Below, piece after piece: positions 1-64,000 of a stretch of 64,000 nucleotides of DNA. The translations under genes were made by a program, and so were the position numbers. The notes beneath the pieces are model-generated. The model was not told where the DNA came from. It ran no database searches and worked only from the letters and a program-made list of their open reading frames with translations. The stretch spans positions 123,224 through 187,223 of the forward strand of contig ML996694.1 in NCBI GenBank assembly GCA_010356995.1. The letters are read 5' to 3'. Within the stretch, counting starts at the first letter, position 1. Each line of letters begins with the position of its first letter. The stretch is from Trichodelitschia bisporula (taxonomy: Eukaryota > Ascomycota > Dothideomycetes > Phaeotrichales > Phaeotrichaceae).

Positions 1-865
1 GAGGGTAAAGGGATGGGTGTGGACGACGATGAATGCTTGATTGAACGGGCAAGCACCTCTATCATCCGAGCCGGTCGCGTCTTATGGCTGATGCATCGGC
101 TGGCCGCTGTAACAACCACTGCACTCCACTTTCTCAATTTGCTGATTTGAACAGGATGAACTATATATTGGATTCGATCAGGCGAACAAGCAGTTCTACG
201 TCGTCGCAAGCTCTGCTAGTCCAAGCCTTAGCGCAGGTATCATGGCGCCAGAAAGTGTTGATGACAATGTCGACCTCGTCATGTCGGATGCTTCGCTGCC
301 CGAGCCGATGCAGAACGATATCCCTTACAATGTACGGTATACCCCTCCCTCCCTTCCATGTCGCTAAACTTTTAAGGTTGTTGTTGTGGACAAGAGCACG
401 CTTGAACGGGATGAGTTCGAGGGAGTTGTGCAAATCCACTGGGACGTAATTGTTCCCTTTGAATGTAGGCTTTATCAACTCTGTCTAGCAAGACTACTCA
501 CGCTCGCAGTTGCCTCCCGTCTGCCTAAGGACTCGCTTGCCGAGAAGCGATTGCGTGATGCCATCAAAAATGGAAAGAGCAATGTCCGCGTCTGGACTCA
601 GGACGGCGACGACCGGACGGACGAGCTTCGGGTCAAGGACGAAGACGAGATGGACATAGACGGCCAAAATACGGCCATGCAGGACCAGGAGATTGTCATG
701 AAAATTGCACGGAGGGCCACTGATCTGAACCTGGACGGGAAAGAGGGCCAGGCTAAGACCGTACTTCTGACTGAAGATGGCGATGTAGAAACCAGGGCCC
801 TTGGCAGAGGACTCAAAGCGATGGCCTCCATGCTTGCCATCAAGTTGCGCGGCGGGAATGGGTGA
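1..865 (+). CDS. 3' part of an unrecognised acidic nuclear-type protein
   Basis: The gene enters from the left edge in frame 1 and ends at a TGA at 863-865. Four exons join cleanly: 1-108, 155-331, 377-464 and 510-865. Introns of 46, 45 and 45 nt have GT/AG ends; the last is a multiple of three without a stop, so its removal is inferred. The visible C-terminal part runs from a helical segment (RASTSIIRAGRVLWLMHRLA) through DELYIGFDQANKQFYVV to an acidic stretch (EDEMDIDG) and ends in GLKAMASMLAIKLRGGNG. The acidic, lysine-rich tail suggests a nuclear protein, but I recognise no family and assign no function. Splicing and continuous coding are well supported; identity is not. Confidence 0.6.
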
Positions 866-1012
866 TTCAACATACCTCCAGTGCTCCTTTTGGGTTGTCC
901 ATGTTCTGGATGGAGAGCCATGCCGTTGGTGGACTCCAACGGAAAATGCTTGACTCAACTTCCATCCCATATTGGTGGATCCTGACGGAAGCGCGTGATT
1001 CAAAATCCATGC

Positions 1013-1140
1013 CATGTTGGTGGAACTTATCCTTGGATCGGCAACAATGGCCATGATGGTTTAACTAGTCCTTGGATCGGCAACAATGCCATGTTGGTTT
1101 AACTTGTCCCTGGACCGGCAACCATGCCGCTGATGGATAT
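1013..1140 (+). repeat. Three-copy imperfect tandem repeat, about 39 bp
   Basis: The units begin GCCATGTTGG or GCCATGATGG and end with GGATCGGCAACAAT or a close variant. Three full copies and the start of a fourth lie head to tail, about 38-39 bp each. Looser related pieces (CATATTGGTGGATCC, GTTGGTGGACTCC) occur upstream from about 930. Confidence 0.7.
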
Positions 1141-2744
1141 CGGACCCATCAGGCTCCCGCAGGCGGTACCGGGATTCCATGTTGGACCCAAACGGTGTGC
1201 TCTTTGTGCTGGTGTGGGCGAGGCCTCTCCCGGCGGTCTCCATAACGCGCCGTGAAGATGAGGTTCCCGACGCAATGTGGCTCGGTGGATATCCCTCAAC
1301 GGATAGCCGTGCTTTTGAATCAGACACGAGAAACGCAATGGACATGTACAAGACGTGATAGATTTTTTGTTCTCGGTTTTCGTCCTCTCAACGGCGGGAA
1401 TCTTGTTCTCAGTTTCGACCTCTCTTTCGCGGAATTCTGCCTCCCAGATCCATGTTTGACTGTACTCATGTTGTTTGCTCATGCTTCTTGGACTGTGTGA
1501 GGGTTGGCAGCGCATTCATGGATATCACACCTGGATTTTTTAATACGTTTCACGGCTGAATGATTACTGTTACCGTACAAGGGCTGCGAGCGTCCCTCTC
1601 TGCCCAAGTTGAAAGCCGTATCCCCGCTTTGTACGGTACATGGAGTCGCCGTGACGCTTTTCGTTTGTCTGCAACCGGATTAAGGGACTGCCCCTCACCC
1701 TAGTAAGGCGGGGATGCCGCTGACACTTCTTTCTTGACTGAACCCTTGTCCACTCTCCCCCCACTCCCACCTCCTGCCCCACCAGGGTTGTTCTTTTTGG
1801 CCAAGGCGGCGAATGGCGATGGCGATTTGCACACCTCAAGAGTTGAAATCTGCTGGAGCGCGGAGTTTTGCACGTGTGGCTTGAACGCCTGGAATTTTCC
1901 CTCCTTCAACCGCTTTGCCTTTTCCCCTCCTCCTACACTCGTACTGCTTTGGACGTTGCATGTGGCTTGAAAGCCTGGCTTTTCGGGGTCCAAGGGCTAC
2001 CGCAAAAGTTGTGTCACCTCCCTCCCGGCTGTTGGTAGAGGCAACCGACGGAGGTTGGTCCGTCTCTGGAGGCGTCTCTGGCCGCATCCCTCTTTGAGGC
2101 GTCACTGACAGAGTCTCTCTTTAAGACGTCTATGACAGCGTGCCGTGCGTGCCTCCAACCCCTCCACCCGGCCAGTCCTCCATACCCCTCTTCACCCCAC
2201 GCCGGCCCGCACCACTACCTCCGGTTTGCGAAGGGAGAACCACGTTGCGCATCAAAGATTCATCAGACTGCTCGCCTACGTGCCATCGACGCCCAATAAA
2301 GTTGTGGCTCACGATAGACCGGGCAACGAAGCTGATCTCTCTGCAAGCTCGGAGAGCTCGGCCTAAGACCGTTTTGATCCCCCTATTACGGGAAGTCCTT
2401 CTGTACTACAAGACCTCCGATAACGGAAACTACATGAATACCTATCTACGGTTTGTTGCATAGAGGAGCACTGATATGATGCTTCCCCAGAAGGAGTGCA
2501 GGTGACATTTTTCCTGAAATGTGGCCGTCGTAGGTATCAGCTGGTTACGAAGGCGTTAGGAGGGCAAGGTCGAAGAGAGGCCGAGAGGGGCAAAATTGGC
2601 GTGGGGGAACGTCGAGGTACGGCGGGGTGGCATTGGGGCATGGTGGTGGACCCCGGTATAGGGAACCGAATTTTTCTCCGCATTCTAACGCTTGGGCAGA
2701 GCTTTGGGCAGTACCTGAAGGCGTAGGGCTGAGGTCGACCCGCA

Positions 2745-2945
2745 TCCGTCCCCCTACATGGCTGTGGCCGACCAGCCTGGCCCCCACAAGGCTGAGACCG
2801 AGCCACGTCGTCCCTATGACGAGCCTTGTCGTCCCTACGAGGCTATGACCAAAAAGCATCATCCCCACAAGGCTGGGACTGAACCACATCGTCCCTGCAA
2901 GGCTGTAACCGAGCCTCGCCATCTCCACCAGACGACAACCAAATA
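2745..2945 (+). repeat. 30-bp tandem repeat, possibly coding for decapeptides
   Basis: Imperfect 30-bp units share the pattern CRTCGTCCC-TACAAGGCT-GAGACCGAGCC. The array is open in one frame (ATG at 2758, stop at 3055-3057). It would encode decapeptides such as PHKAGTEPHR and PCKAVTEPRH in a 99-residue basic, proline-rich product. No signal, intron or homology supports translation, so I record it as a repeat that may be coding. Confidence 0.6.
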
Positions 2946-3481
2946 CCACCGGCAAACGCACCTTCACCCTCGCATCCTCACTGACCTTACTCTCCAGCCT
3001 ACACCATCTTTCAAACCACCGCCGTCATTCCCGGACCCTGTACCGATTCCACAGTAGCCGTGAAGGACCCAAGGCACGCCACGTCATCATTTAGTTCCCC
3101 CAGACGCGAGAAGGCCGTCTTGATATTCCAGCCATGGAGGATGACATGCCGGGGATGTCGCACTCCCAAAGCTCCATACGCCGAACCAAACCACAGCCAA
3201 GCAACGCGCAGGACCCATCTCAAGTATACTTATCATGCCGCCGTCACGGCGCTCGCCCTCTGCCTCCTTCTACCCATTTATCACACTCCACCTCCGCTCT
3301 AGACCACGACTCATACTCACCCACAACGCATCACCACCCCACAACCTGCTACTAACACTCACCCCCAACCCACCTCCACCACCCACAATCCGCCTCACAC
3401 CCACCCGTAACCCCCTCTACACACACCCTCCCTCACTCTATATACCAACTAACATCCCCCAGCCCCTTCAAACCACCAGGC

Positions 3482-4219
3482 ATGTCCACCCCCTGCCCCT
3501 CTCTCGCCCCGTATAAAACCGCAAAGCGGAGGAAACTTCATACCCTCACCAACCCTCGGGCCCCCTCCCCAGCACTCGAGCAGAATGGGGCGAACACAGC
3601 ACCATCTTCCCCGCACCCCAACTACCCTCCGCTCACCCCCAGCCTCCGCCCCCGGATCCCGTCTTTTCACCGACCGGTCCGGCGCCTTATCCAACCACGC
3701 GCCTGACCTCGCCGTACCCCGCCCCAACAGGTGCAGAAATCCTCCCTTCAACACAACGCCGGCCGAGACCGAGGCGTGGATAATCCCCCTCGGGCACGCA
3801 CACACCATCCCGCTTCTTTCGCCACCACACAACCCCTCTCGCCGTCACACCCCCCCCCCCCTCCCCCTCCTCAAATCAAGAATGGACACCCATCCCCCCC
3901 GCCCTCGAAGAAGCGAAACAGCTGGTGGCTGGCGCGGACGGCGCGGGAGTGTGCGGTTAGACGGGAGAGGGAGCGGGTTAGAGAAGAAAGGGAACGGACT
4001 AGACGGGAGAAGGAAAGGGCGAGACGAGAGGCGGAGAGGGTGGGGTGGGTAAGGGTTGGGGATGAGCAGATACCGCGACGGGCGATGGAGGATGAGCAGA
4101 TACCGCGGTGGGTGGCTGAGGGGGTGTTACACACTGTAAGCTATGTTGCTGGTGCTGGCGCGGGGCTCAGTGCGTTGAGCAGGTGGGCGGGGAATAAGCT
4201 TGGGTTTGGAGGGGGTTGA
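3482..4219 (+). CDS. Small orphan protein with Arg/Glu-rich coiled coil
   Basis: I do not recognise this gene. The model joins 3482-3676 and 3731-4219 through a 54-nt intron (weak donor GTCCGG, branch CTGAC, acceptor CAACAG) and gives about 227 residues. The N-terminus is basic and proline-rich, ending in a run of prolines. The middle is a strongly charged helix of R/E repeats (RERERVREERERTRREKERA), a likely coiled coil or single alpha-helix. A short duplication follows (DEQIPRRAME, DEQIPRWVAE). The C-terminus is glycine/alanine-rich and mildly hydrophobic (VSYVAGAGAGLSALSRWAGN). A TATAAAA motif at about 3512 lies inside exon 1, so the real start could be elsewhere. The coding call rests on frame continuity across the intron and on composition. 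Confidence 0.45.
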
Positions 4220-4551
4220 AGGTGGGTTTGTTTGCTGGAGGTAAGGGGGGATATACCGTGCAGAGAATTCGTCTTCAAGTCTATCGAAATTCGTAGAACA
4301 TACCATTAGTGCTGCCTAACCGCGACTCCTTTCGCCTACGTACGCCGTGGAGATATCCGTCGAATCGTCGAATCGACTCCGATAGTATGTAACCGTGCAC
4401 TACGTCACAATCCGCGAAGACTTTCGACGATAGATAATCCCCAGATCGTACCCATATTAGCGCCTCAGACGCGAACCCCCGGAACCCAGTTGCATGCTTG
4501 ACCCATCCCCCGAAAACACAGTCCAGCGCCCCTTACCTTGTCAAGGTCCAG
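4220..4551. other. Short convergent intergenic region
   Basis: About 330 bp separate the converging 3' ends of the orphan and the PARP gene. I see no gene or notable repeat. Confidence 0.7.
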
Positions 4552-6933
4552 CTAGTTACCCCACGAGTACTCCATCTTCACCCGGAACAAGTATCGCAGC
4601 CGAATCTGCTCCACATCATAAACGATATACTCGTTGTACTGCAGGTACCCGTCGGTCAGGCTCGCCGGCGGGTCAGAGACATCCGGCTTTTGCATGCGTT
4701 AGCCCACGATCCGCTCGTATTGGCCCAAAAGAACGGCTTACCATCGTCGTCCCCTCAAGCGTAGGATGCACACATCCCGCATCCTTCCACTTGGCAGGCC
4801 CCGCCTGCCCGCGCCCCAGCGTGGTGAGGCACCCCGCCTTCTGCGCCTTCTCACCAGCATCGTAATCCGCATTTGTGAGTTCGAAGAGCGGTTTGCCGAG
4901 CTCAGCCTCACACAGCCTAGACAAATCAGTCGCGTCCACAGCATAAACTAGCATCGGGACTTACAAAAGCAATCCCACACCCCCCGATTGCTGGTGGAAG
5001 CAGTAATTCGCGCTCTTGCTGCTCATGTCCGCCATGTACACGCCCTTGCCGTACATGTACCCAGACACCGGGGCCTCGGGCGGGGCGATGCGGAGCCCCT
5101 GACTCAAAATACCACCGAAGTTTGTGGTGCGGCTGCCGTGCCAGAGGAGACGACGGTCGGCTGCCAGGGATCCGTAGGGCGACTTGTCGAAGCGCGCGAA
5201 TTCGCCGTTGCGTTCGATGCGGAAGATTTCTTCGACTTCGTATCTCAGGGCGTGGGTGCTGGCGCGCGTGTGCACCAGGTAGTCCTGCAGCTCCTTGAAC
5301 TCCTGCGAGGTGGGGTCGAGGGGGGTCATTTCTGAGAGGCCCAGGCCTTCGAATTGCCTGTCGAGCGGGTTGACGACTGGGCCGGCCTGTTTGGATTTGG
5401 CCTCCTTCATGATCTCCTCTGCTACTTTCATGTCGCTGAGGGACTCGAGGAGGGCGATTTCGCGCTTGAGGATGTCCGCATCGGCGATGATTCGAGGGCG
5501 GCTGCGACCGAAGTCGTGGGGGATGGTGCTGTAGTACGCGTTTGTGAGATCGTTCTTCTGCCCATTGACCTCCATCACAGTAAGAGCTGGATCCGGAGTG
5601 AGAATTAGAGCCGCGAGTTCCTGTCACGGTCAGTGCTATCCGTTATAGCGATGTCGAAAGTACCTTCAAACACAGGTAACCACGCTCAAGCGTCCGCTTG
5701 CTCAACTTCCCCAGAGGCAGCTTCCGCGCATCGTAGTTCAGGTCCTGCATGACCGAGTTCATGTAGAATGGGTTGAAGATCAACTCCATGAGTTGCTGCA
5801 CCGGCTTCGCCAGCTTGCTCTCCGGCGTGCGAGCGGCATCGAGTTCCAGTTCCGTCTTGGGATCCTCAGTTGAGGGCTCCACATCGCTGTTGTCGGGCTC
5901 ATAGTTACGTTCAACGAACGTGTACTTGTTCGGACGGGGCGAGTTGAAGCGGTCAGCGAACTTCAGGCCACTCTTGTCCTTGAACTTTTTGTCAAACAGC
6001 TTCATAGCAGCGTCAATGCTACCCGTTTTGAGCATGGCACTCTGGCCGCTCTCACCGACGCGACCCCAGCGCGTCCACACGTCATACGACTTGCTGACCT
6101 TCGACTCAAGAAGCTACGTGGGTTAGCCTGGGCTGACACAGGGCGGTTAACATACCTGGATGCGGTAGAACTTGTTGTTGTTTCCAGACACGTTGGTCTG
6201 ATTCAGTGACGCATCCCACACGGTGCCATCATCGCCGACGTAGACAGTGTAGGTGCCTGGTCCATTAGCCACGTCCCAGAGCCAGAAGTGAGCACGTACC
6301 CCAATTGCTGCAGTGATCGTCAACTGGTGCGGTCCAGACTTTCTTCTGCGCATCGTCAATTCGGTTCTTTTGTATCAGTAGAGAAAATATGTTTACGGGT
6401 ATGGATGCTTGGGAGTCCTTCTTGTCAGTCTTAGTATCCTTCACAGGCTTGCCGTCGACAGCGGCAACCGGCTCATCAGCCTTCTTCTTCCCCTTCCCCT
6501 TCCCTTTGGCCTTCGTCACTGGCTCATCGTCGTCAGCCGGAGCCGGTTCATCAGCCTTCTTTTTCCCTTTGCCCTTCGCCGCGGGCTTTTCGTCATCGGG
6601 CACAGCATCAGCGGCCTTCTTCGTAGCACGAGCCCGCTTCTTCAGCTCGGGCTTAACCTCCTCATCAACCTCGTCCACATCCATCGCCTGAACAGCAGCC
6701 AAGACATCAGGCTGATCACCAGTAAGATCAAGCGTCTCAACCTCAGCGCCCTTCAGCGCACTACGCCCCCTTCTCGGCGGAGCAGGAGCAGGGACAGGTT
6801 GTTCGTTCTGTGCATCATCCTTCGCGGTGGCAGTAGCCTTCTTGCCCCTCGCACGCTTAGGCGGGGGAGGGGCGTCGTTGTCGCTGCCTGTGGTGGGTGG
6901 GACGGCCGCAGCTGTGCGTTTCTTGGGGGGCAT
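4552..6933 (-). CDS. Poly(ADP-ribose) polymerase, PARP2-like (WGR + regulatory + catalytic domains)
   Basis: This enzyme transfers ADP-ribose from NAD+ onto proteins, normally in the nucleus in response to DNA breaks. Six exons (6933-6300, 6256-6156, 6113-5664, 5620-4965, 4916-4742, 4686-4552) give 716 residues with phase-consistent 42-55 nt introns. Residues 1-190 are a disordered lysine/alanine-rich tail with a repeated KGKGKKKADEP motif. A WGR domain follows (VYVGDDGTVWDASLNQTN; WTRWGRVGE), then the helical regulatory domain, then the ART catalytic domain. The H-Y-E triad is complete: HGSRTTNFGGIL, SGYMYGKGVYMAD and the glutamate of LQYNEYIVYD. No N-terminal BRCT domain or zinc finger is visible. 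The start chosen is MPPKKRTAAA at 6933, because the open frame upstream looks like leader. Confidence 0.93.
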
Positions 6934-7514
6934 ATTGAAGGCAAGTGGTAGAGAAGAATGGAGTTGAATGGGGTCGAATGATGGGGATAAGAGGATGGAG
7001 GTGACGCGGGATTTCGAGATGGGATGTCGTTCATTTATGTATCTCGTTGAACTGGTACGCGACTGGTTGGTGGCTGCAGGCAACAGCTCCCCCTGTCGTC
7101 GAGGCACCGACCACCAACGGCGCGCGGAGTCACGGGATTGGCAGGCTGCACCAACCGTCGAAAGTCTGGACCTGAGACGGAAACAAGTGAGGAACCTGAA
7201 AGTAAAGGCAATGAAGGCAACCGAAGGGTGATCATGTACTTAGCCTGTAGTCAGTAAGGCACCAACAGCGCTACGCTGTCAACAGAAAGATGAAGCCATT
7301 CGCCCCACATTGAACCACTCAAACGTGCGCACAAAGCCGCCTCGCATTTCAAGTACCTGGAGCGGAAGTATGCCCGTCAAAGACATCAGCCCAAATCCCC
7401 TGATCTAGCACATCAACCTCCCAACGCCGGAACACCACATCCCGTGAAAATCCCCATCCCAACCGAAATCCCGAATCCGTCATCATGTAGTAATACAGCC
7501 CATCATACCCAGCA
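6934..7514. other. Upstream region of the PARP gene
   Basis: About 580 bp hold the promoter side of PARP and the 3' flank of the NC2alpha gene, both on the minus strand. I see no additional gene and no strong repeat. Confidence 0.6.
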
Positions 7515-8474
7515 CTACTCCTCCGCCTCGACCTTCTTCCGCCTCCTCGTCCCCGTTCCAGGAGCCGCACGCTTCTTTTTGGGCGCCGGAGTGGGAGCCT
7601 CCTCCTCGCCTTCCTCGCTCATGTCCTCTGTCTTCGCTCCACGTGTCGCGGGCGCTGGCGCATCCGCCACTTTGCTCACGATCTCGCTGAGGAAGTCGAA
7701 TTGCTCGTCTTTTTGCACGGCTTGCTTGAGGTGGCTAGAGAGTACGCGCTTTGACGACCGCGCTTTGGCTTCCTCGGCTGCCTTGCCGACGAGGGAAATC
7801 ATGAAGAGCTCGAGAGCTTTTGCTGTGGAGAGTCAGTTCGGTTTTCATGGAGGCTGCAGCACTTCAAACGTGGGACACTTACACACAACGACTGGCGTCA
7901 CCTGCGCCACCTTGCCCACATCCTCATCCGCCTGCATGATCCGCTTGATCCGCGCCACAGGAAACTTGGTGCGCACCTCAATCCCCTCCTGCACACCAGG
8001 CGCACGACTCTCCGGCTCAGGCGCCGGCTCCTCCACCTTCACACGCTTCGCCTGGCGCCTCTTGGGAGCCACAACCTCCTCCTCATCCTCATCCATAGGG
8101 TCATCATCATGCTGCGGCATCTTCGCCACCGCAGCAACAGCAGCAGCGCGACGAGGCGGCATATCGTAATCCGGCTTTGCGTACACCGGATTCGCGTAAA
8201 CCGGCGTCTTGTAGTTCGTCTGCGGCGCAAAAGGCGATGACGCAGGGTAGGTCTGCGAGGGCACGGCACTCCCCGGCGGCGGCAAAAAAGCGGGGACGAG
8301 TGGGTCGGCGAGCGTGTGCGTGGGACTCGGGTTCGCGGTTGGGGGCAGGGCGAAGGGCGAAATGTGCGAGACGGAGCCGCGATAGGATTGGTGCTGTGGG
8401 TGGATGGTTTCTGGCGGGGAGGGCGCGGAGAGGTCCGGGGACTGCGGCGCGTAGGAGCTCTCTGGGGATTCCAT
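7515..8474 (-). CDS. BUR6: NC2 alpha / DRAP1-like transcription co-regulator (Bur6)
   Basis: NC2alpha pairs with NC2beta (Dr1) through a histone fold; the dimer binds TBP on promoters and blocks or redirects pre-initiation complex assembly. Two exons (8474-7883 and 7822-7515, 60-nt intron) give 299 residues. Residues 1-150 are a proline-rich disordered extension. A KRxKVEEP basic patch precedes the histone fold, which starts [20 protein letters not shown] and continues across the intron into [20 protein letters not shown]. The fold ends with [20 protein letters not shown]. The C-terminal tail is acidic then basic ([16 protein letters not shown]). The protein is longer than yeast Bur6, mainly because of the N-terminal extension. 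Confidence 0.92.
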
Positions 8475-9715
8475 GGACCGGGCGGCGGGCGGGTGCGGCG
8501 TTATATGAGGTGGGTTTTTTTTGCGTAGAGGGGCAGCGCTAGCGCGGAGCGAGGAGTGGGGTTGGCTTGCTTTTTTTTTTGCGAGCAGATGCAAGTGCGC
8601 GTTTGGGTGGCGGTGCTAGTTGGTGATAGGTGCTTGCTGTGTGTGGTTGGACGCGTCGCAGTTTGGCTGTTGGTGAGGGGAAGCTTTGCTTTAGGGCGGG
8701 TGGATAGCTGGCCTGCTTTGCTTGCTGGAAGTGGTGGCCGGGAATGGTGAATTTATCGGTTCACCAGCAACACGCAACACACGCAAACAAAACAACGGGT
8801 AGCTTCGTCGTCACTCCCCAACACCATGCGCCGAATACTTGCGGTTCCCACAACCTGGGAAAACGAGAGAAAAAAAGATCACGTGCAGCAAGACAGACAC
8901 CAGACGCAACCTGCCTTCTCCGCTCTTCGCAGCGGAGAATTTTCAAGAGGAGGGGAAGAAAAAGGGACTTCGATATGTGAGACCGTCTGACGTCCCTTAC
9001 GCTCAGCACGGCACGCCGAGCGAGCCCGCACAAGCGGGCAACGGGCAAGCCTTAAGTAGCGAACGCGCTGCTGGTGCCCAGGTTTCGACGCGGCCGCGCT
9101 AGACTCCTTGCAGCCTAGGCCTGGACGGTGCGTGCGGAAGTGAGGCGTTCTTAGGATGAGGGAATAGGCGCTGTAGCCGCAGCCGCGAAGACGCGTTGTG
9201 AGCGGGGATCGAGATCGTCACTCTCTTCCTCTCCTCTCTTCCTCTCCTCTCTTCCTCTCCTCTCTTCCTCTCCTCTCTTCCTCTCCTCTCTTCCTCTCCT
9301 CTCTTCTCTCACTTCTCACGTTGCAGTCATTTCGACTCGCACCCGGCACCCTATGATGACAAACGAGCTCTAAGGCGGATGCGTCTTGCGCGTACTCCCC
9401 TCCAATGCCTTTCCGTTCCGGAGCCGGTTCTGGTACGCTGGAGCCTGGTTCTGCGGGCGGAAGGTATGGTGCGGGAAGCCGATGACGGTTTAACTTGATC
9501 TAATCTGAGGGTGCTGGGTTCGTGCTATCAGGACGAGATGGACATTGCCTTCGCAGACTCACTGCACGAGAAGCTAAGTACAGAATACATATGGCTTCCG
9601 CAGACTCAATCAGAACGGACCTTACCAGGCAGGAAGCAGAAACTAGACTACTACAGTACAAGAACGCCTTCACAAGAGCTCCGTCTTACTACTTTCGAAA
9701 CACCACATAGCCAAT
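8475..9715. other. NC2alpha promoter region and pyrimidine minisatellite
   Basis: This 1.2-kb gap carries the NC2alpha upstream region (with a T-run at 8571-8580), a GC-rich segment, the 13-bp pyrimidine repeat at 9221-9313 and about 400 bp without distinctive features. I found no gene. Confidence 0.6.
9221..9313 (+). repeat. 13-bp pyrimidine minisatellite, six perfect units
   Basis: Six exact head-to-tail copies of CTCTTCCTCTCCT occupy 9223-9300, and the flanks extend the pure C/T run to about 93 bp. Such mirror-symmetric pyrimidine tracts can form triplex (H-DNA) structures and change length readily. Confidence 0.95.
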
Positions 9716-11083
9716 CTAGTCCAACATGTCTACCTCGATCTTGCAACCCGCCTTCCGTAGCCGCTCCACATACCCCTCTCCCAGCGTCGCCGGCGTCACC
9801 ATCCCACCGCCAATCTTCCGCGCGTAGAAGTCTCCACCATCCAGCACCTCCAGCGCCGCCTCTGCCAACATAACACCGGTCAGATAATACCCGGGGCCAG
9901 TATAATCGAACGTGGCCACCGCACGCCGCGCCGGCTGCGCATCCGCCACCGCAGTTGCCTTGTACCGCAGCACATTGTGCTTAGCCTCCTCCTTCGTCTG
10001 GCCCTCGCCCGGCGCATACGCGAGACGCTTGAGCAGTGAGCGGATGGGCTTGAACACCAATCCCAGCATCAGCAGGCCGAATGCGTAGGCCGTCAGCGCG
10101 CCCGTGAAGGCGTTGCGCGTGCGCATGTACTCGCTGAAGCGGAAGTTGGGCCCGTATAGCGCGCCGTTGTCGAAGAGGCCCCATGAGCGGTTGACGATGG
10201 GGATGTCGGATCCGGCTTGAGGGGAGGTGGTTAGCACGCCCAGGTCCGGCACGGTGCGGTAGCCGAGCAGCTTGGATAGGATGCCGCCGGGAGAAAACTT
10301 GGGGGGTGCGGGGATGGGGCAGAGTGCGAAGGGGTGCATGGATTTGCGGAGGACTTTGAGTGGATAGGCTTCGATGAGTGAGATGGCGGTGGTGGCGGTG
10401 CCGCCGGAGATGGCGCCGCTGCGCACGTTAGTATGCGTCAAGGAAGCCGGCGTAGGGAACAAACGAGATTTTCTGCAGGCTGTTGACGACTTCGCGGACG
10501 CCGGTGTTGAGCGTCTTGCGAACGTGCCGCACCAGAAGCCAGGCGAGGAGGTCGGCGGGGACAGAGTCGATGCCGCATTGGGGGATAATCTGCACATTAG
10601 AGCTGAATTTCGAGCAGCGGAAAACCTACGAAGCTGCCATTTGCCTTCGCCGTCTCATGATACTTCTGGAGCATCTCGTACACCCATGGTACCTCGCCCG
10701 TGACGTCGAGATAATGGGTGCCGTTCTTCGCGCATGCCTCCACCACGGGCGAGCCAAATTTCCAGTACGGGCCGACTGTCGAGATGAGGACCGTTGTCTT
10801 TTTGGCAAGCGCGTCCAGCTCCGCCGCATCGAGCGAGACAACCTCAATCGCTATACTGTAAGCCGAGGTTTCCGGAAGCGAGCAGCCGCATCCTACCTGG
10901 CTGTACGCGATCCGCATTCAGCGTCTTAAGCTCCGCTGCAATACTTTCGAGCCGTTGACCATTGCGCCCGGCAATTGCCCACTTCAGATTGGTGCGCGCA
11001 TGCTCCTGGATGTACTCGGCGGTGAACTTGCCAGTGTACCCGGTGGCACCGAGCAGCACAATATCGTAGGTGCGGGAGGACAT
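9716..11083 (-). CDS. Saccharopine dehydrogenase-like membrane oxidoreductase (SCCPDH family)
   Basis: The protein belongs to the NAD(P)-binding saccharopine-dehydrogenase-like family (animal SCCPDH, bacterial trans-acting enoyl reductases). These relatives are not lysine-pathway enzymes, and their substrates are mostly unknown. Four exons (11083-10897, 10850-10630, 10589-10465, 10418-9716) give 411 residues, the usual family length. The Rossmann fold opens with DIVLLGATGYTGKFTAEYI; TVGPYWKFGSPVVEAC, YLDVTGE and CGIDSVPADL follow, all typical of the family. A hydrophobic segment near residues 270-290 (ALTAYAFGLLMLGLVF) suggests membrane or lipid-droplet association. The C-terminal MVTPATLGEGYVERLRKAG is also characteristic. 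An in-frame ATG 39 nt upstream is an alternative start. Intron 1 uses acceptor TATAG and intron 3 the weak donor GTTTGT with a clear ACTAAC branch. Confidence 0.88.
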
Positions 11084-11509
11084 TGTGGATGTGGGGCTTT
11101 CGATGGAAGATGCGGTCATCAATTCTCTTTATCTTGCCACATAGATCTACTTTACGCTAGGTATTGCGGCCTATTACTCCATTGGGGAAATTGCGCCGAC
11201 GAGGCATATGAGCTGGGCGTTCATTTGACATGTGCTGCAAGTGCAGCAAACTTGAAATTTCAAAGCCTCTCAATCAAAGCAGTAGGACTACAGAAGTTGT
11301 CATTGGTTGTTGCGGTAAGACGAGATGTCCCGAAGAGTGAAACGAGCCAAACTTGTCACGGATTCTCCAAAATCACGTGAGACGTGGAAAGCACGGGCCT
11401 CCCACTCGACTGGCAATCGCCAAGCCCCACAAGCGAAAATCAACCCAAATCGCCGACTACAACTTCACACCTTCACTCACCACCCGGAACCCCAGACACT
11501 CCCGACAAA
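11084..11509. other. Divergent promoter region between oxidoreductase and eL43
   Basis: About 425 bp separate the two start codons. The part near eL43 is pyrimidine- and CA-rich, as is common upstream of fungal ribosomal protein genes. I saw no extra gene. Confidence 0.6.
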
Positions 11510-11982
11510 ATGACGAAGCGCACCAAGAGTCAGTTTCCTGATGCATGCGATGAGTGTTGATAGTTGCTAACTCTCCACAGAGGTCGGTGTCACCGGCAAG
11601 TACGGTACTAGGTACGCAATTGAAATCGCAGCCCGCACGGCGAACCGTTCTGACAGCACAGATATGGTGCCTCCCTCCGCAAGCAGGTCAAGAAGATGGA
11701 AATCACACAGCACGCCAAATACAGTAAGCAGGATGACCCCGCCTCCCTGCTCCGCTAACAACAACAGCGTGCACCTTCTGCGGCAAGAACACCGTGAAGC
11801 GTCACTCCGTCGGCATCTGGTCGTGCAAGGCCTGCAAGAAGACGGTCGCTGGTGGTGCCTGGACAGTCTCGTGAGTCTTCTTCACAGACGATGCGTAAGG
11901 CAGCAACTAACTGGGCAGGACTCCGGCTGCGGCTGCAACTCGCTCAACGATCCGTCGTCTGCGTGAGATCATTGAGACCTAA
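11510..11982 (+). CDS. RPL43: 60S ribosomal protein eL43 (L37Ae/L43)
   Basis: eL43 is a small zinc-binding protein of the large ribosomal subunit. Five exons (11510-11528, 11581-11611, 11662-11723, 11768-11870, 11919-11982) give exactly 92 residues, the conserved length. Order: [37 protein letters not shown], the zinc ribbon with CTFC and CKAC, then [20 protein letters not shown] and RRLREIIET. The first exon is only 19 nt, a usual layout for fungal ribosomal protein genes. The gene diverges from the oxidoreductase and faces a long downstream gap. Confidence 0.97.
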
Positions 11983-13079
11983 GTCGGGCGCATCATGAGG
12001 GTTCATGTTTCCTTGGGCTGGGTTCGGTTTGCGCCTGGGCGTCTGTTTGTCACGGATAGCAATCGACCTTCCAAATGATACCGGCGGCGTTCGGGCGATG
12101 TCAAACTGTGATGCTGTGATTGTGTAGTGTGACTGGACTTTCGCCGTCGGTGATAGTTCTTTGACGCCAAGTAGCCAGTTCCGTTGGATTCCGAACTGCT
12201 TATATACGGCCACCCAGCGTTCGACTACCTGCATTCGACTGCCCATTCGGTCCCAGGGTTAAATAAAGCCGCTGCAGGAGTTTCGGCAAAGGAAGTAGTC
12301 TATATGGCCGACAGAGTCGCTCAAATAAACAGCTATCATGGCAACGTACATATGGATTTTTTTCCTTCAACTCAACAGTCCCCGACAGTTTCGCTGAATC
12401 TCATCATTTGGCCCATTAAGCTCCCTTTCCTTCGTCCATTACTTACAGTACCGCTCCGGCTCAAGTTGCGGGAAGCCCTTTCATGGCTTTCTTTGAGCTT
12501 ACTACGGTACGTGCTCACAACGTGGCCTCTCATCTGAACTACACAAGAATGATGAGGCTCTGGAGTTTGGGTCCTGTGACTGGCATTGCGATCACGTGGT
12601 ATGGCATTGTGAAAGCGTGGGGAAAGGGTCGCCACGTCCGCCAAGCCTTGAGACCGCGTAAGGTCGCCAAGCCCCGCAGCTCTTTAAGTAGTGCGCTCCC
12701 CCCCCACCACTTCCAAACCTCGACCACTTTCACTGAAAGAACCGCTGCCTGAAGAATCAACCACTGTGACCCACCCACTTTCTTTGAACCGTGAACTGAA
12801 CTGCTATTACTGAACTGCTGCCTCCAACGCACTCAGAAACGCTGTTCTGCAATTCACACGCAATCACACTCCAAATCACACTCCAAGTCACACACCAGAC
12901 AGCTGGTCTCAAAGCACTTCCTCAACTCAAACAACGTTCGTGGTCTCGAAACCACTTGCGCACAATCACCTACCTCAAATCACTCTCTCCACTCAAACAC
13001 CGTTTGTGGTCTCGAAACCACTTACGCTACAAACCTACAATCCACTTCACCTACCGTCGGTCGCAACTGTCTCCTCCTG
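11983..13079. other. Intergenic region with a promoter-proximal direct repeat
   Basis: About 1.1 kb lie between eL43 and the RING-PHD gene. The only structure seen is the CA-rich duplicated block at 12900-13025. Short open frames here show no coding features. Confidence 0.6.
12900..13025 (+). repeat. 66-bp direct repeat with palindromic core upstream of the RING-PHD gene
   Basis: Two copies with a 66-bp period each contain the exact 16-mer GTGGTCTCGAAACCAC (12940-12955 and 13006-13021), a near-perfect inverted repeat, flanked by ACTCAAACAACGTTC or ACTCAAACACCGTTT. They lie 60-140 bp before the start codon, so a duplicated regulatory site or a leader hairpin is possible. Confidence 0.75.
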
Positions 13080-14631
13080 ATGGCGGACCAGTGCGCGATC
13101 TGCCTTGAGCCCAATACCTTTCCCGCGTCACCGAACGGTGTCAAGACACTCAAAAGCATCCCCAAAGATGAGCGGGTCGCTTGCCTCAAACCGTGCAAAC
13201 ACCACCTCCATGACGCGTGCGTCCGGCCGTGGCTTGCAACCTGCAGTGCTTGCCCACTCTGCCGTCAGGAGGTTGTTGAAGTGGCTCTCGTTCTCGAAGT
13301 CAATGGTATGCTGCTTTGTTACCTGTCTCTGTCTACATCAGCTGATTATTTTAGGGCCCGCAATCGGCCAATATCCAGTCGTGCCCGTAAAGCAGCGTGC
13401 GGAGGTCGACCCAGACTTAGAGGCGGAGGAAGAGGAAGAGGAACCAGAGCAGTTCCAGGGCCTTCCTTGCGACATTTGCTCCACAGACAGCAGAGATACA
13501 CACCTCATGCTCTGCGATACTCCGGGCTGCCTGAACACCCGGCATTGGGATTGCGCCGGATTTTCATCCCTCCCAGCTGGCGACTGGTACTGCGACGAGT
13601 GCATGGACCAGCAGTGGAACGTTCGGGAGCTGATTTACTTGCGCACCCAAGCCCGTCGCCACCTTCGCGCCCGCTGCCTCGACCCGCCCAACACCTATTG
13701 GACGCACGACTGGCCATCGTCGTGGGTGCCATTCATGGCTCGTCGTGGCATCAACCTCCAACACCTAGTTGGACCACAAATGGAAATCATTGTTCGGGGG
13801 GTGATGGAGAAGTTGGAGGGAAACCAGCGTCCACTCCCGTCACAACAGCGGAGTGACCAGCGCCCGTCTTCTTCCCACCAGCGGATTGGCCAGCGTCCGT
13901 CCTCTTCCCGCCAGCGGAGAGATTCCTCCTCGGATCATGAGATTCGCGAGGGTCGCCCGCGCCCTCAACCACCGACGCCCGATCATACAACTGCCGAGGA
14001 GGAAGAGGCCTGGAAAGCCTTTGATCAGACCCGCCAGCCCAAGCGGGCTGCATCCTCGGACCCTGATGACGAGTCCGAGCGACCGCGTAAGCGGGCTCGA
14101 CCCACCGAGAATGCGCGTCATATTTCGCGTCGCACCTCGGGACATTCGGTAGCTGGGCCCAGCTCCAGCTCAGCAAGCCGTTCAGCTCGCCCTGAGCCTT
14201 CGGCTCACTCTTCTCGCTCGGCTCCGGTCTCTAGCCGCATTCCCGCTCAAGCTTGTCCCCCACCTCAAATTGCTTCTTCTCTGCAGGGTCCTCGCGCAGC
14301 TGCATCACCGGAGGTGCGGGCTGTGTCGATTCCGCCAGCCCCGGCTTTTGCCGCCAATATCCCTTGGTCGCTCAAGGAGGAGCTTCGGAAGCTTACCAAG
14401 ACGGCTCTGACTCCATTCTGGCGCGGAGGAAAGATCCACTCCAAGGAGTACGAGGACATTAACCGACTGGTTTCGCGTCGCCTGTACTCCAAGGTGATGC
14501 GGGACTGGAATGATCTCCACACCGATAGGCAACAGACCATGCACGATCTCGCAATCTATGCCAACGTTCAGGTCAAGATTGCTGTCGACGACTGCGGGAA
14601 GGCTCGTAAGGAGCGGTCTCGCCCACCTTAG
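13080..14631 (+). CDS. RING-H2 + PHD finger protein, Asr1/PHRF1-like ubiquitin ligase
   Basis: The relatives, yeast Asr1 and animal PHRF1, are ubiquitin ligases that bind the RNA polymerase II C-terminal domain. Two exons (13080-13305, 13355-14631; 49-nt intron) give 500 residues. Residues 4-65 form a RING-H2: CAICLEP, then CKHHLHDACVRPWL and CPLC. After an acidic linker a PHD finger follows (CDIC, CDTPGC, HWDCAG, WYCDEC). Residues 200-390 are disordered, with repeated SDQRPSSSHQRIGQRPSSS-type motifs and a KRAASSDPDDESERPRKRA basic patch. The C-terminus has LKEELRKLTKTALTPFW...HSKEYEDINRLVSRRLYSKV, which resembles the conserved C-terminal helical region of PHRF1. The RING-PHD order is decisive; Pol II binding is inferred from the family. 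Confidence 0.8.
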
Positions 14632-16296
14632 CCAACCAACTGCCTCTGAGCTCAGGCTCTCTTTCTTTTATACTGGTTCTCCTGAGCGTTGGATTATAAC
14701 GGAATTTGTATGATGGAATGAGATGGATGATTTGTATACGAAATGATGGGCTCGGGTTTTAATGAGGTCTGGTCTGTACCATATGATGGATGATGGGGAG
14801 TTACTGGTTTTTGCGATACCCATGGGAGGAACAACATTTGGACGGGATACCAACATGATGGCGTTTGTATGATATTTTACATGGGAACAAGTCGATCGGA
14901 CTTTGAGAACTTCAAGTGGCAGCTATGCATCTGCTTTCAACTATCCAATGCTACTCGTGTAAAGTGACACTGACGTATCCCGCCGCCCATCGACATGCAG
15001 GCCGGTCAGGCTGCATCTCGTAGTCAGACATCTCAGCCTTGCGCAGCGCCCACGCCCAGTTGTGACACGTTCCGTTCCTCAGCATTACCCGTACCGGTAG
15101 CACAACACAGCAGGAAAACAACCTATCAAGCCCTCACAATCGCACAACAACATCAATCACCTCTTAAAATCCCACATTCAACTCCTTCGCACGCAACTTT
15201 ACCAACCATACTCCACCTACACCTCACACCCCGCATCCCCTGCCAAGACCGACATCGGCCCCCTCCCCGGACGATCGGAACAAACCGGCCCACGCAACCC
15301 AAGCCTCCCCCGCCATGTGCCTCAGAAAAACGAGGGAGCCACGTCGGTGGCGCTCCCTCGTGCGGATCGCCGTCCGACATCACATGTCCCCCGCACTTCC
15401 CGCACCCCGCGTCTTCATGAAGGCGGCTGCGGAGGAGGGGATGGGGTCGGAGATGCGGAGGTACTTGCGGAGGGAAGCTCGATTCTATCTTACCAGACAT
15501 TGCCTAGGTCCCGTATGGCGGGGAAGGGGAAGATGGTGGAGGAGCAGACGCGCCGGACGCGCGGGTGGGCTTGGGGAACGGGGAGGAGAGGGCTTCCGCT
15601 CGTCCTTGGGCGGCAGGACGGGGACGATTTATGCGACGCCGCGAGGGCGGACGCGTGACTGGAAAAGGAGCGGCTGTGTTAGGCTTTCTGGGATGACGGG
15701 AGCCGCCGCACGATCTACGGTACCACCCTCAGCATATCTAGGAATCTACAGTATCGCGGGACAGATCGGCTCCAACAACGATGATATGTCGTGTGCCTCA
15801 CTACGCTTTGAGGGCCCGGCATCGGGAACAAATAATCACTACGAGAATAGAAGGCTCGCTCAAAAATTACGAGTAGTTACCTTGGTCCGACCAGCCCGGG
15901 ACCCTTACGCAATTCGGCCGAGGCTCATTTGAAGCGTCGAACGAAGCCCTGTGCGTTTCGGTCGTCGGCCGGCGCGCGGAAACGGAGGGCCAGTCCGTCA
16001 TACGCGGTTAACCGCTACTTAGCTCAGCCGAAGGAGTGCGTGCTCGCGACCGAAGAAATATCCTCGTTCTCCCGTGCTTCTTTTTGAGAAGTGAAGTTCA
16101 ATTGCATTCTCTCCTTCTCCTCTCCCCTTTCCTTGCCTCGCCTAGGACGGGAATCACGCCGTCCACGTCCCCACCCTACAGTAACTGCTAGAGAGCTTCA
16201 TCCTCTCTGACCCGCAGTCTACCGTATCCTCCCTCTGCAGAGCTCCAATTCCCCCCTCCCACCTTACCTCTCCGCTCACCACAAACAACCTCCGCC
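14632..16296. other. Intergenic region without a recognisable gene
   Basis: Open frames in 15000-15930 are GC-rich and overlap on both strands without motifs or clean introns. The last 250 bp are pyrimidine-rich, as expected for the leader of the downstream carrier gene. Confidence 0.5.
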
Positions 16297-17502
16297 ATGT
16301 CCGCAAAATCCACCTCAGGCCCAGGCGGCAGCAAGCAGCCCGCCAGCGCCGCCACAAACCTAATCGGTCCGCCCTCCCACCTTACAAGCTCAAAAAATGC
16401 AAAAAGCTAACACCCAGCAGCCGGCGGCGGAGCAGGCATGATGGAAGCCCTCGTATGCCATCCGCTCGGTGAGTAGCCTTAAGCCGAGGCAAGCCGCGCC
16501 CCGAACTAACCAACGAGCAGACACCATCAAAGTGCGCATGCAGCTCTCGCGCCGCGCGCGCGCCCCCGGCGTACGTATCCCTCGCGGAAAATACCCCCGC
16601 ACCAGCCACAATGGCGTCGCACGCAAGGCTGACACCCCCCCAGGTCAAAAAACTCGGCTTCATCGGCACCGGCTCGCAAATCATCAAACGCGAGACCCCC
16701 CTCGGGCTGTACAAAGGCCTCGGCGCCGTCCTCACCGGCATAGTCCCCAAAATGGCCATCCGCTTCACGTCCTACGAGTGGTACAAGCAGGCGCTGGCCC
16801 GGGGTGACGGGACCGTTTCCGGACAGGCTACGTTTTTAGCTGGATTGGCGGCGGGCGTGACGGAGGCCGTGGCGGTGGTGACGCCGATGGAGGTGGTGAA
16901 GATTAGATTGCAGGCGCAGCATCATAGTATGGCGGATCCGCTGGATGTGCCGAAGTATCGGAATGCGGCGCATGCGCTGTATACGGTTGTGAGGGAGGAG
17001 GGGGCGGGAGCGTTGTATCGCGGGGTTAGTTTGACGGCGTTGAGGCAGGGGACGAATCAGGCTGGTGCGTTGACCCCCCTGGGAGGCTGAGAAGTCGGGG
17101 GAAAGGAACTGACAAAACGCAGCCAACTTCACGGCCTACTCCGAACTCCGCGCCTGGCTGCAGCGCTACCAAGGCACGACCGACCTCCCCAGCTACCAAA
17201 CCAGCTGCATCGGGCTGATCAGCGGCGCCATGGGGCCGTTCTGCAATGCCCCCATCGATACCATCAAGACGCGGTTGCAGAAAACGCCGGCTGCGCCGGG
17301 GAGCAGCGCTGTGAGCCGCATTGTGGCGATTACGAGCGATATGTGGAAGGCGGAGGGGTATCGGAGTTTTTATAAGGGAATTACGCCGAGGGTTATGAGG
17401 GTGGCGCCGGGGCAGGCGGTTACGTTTACGGTGTATGAGTATTTGAAGGGGGTGCTTGAGAGGAAGAGGGAGGTGCTGCCGGGGGGGCAGTATGAGGAGT
17501 AA
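16297..17502 (+). CDS. SFC1: Mitochondrial succinate/fumarate carrier (Sfc1/Acr1, AcuL)
   Basis: Sfc1 exchanges cytosolic succinate for mitochondrial fumarate across the inner membrane, linking the glyoxylate cycle to the TCA cycle during growth on C2 compounds. Five exons (16297-16366, 16421-16468, 16521-16570, 16644-17064, 17123-17502) give 322 residues, the same length as yeast Sfc1. All three carrier repeats are present: CHPLDTIKVRMQ, TPMEVVKIRLQAQ and NAPIDTIKTRLQK. Subtype-defining stretches match, including LYKGLGAVLTGIVPKMAIRF, ALYRGVSLTALRQGTNQ, SCIGLISGAMGPFCNAP and YKGITPRVMRVAPGQAVTFT. No presequence is needed in this family. Regulation by acetate-responsive factors is known for relatives, but I saw no site I would assign. 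Confidence 0.95.
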
Positions 17503-18695
17503 GGTTCGATGGTTTTGGGCGTGGTGTGTGCTAAATGGGGTGTAGGGAGGCGAAGACGTAGGCGATTCGAGCGGGAGGGCGATTGGGTATGGGGATGGGG
17601 ATAGAAGCTGGATGCATGTGCGGCCTCGGGGCGCGCGGGAGTGCAGCGGCGAGCGAGCGGGCTTTTCTGGACATTGAAAGGGAGGGGGAGTGTGGTCGAC
17701 GGGGCGGGGCGCGGCTGCGCATTGTTTCCATTACTTCGTGTGCACATATTGTCGGCGTTGAGTTCTGTCTCTGGTAAAAAGAGTTGTGTTTGGTTCTTGG
17801 AGCATCATCATGCAATCGCAAGCTTGACAGTGTTTCTTGTTGCCTTGACTTCTGGCATGGAGACTCCTGTGATATGAAGGTGTGATGGATGATCTGGCAG
17901 CTGCAACACATCCCCACGCTCCCACCGACAGCGCACCTCCCTTGCCACACCTATTTCTCCTTCTCGCCTGTCTCCATGACGGTTGCAGTAAGAGGTAACC
18001 GCGACGGTGGATCGAGGCAGTAACATGTCCAGGCTCCTTCACGACTGCCAAAAGATACGTCCCATCGCTCCTCTTCGACTCCCACTTCCCCAGCCAGAAG
18101 CCCTCCTTCCCATCTGCCTCATTACCGCCTGCAGTAAGCAACCGCGACAGTCAATCCAGGCAGCACCCCGTCTCAGATTCCTCCACGACTGCCCAAAAGC
18201 CGTCTCAACGCTCCTCCTCCAAAACACAAGGCCCTTGCGGGTCTTTGACAAAGGGGCTGAGCGCTGCAGTATATAACCACAGCGGCTCGCCTCTCCGTAT
18301 CGTTTTCTTTTCTTCAGACAAGCAGTTCCAGGGGCGCTTTCCCCCACTATACATTCTGTATGTGGCCGCTCTTCCAGGGCAATTTTTGGAAACACCCATT
18401 TTGTGGTGGGGCTTGTCCTCCATGTCCACGACTTCTTTTCATCGTTGTGTTCGCATTGCGGGCTCACGAAGAAGAGTGCTTTGCTGTGAGCTTTGAGCGG
18501 ATGACTGACGGCGGCGACGATGCGACGATAGAACTTGTCGGTGCGTTCGTTGGCTGTGCTGATACTCGTCCCTCCCGATCGTGAGATTGACTGCTTGGAT
18601 GAAAAGATCGACGGTAGACATGCTCAAGCACCGTTCCTACCACATGTCAGTCTCCCACACCAACCGACTACCGCCGTAACCCACCACCATAACCT
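17503..18695. other. Convergent intergenic region with a degenerate duplication
   Basis: About 1.2 kb lie between the converging carrier and DHFR genes. The only structure noted is the 146-bp-period duplication at 17985-18228. No gene found. Confidence 0.55.
17985..18228 (+). repeat. Degenerate two-copy repeat, period about 146 bp
   Basis: Both copies run in the order GCAGTAAG, AACCGCGACRG, AGGCAG, TCCACGACTGCC(C)AAAAG and CGCTCCTC. Spacers between the matching blocks differ, so this is an old tandem duplication. Confidence 0.6.
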
Positions 18696-19313
18696 CTACT
18701 CCACCCTCTCAAACATACAACACTCAAACTCCACATCCCCCTCCCTAACCCGTCCCCCAACCTCCTCCCCTACAAACGCACTCATCTCCTCCCTACTCCG
18801 TCTCCGCCACCCCCCCTCCCTCTCCAAATCAACCGGAAAAAACACATCACACCCCCACTCTCCATAAACCTTTGTCAACAGCACCCTCTCCGTCGCCCCC
18901 ATCCCCAGTGCCGAGCGATAAACCTCCGCCCCCCCAATCACAAACACCGTCCCCACGCCCTGCCTCCCCGCAAGCACGCGTAACGCCCCCTCCAAGCTCT
19001 GCACCCAAATCGTATCCGAGGTTTCTACCGGCGGGGTCTGCCGGCTCAGCACGACGTTGATCCTGTCTTTGAGCGGCCGGAAGCGTGGAGGCAGGCTGGC
19101 CCATGTTTTGCGCCCCATGATGACGGCATTTTGCACGGGGGGCGGGTAGACGAGCGGAGCGTCTGTGGCGGGGACGGCGGGCGTACGTGTCGTGACGCGC
19201 GCGAAGTAGGCCATTTCTTGCTTTAGGCGCCAGGGGAGGACGCCTTTTGAGCCTATGCCGAGGGAGGGGTAGGCGGCGGCGACGATGAGGGTTAGGGAGG
19301 GGGGGCGGGGCAT
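18696..19313 (-). CDS. DFR1: Dihydrofolate reductase
   Basis: DHFR reduces dihydrofolate to tetrahydrofolate with NADPH, supplying one-carbon units for thymidylate and purines. The uninterrupted frame encodes 205 residues, close to the family norm. Visible signatures are SLTLIVAAAYPSLGIGSKG, the substrate-loop LPWRLKQEMAYFARVT, NAVIMGRKTWASLPPRFRPL, RINVVLSRQ, the NADPH-binding VFVIGGAEVY and the C-terminal FECCMFERVE. The region upstream of the ATG is extremely G-rich on the plus strand (19320-19460). The gene converges on the carrier and lies downstream of Med22 on the same strand. Confidence 0.95.
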   Translation of the reverse strand: MPRPPSLTLIVAAAYPSLGIGSKGVLPWRLKQEMAYFARVTTRTPAVPATDAPLVYPPPVQNAVIMGRKTWASLPPRFRPLKDRINVVLSRQTPPVETSDTIWVQSLEGALRVLAGRQGVGTVFVIGGAEVYRSALGMGATERVLLTKVYGEWGCDVFFPVDLEREGGWRRRSREEMSAFVGEEVGGRVREGDVEFECCMFERVE

Positions 19314-19726
19314 GACTTCTGGGGAGGGGGTGGGTGAGGGGGGGGTGGGGGGGAGGGGGGTTGGAGGGGTGGGGGGGCTGACATTTGAGGGAATGGGGTT
19401 GAGGAGTTTGGAGAGGTTGAGGTGGGAGAGAATGGGAGGAGGTGGTGGTGGTGGTGGTGGGGTTGTTGTAGGTTGGGCGCTGGGTGGGATCGGCGGTTGG
19501 GCTTTTGGGTTGGGTTGTTAGCGCCAAGGCTTGGGGGCCGATCACCGGGAGTGACGCAAGAGGTCTGCATCTTGGAAATGATATTTCGATTTTCAAGTTC
19601 CGGTGCCTAGACTCGGTACCGTTGAAGCATGTCAGATCTGACGCCATTAACTCCGAGCCGAGATCCCCCTACTTCAGTTCATCGTTATCCTAACGCCAAT
19701 CCATATGAAGCAAAGAAGCGCAGCGT
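19314..19726. other. G-rich promoter region of DHFR
   Basis: The plus strand has many runs of four to eight G (19320-19460) and a (GGT)n stretch at 19439-19460. Potential quadruplexes therefore lie directly upstream of the DHFR start. No gene. Confidence 0.6.
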
Positions 19727-20283
19727 TCACTGGCCCTCATCCCGAATATGCACCTCCTTACGCGCATGCAACGCCTGCAACAACTCCGCCAGCCGCGTCA
19801 CTTCCTCCCGCTGCAGATCCTTCGTCCTAGTATCTGCGTCGCTAAAGAGCCATAACTCTTGCATTTGGCGGATCATTTGCAATGTGTCTTCGCAGATGCG
19901 GATCTATGCCCGGTTAGCAAAATCCTCCCGTTTGAGTCCGCCTCAGACGTCGGTGGTAGTAGAGTGTGTACCAAGTCTTGAGCATTTGTCTCCATCCGCT
20001 GCTTGATGATAGCGGCTTGGATTTTGGCGTCTTCGTGCCCGGTTTCTTCTTGGTCGTCCTGTGCCGGTTAGTGCAGTTCGGCGTTAGGGATAGAACGCGG
20101 TAGACAAACGATGGCAGCGCCTTGGATGTCCAGGAATGAGCGGTAGAGCGTCCGCACGTTGTTCTCGATACGGGCTGTTCTCTTAGTCCGCGCTGCTCTT
20201 CGACACGCTTAGCATATCATACCTCGAAAGCCGGCGCCGGTCAACTGCTGCGACATATTGGTGGTTGCAACATTAGGAGCCAT
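19727..20283 (-). CDS. MED22: Mediator complex subunit 22 (Med22/Srb6)
   Basis: Med22 is a small head-module subunit of Mediator, which links transcription factors to RNA polymerase II. Four exons (20283-20223, 20174-20110, 20058-19972, 19903-19727) with phase-consistent 48-68 nt introns give 129 residues. The protein is almost entirely helical: ARIENNVRTLYRSFLDIQ, then KIQAAIIKQRMETNAQDLIR and ICEDTLQMIRQMQELWLFSD. The last follows the Med22 pattern of a helix ending in MxELWLF, and length fits. A charged helix closes the protein. The assignment rests on this pattern and could be confused with another small helical Mediator subunit, but I consider Med22 clearly the best fit. Confidence 0.75.
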
Positions 20284-22775
20284 CTTTGCTATGTTCGGTG
20301 GAGCAAAGAGGGAGGGGCGGTAGGAGTTTGGAGCACTTATTATGGCTGTATATGTCCGGGGGTGTGCTGGTGAAGGTGAGGGCCCCAAACGCCTTGGCAA
20401 CGGTTGTTTGGGCTTCCGATCCTGGTATCCCGTGGCTTGGCGATGTGTGGATGGCGGTGTTTCAGCCGCGCGGCACGAACGGGTAGGGCTGAGGTGTATT
20501 GGTCGGAGTGGGATGGATATGTGTGAGATTGCTGGAATGTGGTGGTTCGGACGGGATGGGGTGGTATGGAACGGGGAATGTGTGCCGGGGGAGCTGTACG
20601 GTATATGCGGAACCGAGGATGGGGTTTTGATAAGGGGGCGGGCACGACGGGGTAATTCAGGCCATTTAGCGCAGTCGCAGGATCTCACGGCTCGGTATTT
20701 ATTGAGAGCAGATGATAAGTGATCTGGGACCTGAAGTTACTTCTTGAGTCTCGATGTGTGTTGCTCCCTCTCTCTGAGCATGCAGAGCACATCCGCGGCA
20801 CTCCGGTGGGGATCAGAATGCCCTTTCATCGAACTGAGTAAAGATCTCAATGAACTAAGGTTCAGTTGAACAGAAGCCTCTCATTAGCCCTTGTATTATG
20901 CAGTCAAATCCAAGCTCGAACTCCCTTCGACCATATCCATCCCTCCCTCTCCTCCATCCCTGTCCCCGTCCGGTCATCCCCCGTCCCGCCCTGGCATCCC
21001 AACCCCACAAGTCCTGCATTAGCATCCACATGCAGCAGCCTGGCCATGCACATGCGGGAATCGAGATCGGTCGCGGCGAAGCAAGCCTGATATGTAACCC
21101 GACGCCGGGATCAACTGCAGGGACGTCCGCGGCTTAAGCTTTGTGGTCGTCATCCCCGCAAGGGCCGCCGGAACGGGATCCACTTGTCCAGGATGGGTCG
21201 GCTCGTGGCGCTGTGGCGGGGAGGGGAGCTTTGACAGGGCGTTGTGATGGAGAGATGATGTACCATCATCCATTACGGATGTGGAAAAATTAAATGCATA
21301 CATTTAATCCATAGGTAGATCATCGTTCGGATTGTGCTGGTACGAGGAGGGCTAGGTTTGTATCCGTTCGTGCGGTTTTGATACTGGAAGACTATCCAGC
21401 CCACGCACGCTCCAATCAATGACATATTCCGTCGTCATGCTATCAAGTTTGGAAGTAAGTATAAATGGACTGTCGTTCTAGCGGCTGATATTTAGGCTTT
21501 GGATCCCTGCTAACCTCTAAAAGAAGGTTATCATGCAGACCTAGGCTAAAACTACTTTTGAGAAAAGGACGGCTGCTCGACGACATGAGCAGGGTTGTCA
21601 CGGCGTCTGCTCCAGCGCAGACTGTCTTATCTCTCCCGAAGAACCGAAGAACCGAAGCACCCCCGAAGCACGTCTTCAAGTCTTGAAGAGACAGAAGGGA
21701 CCCGTTTATTCGAACCTCCTCAAAGCGGAAAGAGTTATATTAAAGCTAAGTATGGGGCGACAGTTCTAGGTCTTTACACCTACGGCCTGTTGGGTCATGG
21801 AGAAGTCGATGAGCATGAAGCTTCCGGGGGTCTGTGTGATATCATTCTTACACCACCACCCCGAGCAATGTCCTTGGTACGGACGGTGATGCCAGGGCGG
21901 GAAGCTCTCAGTACCATACTGTCCGATTGCTCAACAAGGCGCGATAGATACCTCCGTATATGCCCTGCATGGCACGGACGCGGGATAGCGGGAGAAGCCG
22001 AGGCGTCCCTTTGGTTGAGGATGGAGATAAAAGGGTTTCAAGGGTGCAGAGAAGGTCGAGAATCTTTGGCCCTCTGCGTCATGCATCACGATTACTGCAT
22101 CCAACCCCAAAAGACCCTAGTCTAAAAATAGGAGGTACTGTATCGGCACGAGTACAAGTGGACATTTTTGTGTTTCACCTCATGATCGGAGGGAATTATG
22201 CGTAGAGAAATGAAGCACGTGATATTACGTCTCCGCAGTTGGGATAAGCTTCAGTTAGGCCAGGGTGGGCTGCTGAAGGGTGAAGAGGGGAAGGGGTGGA
22301 GGGAGGGCGAAAAGGGCAGGTTGAGGGGCAGCAAAGGTGAGGCGAGAAAGAGTTTGCATGTGGGCCATCACCATTTTTGTCCCCCGCTTCCCCTTCTCCT
22401 TTTGACGTCAACCCCTCAAGACATCCAACCGAACATCATTCTTGTCATCTATCATCAGCCAGCCAGCAGGCAGAGAAGCAGTAGAAGAAGAAGAAGAGGA
22501 AGAAGAATAGGCAGAAGACGCGGAAGAACAGACCAACAGAAGCTGGCACTAACTCGCCCAACACGCCCCAAGCGCCGCCAGCGCCGCCGCCCAGCGGAAG
22601 AAAAACGCACGCGCCCCCCTTCAAAGTTGTGTGTAATCGCTTGGGAGAAAAGAAGTGCTCCGTGCCCCCCCCCCGACCCTGCTTCCTGCTGAGCATCTGT
22701 CGAACACCCACCCGCCGCCCGCATCGCATCGTTTGACGCGCCCACCCGCCAACACCCAAGCCCGCCTCTAGTCAC
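20284..22775. other. Intergenic region, no gene recognised
   Basis: About 2.5 kb before the gap hold scattered short frames on both strands without introns, motifs or consistent coding character. Near 21640-21670 there is a short CCGAAGAAC/CCGAAGCAC direct repeat. The final 300 bp are purine-rich (AGAAGAAGAAGAGG, 22480-22510). Confidence 0.5.
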
Positions 22776-22935
22776 NNNNNNNNNNNNNNNNNNNNNNNNN
22801 NNNNNNNNNNNNNNNNNNNNNNNNNNNNNNNNNNNNNNNNNNNNNNNNNNNNNNNNNNNNNNNNNNNNNNNNNNNNNNNNNNNNNNNNNNNNNNNNNNNN
22901 NNNNNNNNNNNNNNNNNNNNNNNNNNNNNNNNNNN
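22776..22935. other. Assembly gap (160 N)
   Basis: One run of 160 undetermined bases. It lies in the upstream region of the PP4 regulatory subunit gene, so promoter or leader sequence may be missing. Confidence 1.
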
Positions 22936-23302
22936 CCCCCCAAACCCCACACCTCGTCTCACGTTGTCATCATCTCCACTCTGTCCATCTCATCGCGATC
23001 CTGCGCAAGGTGTGGCGAAAACTCGTGCTGCAGCCACTTCTCCTGCTGCCGAGCCTCTGCGCAACTCGTGTCGCATTGCTCTCTGACGCCTGATCTCCAA
23101 CCTCCAAGCTCCACACAAGGGCTCCACCATCATCACCTCCACCTCTATCTCTATCAGCCAACCCTACCATCTCAATACATCTGCAGCGTCCTTGCATCCA
23201 ACGTCGCCCGTCGCGTGTCGCATCCCCTGCCCTCGCTCCATTCCGTGGTCCGAAAGGCATTCTGCGGACCGGCTGGCCACCCGCGACCGCATTCCTTGAA
23301 GC

Positions 23303-26197
23303 ATGGCGCTCGTAGCGCCGCCAGCCCATGAGCGCAAGCGCGTCAAGGTCTACGAGCTGAGGAGCAATGACTGGTTTGATCGCGGCACGGGGTTCTGCAC
23401 TGGACATCTGGTCAACGTGAGTACCGCTACCCGATGTTTTCCCCTCACCACAGCCCGTCGCGCCAAGACTGCCGTTGTCCAACACTGCTGGGACATGTGG
23501 AGGTGTGCACATCGCTAACGCGTTTTTCTTAAACAGGAGGAGGCGCGCATTCACGTCGAGTCCGAAGATGATCCTGCGCGTATATTGCTGGACGCGAGGA
23601 TCTCTAGAGAGGATGGCTACCAGAAGCAACAAGGTCCGTGCTTGCCAGTTGGTCGATGACGAGAAGGAAACGATGCTAAGCGCTATAGACACCTTGATTG
23701 TCTGGACAGACGCAAATGTCACGGACATGGCTCTGAGCTTCCAGGAGCCAGAGGGCTGCGCTGCGATATGGTACGACTCCATACGAACTCCATGCGCTGT
23801 AGCTGACAGACCAGGGAATTCGTGAGTGAAGCGCAGCAGAGATTGGGAGGAGGCCCTGTGGCCGGTGGTATGAATTTTCTCATATCTCCTACCGCGCCGG
23901 CGTGGCTAACCTCTCAAGAAGACGGTCTGTCCGACGACGTCATGGACTCGGCTCACTCTTTCTCGCTCCCGCCGCCCGAGCTCGGCAACCTACCGGACAT
24001 AGAGAATGCTATGCGCCAGGCCAACGCAACGGCGCAGGGCCGCGACGCCATGGCCAAGTTTGTTGTGTCGGCTGATTACATTGCGAAGCTGGTGCCGTTG
24101 GTCGAGATGGCTGAGGACTTGGAGAGTCTGGTTGATTTGCATCGGCTGTGCAACATGATGAAGACGCTGATCCTGCTCAACGATACGTCCATCATGGAGT
24201 ACGTGGTGACGGACGAAGTGATATTGGGCGTGGTGGGCGCACTGGAGTGTAGGTTTTTCGCTGCCAGATCTTTCGGATGCTGATGCGCCTAGATGACCCC
24301 GATTTCCCCAGCCACAAGGCGAATCACCGCCAGTACCTAGCGGACCCGTCGCGCTTCAAGGAGGTCGTCAAGTGGGAGGACCCAGTGATACGGAGAAAGA
24401 TCCACCACACCTACCGCCTGCTATACCTCAAGGACGTTGTCATGGCTCGAATACTGGACGATCCCACCTTCGGCGTACTCAACTCCCTCATCTTCTTCAA
24501 CCAGGTCGACATCGTCCAATACGTGCAGAACAACGCGGTGTTCCTCCGGGAGCTGTTCGGTCTCTTCGGGCCACAGGAGACAGATGTGCGGCGCAAGAAG
24601 GAGGCGGTCATGCTCATCCAGCAGTGCTGCCAAATCGCAAAGAACCTGCAAGCCAACGCGCGCCAAATGCTCTATTCGAGCTTCATCACGAGCGGCCTGT
24701 TCAGCGTCATCACCTTTGCGCTGAAGCACGTCAACGCGTCCATCCGCATGGCCGGCGCCGAGATCCTGATGGCGCTCATCGAACACGACTCGCTCATGCT
24801 GCGCGGCCAGATCTTCAAGGCGATTCAGGACCAGACGAAGCCGCTTACGGACACATTGATTGAGCTGCTCCTAGCAGAGACAGATCTTGGGGTCAAGTCG
24901 CATATGGCGGACGCCATCAAGATTCTGTTGGATCCGACGGCGAATACCCAGTCGATGGAGGCGATTGGCCGCCAGAACGTGGACTTTTTTGCGCGGTTCC
25001 GCAGCAACTCTGCTATGGCGCAGCCGGAGAATTTTGGGCTGGAGTTCTATACGGCGTCGGCGAAGAAGCTCTTCCGTCCGCTGAGGGAGTTGGAGGGCCG
25101 TGAGTCGAGTAGGTTTTCGTATCTCTATACCGCGTATGTGGACTAACGGTGTAGTGCGTACCCTCACGCAGCAGGAGATTGCGCTCTACTCGCATCTCGT
25201 CGAAGTACTCTGGTACTTTGTCCGCCAACACTCCCTCCGCAGCCGCGGCTTCCTAGAGCAAGAGAACCTCTCCGCACGCGTCGCGCAACTCATGCAATGT
25301 CCGGAGAAACACCTCAAACTCACAGCGCTCAAGTACTTCCGCGTCTGCATCGGCCTGCACGACCCCTTCTACAGCAGGCAAATTACGGCAAACCGGCTCT
25401 TCGAACCCGTCCTCGACATCGTGGATCAAACCATGGCGCGCGATAACTTGCTCAACTCTGCCTGTTTGGAGTTATTCGAATTCATCAAGAGGGAGAATAT
25501 GAAGGATCTTGTTTTGCACCTGGTTGAGAATTATCAGGAGCGGCTGGAGCGCATTACGTATGTGCCGACGTTTAGGGAGTTGATTGATAAGTACGAGCAG
25601 TACATCGCCCCTCCCCCCGAGAATTTGTCTTTCACGAGCGTGGAGACGGAGGCTACGCCCCTGCGTCTAAGGAATAGTGGCCATTTCACGGGTCTCGCGG
25701 AACCGGATCCGGTCCAGGCGGCGTATTTCGAGGAAGGGGATGATGGGGATGAGAATGCGGAGCCCCCGCCGCCGGCCACCAATGGGTCTACGCCTGTCAA
25801 GCCGTTGGTTGATTACCCAGAGGACGACGACGAGCCCATGGACATTCTGGCGGGGGACATGACATCCGACCCCTCCGACCCCGCGCCCACCATCGAGGCT
25901 GCACCCCCTAGCACGCCCTCCCCGCCGCAGAACGCTGCGCCCAGTCCTCCAGAGCGGGTCGCTGAAAAGCGCAGGAGAGAAGAGGATGATGATGATGAGT
26001 TGGGGAAATTGACCGCGCAGCCGAAGAGGAGGAGTAGTAGTAGTAGTCTGGGGAGTGCGACGGGGGTGACGGCGGCGAGTGTGGGGACGGGGATGAATAC
26101 GAGGAGGAAGAAGGGTTTGGGGGGGAAGGATGGGGGGGCGGGGAAGAAGATTAGTATTAGTCTTGCGGTTAAGAGTGGGGAAAGGGAGGGAGCGTAG
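23303..26197 (+). CDS. PSY2: PP4 regulatory subunit 3 (SMEK/Psy2)
   Basis: Psy2 targets protein phosphatase 4 to substrates such as phosphorylated H2A and checkpoint kinases during DNA-damage recovery. Six exons (23303-23416, 23537-23633, 23689-23770, 23815-24248, 24293-25099, 25155-26197) give 858 residues. The N-terminal EVH1/PH-like domain (RVKVYELRSNDWFDRGTGFC ... LIVWTD ... DMALSFQEPEGCAAIWEFV) binds proline-containing ligands. The SMEK domain and armadillo-like repeats follow: YDPDFPSHKANHRQYL, KIHHTYRLLYLKDVVMARIL, LNSLIFFNQVDIVQYV and TLTQQEIALYSHLVEVLWYF. The C-terminal 190 residues are disordered and acidic, with a KRRREEDDDDE stretch, an RRSSSSS run and a basic end. Intron 1 is 120 nt, longest in the gene. 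Confidence 0.95.
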
Positions 26198-27541
26198 GGG
26201 GAGGGCGTTGGGATGGGGGAGGGGATGAGGGGATAGGGGGGGGTGTGGGCGTGCTGTTTATGGTTGTTTGAACTGATGAGCGGTGGACTGGACAATGAGG
26301 TGCAACACGTTCGGCGTCTTTATGGGTGTCTCTCTGCGGAGGGGGGGGGCGTTTAGCGCGTTGGGTATGGAAGGGGTCGTGGTTTTCGGCTCTTCTCTTT
26401 TGTCGAAGGATTTGACTGGCCCTGAGGGGTTGGGAGCGTGGTTTCGTTTATGGCTAGATGCGCGCGCGGCGAGGATCTGGTCTTTACTTGTATGATAATG
26501 GGTACGAGGATGAAGTGCTGATGATGGAGGGCATGTGGTGGGGGGGGGGGGGAGGGGTAAAGCTGAGTCCAACCAAATCGTGATGATGCAACCTACCGTG
26601 TTTATCTATTGAATAAGTACGGGACTTGCTCCACTGCACATAAAGGTTCCGAGCAGCGAGAAGTCCCAATCATGATATCCCAACCGCAGGCCGGCGTCGT
26701 GAACTTCACCTGCGGAGCCAACGACCCGGCCCGAGACCGCAGCCAATCCCCACCCACCAACACGGCATCCCGACTTCCCGACCTCCTCCCAACTCTCAGC
26801 CTCGTCGCTCCGCCCAGCAGTCCAGCATGCAACGCCTCACAGCCCAGCGTTTACAACATTCAACAGCTAAAAGCGACATTGTTCATGTTTATTAAACGCA
26901 TCATGCTACGACCATAGGCTGCATCAGTCATCTTGGGGTACGTCTGCAGGAGGTTGAGATCTGGAACGTTTCCCGCGTGAAGTTTCGCGCGCCACGGGTT
27001 GGCGTGCCCTGGGTACAGTATTGTGTACGCAAAACTGCCTACATCCCAAGAAGTCGACGAGTTCCACCTAGTTCTAGCAACTTGAAAAAGCGCGATGAAA
27101 TGGCTTGCCGCCGAGATGCTGCCATCGCCCTCCTCATCTTCTTAACCTTCCCATCCAAAGCCGCAATCGCCAATACCAACACCCAAACGCCAGGACCATC
27201 CAACACCCCAGCTATAGCATAAAACACCCGCGTGCCCAGACCTCCAACACCACAGCCCTATATCTAACTCCCACAGCCCACTCTCCCCCACACGCGGCCG
27301 CTTCCGCATAACGCCGTCCATCCGGCGACGATCACCCGCTGCTTTGTTTAGAATGGGCGCTGGCGTTGGCGTATCGGCGAAAGTACGCCCAGTTGGCCAG
27401 CGGCGGGGAAGCTATGGGAACAGCCGTGCAGAGGGGGCGATATAAGATGCCCCGCGCCATGATGCCCTCACCCAGTATCTACACTCCCTCACCCCCACCA
27501 CATTCCTTCCCTCGCCTCCTCCGCGAGGCCGACATCCCACG
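26198..27541. other. Intergenic region with G-runs and a TATA-like promoter end
   Basis: G homopolymers of 10-12 nt occur near 26340 and 26540. At about 27439 the sequence CGATATAAGATG lies roughly 100 bp before the protease start and could be its TATA element. No gene was found. Confidence 0.5.
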
Positions 27542-29041
27542 ATGTACCTCCTCCCCGCCCTCCTCCTCCTCCCCCTCGCCTCCGCCATCCCCACCCCCTC
27601 AGAACCAGAACCCCCCCTCCAAAAGCGCTCCTTCAGCATCCCGCACCCCGCCCGCCCCCTCTCCGACGGCCCCGCAGCCCTCCACCGCGCCTATCTAAAA
27701 CACGGCATCCCCGTCCCCGCCAGCCTACGCAAACGCGCCTTCGGGTTCCTCCCACCGGCACCAGTACCAGCACCAGTACCAGGGGCATCGCAAGTCTTCG
27801 CTCCGGCGAGGGCGGCGCCGACGGCGGCAGCCCCGGGTAGCCCAGCGGCCCTTGCGGGGCCGGATAACGGCGTGACGAGCGTCGCGGCGGTTACGGTGCG
27901 GAATGATCTCGAGTACCTGTCTGTGGTGGAAGTGGGGGGAACGAAGCTGAGGTTGGATTTTGATACGGGGAGCAGTGACCTGTAGGTTTCCCAGCCCCCT
28001 CCCCCGTTCGCCCGCTTCGTTCACTCGCTTCGCGCGCTCGCTTCGCTCGCTCAGGCTAATGATCCAGGTGGGTGTTCTCCGACCGCCTCCCCGTCGACCA
28101 ACGCAACGGCCACGCTTTCTACGCCGTCGCCGACAAGACCTCCGCCGCACAGCCCGGTCTAAGCTGGAAAATCGCCTATGGGGATGGGAGCGGTGCGGCG
28201 GGGATTGTGTACACTGATCGCGTGAGCGTGGGGAATGCGACTGCTACATCACAAGCCGTCGAAGCCGCGACGTCGATAAGTGTCGAGTTCATCCAGGAGC
28301 ATAGTGATGGATTGCTGGGGCTAGGCTTCGGACACACGAATACCATCAAGCCCAAGGCCCAGCCGACGTTCTTCGAGAACATAAAGCACGCGCTCCGGGA
28401 ACCGTTGTTTACGGTTACTTTGAAGAAGAATTCGAGCGGGATTTACGATTTTGGGTGGGTTGATCGCGCGAAGTATGCGGTACGTTCACTTTCGGGGATC
28501 CGTGATGTGGGGCGGGGCTGATGAAAAGCAGGGCGAGTTGCAGTACGTGCCTATCAATACGACCCGCGGATACTGGGAGTACACGGCGACGGGCTATGCA
28601 GTCGGCACGGGGCCAATGGTCGACATGCGCTTCCAGTCCATCGCCGACACGGGCACGACGCTGATGCTCATGCCGCCCGCCGCGGTGGCGGCGTACTACG
28701 CCGCGGTTCCCGGGGCAAATCTCAACGCCACGGAAGGCGGCTGGGTCTTCCCGTGCACGTCTGCGCTGCCGGATCTCAAGGTGCGCATGGGAGACGTGGT
28801 AGCGGTTGTGCAGGGACAATTCATCAACAGAGGGGTGAGTATGACGCCGGGGAGCGCGGCGTGCTATGGGGGGTTGCAGAAGGGGAGTGAGACGCTGAGT
28901 ATCTGGGGGGATGTGTTTTTAAAGAGTCAGTTTGCGGTGTTTGATGGGCGGGAGCCGCCGAGGATTGGGTTTGCGCCGCAGAGGAGCTTTGAGCCGTTTG
29001 ATTTTGTGGCGCAGAAGTTGAGTGATAAGTTGGTGGTGTAG
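27542..29041 (+). CDS. Secreted pepsin-like aspartic protease (family A1)
   Basis: The enzyme would be an acid endopeptidase secreted or anchored outside the cell. Three exons (27542-27981, 28068-28479, 28532-29041) give 453 residues. Residues 1-15 form a signal peptide (MYLLPALLLLPLASA), followed by a propeptide of about 120 residues with basic sites (QKRSF, RKRAFG) suited to processing and an APVPAPVPG linker. The catalytic aspartates lie in LRLDFDTGSSDLWVFS and RFQSIADTGTTLMLMP; YGDGSGAAG is the flap region and DGLLGLGFG is typical. The last part has SIWGDVFLKSQFAVFDGREP and IGFAPQR. Few cysteines are present (near PCTS and ACYGG), consistent with one disulfide. The first intron is GC-rich with repeated TCGCTTCG pieces. 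Confidence 0.93.
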
Positions 29042-29922
29042 TAGGTTGGATAGGGTTCGACGGGTGGCGTTGGGGTTCGTGCTTGGACAGGGTAATGTAG
29101 AGTGGTAAAGGGTAAATAAAGATGAGTGCTGTTGATCTTTCGCTTCAAACGTGGGGCGCTTCAGGGTTTGATTTCTTGGGGAGCCTGTACATAAAACGGG
29201 TTGGCATCGGCCGAAAAGGGAGAGTGAAGTCGGATGGTAATTGTATCTTGGGAACGCATGATCTGGGGCTCGGTGATATCAGATCGAAGTATGGCAGGGA
29301 AGTATAGGGGAGTACGTCGAAAGTGTAGGATCCAACGGCCGTACCGGAGCAATCGCCCGTACGGCAGGTTCCCCACAACGGATCGCCCTTGGAGATGTCG
29401 TAAAAGTTCAAGAACCTGGACTGCGTATTGAGCGGCGTCTCCGGGTCCGTTGCACAAGCCCGGAGCACGGTGAGAATTACGGGCCGGTTGAGGCCTCGCG
29501 GTCGGTACGATCAACCCGGCTCATCGCCGGACGCTGCATCCCGAGTATTGCTGGATACTCTCCCGAGAGCGAGGAAGAAAATGGCGGGCCGCACGTCGAA
29601 GCAAGGCGTAGGCCGGACCGAAATACCGAAGCAGACCGTAACCCCTCGCCCATCGGCCGCCAGATCCAGTTTCCGAGCGAGAAGTCCAGACACCTTCCTC
29701 ATTCCCACCCATGACGTGAACGAGGCGCAGGGCGCATAAGCAGAAGAAGTAGCATTACCGAACCACCAGTTCTATATGCCTTCCCCTTCCCCCCCTTCCC
29801 GCTCGCGGGTTAAAGAACACAGCAATGCACATGGCGTAGTATAAACCCATCCTCCCATGCAAAACGCCCCCCCCCCCGTATCCCAGACCCTAGGAGAACA
29901 TCCCACCAGCGAGCGTACAACA
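29042..29922. other. Convergent intergenic region
   Basis: About 880 bp separate the protease from the large minus-strand orphan. Short frames on both strands lack coding signs. A run of C occurs near 29865-29877. Confidence 0.55.
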
Positions 29923-32373
29923 CTAACCCCTCCCAAACCGCGCCCTCACCCGCTCCCGCCACCCCATCTTCCGCGGCGTCCCAGGCGCACCCCTCACCCC
30001 CTCCCCAGCACCAACAGCCACACTCGCCCTCCCCCCAAATCCACTTCGCGCACTCTCGCCCACGGCAACAGATGCCCTCTCCGCCCTCAAACCCCTCTCC
30101 ACCCCCCCCCTCCTCACAGCCTCCCGTTCCCACATCCGATCGCACTCCCTCCAAAACCGGCCACCCCTCGCCGTTTCGTCGTCGCTACTCCCGCTGAACG
30201 CGCTCTTCGTCGGGGAGGCGTTCGCACTGGCACGGCCTTCGAGGGCGGAGAGCGCGGCGCGGTGCGCAGGGAGGGTTGGTTCTTGGTGGGGGAGGGATAG
30301 CGTGGGCGGTGGGAGCGTCAGGGTAGGCAGCACCAGCGTCGGCGGCTCGGGCTCCTCGTCCACCTCCGTCTCGTCCTCCTCTTCCGCTTGAACTTGCATA
30401 TCCCGCGTCTCCATATCTCGCGTTTCCGTATCCCGTTTCTCGGCAGATGGTGAAGTTGTGACGCCCGACCCATCCAGCTCAAGCGGTACCCTCACGCCCT
30501 CCTCCCCCTCGACCACAATCATCGGCGTAACAACCTCCTCCCCACGCACGCCGCCACCCCAGCCGATCCATTCCCACCCCAGTGCCCCGCCAGCGGACCA
30601 CGAGCGGCGCGCGCGGGAGGGGATAGGGCGGGGGGGACGTTCGGTGGACGGGACGGGGGAGGCGGATAGAGCGGTGTTAAGCGTGAGATTAGGTGCCGGC
30701 TGTGTAGATACTAAAATCGGTGGCTCTGTCGGTGCCGAGCGAATCGTCGTTAGTCCCGCAGCCGGCGACCCATCCCGCTCTCCCCGTCCACGGCGTACCG
30801 TGGTCGCGGGACTCGGACTCCGGGAGCACGAATACGCGCTCTGCGCTCTACTCCTCGGCGGGAGGGACAACGGCCTCGGCTTCGTTGCATCAAGCGGGAG
30901 CGAGACAGCCCTCATCTTCGGCCCGAGACAGGGCAGCGCCTCCTCCGTCGGGAACCGAAAATGCGGAGACCAGCTCTCCGCAAAGAACACCCACGCCGCG
31001 GACAAAACAACCAAATCCCTCAACCCGCCATCCGTCTTCACCATCTCCACCCCCCCAGCCTGATCTGGCACCTCGTAGCTATCATAAACATCAAGCTGCT
31101 GCTCGCTCAGCGCCGCCACGACGGGATGCCTCGTCGTTCCGGGGAGCAGGGTGGTGAAGTAGAACCGGCGCTCCTCGTCGGGACCACTCCTCCGCCGCTT
31201 CGCCTTGGGGATGAACCAGCGCGCGGATTGTGTCGCGGGGCCGGATGCTTGTCTTGCGAGATCATAAACCCCGCTCCCGCCGGGCGTCGCGCGCCACACC
31301 GCGTCGTCAGTGCACAAGAGCACAACCCCAGCCCCCGCCCCAGCCCCAGCATCCGCAGCAATCACGCCCACGACCTCCGCATCATCATCCTCATCCTCCT
31401 CCGCCCCATGGCGCCAATCCCCCGCGCGCAGCACAACGAGATCATCACCCCTAACCCCCTCCCTCCGGCCACGGGCATGCCGCTGCAACTTCTGCGCTAG
31501 CTTGGTGCGCGGCGCGAAGCGGCTCCCGGGGACGATTTCGAAGATGGGTTTATGGAAACCGGACGGCGTGCGGAGTTGGAGCTGGAGCAGGACGCGCGGT
31601 CTTATGAGGCCTGTTTTGCGGAGGGGGACGGTGGTGGGGGGTGGGTGCGCGAGGCGGTATTGGGTCCGGGGGCGGCGGGGTTTGCGCGGGGAGGGAGGGG
31701 GGGAGGCGGAGACGGTGGGGATGGCGGGGGGTGGAGAGAAGGCGGGTGGTGGAGAGGTGTAGGCTGTTGGGGTAGTGGGGGCCAGAGGTGTCCTGAGAGA
31801 AGGGGCGGGGGAGCGCGGGGCTGGCGATGAGGTGATGGGGTCGGGTGGTCGCGGGGGCGCGGTGAGCGACGGACTGTCTGGCGGGGAGTGGTCGTCGAAG
31901 GCGCCGGGGATGCGCAGGCGGAGATCTTCGGGGTGACGCATTGACCGGATGGCTGCGGTGTGATGCTCTTCCTTCGCTGTGACAGTGACACCGGCCTCCT
32001 CTTCAACATCAACATCAACATCCTCAATCTCCCCCTCCTCAGGCACATCCCTCAACTCCGCCATCGTAACCCTAACACTACTCGCCCTAACCGGACCAGT
32101 CCTCTTCACCGCCGGCGGGGCATGCGGACTCCGCTGCCGAATATCATTCAACACACTAAGCGGTGATCTAGGCAGCAGACGCGGATTCTGACGGACGGCC
32201 GCGGGCGGTGTAGTCGTGGGTGTAGTGGAAGGCGATGGTGTGGCGGTGACACTCGAGGGCGCCGCCGCACTGCCAACGGTGGCATGCCTCCTCAGGCCGG
32301 CGCGGCGCGCGCGCGAGAATTCGTGCCCGTGCTGCGCGGCGGCATCGGCGGTGAGCATCGAGAACTGGAACAT
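29923..32373 (-). CDS. Large, mostly disordered orphan protein (816 aa)
   Basis: One open frame of 817 codons with a consistent GC-rich coding style; no intron is required. I recognise no catalytic family. Residues 1-260 are disordered and proline/threonine-rich with an acidic patch (VPEEGEIEDVDVDVEEE) and many SP/TP sites. Residues about 265-520 look globular: RPRVLLQLQLRTPSGFHKPI, FEIVPGSRFAPRTKLAQKLQ, DDLVVLRAGDW, VVLLCTDDAVWRATPGGSGV, RWFIPKAKRRR, RFYFTTLLPGTTRHPVVAAL and VLSAAWVFFAESW. The rest is again low-complexity, with MET-RDT repeats and a basic arginine-rich C-terminus (RKMGWRERVRARFGRG). The pattern suggests a fungal-specific scaffold or regulator; that is inference from composition only. 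Confidence 0.6.
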   Translation of the reverse strand: MFQFSMLTADAAAQHGHEFSRARRAGLRRHATVGSAAAPSSVTATPSPSTTPTTTPPAAVRQNPRLLPRSPLSVLNDIRQRSPHAPPAVKRTGPVRASSVRVTMAELRDVPEEGEIEDVDVDVEEEAGVTVTAKEEHHTAAIRSMRHPEDLRLRIPGAFDDHSPPDSPSLTAPPRPPDPITSSPAPRSPAPSLRTPLAPTTPTAYTSPPPAFSPPPAIPTVSASPPPSPRKPRRPRTQYRLAHPPPTTVPLRKTGLIRPRVLLQLQLRTPSGFHKPIFEIVPGSRFAPRTKLAQKLQRHARGRREGVRGDDLVVLRAGDWRHGAEEDEDDDAEVVGVIAADAGAGAGAGVVLLCTDDAVWRATPGGSGVYDLARQASGPATQSARWFIPKAKRRRSGPDEERRFYFTTLLPGTTRHPVVAALSEQQLDVYDSYEVPDQAGGVEMVKTDGGLRDLVVLSAAWVFFAESWSPHFRFPTEEALPCLGPKMRAVSLPLDATKPRPLSLPPRSRAQSAYSCSRSPSPATTVRRGRGERDGSPAAGLTTIRSAPTEPPILVSTQPAPNLTLNTALSASPVPSTERPPRPIPSRARRSWSAGGALGWEWIGWGGGVRGEEVVTPMIVVEGEEGVRVPLELDGSGVTTSPSAEKRDTETRDMETRDMQVQAEEEDETEVDEEPEPPTLVLPTLTLPPPTLSLPHQEPTLPAHRAALSALEGRASANASPTKSAFSGSSDDETARGGRFWRECDRMWEREAVRRGGVERGLRAERASVAVGESARSGFGGRASVAVGAGEGVRGAPGTPRKMGWRERVRARFGRG

Positions 32374-34215
32374 GACGAGGGCGACCCGGTGTTTGGGCGG
32401 GGAGGCGAAGGGTAGTGAGGGCTGGGCCCGGCGGCGGAGGGCATGGGCGATTGGGGTAGGGACGGCGGATGCGGTGGGATTATGAGTGATGTGTGTTTGT
32501 GTGTGTGTGGATTGATGTCTGTTAGGTGAAGGCTTTCCGGTCGGAGGCGTACGTAGCAGGGCGACCGTTTTGTTGTTTGGTGCGATGGTTGGTATCGTGG
32601 TTTAGTGTGCGCTAATGGGCTGGGTAGACGATGTGGGGAGCGGAAGGCGAAGGCTGCGCGTGCCGGGACTTGGCTTAGGTTTGGCCTGCCCCTGCGATGT
32701 GTACGCGGAGACGGAGGACGGAGATGCCGGTGATGGCGATGAATAGTGTGGTACGGTGTTGAGGGAATGAAGGAGAGAGGATCGTGGGAATGAAGGAGAG
32801 AGGATCGTGAGAATGAGAGAAAGTGGAAGTGTGAGAGCAAAAGGAGAGCCGAAGAATAAGGTTAGAATATTACTGGATACACGCTCACCAACCCTCCAAC
32901 ACAACTGACCAGACAACAAGTGACAGGATCAACAACGCTATCCACAGCTGAAGAACAGGAGCTGAAGGAACACGAAGCCGGGGCAAAGTGGTGCAATGTG
33001 CAACAACACCATTCCACGCCGACATCTACATCCGTACTGCATATCTCCAACCCACCCTCTCCCCATCACCACGCAAACCAAGGCGCTCCTCAGCCCTACC
33101 CCCCGCCAAAACAGGCTGGATGGCAGACTCCAATCCCCCCGACTCGGCTCATGAATCCCCCCGTCGCATCCAGGCACGTCTCTTCAGCCCCGGGCGTCCC
33201 GACGCAATTAATCGCCCACACGTCTCGTCGGCCTCAATATCGCTTCTCTTATTCGCTGTAAACCCCCCCTTCAGCGCTCAGGCACCCCGGCAGTGGCAGC
33301 CGCGCCGCGCGCATCCGGCTGCGGACGAATGCCGGCCCAGGCGACGTCGATCCCCGTGATTGCTGACCGGTATCGAGGGGGGGACGGCTTCATATCGCAC
33401 TCATCTATCATATTACCCCGATAGATAATTCCATCTCCAAACATCGTCATAAGCACCTGTAAGCATCATCGAAATCGAACATCGAAGCCAACTCCCCATT
33501 CCAGCCGCAAAAATCCAGTTTCTACGGTATCGCTCAAGCCGAGCGCCTGCCGCTCCCGCTCACCCCGACCTCAGCTTCTCCCCACAATCCCAGCTTCCAC
33601 TGCAGCCATCGCGAACCCAGCCGGCATCGCATGCGCGCGGATCGGCGCGGATGCTGGCGTCGCTCCGCATCCGGCTTGGCTGCGTCGAGGCGGAATGGGG
33701 AGACTGAACAATTCCGAGGACGTTAGTGGCTGCCAACGCGGGGTAAAAAAGAGCCAAAGAAAGGATATCAACTCGTGCTAAAGTAAATGGATTTAAGAGA
33801 TTTTGTAGCCGGAGTTAGAGCATTTGGGTATGTCCGCAGATCAAGTTTAGCTGTCTATACTGAGGTATCGCTCATTGTGATCGCGGACCTATCAGTCCAC
33901 CGTATAGCGACAGCCCGGCTTGTGCGAACTAGACGCTTCCCGCGTGCTCCGGTCTGCCATTGCCGTCAGCTACCGCACTCTAGAACACCAGCGAACACCA
34001 CCCTTTCCCTTTCCACCATGACATCGTCATCTCGTGCCCAATCCGCCTCTTCCCGCCCTTAACCCTCACACTACATCACGTGACCCCACGGCTCCCCTTG
34101 AAAAGCCTCCGCCGCGTCTTCCGAAAGCGGAAATATAAGTCCCGCCCCAAGCCCAAACCGTCAACCACCCAACCTTACAGCCTTACAGCCTTACACCTCA
34201 TCCACATTCAACAAA
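32374..34215. other. Intergenic region, no gene recognised
   Basis: A (TG)n-like stretch lies near 32490-32510 and a duplicated GGAATGAAGGAGAGAGGATCGTG near 32764-32810. From about 33980 the sequence becomes a promoter of the downstream small gene, with a CACGTG motif at about 34077 and a CCCCTTG stress-type element at about 34093. Confidence 0.5.
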
Positions 34216-34655
34216 ATGTCCAACCCCGGCCCCATCTCCTCGAACCGCGAATTGCTTTCCGATCTTAAGGAAGACACCGCAGAGCGTATGCGCGCCCACG
34301 AGCCCGGTGCTTCGCATGTAGCTGGTGAGTTGCTGCCTCCCTTCGCCTTGCAGCGCGTGCTAATCCTAGCCTAGGTGCGACTGGGAAGCTAGCGAGCGCA
34401 ATCGCGCAGCACCACGACATCGGCGCTGGGAACTTAGCCTCAGGCACGCGGACCGTGCTGGGGAGCGTGCCCGTCGGCCGAGGGCCGCTGGATCGCGACG
34501 CGGTGCTCGAGAGTTTGGATATGAGGGCGACGAAGAAGATTGATGAGCAGACGGGGGGCGAGGGGTTTGGGCAGGAGAGGGGGAGTGAGGGGGCGAGGCT
34601 GCAGAGTGCGGCGGAGCAGTATGCGATGGGGATGGAGGGGGAGGGGAGGAAGTAG
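34216..34655 (+). CDS. Small hydrophilic protein, possibly LEA/seed-maturation-like (SMP)
   Basis: Two exons (34216-34324, 34375-34655; 50-nt intron) give 129 residues with no signal peptide or membrane segment. The sequence is hydrophilic and rich in Ala, Gly, Glu and Arg: LKEDTAERMRAHEPGASHVA, GATGKLASAIAQHHDIGAGN and LASGTRTVLGSVPVGRGPLD. The spacing of G/A-rich helices recalls the SMP domain of LEA-type desiccation proteins, which also occurs in fungi, but the match is by pattern only. The promoter carries CACGTG and CCCCT motifs, compatible with stress induction. Function is not established; another small disordered protein is equally possible. Confidence 0.55.
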
Positions 34656-35009
34656 ATGGGGTGTGTGTAGGGACTAGAAAGGGAGTTTGAATGGAAGACA
34701 TTGGCTTGAAGTGCGTGCAGATGACCGATTGATGTGGCATCGCTTCTCGGGTCTGTCGTACATATATTGACCAGGAGGTGATTATCTTCTAGTGCTGTTG
34801 GATATCAAACACTGATAGCTCTACCCCGATTTAACCCAGAGCCGGATCGTCCTTCCCATCTCTCGGGAATTTTGGAAGGGGATGTATCGGCCCTTTTACT
34901 GCTTTGGCGGCAAGGAAATCGGCCCTCGGCGAGTAAAGCGATTCAACCCTTCGAGCGCTTAACGGACAATAAGCTAAACGCTCTTAGTACTCGGCCTTTT
35001 GTTGTTTGC

Positions 35010-35385
35010 CTCCTAATGGGATGGTGATACAACCTTGCGGAGAACGCGGTATGCCTCGGTGGGAGCGTAGCAATCGATAATCAAACTATTGATGCCCCTT
35101 GCCACAGTGCTGCTCATGAATTCAAGCACCTCGATGGCCTTACGGTGGTTGTCGTCGTACTTCCGTTTGTGCAACTTGTAGCGTTCGATGTCGAACTGTA
35201 ACTCCGGTGTCATTCGGTCGCCGGTGAAGGAAGGCGTTTTGGGGCGAGCCTGAGGCTCCCACGGATCATGGTTCGTCATCGTCATCAGGAACGTCGAAGT
35301 CCAGCAGATGCTCAGCGTCAAGTTTCCGGGCATGCCGCACGAGCTGTGCCTCCCATTCGACCCACTGTGGGTTTTTACACTGCGT
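35010..35385 (-). mobile_element. Fossil fragment of a Copia-type (Ty1) LTR retrotransposon, gag region
   Basis: The minus strand retains a gag-like segment (ELQFDIERYKLHKRKYDDNH, then EVLEFMSSTVARGI and APTEAYRVLRKVV), which resembles the capsid region of Ty1/Copia elements. The piece is broken and short; no protease, integrase or reverse transcriptase part and no LTR was seen. It looks like an old isolated remnant. Confidence 0.5.
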
Positions 35386-35467
35386 TAAAATTATTCTGTC
35401 GCCCGGAGCCATTTGTCGTGGAACCTCGGCAGGTGATGTCGTTGACTACATGGGGGTTGTGGAGGTG

Positions 35468-35600
35468 AAGGTGATCTGAAAGGAGATTCGGTGACAAACC
35501 GGTTGAGGTGAGAGAGGAAGGGATTCGAACTTTGAAGGTGTTCCGAAGGAAGATTCCGTGACGAACCGAGTGAAGTGAGAGGAAGAAATTCAAACGCTTG
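35468..35600 (+). repeat. Two-copy tandem repeat, about 67 bp
   Basis: The copies align from GGTGATCTGAAAGGAGATTC and GGTGTTCCGAAGGAAGATTC through GTGACRAACCGR and GTGAGAG to GAAATTCAAACG or GGGATTCGAACT. The repeat abuts the Copia fossil and may belong to it or to a neighbouring insertion. Confidence 0.7.
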
Positions 35601-36979
35601 CCGGTATACTTGTGTTGCTGTACGCAACGATGCTGCCAACGACTCGTATCGACAATTCTCCTCGGATTCTTTCTATGTCAGCCAGGAAGTAGCCATCTTC
35701 TAAAGGAGCATGGGCTTACCACACTCAATGGCAACGTATCTCAGGTGAAAGAGTGAGTACGGTAGACGACAAAGATATAGAAGGGAGAGGGAGCAGCGGA
35801 GCCGTGATAAAGCATGCTAATGTCCTCCCAAGTGTCCTCCGGCGCGCTTTCCGTTGACGTCCTGTCCCTTCTTGCAAGAATAAGATGCTCCTTCCGACGT
35901 TGATGCGCACCTTCTCTGAAAAGAATGCCCCTTCCAACGACCAGACACGCCTGCTTTGGATCTATATCACGGTTGACCATGGCGATGATGACCCTCAGCT
36001 TAGGGAAGTATCAACTACTCGGCTTCGACTCCACCGCCATCGTCTTGAAGAGAAGACAAGATAGTCGAGATCTGGGTGGCTGAGCCAAGGCGGTTGAAAG
36101 AGACTACGGCTTGAACAATGGTACAGGTGACGACGGGCGTAGCCCGCCGATTCCGATCCATATCGACGAAGAGAAGACAATCCCAGCACTGTTGGATATC
36201 CAGTTCTCACAGCTCAACTCAAGCCATGCTGACTCATCGCCGGCCCAGACAAGCGTCCTCAGCCTTGCGGCGCTAGCCTCACGCGAGATCTCAACGCCAA
36301 TTCCCACAATGTTGTGCTCGTGAACGGAGTCCGGATTACAGTAGTGAAAAGCAGCTCATGAGAAGACTGATCGAGTCGGCGGGTGCATCACTACAGCACC
36401 AACGTATCCTCCTCAGCACGGGGAAAGTCAAAGACTCATCCTTATCTCTCCCTCTCTCCCCTTCCCAGACCGCTAGAAACCCAAAGCCACCCAGTTAACG
36501 CCCAACCTTATCCAAACGGCGACGGTTAGCATCGGCTCTGATTTTCGCTGGTTCCATGTCTGCTCCTTCTTCGCTGCCCAATATCGGGGAAACTCGCTTC
36601 GTGCATTAGATAGGGCTGTGTTCTCCGATATCGCCCGGTGCTGATAAGGCGCCGGTGTCGGCATACGTGAATCAATTTACGTACGCGGACTAGGGGTGGG
36701 TTAGGGTTCGCACAGCTTACCGTAGTAGAGCACGGTCTTGGAACGGGCTGAAGAGTTTCGGCAGTAAAGGCATTTGGAGGTTCACGATGGTACAGACGGA
36801 GTCATATCTCAAGAATTGAAATTGAACCGTAGCTCATAAGCAACCGTCTATATCCCACCCAACGCCTCACCATGCACCATTACCTGGATATCAACCGCCA
36901 CCGAAAGAAAAACAAAATCCCCAGAGCCGCACATACACATCCAAATCGTGGGTTAGGTACCACTCCCAAAACCACGCCT

Positions 36980-38037
36980 CTACCGACTCGGCCCAGCCTG
37001 CATCCTCGCAAACCGAAAAAGCTGCTTCAACCCCCCCTCCCCTTCACTCCCCGCAACCTCCCTCTTCTCATACACCAGCCTCTCCTCCGCACCATGCCCG
37101 GCATACACGCTCCGTCTCGCCTGCCCGGGTTCCGCCGAGGCGTAAGCCGAGCCATAACCCGCCCCCGAGCCCGAAGCCGAAAAAGGATTCACCAAATCCA
37201 CACTCCTCCCCAGCCCATGACTCGTGCTATACGGATTACTCCTCGGCGGCAACGGGCGCATACTCGGTGTAAACGGTAAACTCCCACTCCCACTACTACT
37301 CGCCGGCGAATGCGGCGCGAAGCTTACCGCCGGCGCAACGGGGCTGTATGTGAAGCTCGCGGGGGCGCGGGTGTGTTTTGGCCTAGAGGGAGGGTAGGAG
37401 GTGTGATGCCGGGCGAAGGGGGGGCGGGGATGGTCGGTATCTGAGTCGGAGTCGGAGTCGGTGTGTGCCGGGGTTGTGGCGGTGTACCGCGGGGAGTGCA
37501 GCGCGGTGGGCGATTTTTGGGGGAGGATGTCCCGGGTGGGTATGTGCGTTGGGGATGGGGGGGTGTGATCTTGTATGTGCGGGATGTGTGTGCTTGAGTC
37601 GCGGCGGCGGCAGCTGTCTCGTTAGTCTAGCCCTGTTCCCTCTGCGAAGGAACACATACCTCTCGCTGCAGTACAGCACCGCGTTGGGGACAATAATTTG
37701 CTTGTCGCACGTCGCGCTGCGAACGTCAGCCTCGTCCTTCACCAATGCCATCCTATGTGCAAGACAGCCTCGGACCCACGCACCAGAACTGCAAAAAACT
37801 CGCGCCCAGCATTTCGTCCTCGCTATCCGTGTGGCTTTGTACCTTGCCTGCGCGGGAGCTGGGGCGGGAATTCGGTCGAGAGTTGGGTCGACTGGCGGAG
37901 GCGTGCGTGTGGGCGCGCTTGCTGCCGGTTGACGTGCGAGGACCGCGCGATGCGTGCGGACCGCTCGCTCTGCGAGTATGGTGCAGGTGAGTCCCCGCCG
38001 GGGGAGCGCGGGCGTGGTGGTGGGCTGTCGAGGCCAT
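36980..38037 (-). CDS. Ecl1-type zinc-binding protein (lifespan regulator family) with long C-terminal extension
   Basis: Members of the Ecl1/2/3 family are small nuclear zinc proteins that extend chronological lifespan and respond to nutrient limitation in fission yeast. Three exons (38037-37784, 37716-37660, 37613-36980; introns 67 and 46 nt) give 314 residues. The diagnostic segment spans both introns: DEMLGASFLQFCATCDKQII then VPNAVLYCSESCRRRDS, a CxxC...CxxxC zinc site. Upstream are about 70 disordered residues rich in His, Arg and Ser (SRPNSRPNSRPSSRAGK). Downstream about 200 residues are proline/serine-rich (AHTDSDSDSDTDH, FTYSPVAPAVSFAPHSPASS, SRSVDL-type motifs) and end in a short basic helix (GGLKQLFRFARMQAGPSR). 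Splice phases support the zinc motif strongly; the first ATG is less certain. Confidence 0.85.
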
Positions 38038-40539
38038 TGTGCTGGGGGTGGGGAGATATATATGTGGTGAGGTGTGGTGAGGTGTGGTGAGGCTGCAGGG
38101 CGGCTGCACCGTTGAGCGAGTTTCAGGATCGGCGAGAGGGGATTGGTGGAGGGGCAGAGGCCACGACTGTGGGAATGGCGGTGACACGAGGCGCGGCGGA
38201 GGGGATGGTGTTCCCTGCTTCGAGGCGGCTTATCGGTGAGATGTCGGTTGGGTTTTTCAGTTTCTATGTGCGTTGTCTCAGCTAGGGACGGAGGCTGAAG
38301 GGATACGGTTCCGGTGCAGTGTGAAGGGAACGGGAGAGATAGAGGTGCATGGTGGTACGTACCTATCGGGTATATTTAGAGGAGGGAGATATCGGAGGCG
38401 ATTGAGGGGCGAGCAGAAGGTGTGACGCTTTGTTATGACGCTCGACGCCTTTTCTTCGGATTATTCTACCGAGACGGCACCGCCGATTTGATGCTTCAGC
38501 TGGATAGCTACAGTGCTCCGCAGCTAGCTGGGATGGCGCCAAGGGGAGTGGAGGGGCAACCCCAGATTGTTCTTATCGACGACGGCTGGAAGCGGATAAA
38601 GGCGAGGAAGGGAGTAGAGGAAGTCAATCGGTGACTGGAGGGAGGAACTGAGGGAGAGGTGAAGCAGGTGTCCGAGTGGGTGTTCTTTGATTCCCTTGGG
38701 CGCTGATATGGAGCGGGGAGGCAGCACAATGAACAAACAACGACTTTCCCTCTGAAAGGCAACGCAAATGATAACGATTCGTCGATCAACGTCTCCCAAT
38801 TGCGTCAAATCCAACGATCTCGTAGAGCAGATCGAGCCTCAAAAAAGCAAGACCAAACAACGTCGTTAAGAACGGAATAAAAGCGTCAGAGAGAAACGAA
38901 CGGATAGCAGTAACCACACCATCCTCCCGTTCTCTCCCACGCCTTTTATCACCTCCATCCAGCCCTTCGCGGGGGGTGTTCGCCCCCACCCCACACACCC
39001 GCCCAAATTACTCTTCAGTGGAACAGGCCGCGCATACCCCCAAATAGGATATCCTACCCACAGTAGGTTCGCGCCCACATCCCCTCCGCCCAATCCCATC
39101 CCCAGAAAACGGGCCGATATCGTCCCTCCCTCCCCAAGCCATAGCACTCGACCGCACTCAACTTCGCCGTACCACTGCAACCCGCACGCCCCGCCGCGGT
39201 GCCTGGAAGTATAGTCAGGGATAACCTCTCTCGCATCCAAGCGCTTGATACGCACCGCGTGGCTGCGCACCGCGTCGGCGTGCGGTGGCTCGGGAATCAC
39301 AATATTTTCGTGCCGCAGACGCGATTACCACAATCAATGTCCTCTTACGCTTCCGCAATCGCACACGCTTTCCCCTCCCATGGCTTGATAGCTTCCGTCC
39401 CCCCACTCACCCCTCCACCAGCCAATGAGACATCCCACCCCGCACCGCCAAGCGCCGGCCGCTGCGGGGAAATACGCAGTAAAGCGCCCCCGAGCGATCG
39501 GATTGCGCCTTCAAGCCTCATGCAAAAAGCCGTTGGGAAAGAGCAAATAATACAACCTCGTGCTACGCAACCTTGATGGGCGGCAGGCAGCTTACGTTGC
39601 TCCCCTAGTGCCAGGACTCGGTGAGACCGCGGGCGGCATGCCGAATGCCGAGCTACGGTTTGCCACCGTGCAGAGGCCGCTGCAATATCAATCCCGGTAT
39701 CAGGTCGAGTCTGCGCATCCCGGGATGGGAGGAGGATTCGCTGGTGCACTCGCTGTGCGAGCCGGGGTTGTTGCGCCCGTCCCGCGGTGGGATATTCCGA
39801 CCGCGGGTAGCCGTGCAACGCCGACCCGCTATTGTGTGCTTGATACGAGAGATAGTGTTTGGGTGAGTCAAATGTCGACAGGGAGAGGACAAATTGCGCC
39901 TGTAGGGCGTAGACGGCGAGTGTATGGCGTGGAAGGCTAGGTGTGGATGGCGACATCTTGTGCCTTGCAGTGCTTGGCCTTGTTCAGGGTAGGGATGGAT
40001 TGGGGAGGTGGTGAGGCCTGGGCGGTGGGTAGGGGGGGGATGGGACCATACCGCTTGGTGCGCACGAAATGGGCGATCGATCGGTGGGCGTGGTGATGGA
40101 CATGGGGTTGGGGTTGGCATGTGGTGTTTAATCTCGAAGGTGAGGCTGAGAGATTGAGAAGACGCATGTGTTGGGTGTGAGGTGTTTCATGGGCTCGCTG
40201 ATGCCTGCTTTGATGTGCGGGAATTCATGCTCAGAGGCATTTCATGCCCACTGGGTTATGAGGGAATCGATGCTCGGAGGCATTTCAATACCACTGGGCT
40301 ATGAGGGATTATTCATGCCCCAGAAGGCGCCAGTCTCTGGGTCGTGAGGTAATTGAGGTCCAGAGTGATGAAAGAGGCCGACTCGGAGTTCCGGACTCCC
40401 CGCTCAAAAACACCAATGGCAATCCGTCGCCTCAAGATGGCCCGAATCCAAGAGATCAGCACTGCTTCGATATTATGCTCAACAAAATGCCAGTCCCGAT
40501 CCCGGAAGACAATGAGAATGAAGCCTGCAATCACCAACC
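38038..40539. other. Intergenic region with a 43-bp repeat, no gene recognised
   Basis: A minus-strand open frame at 38866-39300 has some coding character but no motif or confirming intron. A (GTGAGGTGTG)n repeat lies at 38064-38092, and two-and-a-half 43-bp repeats lie at 40219-40330. Confidence 0.45.
40219..40330 (+). repeat. 43-bp tandem repeat, two and a half copies
   Basis: Units read GGGAATTCATGCTCAGAGGC, then ATTTCATGCCCACTGGGTTATGA; the second copy differs at a few positions and a third is partial. The period is 43 bp (ATGCTC at 40227 and 40270). Confidence 0.8.
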
Positions 40540-41862
40540 CTAATCCGGCAGCTCCTCAGCTGGCCCCTCTCTCCATAGCTCGAGAACTTCAATCGGACAC
40601 ATACTCGAGTAATACGGCACAAACCGTTCCCCCTTCTTCAACGTCCAGTTACAATCTTGCATCTCGATCCCTCTGCGCCCTGCACTCATGTCAGTCAAAG
40701 CCTAACACCAACACACAGGAACATACTGCACTCGTCCTTAAACACCTCATACGTCCCCTCCCCCCTCACCGTACTCGCAATATACGCAACCGTCTGCCCC
40801 CCCTCCCTCGGCGCCAACAGCGCATGCAGCGTCTCCACCAGCGCCGGCGTATTAGTCGCATCATACGTCTGCACGCATAAGCCCCACAACTCCGCACCTT
40901 AATACCCCGGAAACACTCACAATGTCCGCGCCTAGCACAACATCAAACGTCCCCCTCATCTCCTCGATATGCCCAAACGGCTCGCCCCACGGCAGCGTCA
41001 CCGCGCGGATCTCGCTCTCTTCGTTGTCAGGGCCCTGCCCGTTGAGCGCTATATTGGCCCGCAGCGCCTCGACGACGCGGGCGTCGCCGTCGGTGGCGAC
41101 GACACTGGACGTCAGCAGCAGCGCGCATACGAGCGCGAGAAGACCGGTCCCCGAGCCGAGTTCTAGGACGTGGCGCCCGGCGATGAGGTATGAGGCTGAG
41201 AGGAGAGAGCGGGCGAGGTGCAGCGAGGCTTCCCAGGTGCGGACGCCGGTGGTGCCTGAGGCGGCGAGGACGGAGCGCGTTTCGAGGATGGTGATGGGGG
41301 GGACGTGGGGTGGGAAGGTGTAGCTTACGTAGGCGGGTGTTTGGGGGGATGAGGAGGGGAGGGGGGTGGAGAGGAGATGGCCGAAGTAGGTGGCGAGGCT
41401 GTCGGAGAGTTCCTGGCGCGGGTTAGGTGGTTGTCATGGAAGCGGTGATTGAGGATAGATATATAGTCGCATTGAAATGTGGATTAGAGCAGCTAAGTAC
41501 TGGAGGAGTAAGATGCTGAATCCTCCTCTTGAATCTCAAAGTCTCCCGCTGAGTGTGTAAGCAGTAACGCAGAACGCAAAGACGGAAGAGCATCAGGAAA
41601 CGCTACAACCTACATCCTCCTCGGGATCATCGATGGCACCCTCGATAGTTTTGATCAGACGCTTCAAGATTCGAAGCTGATACCTGAGCGGCGGTGCATA
41701 TTTTACGTTCTCGAACAGCATCTCATAGAGCCACTGTTGGGCCTGCGGCTTCTTGAGAAGCGTAGGTGCCGGCCATCGCAGCAAATCCAACTCGACAAGT
41801 TGAAAGTACTCGTGCGAAAAATCGACAAGGCGCTCCTTTTCGTCTCTAGTGAGGTCTGCCAT
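40540..41862 (-). CDS. EFM3: FAM86-type eEF2 lysine methyltransferase (EFM3)
   Basis: EFM3/EEF2KMT methylates a lysine of elongation factor 2 using S-adenosylmethionine. Four exons (41862-41614, 41412-40921, 40868-40727, 40679-40540) give 340 residues, matching the yeast protein in length. The N-terminal FAM86 domain is visible (DLLRWPAPTLLKKPQAQQWL, YEMLFENVKYAPPLRYQLRI). The methyltransferase fold follows: ILETRSVLAASGTTGVRTWE, SAM-binding HVLELGSGTGLLALVCALLL, VVATDGD, and the motif VVLGADITYDATNTPALVE. It ends with ECRRRGIEMQDCNW and CPIEVLELWREG. Intron 1 is about 200 nt, long for this window, so a small extra exon is possible. An ATG at 41937 would add 25 residues. The gene is head to head with eS24. 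Confidence 0.88.
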
Positions 41863-42205
41863 GTAACCAATTGTTTGACGTCGTTGAGTTTCGAGATGGT
41901 CGAGAGGTGCAGCCTGAGAGCTCAGGCAGGTTGACATAAGCCGGTCTTGGCTGTCCGTCCGCCAAGACCTCGTCCCGGCACAACGTTAGCCCGCAATTTG
42001 GCGAACCCACAAACGCCTCCCACGCCCGCCGCTCAACACCGCACTCCCGGACATCGACGACGTAGTGACAATCCACCCGCGAGCGGTTCCCATCACGACA
42101 TTCGACAAAGACAGTACGCTTCATCCCCATTTCCCGAATCCTTGCGTCAAGGAGGGCATTTTCTAACATCTGCTTGGCATAGTCGACATAGTCTTCGCCC
42201 ATCAT
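41846..42205 (-). CDS. Candidate small antisense ORF in the EFM3-eS24 promoter
   Basis: The frame starts [20 protein letters not shown], with its ATG overlapping the eS24 start codon on the other strand, and runs about 119 residues. The first 95 have balanced composition and five cysteines (VEC, DCHY, RECG, PNCG, TLC), and GC-ending codons predominate. It overlaps the start of EFM3. I recognise no family. It may be a chance frame in a ribosomal-protein leader, or a genuine small gene or upstream exon; no intron or signal supports translation. Confidence 0.25.
41863..42203. promoter_or_regulatory. Bidirectional promoter between EFM3 and eS24
   Basis: The two start codons are 341 bp apart on opposite strands, so both genes must share this interval for initiation. 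Unexpectedly, the minus strand is open throughout with GC-rich codon choice (see the antisense frame at 41846-42205). Confidence 0.6.
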
Positions 42206-42712
42206 GTCGTCGGACGCCCCTGTCACCTTGCGCACGCGCAAATTCATTCGCAACCCGCTGCTGGCGCGCAAGCAGATGGTCGTGTGAGTTGGCATTGGAT
42301 ATACTGAAGGAAGGATGATGCTGATGGAGTCCAGTGACGTGCTGCACCCCAACCGCCCGAACGTCTCCAAGGACGAGCTCCGCACGAAGTTGTCCGAGCT
42401 GTACAAGGCCAACAAGGAGCAGGTGTCCATCTTCGGTCTGCGGACACAGTACGGTGGTGGCAAGAGCACTGGCTTCGCTCTGATCTACGACTCCTCCGAG
42501 GCGCTGAAGAAGTTCGAGCCCCACTACCGGCTGGTGCGCTACGGCCTGGCCGCCAAGATTGAGAAGGCGTCTCGGCAGCAGCGTACGTTTCCTTTCCTAT
42601 CAGTACTACGCAAACCACTGACATTCCCAAAGGCAAGCAGCGCAAGAACCGTGCGAAGGAGTTCCGTGGTACGGCCAAGACCAAGGGCGCCAAGTCGAAG
42701 GACAAGAAATAA
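42204..42712 (+). CDS. RPS24: 40S ribosomal protein eS24
   Basis: eS24 is a structural protein of the small ribosomal subunit, needed for pre-rRNA processing. Three exons (42204-42283, 42335-42582, 42633-42712; introns of about 50 nt) give 135 residues, the conserved length. Signature segments are [60 protein letters not shown] and [20 protein letters not shown]. It ends with the basic tail [20 protein letters not shown]. It is divergent from EFM3, another translation gene. Confidence 0.97.
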
Positions 42713-44129
42713 ACATATCTCTCTGGCTGCGGGCGTTGTGGCTGGGTGTCGGCGCGTGGGCTATCTCTGCGAAGGCGGCGGCGACTATTGCGCACCAGGT
42801 GTGGTTCTGTTCGTCGTGTGGGTATGATAGACGGACAGCAACGTTTGGTTGCGTGTCGGATGCTGACCTGGCTTGAAATGCACATGCTCTGAAGCTCTTT
42901 TCTTGCGATGTATATGTCTGTGCTGTGTGCGTGGTGAGGATGTTGATTTTGATGTGTCGAGCCGATGGCTATCAGAATTTTCAGAGGCGACCGGCGCCCT
43001 GTGCTTACCGAGACCTGGTTATACGACGAGAAAGAAACCCGATAGATATGGGTTGAAGTCATCGACTGCTGCCATCTACCATTTGTTTCGATGCTTAAAT
43101 TCGTTTTGCCCACCATATGGAGTGATGCTTTTCGACATCTCGCATGAGCCAAAGGGTGACAGTCAATCAGTTCTCTCTGGCTCTTCCCCACTATTCAAGC
43201 CCGTCTAACCCGTATTTAGTTCCCGTCTCTCATATTCCTACAACACAACCTTCAGCGCCCTCACGGTTTGCTCACGGCATCGCCCGCAACACATATCGGG
43301 TCTGGAAAAAATCATTTCGTCTCGTGCGCTTGCTGCTGCTGGTCCTTATCACCGTGCTGTGATATGGACTGCTCCGTACGGTCCATACGATACGTCCAAT
43401 CGACGTTGAAAATCGTTCTTGTCTACCTATCCATCATCCTGACCCTCGCCTGAGCGTGCATTGAAGGTGGGTATGGGCTATGTCACATAGTGGTGAGGAC
43501 AACACGTTGTGCCTGCCACTGCCATCGCTGCTCCGTGTTAAACTCTGGTTCTTACAAGGCATAGACAGCATTTTTGCGGGGTTAGATATGTATGAGGGAG
43601 GCTGGGCTGGCTGCTGGATTGTCTTCAGCGCGTCCAGAACTAGACGACGAAAGGTAGACGCATCGAAGTCGAAATAGATATTGCGAGGTACTACACTCAG
43701 TGTTTGAACTAGCGACCGACTGCGGTTCTGCGCCATCCCATTGCCTGCAGGGTATATTGGCCTGTAATCGCGCCGACAACCTCCTGCCGCTTCTCCGCAC
43801 CACCGTCGCCGCGAGCCGCCGTTAGCCTTTCCTGCCGCTTGCCTCGAGGGGTAGGTACAGCTCATCTGGACGTTGTGTTTGATGGTCGCGAGCGGGCGGA
43901 GGACGCGTGGTACCGGGGATGGATAGAGAGCTTATAGGCGTGTAAATGGATATGCATTCTGCGATGCTGAACTGCCGTGCTGGTTTCAGCGTCTAGCTGG
44001 TGACGAGTGTCGCCCTTCGGCCATCGTGGCCCCTTGCTCACCTCAATGAATTCGACGTTGGCAGACTGCCGAGTTAGCTTCATTCTATCTAGTGGCAGCC
44101 GCTCATTTCTCTTCGGCCTCTATGGCCAG

Positions 44130-45557
44130 GTGCAGTGCTGCACACCCACTGTCTGAATGAGCGGGGTTCTCGCCGCTGGAGGGTCGGTGATTGCGTCTCG
44201 CTGCCAGTTCTGGTATCTAGCACGACGGCAGCGCGTATGCATCCCATCGTCGCGAAAGGACTGGGCTCTAGACTAGTATCCCACCGCCTGTGTAGCAGCT
44301 TGTGGACCCCGACCGCGACTCGTTTCGCCTAGCAAACAGTCATTACGGCGAGCAGACAGCTTCCGTGTCTGACGCGCATGAACCACTCGTAAAATCCCGC
44401 TTTTTGCCGGATGCGGAGCCACTGTGCGGAGGCTATATACATGCTGTACGCCCTCATTGGCCCAGTCGAACCGCATCGATGCCTCTGCTAAACTCGCTGG
44501 CAGTACGACTCCAGCGACGCACATAGGTTTGATGTGGTTTCCTGTGCATCCCTAGCCGGGGACGAGCCCCGCGAGGGCTAGACCACGGTATCCCGTCTCC
44601 TGTGTATCAGCTGTAGCCTCGCCGATCGCATCGTGCTTCGCATAGGAAACCGCCGCCGGGGCGAGCCTCTGGGTCCCAGATCCGGAGTGTCCACACAGGG
44701 TGGCATTTACGGTATCCCCTCAGCTTGTACAGCAGCTTGTAGATTCACTGATCCTGAAATCTGATCGTCTGACAAACCGACATCGTGGCTCGCCTCCAGA
44801 CCTCGCGTCTAGTACTCCTGAAGCGCGCGTAGACCCCAGCGTCACTCCACCCTTTGGAAGAACTCAGACGATGAGCAAATGCGCTGGAAACGATATCGCC
44901 ATGTCCTCCAGCTGGATATGAGTTCGTAGACAGAGCTGTCGCCTAACAAAGCGCCCTTGCGTTTTGCCGCCAACTCTCGCACCTAGCACGCTTACAATAC
45001 ACGGAAATCTGAGAGTCACACATGCTCCGTTGCAGTCCCTTTGCCAGATGCCCCTCTCATGTGCTGGTCCAGCCGTAGAGCCCGAGTCCCGCGACTTGGG
45101 TGGGGAGAAGGCGAGACTGGCAGCGGGAAACAAGCTTCACGATTCTGGCCTCTGTTGCCGGTCTGGGCCAATATGCCACTTGAATGTATTGTTCTTCATG
45201 TCTAGCTAACTGGCTCAAGGTCCGCGACCACGCAGCCGGCTCGCTGGCTGTCGCGTAGATGCAAAGCTTGCCGCTATGGGCAGGCTTCACGATTCTTGCC
45301 TTGCCGTTGGTATAGGCCAGCAGGGCGCTCGAGTCTGTCCTGGATTCGTCTCCGATTTACTCGCTTAACGCGGAAGCAAATGCGCAGGCAGGATCGCATC
45401 CGCGAAGCTCATCGTTGTGGTGAAACCTCACAAATCTTGCTTTTACCGGCAATCTAGTCCATTGCCCTGCTTGATAGTATCATAGATTCGTCTCCTAGTA
45501 GCTCGCTTACCGCCCAAAACAAGTGCGCGGGCGGCATCGCACCCGCAAAGCTCGTCG
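44130..45557 (+). repeat. Degenerate long-period repeats (about 140-300 bp)
   Basis: Recurring motifs include GTATCCC-n-TGTGTATCAGCT near 44276, 44590 and 44711, CTTCACGATTCTGGCCT or CTTCACGATTCTTGCCT near 45135 and 45286, and a 72-bp block with a 142-bp period at 45343-45414 and 45485-45557. Copies are strongly diverged and irregularly spaced, so the array is old. Confidence 0.55.
44552..44581. other. Nested inverted repeat (30 nt)
   Basis: The arms CTAGCC and GGCTAG enclose a second perfect stem, GGGG and CCCC around ACGAG. As RNA or cruciform DNA it would form a stable two-part hairpin. Confidence 0.7.
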
Positions 45558-45828
45558 ACATGGCCAAATTTCGAAATTTCACCGAGTTCAGACAAGAGCT
45601 CGAGGTTGGGACAAGCAAACTTCAGGCATCTCATGGGAAATTCAGGCACCACTCACCGTCGCCCTCGGCGCGCGGTCAGTGCGCAGCATGGCAAGAACCC
45701 GCCCGTCACCCATCGCTCCTTCCCAAAACAGCGGGCAGCGGCCAAAAAACTCGCTTACACTACCGCATGCGGTTAGACACATGTGAGAAACGGTCTTGGC
45801 AGCCTCGCCTCGCAGACCACCTCGAGGA

Positions 45829-45836
45829 GTATAAAT
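45829..45836 (+). promoter_or_regulatory. TATA-box-like element in the repeat island
   Basis: The motif GAGTATAAATACCTCG is a close match to a canonical TATA box and is followed about 30-60 bp later by CT-rich DNA (CCTTTCCTCTACAACTCTTCC) of the kind found at fungal transcription starts. No coding gene follows, so an untranslated transcript is possible. Confidence 0.35.
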
Positions 45837-45930
45837 ACCTCGATTTCAGAGCTCCCTCAAACCCTTTCCTCTACAACTCTTCCTCCTCCTTCAGTTTTCT
45901 CCTTCCTCGTTTTTCTCTTCCAACTCCCAG

Positions 45931-46185
45931 GCCTCTCGTCCGACAGCAGTGCGCTGCTGAGAGGTGTCTGATGGTTAATTACCAAGCTAAAGCTTAGTGG
46001 GGAGGGTGGGTTGGGCTGACCAGTCTCTGGTGTAGCTACGGCCGCCAGAGTACTGGTCTCAAGTGGGCTTCCGAGGGTAATTCCAGTTTGCTGGTCCGGG
46101 CCTCTCTCGTCCGGCGGCAGTGCGCTGCTGAGAGGGCCTGATGGTTAATTCCTAAGCTAAAGCTTAGGGAGGTGGGCGGGTTGGA
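45931..46185 (+). repeat. Duplicated 84-bp block with conserved hairpins
   Basis: Copies at 45931-46014 and 46100-46185 share a GC-rich inverted repeat (CAGCA, GTGCGC, TGCTG inside CCTCT and AGAGG arms), then CTGATGGTTAATT, then AAGCTAAAGCTTA, the last being an AGCT-based palindrome. Most differences lie outside the stems. Confidence 0.7.
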
Positions 46186-46259
46186 TGAGACGTATGATGA
46201 ACTTGCTTTGGTTCCGCCGAGAGCGGCCTCAAGCTCTGAGTCTCAACAGTGGGTTTCTG

Positions 46260-46355
46260 AGAGTAGTGGGCTTCTGGGGACAGTGGGCTTATGTGGGCAG
46301 TGAGCTTCAGGGGGCAGTGGGCTTCTGCGGGCTGGGGGCTTCAGTGGGCAAATAC
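46260..46355 (+). repeat. 17-18-bp minisatellite
   Basis: Five to six units of the form AGTGGGCTTCTGGGGAC lie head to tail with substitutions and small length changes. The same AGTGGGCTT motif occurs at the end of the larger neighbouring repeats. Confidence 0.7.
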
Positions 46356-46447
46356 CTCTAGATCCTCCTCTCCTCCACCTCCTCCACTCCACCTCTTCCT
46401 CCACACTTCACCTTCACCTTCACCACCACCTTCACCACCACCTCAAC

Positions 46448-46566
46448 CTCCTCCTTCTTTGCCAATCCCTTGCCCGCTAGCGGACTTCAAGGGCGTGGGT
46501 GTCGCCTCTCCTCCTCCTTCTTTGCCGATCCCTTAGCCGCTAGCAAACCCCAAGGGCAAGGGCGGA
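46448..46566 (+). repeat. Two-copy repeat, about 65 bp
   Basis: Both copies read CCTCCTCCTTCTTTGCC, ATCCCTT, CCGCTAGC and CAAGGGC in the same order, with few substitutions. Confidence 0.8.
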
Positions 46567-46811
46567 GTGTCGTTTTTTCATCCCCCTCCTCCTCTACTTC
46601 TACTTCTACCAGTGGGATTTTGAGGGCAATGACCAGTCTCCAGGTGTCTCGTACCGCCGGAGTTCTGAGTCCCAAGTGGGCTTGTGAGGGCAAACTCCAG
46701 CATGGGCGGACGGGCGGACTGGACAAGACAATGATGAACGCACTATGCACTCTGACACAGCTTCGGCTAACCTGAGTTTTCTGAGTCTTAACTGGGCTTC
46801 CGAGGGCAACA

Positions 46812-47395
46812 TTTCTCTTCTTTCCAGGCCTCGATAACGGCTCTCCGTTAAGAGGCCTTGAGCTCTTCCTCCAGGCTAACGCTCGGAGGTGGTGGGTGGG
46901 ATGGAAAGGCAATGAAGAGCAATGCTCCGAACGCGGCTTCGGCTAACGTGGACCTCCCAGCTCCAGCTCCGGCGGACACTGGGCTCGGAGTCTCAAGTGA
47001 GCTCGTTTAGCTGGACTTAAGTTGGTTCCCGAAACTTTTCTTTTGACTCCGATCCAGGCTTTGGGGACCCCCTGGGCCTCGTAAGCGAGGTAGGAGTGCT
47101 TTCTCTTCTTGTCTGGGTCTCTTTAACGGCTCTCCGTTAAGAGGCCTTGAGCTCTTCCTCCAAGCTAACGCTCGGAGGCGGTGGGTGGGATTGGTGAGAT
47201 AATGATGAGCAATGCTCCGAACGCGGCTTCGGCTAACGTGGACCTCCCAGCTCCAGCTCCGGCGGACACTGGGCTCGGAGTCTCAAGTGAGCTCGTTTAG
47301 CTGGACTTTAGTTGGCCCCCTTTTTTTTCTTTTCAGTCAACTCCGCATCCAGTGTTTTGGGGGCCGCTTGGACCCTGTAAGCAGGGAGGAGTGGT
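46812..47395 (+). repeat. Two near-identical 289-bp tandem units with structured segments
   Basis: The copies begin near 46812 and 47100 (TAACGG at 46835 and 47124, period 289). They are almost identical over about 190 bp, from TAACGGCTCTCCGTTAAGAG through GCTCCGAACGCGGCTTCGG to GAGCTCGTTTAGCTGGACTT. Each contains an inverted repeat TAACGG-CTCT-CCGTTA and a TAAG-loop hairpin (47077-47090 and 47373-47386) whose stems differ by paired changes. Older, weaker relatives lie at about 46020-46080, 46180-46260, 46620-46800 and 47455-47610. Confidence 0.85.
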
Positions 47396-47974
47396 GGGAG
47401 TCGGGTTGTTCGTTCTGTTTCTTTCTTTTGTTTATTTGGCAGGCGGGTGGGCGTGCGAGACGATGATGATTCTCTTTTCCCTCGATTCCGATGCCGTCTC
47501 TGGACAGCGCTGGCGCGAGGATTGGAGCCTTCGGAGTGCTGATCGGCTGCGGCTGAGATGGGCTTCTGAGGTACTGAGTCTCAACGGTTGTCCTGGGCAG
47601 GGTGTGTGGATGCATTTGGCTGTATGCTTAGTCTTGAATGGAGATTCGGTTCGGGATCGAGCTTACTATTGTGACGTCTTCCACTTGATCATGATTCAAG
47701 TTTATCGTATGTGTTCTCCTTGAGATTCATTCCAGGTTCGCGATATGCCCCACTGTGGCCCTGAAACAGTGACGTCGCTCTTTCCTGTAGAGTTCCGTCG
47801 TGACGGTCGCCGATATCGGTCTCTGTTCCTCGCCGGCAACAGGGTTCGCGATGCCGGAGGGAATCTCTCGACAATCGGAATCTGCCAGCACGGCATCTGT
47901 GATCGATGCGGCAGTCATGAATGTCTGATCAATTCCAGCACCGCATCCATTGCAGGCCGTATACCCATGAAGAT

Positions 47975-48345
47975 GCTGTGAAGATACGATCAGTTCTAAT
48001 CATGGTGAAGAAAGCATGTAATACTCGAATAAATTCTTTGGAAATTGTACGTCCAGGCCTTGTGCCGCGACTGCATCCATTGCCCGTACTGCCTAAAGAT
48101 GCCATCAGTACCAATTCTGCATCATGAAGAAAAGATGTAGTACTTGAATAACTTCTTCCAGCATTGCCCGTCCAGGAATCTGCCCGCATTGAATCCATGA
48201 TTGACCCTTCATCGTGAACATCCCATCAGAGCCAATTGTGTAACCTTGACGTTCCCAACAGCGGTGAAGATGCCACTAGTCCTAACTATAAATTGTAAGC
48301 AAGCAGGTAGGACTTCAACAAGCTTTGTTGTAATTGTACGTCGAT
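47975..48345 (+). repeat. Degenerate tandem repeat, about 115 bp, three to four units
   Basis: Successive units share GAAGATRCCATCAGT, CTAAT/CCAAT, AGAAAGCATGTAATACTCGAATAA or AGATGTAGTACTTGAATAA, and TTGTACGTCCAGG or TTGCCCGTCCAGG. This part is more AT-rich than the rest of the island. Confidence 0.65.
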
Positions 48346-49876
48346 TGTGGAAGTTGTTGAGTCAAAAGTGACAACTTGAGACTACAAACTTGCATTCAAG
48401 TCCAACCAAGAAACCGGGGAGTACAGCATGAGGATCATATTCAAGGAATGCAACTGATGCCATGCTGCAACGTCAGCCTCAAATCTAGGCAAAATTTTAC
48501 CCACCAGTCTACGGATGTAGACATCACCACCACGTCTAAAACTCCGCAAAATTCCGACTCAACCCATCTCAGCACAGCCATCAATCTCCCTTCAGCATCC
48601 ACCTTCCTTCAAACATCTGGCCGTCGTCACAGTCGTCGTGCATGCGCTTCATGTCAAGCAAAATCTCACCCTCGCCAGCCCCACGCAGTTTCCCCCAGTG
48701 CGGAGCCTCCCGCGCAGACGCGCGCGCCGCCCATGCGTGTCACAGCCGCGAGCCAGTTACATGCGGCGCACTTGCCGCCGGCGAATTTGAAGCGCGGCGG
48801 CCGTGATTGGTACCAAGGCTACGTGTGGGGGGGATCGAGGCGCGGTCGGAGCTGTGGCGAGTGCGTGGTGTGGCACACCAGTGGCGGGCCTGTGGCGGGT
48901 GGGGATTGAGATGAAGGCGGGATTATGGGGGTGCGACGACCGGGGTGAGGCGGTGGAGATGGGATTGTGCGCGAGGCCGGTGCGATTGCGGTGGAGGCGC
49001 AGCGAAGATAAGATGTTCTTGCTGTGGCGAATTGGTGTGAGATAGGAGGGGACGAGACGAGATGGGATGGAGATGGGAATGAAGCTTTACGTCGCTGTCG
49101 ACGTTGTGAAGCGCGGCAACGAAGTTCATTGCGTTGGCTACGCCGCTTCGCGGATTCCCGAAGTGGTCTAGCTCCCGCTCAGCGCTAAACCGATAGGAGC
49201 AACGCGGCTACGCCCAGACTTGCCGCTCCAGCCAACAACTGATCTGTGCTTCGACCCGCCCATCAGTCCCATGTCCTGTCCGCCCAGTGCTCATTGCCCA
49301 AGCCCACTCTCCCACTGCACAAGTGCACCACTCACATCCGCCCCCCCCCCCCCCCCCCCAGCAACCCCTTCTCCACCAAGACACCATCCAACAGCACCGA
49401 CTCTCTCTCTCTCTCATCTCCCTTCCCATCACCACACTCCACGCTCTCCACCCTCATCCACCCCCCAACGCAATAAATACAACTCGCACTCCCTCCACAT
49501 TCACCCTGGCAACAAACAAGTCGATCTTGCACAGACTTTATTACACCTGCGCACCAGCAGAAAGCGCTCATTCGGTCAGTCCTAGGCGCGCGAGCCTCAT
49601 TTCGCTTCTCACTACCCGCAACCCCAAATCTCACCTTCCTCAACCACCACCTTGCTGCCCCCCTCTTCCCATCAACACCTACAGCACGCTGCACACAAGC
49701 ATCAATCACCTTTACGAGCATCAAAGGCTCGCTCTCCTGCTGCACAATTTCTCGAAGTTGGTCGGTGCAAACGTCCGTTCCACCCCAGCGGTCGGTCGGC
49801 CGGCCTCCGACGCGAAACAACACTCCGCGCGACAACACCTCAAGTCTCCTCATTTCGCGCATCTCTTCGGCCCCGC

Positions 49877-51581
49877 ATGAGCGCTGCAGCCGTCCAAGTG
49901 CAGCCTGCTCTTGCTCCCTCTATCACTGCAGAAGACGTCAACGGTTCTCCGTCGCGAGGTTTGTCTTTGCGACACCGAGGACGCGCATTGCTGACCTTTT
50001 TCGCTCCAACAGTTTCCAACGCGGACCAGTCCCGGTCTCGCAAAAAGCGCTCCCTCGACGCGCTCCCCGTCCCCGCCCCAATGGCGAACGACGAGCCGCC
50101 GTCGGCTGCGACCGGCCTCAGCGGCGATACTGCCAAGGATACGGAAAGCGTCCGCAACGGATCTCGCAGCTCGAAGCGCAGCCTCATGGGCAAGCGCAAG
50201 GACCGCTCTCGTGCGAGTTCGAAGCGCTCCCTCAAGCAGACTGTGCTCTCGGAGAAGCAGCCGACCGAGGCGACACCTGACAGTGGATCTCCGCGCACCC
50301 TCACAAATCGTTCTCATAAGAAGGTTCCCAAGTTCTTTGCTTTTCTCTGCTGCGGCGCTAAGGAAGACGACGAGGACCTTGAGCAGACAGAGCTTAAGCC
50401 TGTGAAACAAGTCGCCGAGCGCACATCTCTTCCGTCAGCGACGCAGAAGGCGGATCCTACTGCCGAGAGCAGCACTGCCGATTCTAAGGAGCCATTTGAG
50501 GACAAGGCGGCTGGAGAGTCATATCAGCCCACCCTCACAACTACCACCAAGTCCGAGCCGGATCATCATGTCGTACAGGGCGACGCCGCATCCGATAAGG
50601 CGCAGCAATCGGAGACGCGCAATCGGTCCCATTCCACCCGTGAAAAGCCAGACGTACAGACAGTGATGGATAGCAGCGAGCACCTTAATGCTCCTCAAAT
50701 CGCCATCGAAGCGCCGACACCTGTGTCGTCACCCGAAGAGCAACTCATCCACGACCGCACCCGGGAGCAGGAGGAGCGCGATACGGATATCGAGATGACG
50801 GACTCGGGTCAAACTGTTCCCATTGCCGCCAACGAAGTCCAGTCGGCCGATGATGCCGGTGGCCAGAGCCCGCCGGAGAATGCTCCGATCAAAGTCGACC
50901 TCCCGCCGCCTCCTCCTCTTGCCGATCGCCAGGCTCAGGTACAGCAGCCCAAAGCGCCGGAGACGGCACCCGAGCCTCAGAAGTGGTTGCTGCCCGGTAT
51001 TCGTCCTGAACATTCGGGACGGAAAACGCTTGTGCTGGATCTCGATGAGACTCTTGTGCACAGCAGCTTCAAGATCTTACATCAAGCCGACTTTACCATT
51101 CCTGTCGAGATTGAAGGCCAGTACCACAACGTGTATGTCATCAAACGGCCCGGCGTGGATACCTTCTTGAAGCGCATGGGGGAGATTTACGAGGTTGTTG
51201 TGTTTACGGCATCGGTGTCCAAGTATGGCGATCCGCTGCTGGACCAACTCGACATCCACAACGTGGTGCATCACCGCTTGTTCCGGGAGAGCTGCTACAA
51301 TCATCAGGGCAATTATGTCAAGGCATGTTTACCGTCTGCTTATCAAACCGTATCTAACACCTCCGCAGGACCTTTCACAGATGGGACGCGACTTAAAGGA
51401 CACGATAATCATCGACAACTCGCCAACATCGTACATTTTCCACCCGCAGCACGCAGTGCCGATCAGCAGCTGGTTCTCAGACGCACACGACAACGAGCTA
51501 CTCGACCTGATCCCCGTGCTGGAAGACCTGGCCGGCCCGCAGGTGCGGGACGTGAGCCTGGTGCTGGATGTTTCGCTGTAA
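49877..51581 (+). CDS. Psr1/2-type CTD-like phosphatase (HAD family)
   Basis: Psr1/Psr2 are plasma-membrane phosphatases of the FCP1/SCP fold that regulate the general stress factor Msn2 and sodium tolerance in yeast. The model has three exons (49877-49958, 50013-51322, 51369-51581) and 534 residues. A long disordered N-terminal region holds basic KRS-K repeats and the segment [15 protein letters not shown]; the cysteine pair resembles the palmitoylated cysteines near the Psr1 N-terminus. The catalytic domain begins [20 protein letters not shown] (the DxDxT motif), then [60 protein letters not shown] and [20 protein letters not shown]. The first intron (54 nt) is optional by frame. The second appears to be GC-AG, since only that splice restores the conserved NYVKDLSQ junction. 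Confidence 0.9.
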
Positions 51582-52482
51582 GCTCTGGGTTTAGAGAACC
51601 ACCAAAAAATGATCCCGTTCCTTTTATCTATTGTTCCCAACCATTCTCTCTCAGGGAGGGAGGGGCGCGTGTCCGGGGGAGTAGATTGTATTGTCTAATC
51701 GTTTGTTTTATTCGGGCGTGTTTTTTGTGTACAGCGAAAGAAGGGTTTTGGGGCGAGTGCTTCTTTGGGAGGGTCGAGCTGTCAAGCAACGGGTGCGCAT
51801 ATTGGAGCGGTGGTAGTATAAGTGCATATTTTCGTTACCCCCCTTTTTTTTGCACACGCTTGAGCTGGACCCCTGCTTTTGAGCTGTACGTCTGGAGGGG
51901 GGGAGTGGGCTCCGCGGCCCTCAGTTTTGTTGCTGTTAAGATGGCCTTTGCATTTTGGGATGCGGGTTTCGCGCGGGTTTGCCACTTGTATGAGACGCGG
52001 AGCCGGGAGGGAGTGGGGGTGAGAAGCGATGAGGGGTACACATTGTCCCGAGCGGGCGCCTTTTTTTTCTTATCTGGTGGGGAGGAGGGATGCGCCCTTA
52101 TGAGGAGGGTGGTGAGAGGAAGGGAGAAGGAGGCAGAGAGGAAACAATCATGGCATCTTGGCCCGCATCTTTGGTTTTTCGTATGCTTTACGCACACACG
52201 CGCCCTGATCGGGTCCTGCCCTACCTGACTGAACTGACGACATCTCGTATTCACGGCCCGCCATTTGGCATCCTGCCACATCATTAACAAGGCCCAGCTA
52301 ACACCCCAACCAGCCGACAGGTGACATGGCCTCCTGTGGTATCTCGAACTGACTTTTCGAACAACCCTGCGCCCCGCATCTTGGCTGCTTCGCCCCCAGA
52401 TGTCTCCCCACAATTCCCACGCGCGACCGCACCCTCCCCGGCAGGTATCAACGATGTTCAACCGCAGCGGATCGCGGGGGAG
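51582..52482. other. 3' flank of the phosphatase gene
   Basis: About 900 bp. The open frame through this region lacks motifs and the expected amino-acid balance, so I treat it as 3' UTR and spacer. A T-run at 51844-51851 and CT-rich DNA near 52380 are noted. Confidence 0.55.
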
Positions 52483-53532
52483 ATGGCGTACCTCCACGAC
52501 TACCCCCCGATGATGTTAGACTCTATCCTCCGCGGCACGGGCTCGGGGACGACGCGCGGAAGGGGGAGGGTAAGGGTGAATGAGAGGGTTAGGCGGTATG
52601 GCTTTTTAAGGAGTGAGTGGTTTGGGGGCGTGATCAGGCGGTTTGGATGGGGGAGGGACGTGGAAGTGGAAGTCGTGGAAGTCGTCGACGATACGGGAGA
52701 TGCTCGAAGTATGGGAAGCGGGGAAGGTGCGGGAGATATCCCAGCTCTCGACGGACCAGCGGACATCCCTCCTCCCCCACCTAACACGCCTGCGCGGGTG
52801 ACAGACGACGATTACGAGACGGTGCCGCTCGCCCCGCCCCCGACACTACGGCTTATGCCTGCGAGGCTTGCGGTTGCGGTTGGGGAATCGCCGGTCCGCG
52901 CCGCAGAGCGCTCGCCGGCGACGCCGAGGCTGCAGGCTGCGAGACTTGCGGCTGCGGTTGTGGAATCACCGATTCGGAATTCGGAGCGTTCGCCGGGTAC
53001 ACTTGCGAGTTATTTGGCGCAGTGGCGCGAACCGAGCTACACCGACGACGAAGGGTTTGCGGAGGAGCATGAGGAGGGGCGGGGGGAGGAGGGGGATGAG
53101 GAGGTACTTGAGGGGGTAGGTGAAATGAGGCCGTATGAGAGTATGGGCAGGGGTGAGAGGATGATGGGTAGGGGTGAACGACGGTACTGGCGGCAGCGCG
53201 CGCGTGGCGGGCGGTGGTTCGCGAGTCCCCTGGGGGGGATTCGGGAAGAGGCTGGTGAGGGGGGACCGGAGAGGCTTATTAGCGAGGAGGAGGATGGAGG
53301 GGTGTTGGGGTGGTATGAGAGGGGGTATTTGGCACAGCGTGTGGGAGGGGGGAGGACGTTTGCGGGTGTGCTTGGGGGGATTAGTGAAAAAGATGAGGAG
53401 AGGGAGGAAGAGGAGGAGGGGCCGGAGCCGGTGGAGGTGGTGCAGGGGGTGAGGAGGGAGATGAGGTCGGGACGGTATGTGAGTTGGTTGGAGCGGGTTG
53501 CTGAAGATGGGGGGGGGGGGTTAGGGTGCTAA
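52483..53532 (+). CDS. Repeat-containing orphan protein
   Basis: I do not recognise this gene. From the first ATG the frame encodes 349 residues; it is open for another 160 nt upstream, so an upstream exon is possible. The N-terminal 60 residues look folded (AYLHDYPPMMLDSILRG, VRRYGFLRSEWFGGVIRRFG). The middle contains a 26-residue duplication (ARLAVAVGESPVRAAERSP and ARLAAAVVESPIRNSERSP). The last third has a second, longer repeat, GRGERRYWRQRARGGRWFAS with SPLGGIREE, echoed by ERGYLAQRVGGGRTFAGVLG with GGISEKDEE, separated by acidic Glu/Gly-rich linkers. The 3' part of the gene is very G-rich. Composition and internal repeats suggest a fast-evolving disordered protein. Confidence 0.5.
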   Translation: MAYLHDYPPMMLDSILRGTGSGTTRGRGRVRVNERVRRYGFLRSEWFGGVIRRFGWGRDVEVEVVEVVDDTGDARSMGSGEGAGDIPALDGPADIPPPPPNTPARVTDDDYETVPLAPPPTLRLMPARLAVAVGESPVRAAERSPATPRLQAARLAAAVVESPIRNSERSPGTLASYLAQWREPSYTDDEGFAEEHEEGRGEEGDEEVLEGVGEMRPYESMGRGERMMGRGERRYWRQRARGGRWFASPLGGIREEAGEGGPERLISEEEDGGVLGWYERGYLAQRVGGGRTFAGVLGGISEKDEEREEEEEGPEPVEVVQGVRREMRSGRYVSWLERVAEDGGGGLGC

Positions 53533-54159
53533 GGGATGGGGGGGGGGGATGCTGTCTTCACGGCTATCTACGGTACTGCATCATCTGGTGTTTAGGTACG
53601 ACCTTAGAATGCGGTACTTGCTCTGCTGAAGATCGTGTGTTCATGTGGTGATTGTGGTGCCTGGTGTGGTGCCGGGATCGGATTGAGGGTTAGGGGATCG
53701 GATGCGACGATCCGTTGGCAACATCAGTATCACAGGGTCAAATCGAATCCCCGCTGTCGTTCCGGCAAACGATGTAAAGGTATATATTCAGCAAAGCTGT
53801 TCAAATCAACGACTGACTATCCTAGTAGCGTGCGGTATGTATGAACTGCCTAGCAAATAGTACACAGTGCCTCAGGAGTAGACTGGCCTCCATTGGCTCC
53901 AATGGCAATGACCGACATGGCGTCGCGGCTGCTATGAAGTGCCAGTAGCTGCCTGGAGACGACGTGAGAGGAGTATGGTAGGAAGGCCTTCGAGGTCGGC
54001 GGCGAGGTTGAGGATGGGACGGAAGGTGCATTCGGGCACGATGCTCGGATTTCGCGTGCCTTCCATGGCCGACCAGCCGCGCCTTCCCTCCTCAACCACT
54101 CGCGCCTTCCATTGTCGGCAATGGCAGCAAACACCACCCCTCGCACTTGCCAATTCACA
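53533..54159. other. Spacer before the tandem orphan-gene array
   Basis: About 630 bp without a recognised gene. Runs of G at 53540-53550 end the preceding gene region. From about 54060 the sequence begins to resemble the leader of the array genes. Confidence 0.5.
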
Positions 54160-54604
54160 TGTTGAGTCGTCGACCTTCTCCTCCTCTTTCTTTTTTTCTT
54201 CTTCTTCTTTCTCACAACATCCACATTTCTCACCAGCATCACTCAATCGCCATCAACAAACACTTCCCCACTCACCAAGTCATGGTAGAGGTATATATCT
54301 TCGGGGCTATGTACTGTTTCTACTATATCCTCTTCCTCGTGTTTACAACAACCACTTCCCAATCACCATTTTCACTACCGCATTCCGTCTTCAGAATTCC
54401 ATTAGTAGCAGAGTTAACATGTCTCTGTTACGCCCCACCACATTCACGAGGCCTTTCCTTATGGCTCTTTCTGCTCACGTCCGTGGTTATACCTCCGCCA
54501 CTGTCCCTAGCTCTGCTTCTGCTACTGCCTCCTCCCCCGCACTCGCCATCGCATATATACAAGACGACCATTTTGACATGGCCGAGCTCCTGCGGAATAC
54601 ATAG
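54160..54604 (+). pseudogene. 5' fragment of the tandem orphan-gene family
   Basis: A CT-rich leader (TCCTCCTCTTTCTTTTTTTC) leads to AGAGTTAACATGTCTCTG, the conserved start context of the family, and a 61-codon frame (54419-54604) beginning MSLLRPTTFTRPFLMALSAH. Its DNA resembles the start of the next copy (TCTCTGCTGCGTCCCATGCC) but the frame soon loses similarity and ends before a GTAAGTAC donor-like site. I interpret it as a leftover 5' end. Confidence 0.45.
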
Positions 54605-54780
54605 AGGTAAGTACTTTACAAGGCGAATCGGGAACTGTACAGACGGTTTAGGCCTATCACGCCTGCTATAAACAGCGTCATTATATGCCGCTAGTGATGC
54701 TATATACACATCTCCGTACGCCAACACTTCCACTGCCCCAGGCCCTATGCAAAGTTGAAGCAGTAGTAGAGTTAACATAT
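54605..54780 (+). repeat. Linker module, copy 1
   Basis: This segment reappears about 1.82 kb downstream (56427-56600). Shared landmarks are GGTAAGTACT / GGTAAATGCT, GGAACTGTACAGACGGTTTA, the exact 19-mer TATATACACATCTCCGTAC (54701-54719; 56522-56540) and AGAGTTARC before the next start codon. It lies just upstream of each decayed copy, so it may be the family promoter. Confidence 0.75.
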
Positions 54781-54794
54781 CTCTGCTGCGTCCC

Positions 54795-56290
54795 ATGCCC
54801 TTCACAATGCCGTTTATCCTGGCTGCATCGATTCCTGGCCCTGCTTCTCGCTCCACCGCTTCCTCTGCGCCAGAGCAGTAAGTACCTCGTGTAACGCGAC
54901 GTAAACGTAGGCTAATCCGGTTGATTTCACAGGCAGAAACCTTTGTTCGGTGCGAGTGTCATGCGCGCCGCGTTAGGCCTTGCAAAAAAGAAGCGCAGCC
55001 GGAAGCCGAAAGGGGCCAAGGACGACGTTAAGGTTGCGAAGTTCCAGTTTGATGAGAGAATTGCTCAAGAGCTTGAGGCCGCGCCTAGGCGGTAACAAGA
55101 AATATATGGGCCGCTGCATAAAGATCGTTGTGACTGGCACTGCCCCGGTTGTCACGGTCACTGCAAGTGTGCACAAAGCTCTGGATGCAGATGGATGATT
55201 GTAAATATCAGATGCAGAGGAAAGAGAGGAAGAGGATGGCTAAGCCAAACACAACCATGGTGTGGGGGTGTGGGGCTAAGCGAGGCGCTAGCCCGCACTA
55301 GCCACACAGCCACAGCCACAGTGGTGGTGCAAGCGACCCTGACGATCAGTCATGGCCTCAGGCATCCTACCGACCATGAGCCATGACACCGGTGGCTACG
55401 TCTGACAACCAGAAGGGGCATTCGCTCCAGCTGGTTCAACAGACGGCGGGAGAGACTGCTCTGCAGTGGGCCCCGTAAGCGCCGGTGCCGCTTCCGCCAG
55501 CGGAGACACTGGTGCTTGTCGCTTCGCAGAATGAGGCTGATCCGAAAACTAAGTTGACATCGGATACCGTCCCGCTGGGTACGGACGCCATGGCCATCAA
55601 GACCACTTCAAAGCCGGCCAACGAAGGCATTGTTGTGCGTGCGGACAACCCGGTTCTCGGGATAGAGCCACAGGCCCTACAACAGCCTAAGCCCGCTCCT
55701 GACACAAACAGCCCTTCTGCCTTCGACTTCGGCAAGGCAGCCAAGCCTCGGAACCTCCCGCGCTTTGGCCGCAAGATGCTTACACTGACTTGGCGCGTTC
55801 CGCCCGCCCTCCGCTCCGCGACCCGGAAGCTCGACGTTCCTGGGCTCCTTGTGATATTTGAGGGACCCGGTTGCCATATGGAGTGGGGTGATGCGTACGT
55901 GCCTGCCGATATGCACAAGTCTTGTATCGCGTGCAACGCCCCTAAAGAGCAAAACGAGCCACTTCCTCCGTCACCCCCTGAGTCTACGGCGCCTAGTTTG
56001 GAGAGCAAGGCCAGCTTAGAGGAGATTAGTGCTCTAGCTTCTTCTATTATATACAGCGCCGAGCAAGAGCAGGAGGACGAAATGTCGCCGCAGCTTGAGC
56101 CCGTCCCGGTTAAGGAGGCCGATAATCAGCTCCCGCCGGCTCTAGCCCGCCACGTGCTGCGTCCATCCTCACGCCTCGCCCGCGCCGGTCCCTAAATAGG
56201 TCTAAATGTGCCGCAGCCCCCTTCACGCTTTGAGTTTGGGATGCCCGGCTCCGGGTTCGACTTCAAGATTGAGCACCAAGCCGTCTAGCC
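54795..56290 (+). pseudogene. Tandem relative A of the orphan gene (5' small ORF plus decayed 3' body)
   Basis: The copy opens with an intact small coding unit of 81 residues: exons 54795-54877 and 54933-55095 with a good GTAAGT/CACAG intron, giving GLAKKKRSRKPKGAKDD and FQFDERIAQELEAAPRR. The rest corresponds to the 581-residue gene at 58301 but is no longer one frame. It includes RCIKIVVTGTAPVV, a stop after TALQWAP, then 237 open codons from 55485. That body contains AKPRNLPRFGRKMLTLTWRV, RKLDVPGLLVIFEGPGCHME and ADMHKSCIACNAP, and ends at LRPSSRLARAGP; short matches continue to 56290 and beyond. The body is too well preserved in frame to be very old. It may be a pseudogene or two new small genes. 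Confidence 0.65.
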
Positions 56291-56426
56291 TCACCCGATC
56301 CCTGGCTTCGCCGAGTTCAAGGAGTATGAGGAGATCGAAGACGAAGACACTGAGGAAGGAGATTCCAAAGAAGAGGAGGAGGAGCAGTTCAAGGAGGATG
56401 AAGAGTCAAGGGGGGCACGATATAGA

Positions 56427-56600
56427 GGTAAATGCTCTAAGACGCGAAGCGGAAACTGTACTGACGATTTAGTCCTATTACGTCTGTTATACAGCGCCAC
56501 TAAATATACCGCCAACGATACTATATACACATCTCCGTACCACAACAACTCTACTGCGAGAACTCGCATTCTAAGCTCAAGTCGCGGCAGAGTTAGCTGT
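56427..56600 (+). repeat. Linker module, copy 2
   Basis: Second copy of the module at 54605-54780, with the identical 19-mer TATATACACATCTCCGTAC and an offset of about 1.82 kb. On both strands the translated segment is similar between copies (for example GNCTD, IYTSPY in the plus sense), as expected for a recent DNA duplication. Confidence 0.75.
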
Positions 56601-56626
56601 CTTCGCTGCACCCAACCACCTTCACC

Positions 56627-57470
56627 ATGCCTCTCTTCGTAGGTGTTCCAGCTCCGGCCCCCATCTCTGTCTCCACCGTTGTGCCTCTCCCGGTGCCAGA
56701 GAGATAAGTACCCTGCGTAATGCGACGTAAACGTAGGCTAATCCACCTTGTTTTCACAGTCGGAACCGTTCCTTCAGCGCGTTTGTTGTGCAACTGACCA
56801 AGATCACAAAGAAAGTGCGAGGCTGGCACTTGAACAAGATTGAAGGCAAAAGCGAGGCGGCCAAGGTGGTCTCAGATGCTGAAATCGAGCGAGAGCTCGA
56901 AAGCGTGTCGAGCGGCGACTTTGCGGCGATGTGGCGCAAGATCTCTAATGACCAGGTAGCAAAAACCTGCACCGATGCCGCTATCATCAGCAAGGTCGAA
57001 AAAGCACTGAGCACGGACAACACATAATCGCGTCGCAGTCGCTATGTCGTTATGACTTGCACGGCGTTGGCTCCAGAGGCACCTCCGGTTGAGCTGGAGA
57101 AGGCTCAGCTGGACCTGGCGCCGAGGAAGTTCGAGCTGAGGACGATCCAGATTCACATACACAACTGAGATAGCTGCGTTTCTACTAGGCCCAAACGATC
57201 AACTCTTTCATCTTCCACTGGCTGGTGCACTCAGATAACTACTGTTGAGCAAGCTGCGAAGGAGCCTCCATCGGATGCCGTGTTCTGTCCCACTGTAAAG
57301 TCAGGGACTCTAGAGAATCACGATTTGCCCCCGACTCCCATGTCTGGGAACGGGGATGTGATTGATGAAACCAGAAAAAGCCCCTGAACGATCTGAGTGA
57401 GGGAAAGGTGGCAGTGGAGGGGAGGATGAGGGAACATGAAAATGGAGAGGATGGGGTGTAGCTATCTATT
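56627..57470 (+). pseudogene. Tandem relative B of the orphan gene, truncated
   Basis: The copy begins MPLFVGVPAPAPISVSTVVP. In relative A the intron donor is GTAAGT; here the same position reads ATAAGT (after CCAGAGAG), which leaves an in-frame stop unless an unusual AT-AG splice is used. The acceptor (TTTTCACAG) is intact and the second exon (56760-57027) is open: SAFVVQLTKITKKVRGWHLN, then SDAEIERELESVSSG, ending KALSTDNT. A later piece (MTCTALAPEAPPVELEKAQL) resembles the next part of the family. The large conserved core is missing. I regard it as a truncated, probably dead copy. Confidence 0.6.
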
Positions 57471-58300
57471 CATCGCTGATGCAGCGCATTAACGTACATG
57501 CTCCACTGATGATTGGATTCTTACTCCCGAGGTGATTTTGTTGGCAACTTCGCCGTCATAAGGCCAAACCAACTGTCACAGGCGTTCCAAAAAAGGTGAT
57601 CGAGGTAGCGTAGACAGCCAAGGAAGTCCCTCAAATCGGCCGCCATCGTGGCCTCATTTGTATGGGCTTGCTACAGTCATTCAGCCCCCGGGGCATAGGC
57701 CCCTCTAGTCTCTCTAGATTTCACCTTGCGACTCGCTGAGGGTGGAGAGGTTGGTGCTGAATTGCGAACCCGGCTCATGTTGAGAGGTGAGGAGAGGGAG
57801 ATGCTAGGGTGGTAACGGGGGTCAGGGGGTCAGTGCAAGGCTGAGGATCGAACTGGGCCTGTCTTTGGATGCCAGGCCGGGATCAGACAGGAAATGCCTT
57901 CAGATTCGCATTCAAGACTGAGGGTCAAACGGGGACGGCCTTCAGACACAATCCTCAGTCCGGCCAAGCCTTCGATTCTGCGCGGTCTTCCATCCTCGGC
58001 CGTGGTTGTTGACCTGGAGACAAACACAAAGGCTTGGCAGTCGCCAAACGGTGCGCTCGGGTCCTCGACCTCCTTCCCCTCTGGGAAAGTCTTCGATTCC
58101 ACGAGTCTTCCATTATCGATCGCCAGCATTCACCATTGAAGCAAACACAACGTCTTGGCACTCGACAGCAGTACTTAAGTCCTCCACGTTCTTCTGCCCT
58201 TCTCCTCTTCTTCTTCGTCCACACAACAATACATTCCTCATCTTCCAGTCAGCATCTACCACCCCACCACATATCACAATTAAGACGCACCGAAGTTAAC
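57471..58300 (+). promoter_or_regulatory. Leader/promoter region of the intact orphan gene, with a 121-bp duplication
   Basis: Two copies of a block beginning CTTCGATTC (57970 and 58091, period 121) share CGRTCTTCCAT, RCAAACACAA, CTTGGCA and TCCTCNACNTTCTTC. An older related segment lies at 57894-57960. CT-rich DNA (CTTCTCCTCTTCTTCTTCG) and the context GAAGTTAACATGCC precede the start codon, as in the related copies. Confidence 0.6.
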
Positions 58301-60046
58301 ATGCCTTCGGGGTGCAATACCGCCACCTCGCCAGCCATGGAGTCCTCGACTTTCCTTTCCGGTCTTGCGAAGAAAATGCGTGGGTTCAAGCGGGGGACAA
58401 AGAAGGACAAGAAGAAATCCGATTCCACCATCATGAGGGAGCTGGAGATTTCCCTGAGCGGCAATAGGGTCCTGCGCCGGTCAATCAAAATCGTTCTGGT
58501 GCATGCGACAACGGCTGCTGCGCCTCTCGGCGGGAAGGGACACTCGCTTCAGCATGCGGAGGGAGAGACTGCCGTGCAGTGGACCCCGAAGCTGCCGGAG
58601 CCCCTTGCGCCCACCGAAACCTCCGTGCTTGTCATCTGGCAGCCGGAGGTGCAGCCAGAGCACCAGCAATCGGAGCGGCAGGAGCACCAGCTGCCAGAGC
58701 AACAGCAAGACAAGCAGCCAGACCAGCAGCCATTGAAGCAGCCCGAGCAACAGCCAGGCGAGCACTCAGCGCAGCATCCATTGAAGGAGACCGAGCAGCA
58801 TGCGAAGGGACCCACGGAGACCTCAAAACCCGAGGCGCTTGAGGGCGGTGGTACTCCAGAACTTCCGGTGGAGCCAGTGCAGCTTCCGACGCCGGAGTCC
58901 GTGGAGACCATCGTCCAAGGTGGAGCGTCCGAGCATAAGGAAACCGATTGTGACGATGTGGTTGCTAAACAGGTCAATGAAGAGGCCGGCACCAAACCCG
59001 CCGACCCAATTTCGAAATTCCCGCCTAATGTCTTCTCTGGCCCAGCGCCAGTTCGACTTGATGATGCCGCTTTCACCGTCGACTTCGGCGGCGAGGAAGC
59101 CAAGCCTTGGGTTCTCCCGCGCTTCGGTCGTAACATTCTTACGCCGACTTCACGCCTGCCGCCCGCTCGCCGCCCCCCGACCCGGAAGCTCGATGTTCCA
59201 GGCTTGCTTGCAATGTTTGAGGGCCCCGGTTGCTACATGGAGTGGGGTGGAGCGCACGCCCCGGCCGATATGCCCAAGGCATGTGTCGAGTGCACCACCC
59301 CTAAGACCGAGCAAAATGTGCCACTTCCACCGTCATCAGCTGATCTTGGGGCTCCGACATCCGATGCCAAAGAAAATTCAGAAGAAACCAGCGCCTCGAT
59401 TTCATTTATCGGCGACCGCGCCGCCCCGGAGGCAGTTAGCCATGAGACCACCACTCTGCTACCCTCGGCTCCAGCTCGCCGCATTCTCAACCCATCTTCG
59501 CGTCTTGCCCGCGCCGGCCCGCAGTTGGATCTCAAAGTACCGCTTCCACCTTCGCAATTTGAGTTTGGGGTGTCCGGTTCCGTATTCGATTTTACAGTTA
59601 AGCAACAAGCCTTCCAGCTGCCCCCGATTCCCAGCTTTGCAAATCCCGCCAACGAGAACTTGATGGACCTGTCGCACTGCAATAATGAGGCTGAGGGAAA
59701 TACCGAGAGATTTAAGCTCACGGAGTATGAGGATATCGAGGAGAAAGACACCGGGGATGAGGACGAGGAGGAGGACGAGGAGGACGAGGTCAAGCCGGAC
59801 ACTACAACTCGTGTCTACAGCACTGTGGGCGGTCCGTTCTTCGCGGCTATCGAGGAGCGGTGCCCTGAGATCCGTATGGGTGACTCCGGTGCCTACAAGG
59901 CCGTGGAGGAACCGGTTACGACGGCGCAGGGTGACAACGAGGCGGCTGAAGAAGCTAAGAAGAAGAAGAAGAAGCGCGGTGGTAAGGGACGCAAGAAAAA
60001 CGGCAAGGGGCTGAAGGGCGGGAAGGGCGGAAAGGGGAAAAAGTAG
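58301..60046 (+). CDS. Intact member of a tandem orphan-gene family (581 aa)
   Basis: I do not recognise this protein. It is one uninterrupted exon. Residues 15-50 are basic (SGLAKKMRGFKRGTKKDKKK). About residues 113-170 are Gln/Glu/Pro-rich with short EQQ-type repeats (QEHQLPEQQQDKQPDQQPLK). A conserved core shared with relative A lies near 248-330: AKPWVLPRFGRNILTPTSRL, RKLDVPGLLAMFEGPGCYME, ADMPKACVECTTP with a CxxC pair. A second shared block is RILNPSSRLARAGPQLDLKV. An acidic run (DEDEEEDEEDE) and VYSTVGGPFFAAIEERCPEI follow, and the tail is lysine/glycine-rich (KKKKKKRGGKGRKKNGKG). There is no signal peptide or membrane segment. The basic ends and acidic middle suggest a nucleic-acid or chromatin-associated protein, but this is inference. 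Confidence 0.7.
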   Translation: MPSGCNTATSPAMESSTFLSGLAKKMRGFKRGTKKDKKKSDSTIMRELEISLSGNRVLRRSIKIVLVHATTAAAPLGGKGHSLQHAEGETAVQWTPKLPEPLAPTETSVLVIWQPEVQPEHQQSERQEHQLPEQQQDKQPDQQPLKQPEQQPGEHSAQHPLKETEQHAKGPTETSKPEALEGGGTPELPVEPVQLPTPESVETIVQGGASEHKETDCDDVVAKQVNEEAGTKPADPISKFPPNVFSGPAPVRLDDAAFTVDFGGEEAKPWVLPRFGRNILTPTSRLPPARRPPTRKLDVPGLLAMFEGPGCYMEWGGAHAPADMPKACVECTTPKTEQNVPLPPSSADLGAPTSDAKENSEETSASISFIGDRAAPEAVSHETTTLLPSAPARRILNPSSRLARAGPQLDLKVPLPPSQFEFGVSGSVFDFTVKQQAFQLPPIPSFANPANENLMDLSHCNNEAEGNTERFKLTEYEDIEEKDTGDEDEEEDEEDEVKPDTTTRVYSTVGGPFFAAIEERCPEIRMGDSGAYKAVEEPVTTAQGDNEAAEEAKKKKKKRGGKGRKKNGKGLKGGKGGKGKK

Positions 60047-61416
60047 CTTGTCCAAAGGCCGAGCTGTCCTCTCTATGGGGAGCGAAGAATATGAGGGAAG
60101 GGTGTGATGGTCTGGTCTGCTAGTTCTAATGTTCGTCAATGTCTTTTAATCCTGCGTCCCAGATGCGGGAAAGAAGTAGCAATTCAATTCATGATCTGAA
60201 GGAGTACGTGCGGGTTCTTTCTTCGTGCTTTGACCCATATAGCCAGTTCTTGATGCTTGAAGTCGCGGATGGGGAGTTGATGCGATATATGCGTCGTCTG
60301 TGGACCGAGCGCCGTCTGGCTGAAGTTGAGACGTTCGCATAATGCGCCACACCTACGCCACATGCCACGCCGCAGCGGCCAGTTGCCGGGTAACCACATC
60401 ACCTTAACCACTGGATCTCAACGTCGTTGCATTTTTCACTTCGTCACTTTCTGTGCCATTACCCATCCTTCACATCATTCAAATGCATGAATTATTTGCT
60501 TACACCTACTAGCATAGTTACAGCCAGCATGTCAACGAAGCCCTTCGATCCGCACGTCCTCTCCATTACCAGCGTTAATCAATGGACTCTAGTTCTAGTT
60601 CTAGGCGCACTCCCGTTTTACGGTTTCATAGAATAGTTACTCTCTTTGTCCAATGTCAAAAACATTTGATTATCCCAGCTGATTCCTTGCTAACTCAAAG
60701 GAAAGCTGACTTACGCACTTCACCTCCAAAATGCGTTGGCAGTCGTCCTGACAACACCTGGTAGAAGCAACATGAACATCGTGACAATCAACGTTGAGAA
60801 TCAGCACCCTGGGGCAAACAATAAAGTTCTAACAGCGACCCCAAGTTCAGATAAAATCAAAGTTGCGACGGAATCAAACTCACAAAGTTACATCCATCAA
60901 AAAAGGGCCAAAGAGCAAAAATAATATCTTTTCGGAGTATGAAATCCCACAATCTTCAGCGGCCAGCTCAAGAAAGTGAGTTTTACTACCGAGGGTCGAA
61001 CTCGAGGGGCTGACCAGTGGGTGATATGGAATGATCTAGACAGACGAAGTTAACTGTTATACTCTGTCCCACTCGACCACACTGCCCCGAATCCGGTGCC
61101 CTAGACAAACCATTTTTGTGCGGCGGGGAATATAAGGGGACGGTCGGTAGGCCAAGACTGTACAGCAGGCTTACGCGTGCAGCCAACAGCTCCCTAGAAC
61201 GCTCTTGTCCATCTAACCAGGCTGCCCAGGCTTCTAAAGTGCAAACTTTCATATTTGGAACCAAGGAAGAGCTAAAAGGCACCCATAAACTGGTAGGGAA
61301 CAACATATCATCCGTTATTACTGTTCGTACCTGTGAAGTGTTTGTCAGTCTTAGAACTCTCAACATCTCCAAAAGCATGAATTGATAAGGACTACAACCC
61401 TCCGCAAAGCAAGTTC
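60047..61416. other. Intergenic region with a tRNA-like SINE remnant
   Basis: About 1.4 kb, more AT-rich than the surroundings. The only recognisable structure is the tRNA-like segment at 60898-61086. A 67-codon plus frame at 60139-60342 has no supporting feature. Confidence 0.5.
60898..61086 (-). mobile_element. tRNA-derived SINE remnant (Pol III promoter boxes A and B)
   Basis: On the minus strand TGGTCGAGTGG (61069-61079) fits box A, and GAGTTCGACCC (60993-61003) fits box B inside a perfect five-pair T-arm (TCGAG, TTCGACC, CTCGG). A GACAGA...TCTGTC stem lies where an anticodon arm would be, but the acceptor and D stems do not pair and the boxes are 67 nt apart. It is therefore not a working tRNA. 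A T6 run about 90 nt further on (60899-60904) could terminate Pol III. The arrangement fits a SINE or tRNA pseudogene. Confidence 0.4.
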
Positions 61417-62490
61417 TCAGGCAACCGTCTCCCCATTCGCCGGCACCGCCGCCGTCGGCGCCGGCGGCGGCTTCTCCGGCTTCACATACCCAAACCTATT
61501 CTCCGTAATCGCAAGCTTCAGCTCCGTCCCCGCATCCAGCCCCTCCGAGTCATCCTGCAAATCAAAGCTCTTCCCATTCGCTGCAACCGCAACCGCACGC
61601 CCATGCACCCCCTCATCAGCACACAGCCTCATCGCAACATCCACACAATCGCTGACCTCCGCCAAACTCAAACCCGCCTTCTCCATATACTCCCAGTATC
61701 CTTTCGTCATATTCGTCTTGACGAAAGTTGGGGCGAGGAGATTGACTCTGAGATCCGGATGTCCCTCGCCTAGGATCCGGCGTGCACCGCGGAGGGCACG
61801 GAATATACCTCGCACACCCCACTTGCTGCCGCAGTAGTCGAGCACGCCCGTCATGCTGGTGAATCCGCCCATCGACGCGACGAGCAGGATGGTCTTTGCA
61901 TCGCTGCTCGGGCCCGGGTTGTGCCGGAAGTGGTGCAGCGCGAGGTAGACGGTGTTGTACACGGCCATCATGTTGATGTCGAGGACGCGGGTGGAGGGCG
62001 GCTCGGGGTCGCCGTTGGCGTCGAGCGGGGGATTCTGGATCCAGGATCGCTGGCCGGAATTGCCGACGCCGGCGCTTGGGATTAGGATGTCGAGGGTGTG
62101 GTTGGGGGAGAAGGCGAGGCTGGCTTTGAAGGCGGCGATGAGGGAGGGCCAGGAGGTTACGTCGGTTTTGATGAATTGCGCGCTGGAGAGGTTAGCTGGG
62201 TGGGTAGAGTTATGGGAGGAGGAGGTACTGTAGCCCCTGGTCGGTGAGTTGCCCGGCTGTATCGTTGCCGTCGGTTTCGTTGATGTCGGCGATTGTCACG
62301 TAGGCGCTGGGACGTCAGTTGAGTTCATCGGATTGGCTTGGGAGAATTACCCCGCTTCAGCGAGCGCGATGGCGCAGCCTTGCCCGATGCCCGTGGCGCC
62401 GCCGGTGATGAGCACGGTTTTGCCCTTTAGGCTGGCTGTGTCGAGGGACGACGACAGGTCGATCTTGGGGCTCCACTTGTCGGTCTCCAT
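61417..62490 (-). CDS. Short-chain dehydrogenase/reductase (classical SDR)
   Basis: A NAD(P)-dependent oxidoreductase of unknown substrate; the layout resembles the 15-hydroxyprostaglandin-dehydrogenase-like branch common in fungi. Three exons (62490-62351, 62306-62229, 62182-61417; introns 44 and 46 nt) give 327 residues. The cofactor site is GKTVLITGGATGIGQGCAIA, with TIADINETDG binding the adenosine. The usual NNAG motif is replaced by LIPSAGVGNSG. The catalytic serine lies in ILLVASMGGFTSMTG, and the YxxxK motif is YCGSKWGVRGIF. The C-terminal 50 residues extend past the SDR core and end in a proline/alanine-rich tail. Acidic D in ADIN suggests NAD preference. An isolated gene with no pathway neighbours. 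Confidence 0.92.
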
Positions 62491-63428
62491 GGCTGAAAGA
62501 TCACAATAGCAAATGAGGGGAAAGAGCAGAGGTGTCTAGCCTTATATTTCTCCGCCCTGTTCCCCCGGATGAGCTTATGTACGTAGCGGCGCCCACGCGA
62601 ATTAGTCTACCCCGCGGAATACGCCTGAACTAGGGGTTCCTTGCGGGTGCGAGATCTGCCGAGGAGAGACGCCAGTAAGTGAGATAGATTAATGAGATAT
62701 GGGATAGGCACAAAAGAGGGGCTTAGTTGTATCGGTATAGGTGCTTTTCGCCGATCTAAGGGCCTGTGAACGACTGGAGGAACAGAATCGTGATAGATGA
62801 ACGGCGGATTGTCCGGGATAGGTCGGCCAGTAAGGCTGCTTGGATCGGTTGCTTATCCGAAGACGAGGCATGGGGCAAGCTACAGTTGTCATTGGACTAC
62901 GATATATCACCTTTAAAGGAAAGAGGGGAAGGCTGAGGGGAAAGGCTGAGAGAGTGGGGTGAGCGGATGAGGTGAGGTGTCCGGGTGGACAAAATTAATG
63001 CCTCAGGCTCTACCGTTGAAGACCGTTGATCTCCAGGCAGCGACAAGCGTCAGTGGCATCATCCTCTTCCATTCTTCCCCACACCACCAATACACCCCGG
63101 CATTGTTGAGACGCACGGCAGGACAGACTCGATAACCAACGCCTTTACCATCCGAGGTGGGTGCCCGTCCTGCGACCAACTTTCCATCCCCCATCTCGGC
63201 TATGCTGACGTCCCGGTCAACCGGCAGAGCTTCTTCCCCTCCATGATGCCCAGAGCTTCACAACCGACTCAACGGCTCTCGGCCTTCTAAGATCATCCAT
63301 CCCATTTCATATCTGCATCCATATTTATCACATCCTTGTCTCCGAACACACCCGCATCGTCCGCAGCCTTAAAACTGCCATATCCATAGCTCAGAGCTCC
63401 CGGACAGAGTTCCGACCAAACCCCCACA
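62491..63428. other. Divergent promoter region, no gene
   Basis: About 940 bp between the divergent SDR and acyltransferase genes. Short frames have no coding signs. Confidence 0.6.
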
Positions 63429-64000
63429 ATGAACAACTTCGTCTACGACCTCTTCCTCTGGACCTTCTCGGTCCTGGTCGACCTCTTCTTCCGTGAAGTC
63501 CACCCCCGCGGCTCATGGAAGGTCCCGCGTAAAGGGCCGGTGATTTTCGTTGCCGCGCCTCATGCAAACCAAGTACGCGCCGCGTCCCACCGCACGCCGC
63601 ACTGCTAACCGTCGTAGTTCGTCGACTCCCTCATCCTTATGCGCCTCGTGCGAATTGAGGCCCGCCGCCGCATCGTCTTCCTCATCGCCGAAAAGTCCAT
63701 GCGTCGCCGCTTTATCGGCTTTGCCGCCCGACTCATTGGCGCTATACCCGTTGGCCGCGCCCTAGACAGCACTAAGGCTGCGCCCGGGCGCATATACCTC
63801 CCGGATCCCGAGAACGAACCGCTGCTGGTGCGCGGCGTGGGCACGAATTTTGAGGACAAGGAATTCCAGGTTGGCGGATTGCTTGTGCTTCCGAATGTCA
63901 ACCACGCAGCGGCCAATGCCGAGATTCTGGAGATTGTGGGGCCAGAGGAGATTCGACTTAAGAAACCCTTCAAGGGAGCTGGTTTGGACCTTGTGACGGG
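63429..64000 (+). CDS. Glycerol-3-phosphate acyltransferase, Sct1/Gpt2-like, 5' part
   Basis: The enzyme performs the first acylation of glycerol-3-phosphate (and of dihydroxyacetone phosphate) in the ER and lipid droplets, starting phospholipid and triacylglycerol synthesis. Exon 1 (63429-63572) and exon 2 from 63618 are joined across a 45-nt intron; the gene runs past the right edge. MNNFVYDLFLWTFSVLVDLF is a hydrophobic N-terminal segment, followed by EVHPRGSWKVPRKGPVIFVA and the acyltransferase motif APHANQFVDSLIL. AEKSMRRRFIGFAARLIGAI and PVGRALDSTK fit the fungal GPAT block II. The large insertion downstream (YLPDPENEPLLVRGVGTNFE) is typical of the Gpt2/Sct1 type. Confidence 0.88.

Follow-up and report, generated by a model that had tools for sequence, protein, structure and literature searches.

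A small tandem gene array of an unnamed family, with one intact member and three probably decayed copies

Tandem families that evolve by birth and death resemble the locus described here, which consists of head-to-tail copies, one intact and the others truncated or stop-bearing; the only difference found is that the family in this array is unnamed. The usual pattern of LTRs is TG...CA ends with 5-bp duplications, and a 239-bp repeat inserted in the array is similar to the solo LTRs of LTR retrotransposons in that it is TG...CA-ended and carries a 5-bp duplication in 4 of 7 copies (including the copy in the array), the difference being that no parent element was found for it. In Aspergillus fumigatus, species-specific gene islands, pseudogene- and repeat-rich clusters termed 'gene dumps' or 'gene factories', are attributed to duplication, diversification and differential loss (PMC2289846). 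The isolate-specific blocks described there measure 10-400 kb and the genes are mostly near telomeres (PMC2289846), whereas the present array spans about 6 kb and is located on a 1.26-Mb contig, about 180 kb from its start.

The array was analyzed within a window of 64,000 nucleotides, to which all coordinates refer; all its features are on the + strand. In the 5' to 3' direction, it includes unit 0 (a 5' fragment), A (the larger relative), B (an N-terminal remnant) and the intact gene, all in the same orientation. Self-comparison aligns the core of A (55720-56311) with the intact gene (59076-59640) at 68% identity, the start of A (54601-54964) with the start of B (56422-56791) at 70%, and unit 0 (54364-54502) with A (54722-54860) at 65%. 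Together with the alignments, these matches bear out the first-pass annotation of a tandem array in a single orientation with an intact 581-codon frame in the last position. The start context AGAGTTAAC-ATG, previously ascribed to every copy in this or a close form, is retained in two of the four units (unit 0 and the intact gene); direct reading gives ATA at the start-codon position of A (54777-54779), and the start position of B, in its upstream segment (56422-56626), reads AGAGTTAGCTG. A genome search for further relatives detected only a 126-base C-terminal match on C2, and a search of prokaryotic and viral contigs, sensitive to close relatives only, identified no relative. There were no Rfam matches over 53500-61500 and no ARAGORN matches (bacterial code) over the whole window.

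The intact gene (58301-60046, 581 aa) retains a full open frame, which sits in a stop-free frame of 677 codons; when the 8.5-kb region was simulated 200 times with a first-order model, stop-free runs reached at most 354 codons. The codon score, trained on six stretches hand-chosen from the window, is +0.216 in the annotated frame, and the remaining five frames score between -0.274 and +0.026. The predicted protein contains a basic N-terminal stretch, a Q/P-rich part, a core (residues ~248-345), an acidic stretch and a Lys/Gly tail. Searches with this protein find no Pfam-A family up to E 10, no NCBIfam family up to E 1 and nothing significant in PDB (best E 1.6), so that the earlier statement that the family is not nameable holds. 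The core of A has a Pfam match to SPESP1 (E 0.016), and exon 2 of B has matches to UBL_USP40 (E 0.015), IMP2_N (E 0.13) and, in NCBIfam, DotB (E 0.098); all are below the curated cut-offs and are taken as chance. The suggested CxxC core is weakened, given that only three cysteines (C311, C328, C331) are common to the intact protein and A, with no fourth Cys or His; in the same comparison of two sequences, His and Tyr differ at two nearby sites. A four-ligand zinc site of the CxxC type, which calls for four conserved Cys/His residues, is accordingly disfavored, as far as two sequences can tell. An AlphaFold2 model built on a three-row alignment has a mean pLDDT of 41.9, and the intact product looks largely disordered. 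Because the acidic stretch is followed by the Lys/Gly tail, a tentative and rather doubtful guess from composition would be that the protein, charged and for the most part unstructured, binds to nucleic acid or to some other polyelectrolyte.

Copy A matches residues ~79-504 of the intact protein, with gaps, plus an N-terminal part. Its 5' half (54795-55095) is a two-exon 81-codon frame (exons 54795-54877 and 54933-55092; intron 54878-54932, GT...CTAAT...CAG) that ends at TAA 55093-55095. The adjacent stretch 55085-55149 is similar to residues ~52-76 of the intact protein, by DNA alignment and translation, and its frame differs from that of the 81-codon unit, a probable frameshift as judged by eye; a BLASTP search with a 21-mer from this stretch produced no match up to E 100. 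The 3' half (55395-56420, best conserved at ~55703-55990) follows the frame of the intact gene and has neither the Q/P-rich stretch nor the Lys/Gly tail. In this frame, there are three in-frame stops, at 55476 (TAA), 56193 (TAA) and 56286 (TAG).

Between the N-terminal 81-residue unit and the core of A lies the 239-bp repeat (55150-55388, TGTCACGG...CCATGACA), which is a solo-LTR-like or MITE insertion and was overlooked in the first-pass annotation. Direct reading identifies CCGGT on its left (55145-55149) and right (55389-55393), so that the window copy shows two features of solo LTRs, TG...CA ends and a target-site duplication of 4-6 bp. The repeat is present in at least 8 other places in the genome (lower-bound counts, with nested rows counted once): five near-complete copies (95-98% identical), one at 85% and two truncated (95-96%). 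The alignment ends of the near-complete copies agree within 1-2 bases, except for one that adjoins a run of N; a 1,230-base run of N adjoins one copy of the repeat. Six further copies for which both ends were found show target-site duplications of 5 bp in three cases and 7 bp in one, with none in two; these copies were chosen by their TG...CA ends and do not count as independent evidence of those ends. The genome contains 9 RVT_1 reverse transcriptase matches, 7 of them over the cut-off, and no link between any of them and the repeat was found. A MITE origin of the insertion, in place of a solo LTR, is a less probable alternative, although one of some substance: the repeat ends form imperfect inverted repeats (TGTCACGGTCA / TGTCATGGCTCA), and the 7-bp duplication and the two copies devoid of any point the same way, whereas the ends and the predominant 5-bp duplications are those usual for LTRs.

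The other two units are 5' parts. B (56627-57027) has an exon 1 of 26 codons that runs into TAA 56705, AT at the donor position and an open exon 2 (56760-57024); neither core nor tail was found downstream. Unit 0 (54419-54604) begins with ATG 54419 and reaches an in-frame TAG at 54602-54604; it is not coding-like (codon score -0.04 in its ATG frame), and a search for its core or tail found none. Its upstream region (54101-54418) is partly similar to that of the intact gene (54121-54232 vs 58135-58240, 67%).

These features are probably those of an ordinary birth-and-death array, produced by tandem duplication, with one intact copy and the decayed copies A, B and unit 0. The stops, truncation and insertion in these three units support the earlier view that the copies are decaying. 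A gene of unknown family would have been duplicated in tandem in at least two events; the last copy alone would have retained the full open frame, with unit 0 and B reduced to 5' parts, and A, having kept much of its coding sequence, would later have acquired stops and a probable frameshift and received the 239-bp solo-LTR-like element between its N-terminal part and core. We infer this order of events, as well as the expression and a role of the intact copy; A or B could be transcribed as well. Unequal crossing-over, proposed in the first-pass annotation, is a possible origin, and other modes of tandem duplication fit equally well. Simple decay leaves one observation unexplained, namely the low dS of the core of A (0.49 vs 0.98-2.0 in other stretches).

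The genome also contains islands that are dense in TATATA and in which short matches to other loci are numerous, and a fragment of the array's gene is present in one of these islands, on C2. The decayed half of the array might be a mild case of such islands, in which short fragments of many loci (38-296 bp, 77-95% identical) would be joined, via a process other than RIP, by linkers holding most of the TATATA; we consider this unlikely. A genome search with 53540-58300 gave no match apart from the 239-bp repeat and the intact gene, which does not favor a mosaic, and A compared with the intact gene has gained two TATA words and lost one. Within the islands, a location of TATATA at the exact seams was not upheld, since 14 of 61 runs have a block end no more than 15 nt away vs 10.7 expected (P 0.17); a test on a single island gave P 0.018. 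A literature search, judged by titles and the starts of abstracts, found no paper on TATATA-dense gene-fragment islands.

It is very unlikely that A has been remodeled into two small working genes, as the first reading had it. The two-exon 81-residue unit exists on paper, its intron is plausible, the 81-codon frame is open, as is an ATG-initiated one of 201 codons, and the frames of both proposed genes are coding-like; positive codon scores are found for the N-terminal exon (54934-55092, +0.257), the core (0.177) and the post-stop stretch of A (0.328), as well as exon 2 of B (+0.251). However, the insertion at 55150-55388 parts the two frames, and the core frame has no ATG before 55590, 111 bases inside that frame. 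The 237-codon frame is indeed open (~237-238 codons), but homology to the intact gene and low dN/dS continue past its end, the homology extending through the in-frame stops at 56193 and 56286. For A vs the intact gene, dN/dS is 0.38 overall (95% 0.27-0.51, 319 codons), 0.49 in the core (95% 0.29-0.85, 96 codons) and 0.20 after the stop of A (95% 0.08-0.43, 72 codons; 848 of 1000 resamplings finite), i.e., below 1 on either side; pairwise dN/dS pools both lineages, so that the intact copy accounts for some of the low post-stop value. The dN/dS comparison, suggested earlier for the core blocks, shows no rise past the stop relative to the core, and the constraint therefore seems to predate the stop. 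Taken with the ATA, the probable frameshift and the three stops, these results do not support the remodeling, and the 81-residue unit and the 237-codon frame are most likely two sides of a single broken gene.

A single long gene with internal repeats would accommodate the intron-like starts (GTAAGT / GTAAAT ... TTTAG) found before A and B directly after the preceding unit (in the segment upstream of A, 54601-54794, the intron-like part is 54607-54651, with TATATA at 54701, and its counterpart before B is identical at 40 of 50 positions over 54601-54650 and 90 of 129 over 54651-54777), but this reading is extremely improbable and was rejected because stops interrupt the frame both in unit 0 (54602) and in A, each unit has its own AGAGTTAAC-like context, the donor position of B reads AT and an upstream region is common to unit 0 and the intact gene. 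Decay through repeat-induced point mutation (RIP) is just as implausible: the indices are mixed, with TA/AT raised (0.98 in 54150-56600 vs 0.54-0.72 in ten background stretches) but (CA+TG)/(AC+GT) not lowered (1.18 vs 1.17-1.27), (TA)n words are the most enriched words in the pooled islands, and island/source pairs (A vs the intact gene left out) show 143 C>T+G>A vs 123 T>C+A>G changes.

The probable birth-and-death array is a worked case of a 'new small gene' called in error, the apparent split of A being most likely due to the insertion of a mobile element and to stop codons, and with it a fungal-looking genome gains a gene family without a name. If the TATATA-dense, fragment-rich pattern recurs in more islands and species, it would suggest that genomes break and rejoin dead genes in a way not yet described, and this by-product, if the islands hold up, could outweigh the finding of the array itself.

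The intact gene of the array (58301-60046, 581 codons) lies in a stop-free run of 677 codons, against a simulated maximum of 354 (n=200), and its codon score is +0.216, compared with +0.026 for the best of the other five frames; this frame is real and coding-like. The host genome (25.65 Mb in 30 contigs; the window is C8:123224-187223) has fungal-type traits, namely short GT...CTAAT...AG introns and a gene content including NIF phosphatase, PP4R3 and DHFR. A run of 160 N occupies 22776-22935 of the window. Searches with the intact protein identify no family in Pfam up to an E of 10 or in NCBIfam up to an E of 1, and nothing in PDB below an E of 1.6, in agreement with the first-pass annotation, which could not name the family. 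Pieces of A and B, two upstream relatives, yield matches that all fall short of the curated cut-offs (SPESP1, 0.016; UBL_USP40, 0.015; IMP2_N, 0.13; DotB, 0.098). The prokaryotic and viral contigs searched contain no confirmed relative of the gene, and its relatives in its own genome are the array units and one C-terminal fragment on contig C2. Disorder-promoting residues make up 69% of the protein, and its Lys/Gly tail is preceded by an acidic stretch. As to the CxxC core proposed earlier, only three of the seven cysteines are at positions common to A, and the AlphaFold2 model (three-row alignment) has a mean pLDDT of 41.9 and no secondary structure. At a guess, the product could be a charged, unstructured binding protein.

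Three units precede the intact gene, all in the same orientation, and sequence comparison confirms the tandem array of decayed copies first described. Unit 0 (ATG at 54419, stop at 54602, forward strand) keeps a 5' part, and its upstream region partly resembles that of the intact gene. Unit A (54795-56420, forward strand) retains much of the gene, without the Q/P-rich stretch and the tail, and B (56627-57027, forward strand) retains N-terminal sequence, its donor position reading AT rather than GT. A and B begin alike: their starts, and some 180 bp ahead of each, are duplicates of one another. The start context AGAGTTAAC, originally ascribed to each unit in exact or close form, accompanies an ATG only in unit 0 and the intact gene; A has ATA at the start position. 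The intron of A (54879-54932) and its counterpart in B (56705-56759) are identical at 47 of 55 positions despite the AT donor position of B, and the flanking exon stretches are less alike (69/113 and 38/87, gap columns counted; a small sample). The first codons of unit 0 (54419-54550, inside an ORF; MSLLRPTTFTRPFLMALSAHVRGYTSA) may represent a mitochondrial presequence, which they resemble in pattern.

A 239-bp repeat (55150-55388) interrupts A. A genome search locates it in at least eight other places, with at least five near-complete copies that are 95-98% identical. Its 5' end is TGTCACGG and its 3' end CCATGACA, with CCGGT on either side; in six further copies both ends could be located, and of these three show a 5-bp duplication, one a 7-bp duplication and two none. 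The repeat fits a solo LTR; it may also be a MITE, the less likely of the two. Some copies carry an inverted copy at the same internal position (C22:252763-253245 in loci L028, L030 and L036; C11:997933-998196 in L032 and L035). The peptide of A after the insertion (ATSDNQKGHSLQLVQQTAGETALQWAP) aligns to the intact protein from residue 79 onward, and the one before it (LGGNKKYMGRCIKIVVTGTAP) resembles residues ~52-76, as judged by eye and from aligning the DNA; BLASTP with LGGNKKYMGRCIKIVVTGTAP alone gives no match. Given these correspondences, the insertion very probably sits within one former reading frame of A, so that the two units into which A had been divided are very probably its two sides. 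Since the near-complete repeat copies are far more similar to each other than A is to the intact gene (68%), the insertion is taken to postdate the duplication.

The 81-codon frame of A is closed by TAA at 55093, apparently preceded by a frameshift, and the frame of the intact gene is interrupted in A by stops at 55476, 56193 and 56286. Compared with the intact gene, A has a dN/dS of 0.38 (319 codons), with 0.49 in the core and 0.20 past the stop at 56193. If the core were kept as a shorter new gene, weaker constraint would be expected past the stop; no such drop is seen, with the caution that pairwise estimates pool both lineages. Together with the insertion and the stops, this argues against the remodelling of A into small new genes. 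The dS is 0.49 in the core (55703-55990) versus 0.98-2.0 in other stretches, gene conversion being one possibility. The best explanation for the split of A is that a mobile element inserted into it and stop codons arose, and the tandem array of this unnamed gene is real and mostly dead.

The segment 54150-56600 contains 5 TATATA runs versus 0.32 expected from the remaining window (Poisson P 2e-5, post hoc); those at 54701 and 56522 represent one duplicated site and could be TATA boxes. Elsewhere in the genome, five islands are denser: L051 (C9:75500-83500, 22 runs in 5.7 kb), L053 (C11:713500-720500, 17 in 5.0 kb), L047 (C11:931800-941799, 14 in 3.4 kb), L011 (C2:291400-301399, 8 in 2.7 kb) and L039 (C1:322700-332699, 9 in 2.7 kb). 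Their density is ~20-30 times that of the remaining window (8 runs in 61 kb), which is no test because it was their TATATA content that drew attention to the islands or led to their selection. L047 and L039 were two of ten regions fetched as sources of matches to the C2 island, and L051, L053 and L052 (6 runs in 8.5 kb) were chosen from among TATATA pairs listed as lying close together.

Genome searches reveal 21 short matches elsewhere for the C9 island, on 12 contigs, 11 for L053, 6 for L047 and 11 for the C2 island, some overlapping each other, and none for a single control, an ordinary 5.7-kb stretch. The C1 island, compared with selected loci only, has blocks common to a few. These fragments may have been captured from other loci, or they may be exons belonging to large families that have undergone shuffling. 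Only 4 of 61 TATATA runs fall inside matched blocks versus 16.7 expected under uniform placement (0/5000 as low), an avoidance to which the coding-like nature of the blocks may contribute, and the runs are not clustered at block ends (P 0.17). In aligned blocks of the C9, C1 and C2 islands, 14 TATA/ATAT words are island-only versus 2 source-only (6 of 2000 permutations reach 14), and one C8-derived block starts, by eye, at the end of an intron-like stretch in its source. Two results count against a special role of TATATA: close pairs number 54 genome-wide versus 52 in a backward control, and A compared with the intact gene has two TATA words gained and one lost. Positions 6395-7274 of L047 form a large palindrome (a 96% match to the reverse complement of this stretch, 883 columns long). 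L038 (C21) contains a coiled-coil-like open frame of 412 codons (4261-5499), parts of which match the C1 and C2 islands; none of its Pfam matches reaches the cut-off (DUF745, E 0.00029, 21.1 bits versus 33.3). The C2 island carries a fragment of the intact gene (196 bp, 69%), a genome search finds no foreign fragments in the array itself, and membership of the array in the TATATA-island class is doubtful. The array is ordinary in kind, and the TATATA islands are an odd by-product.
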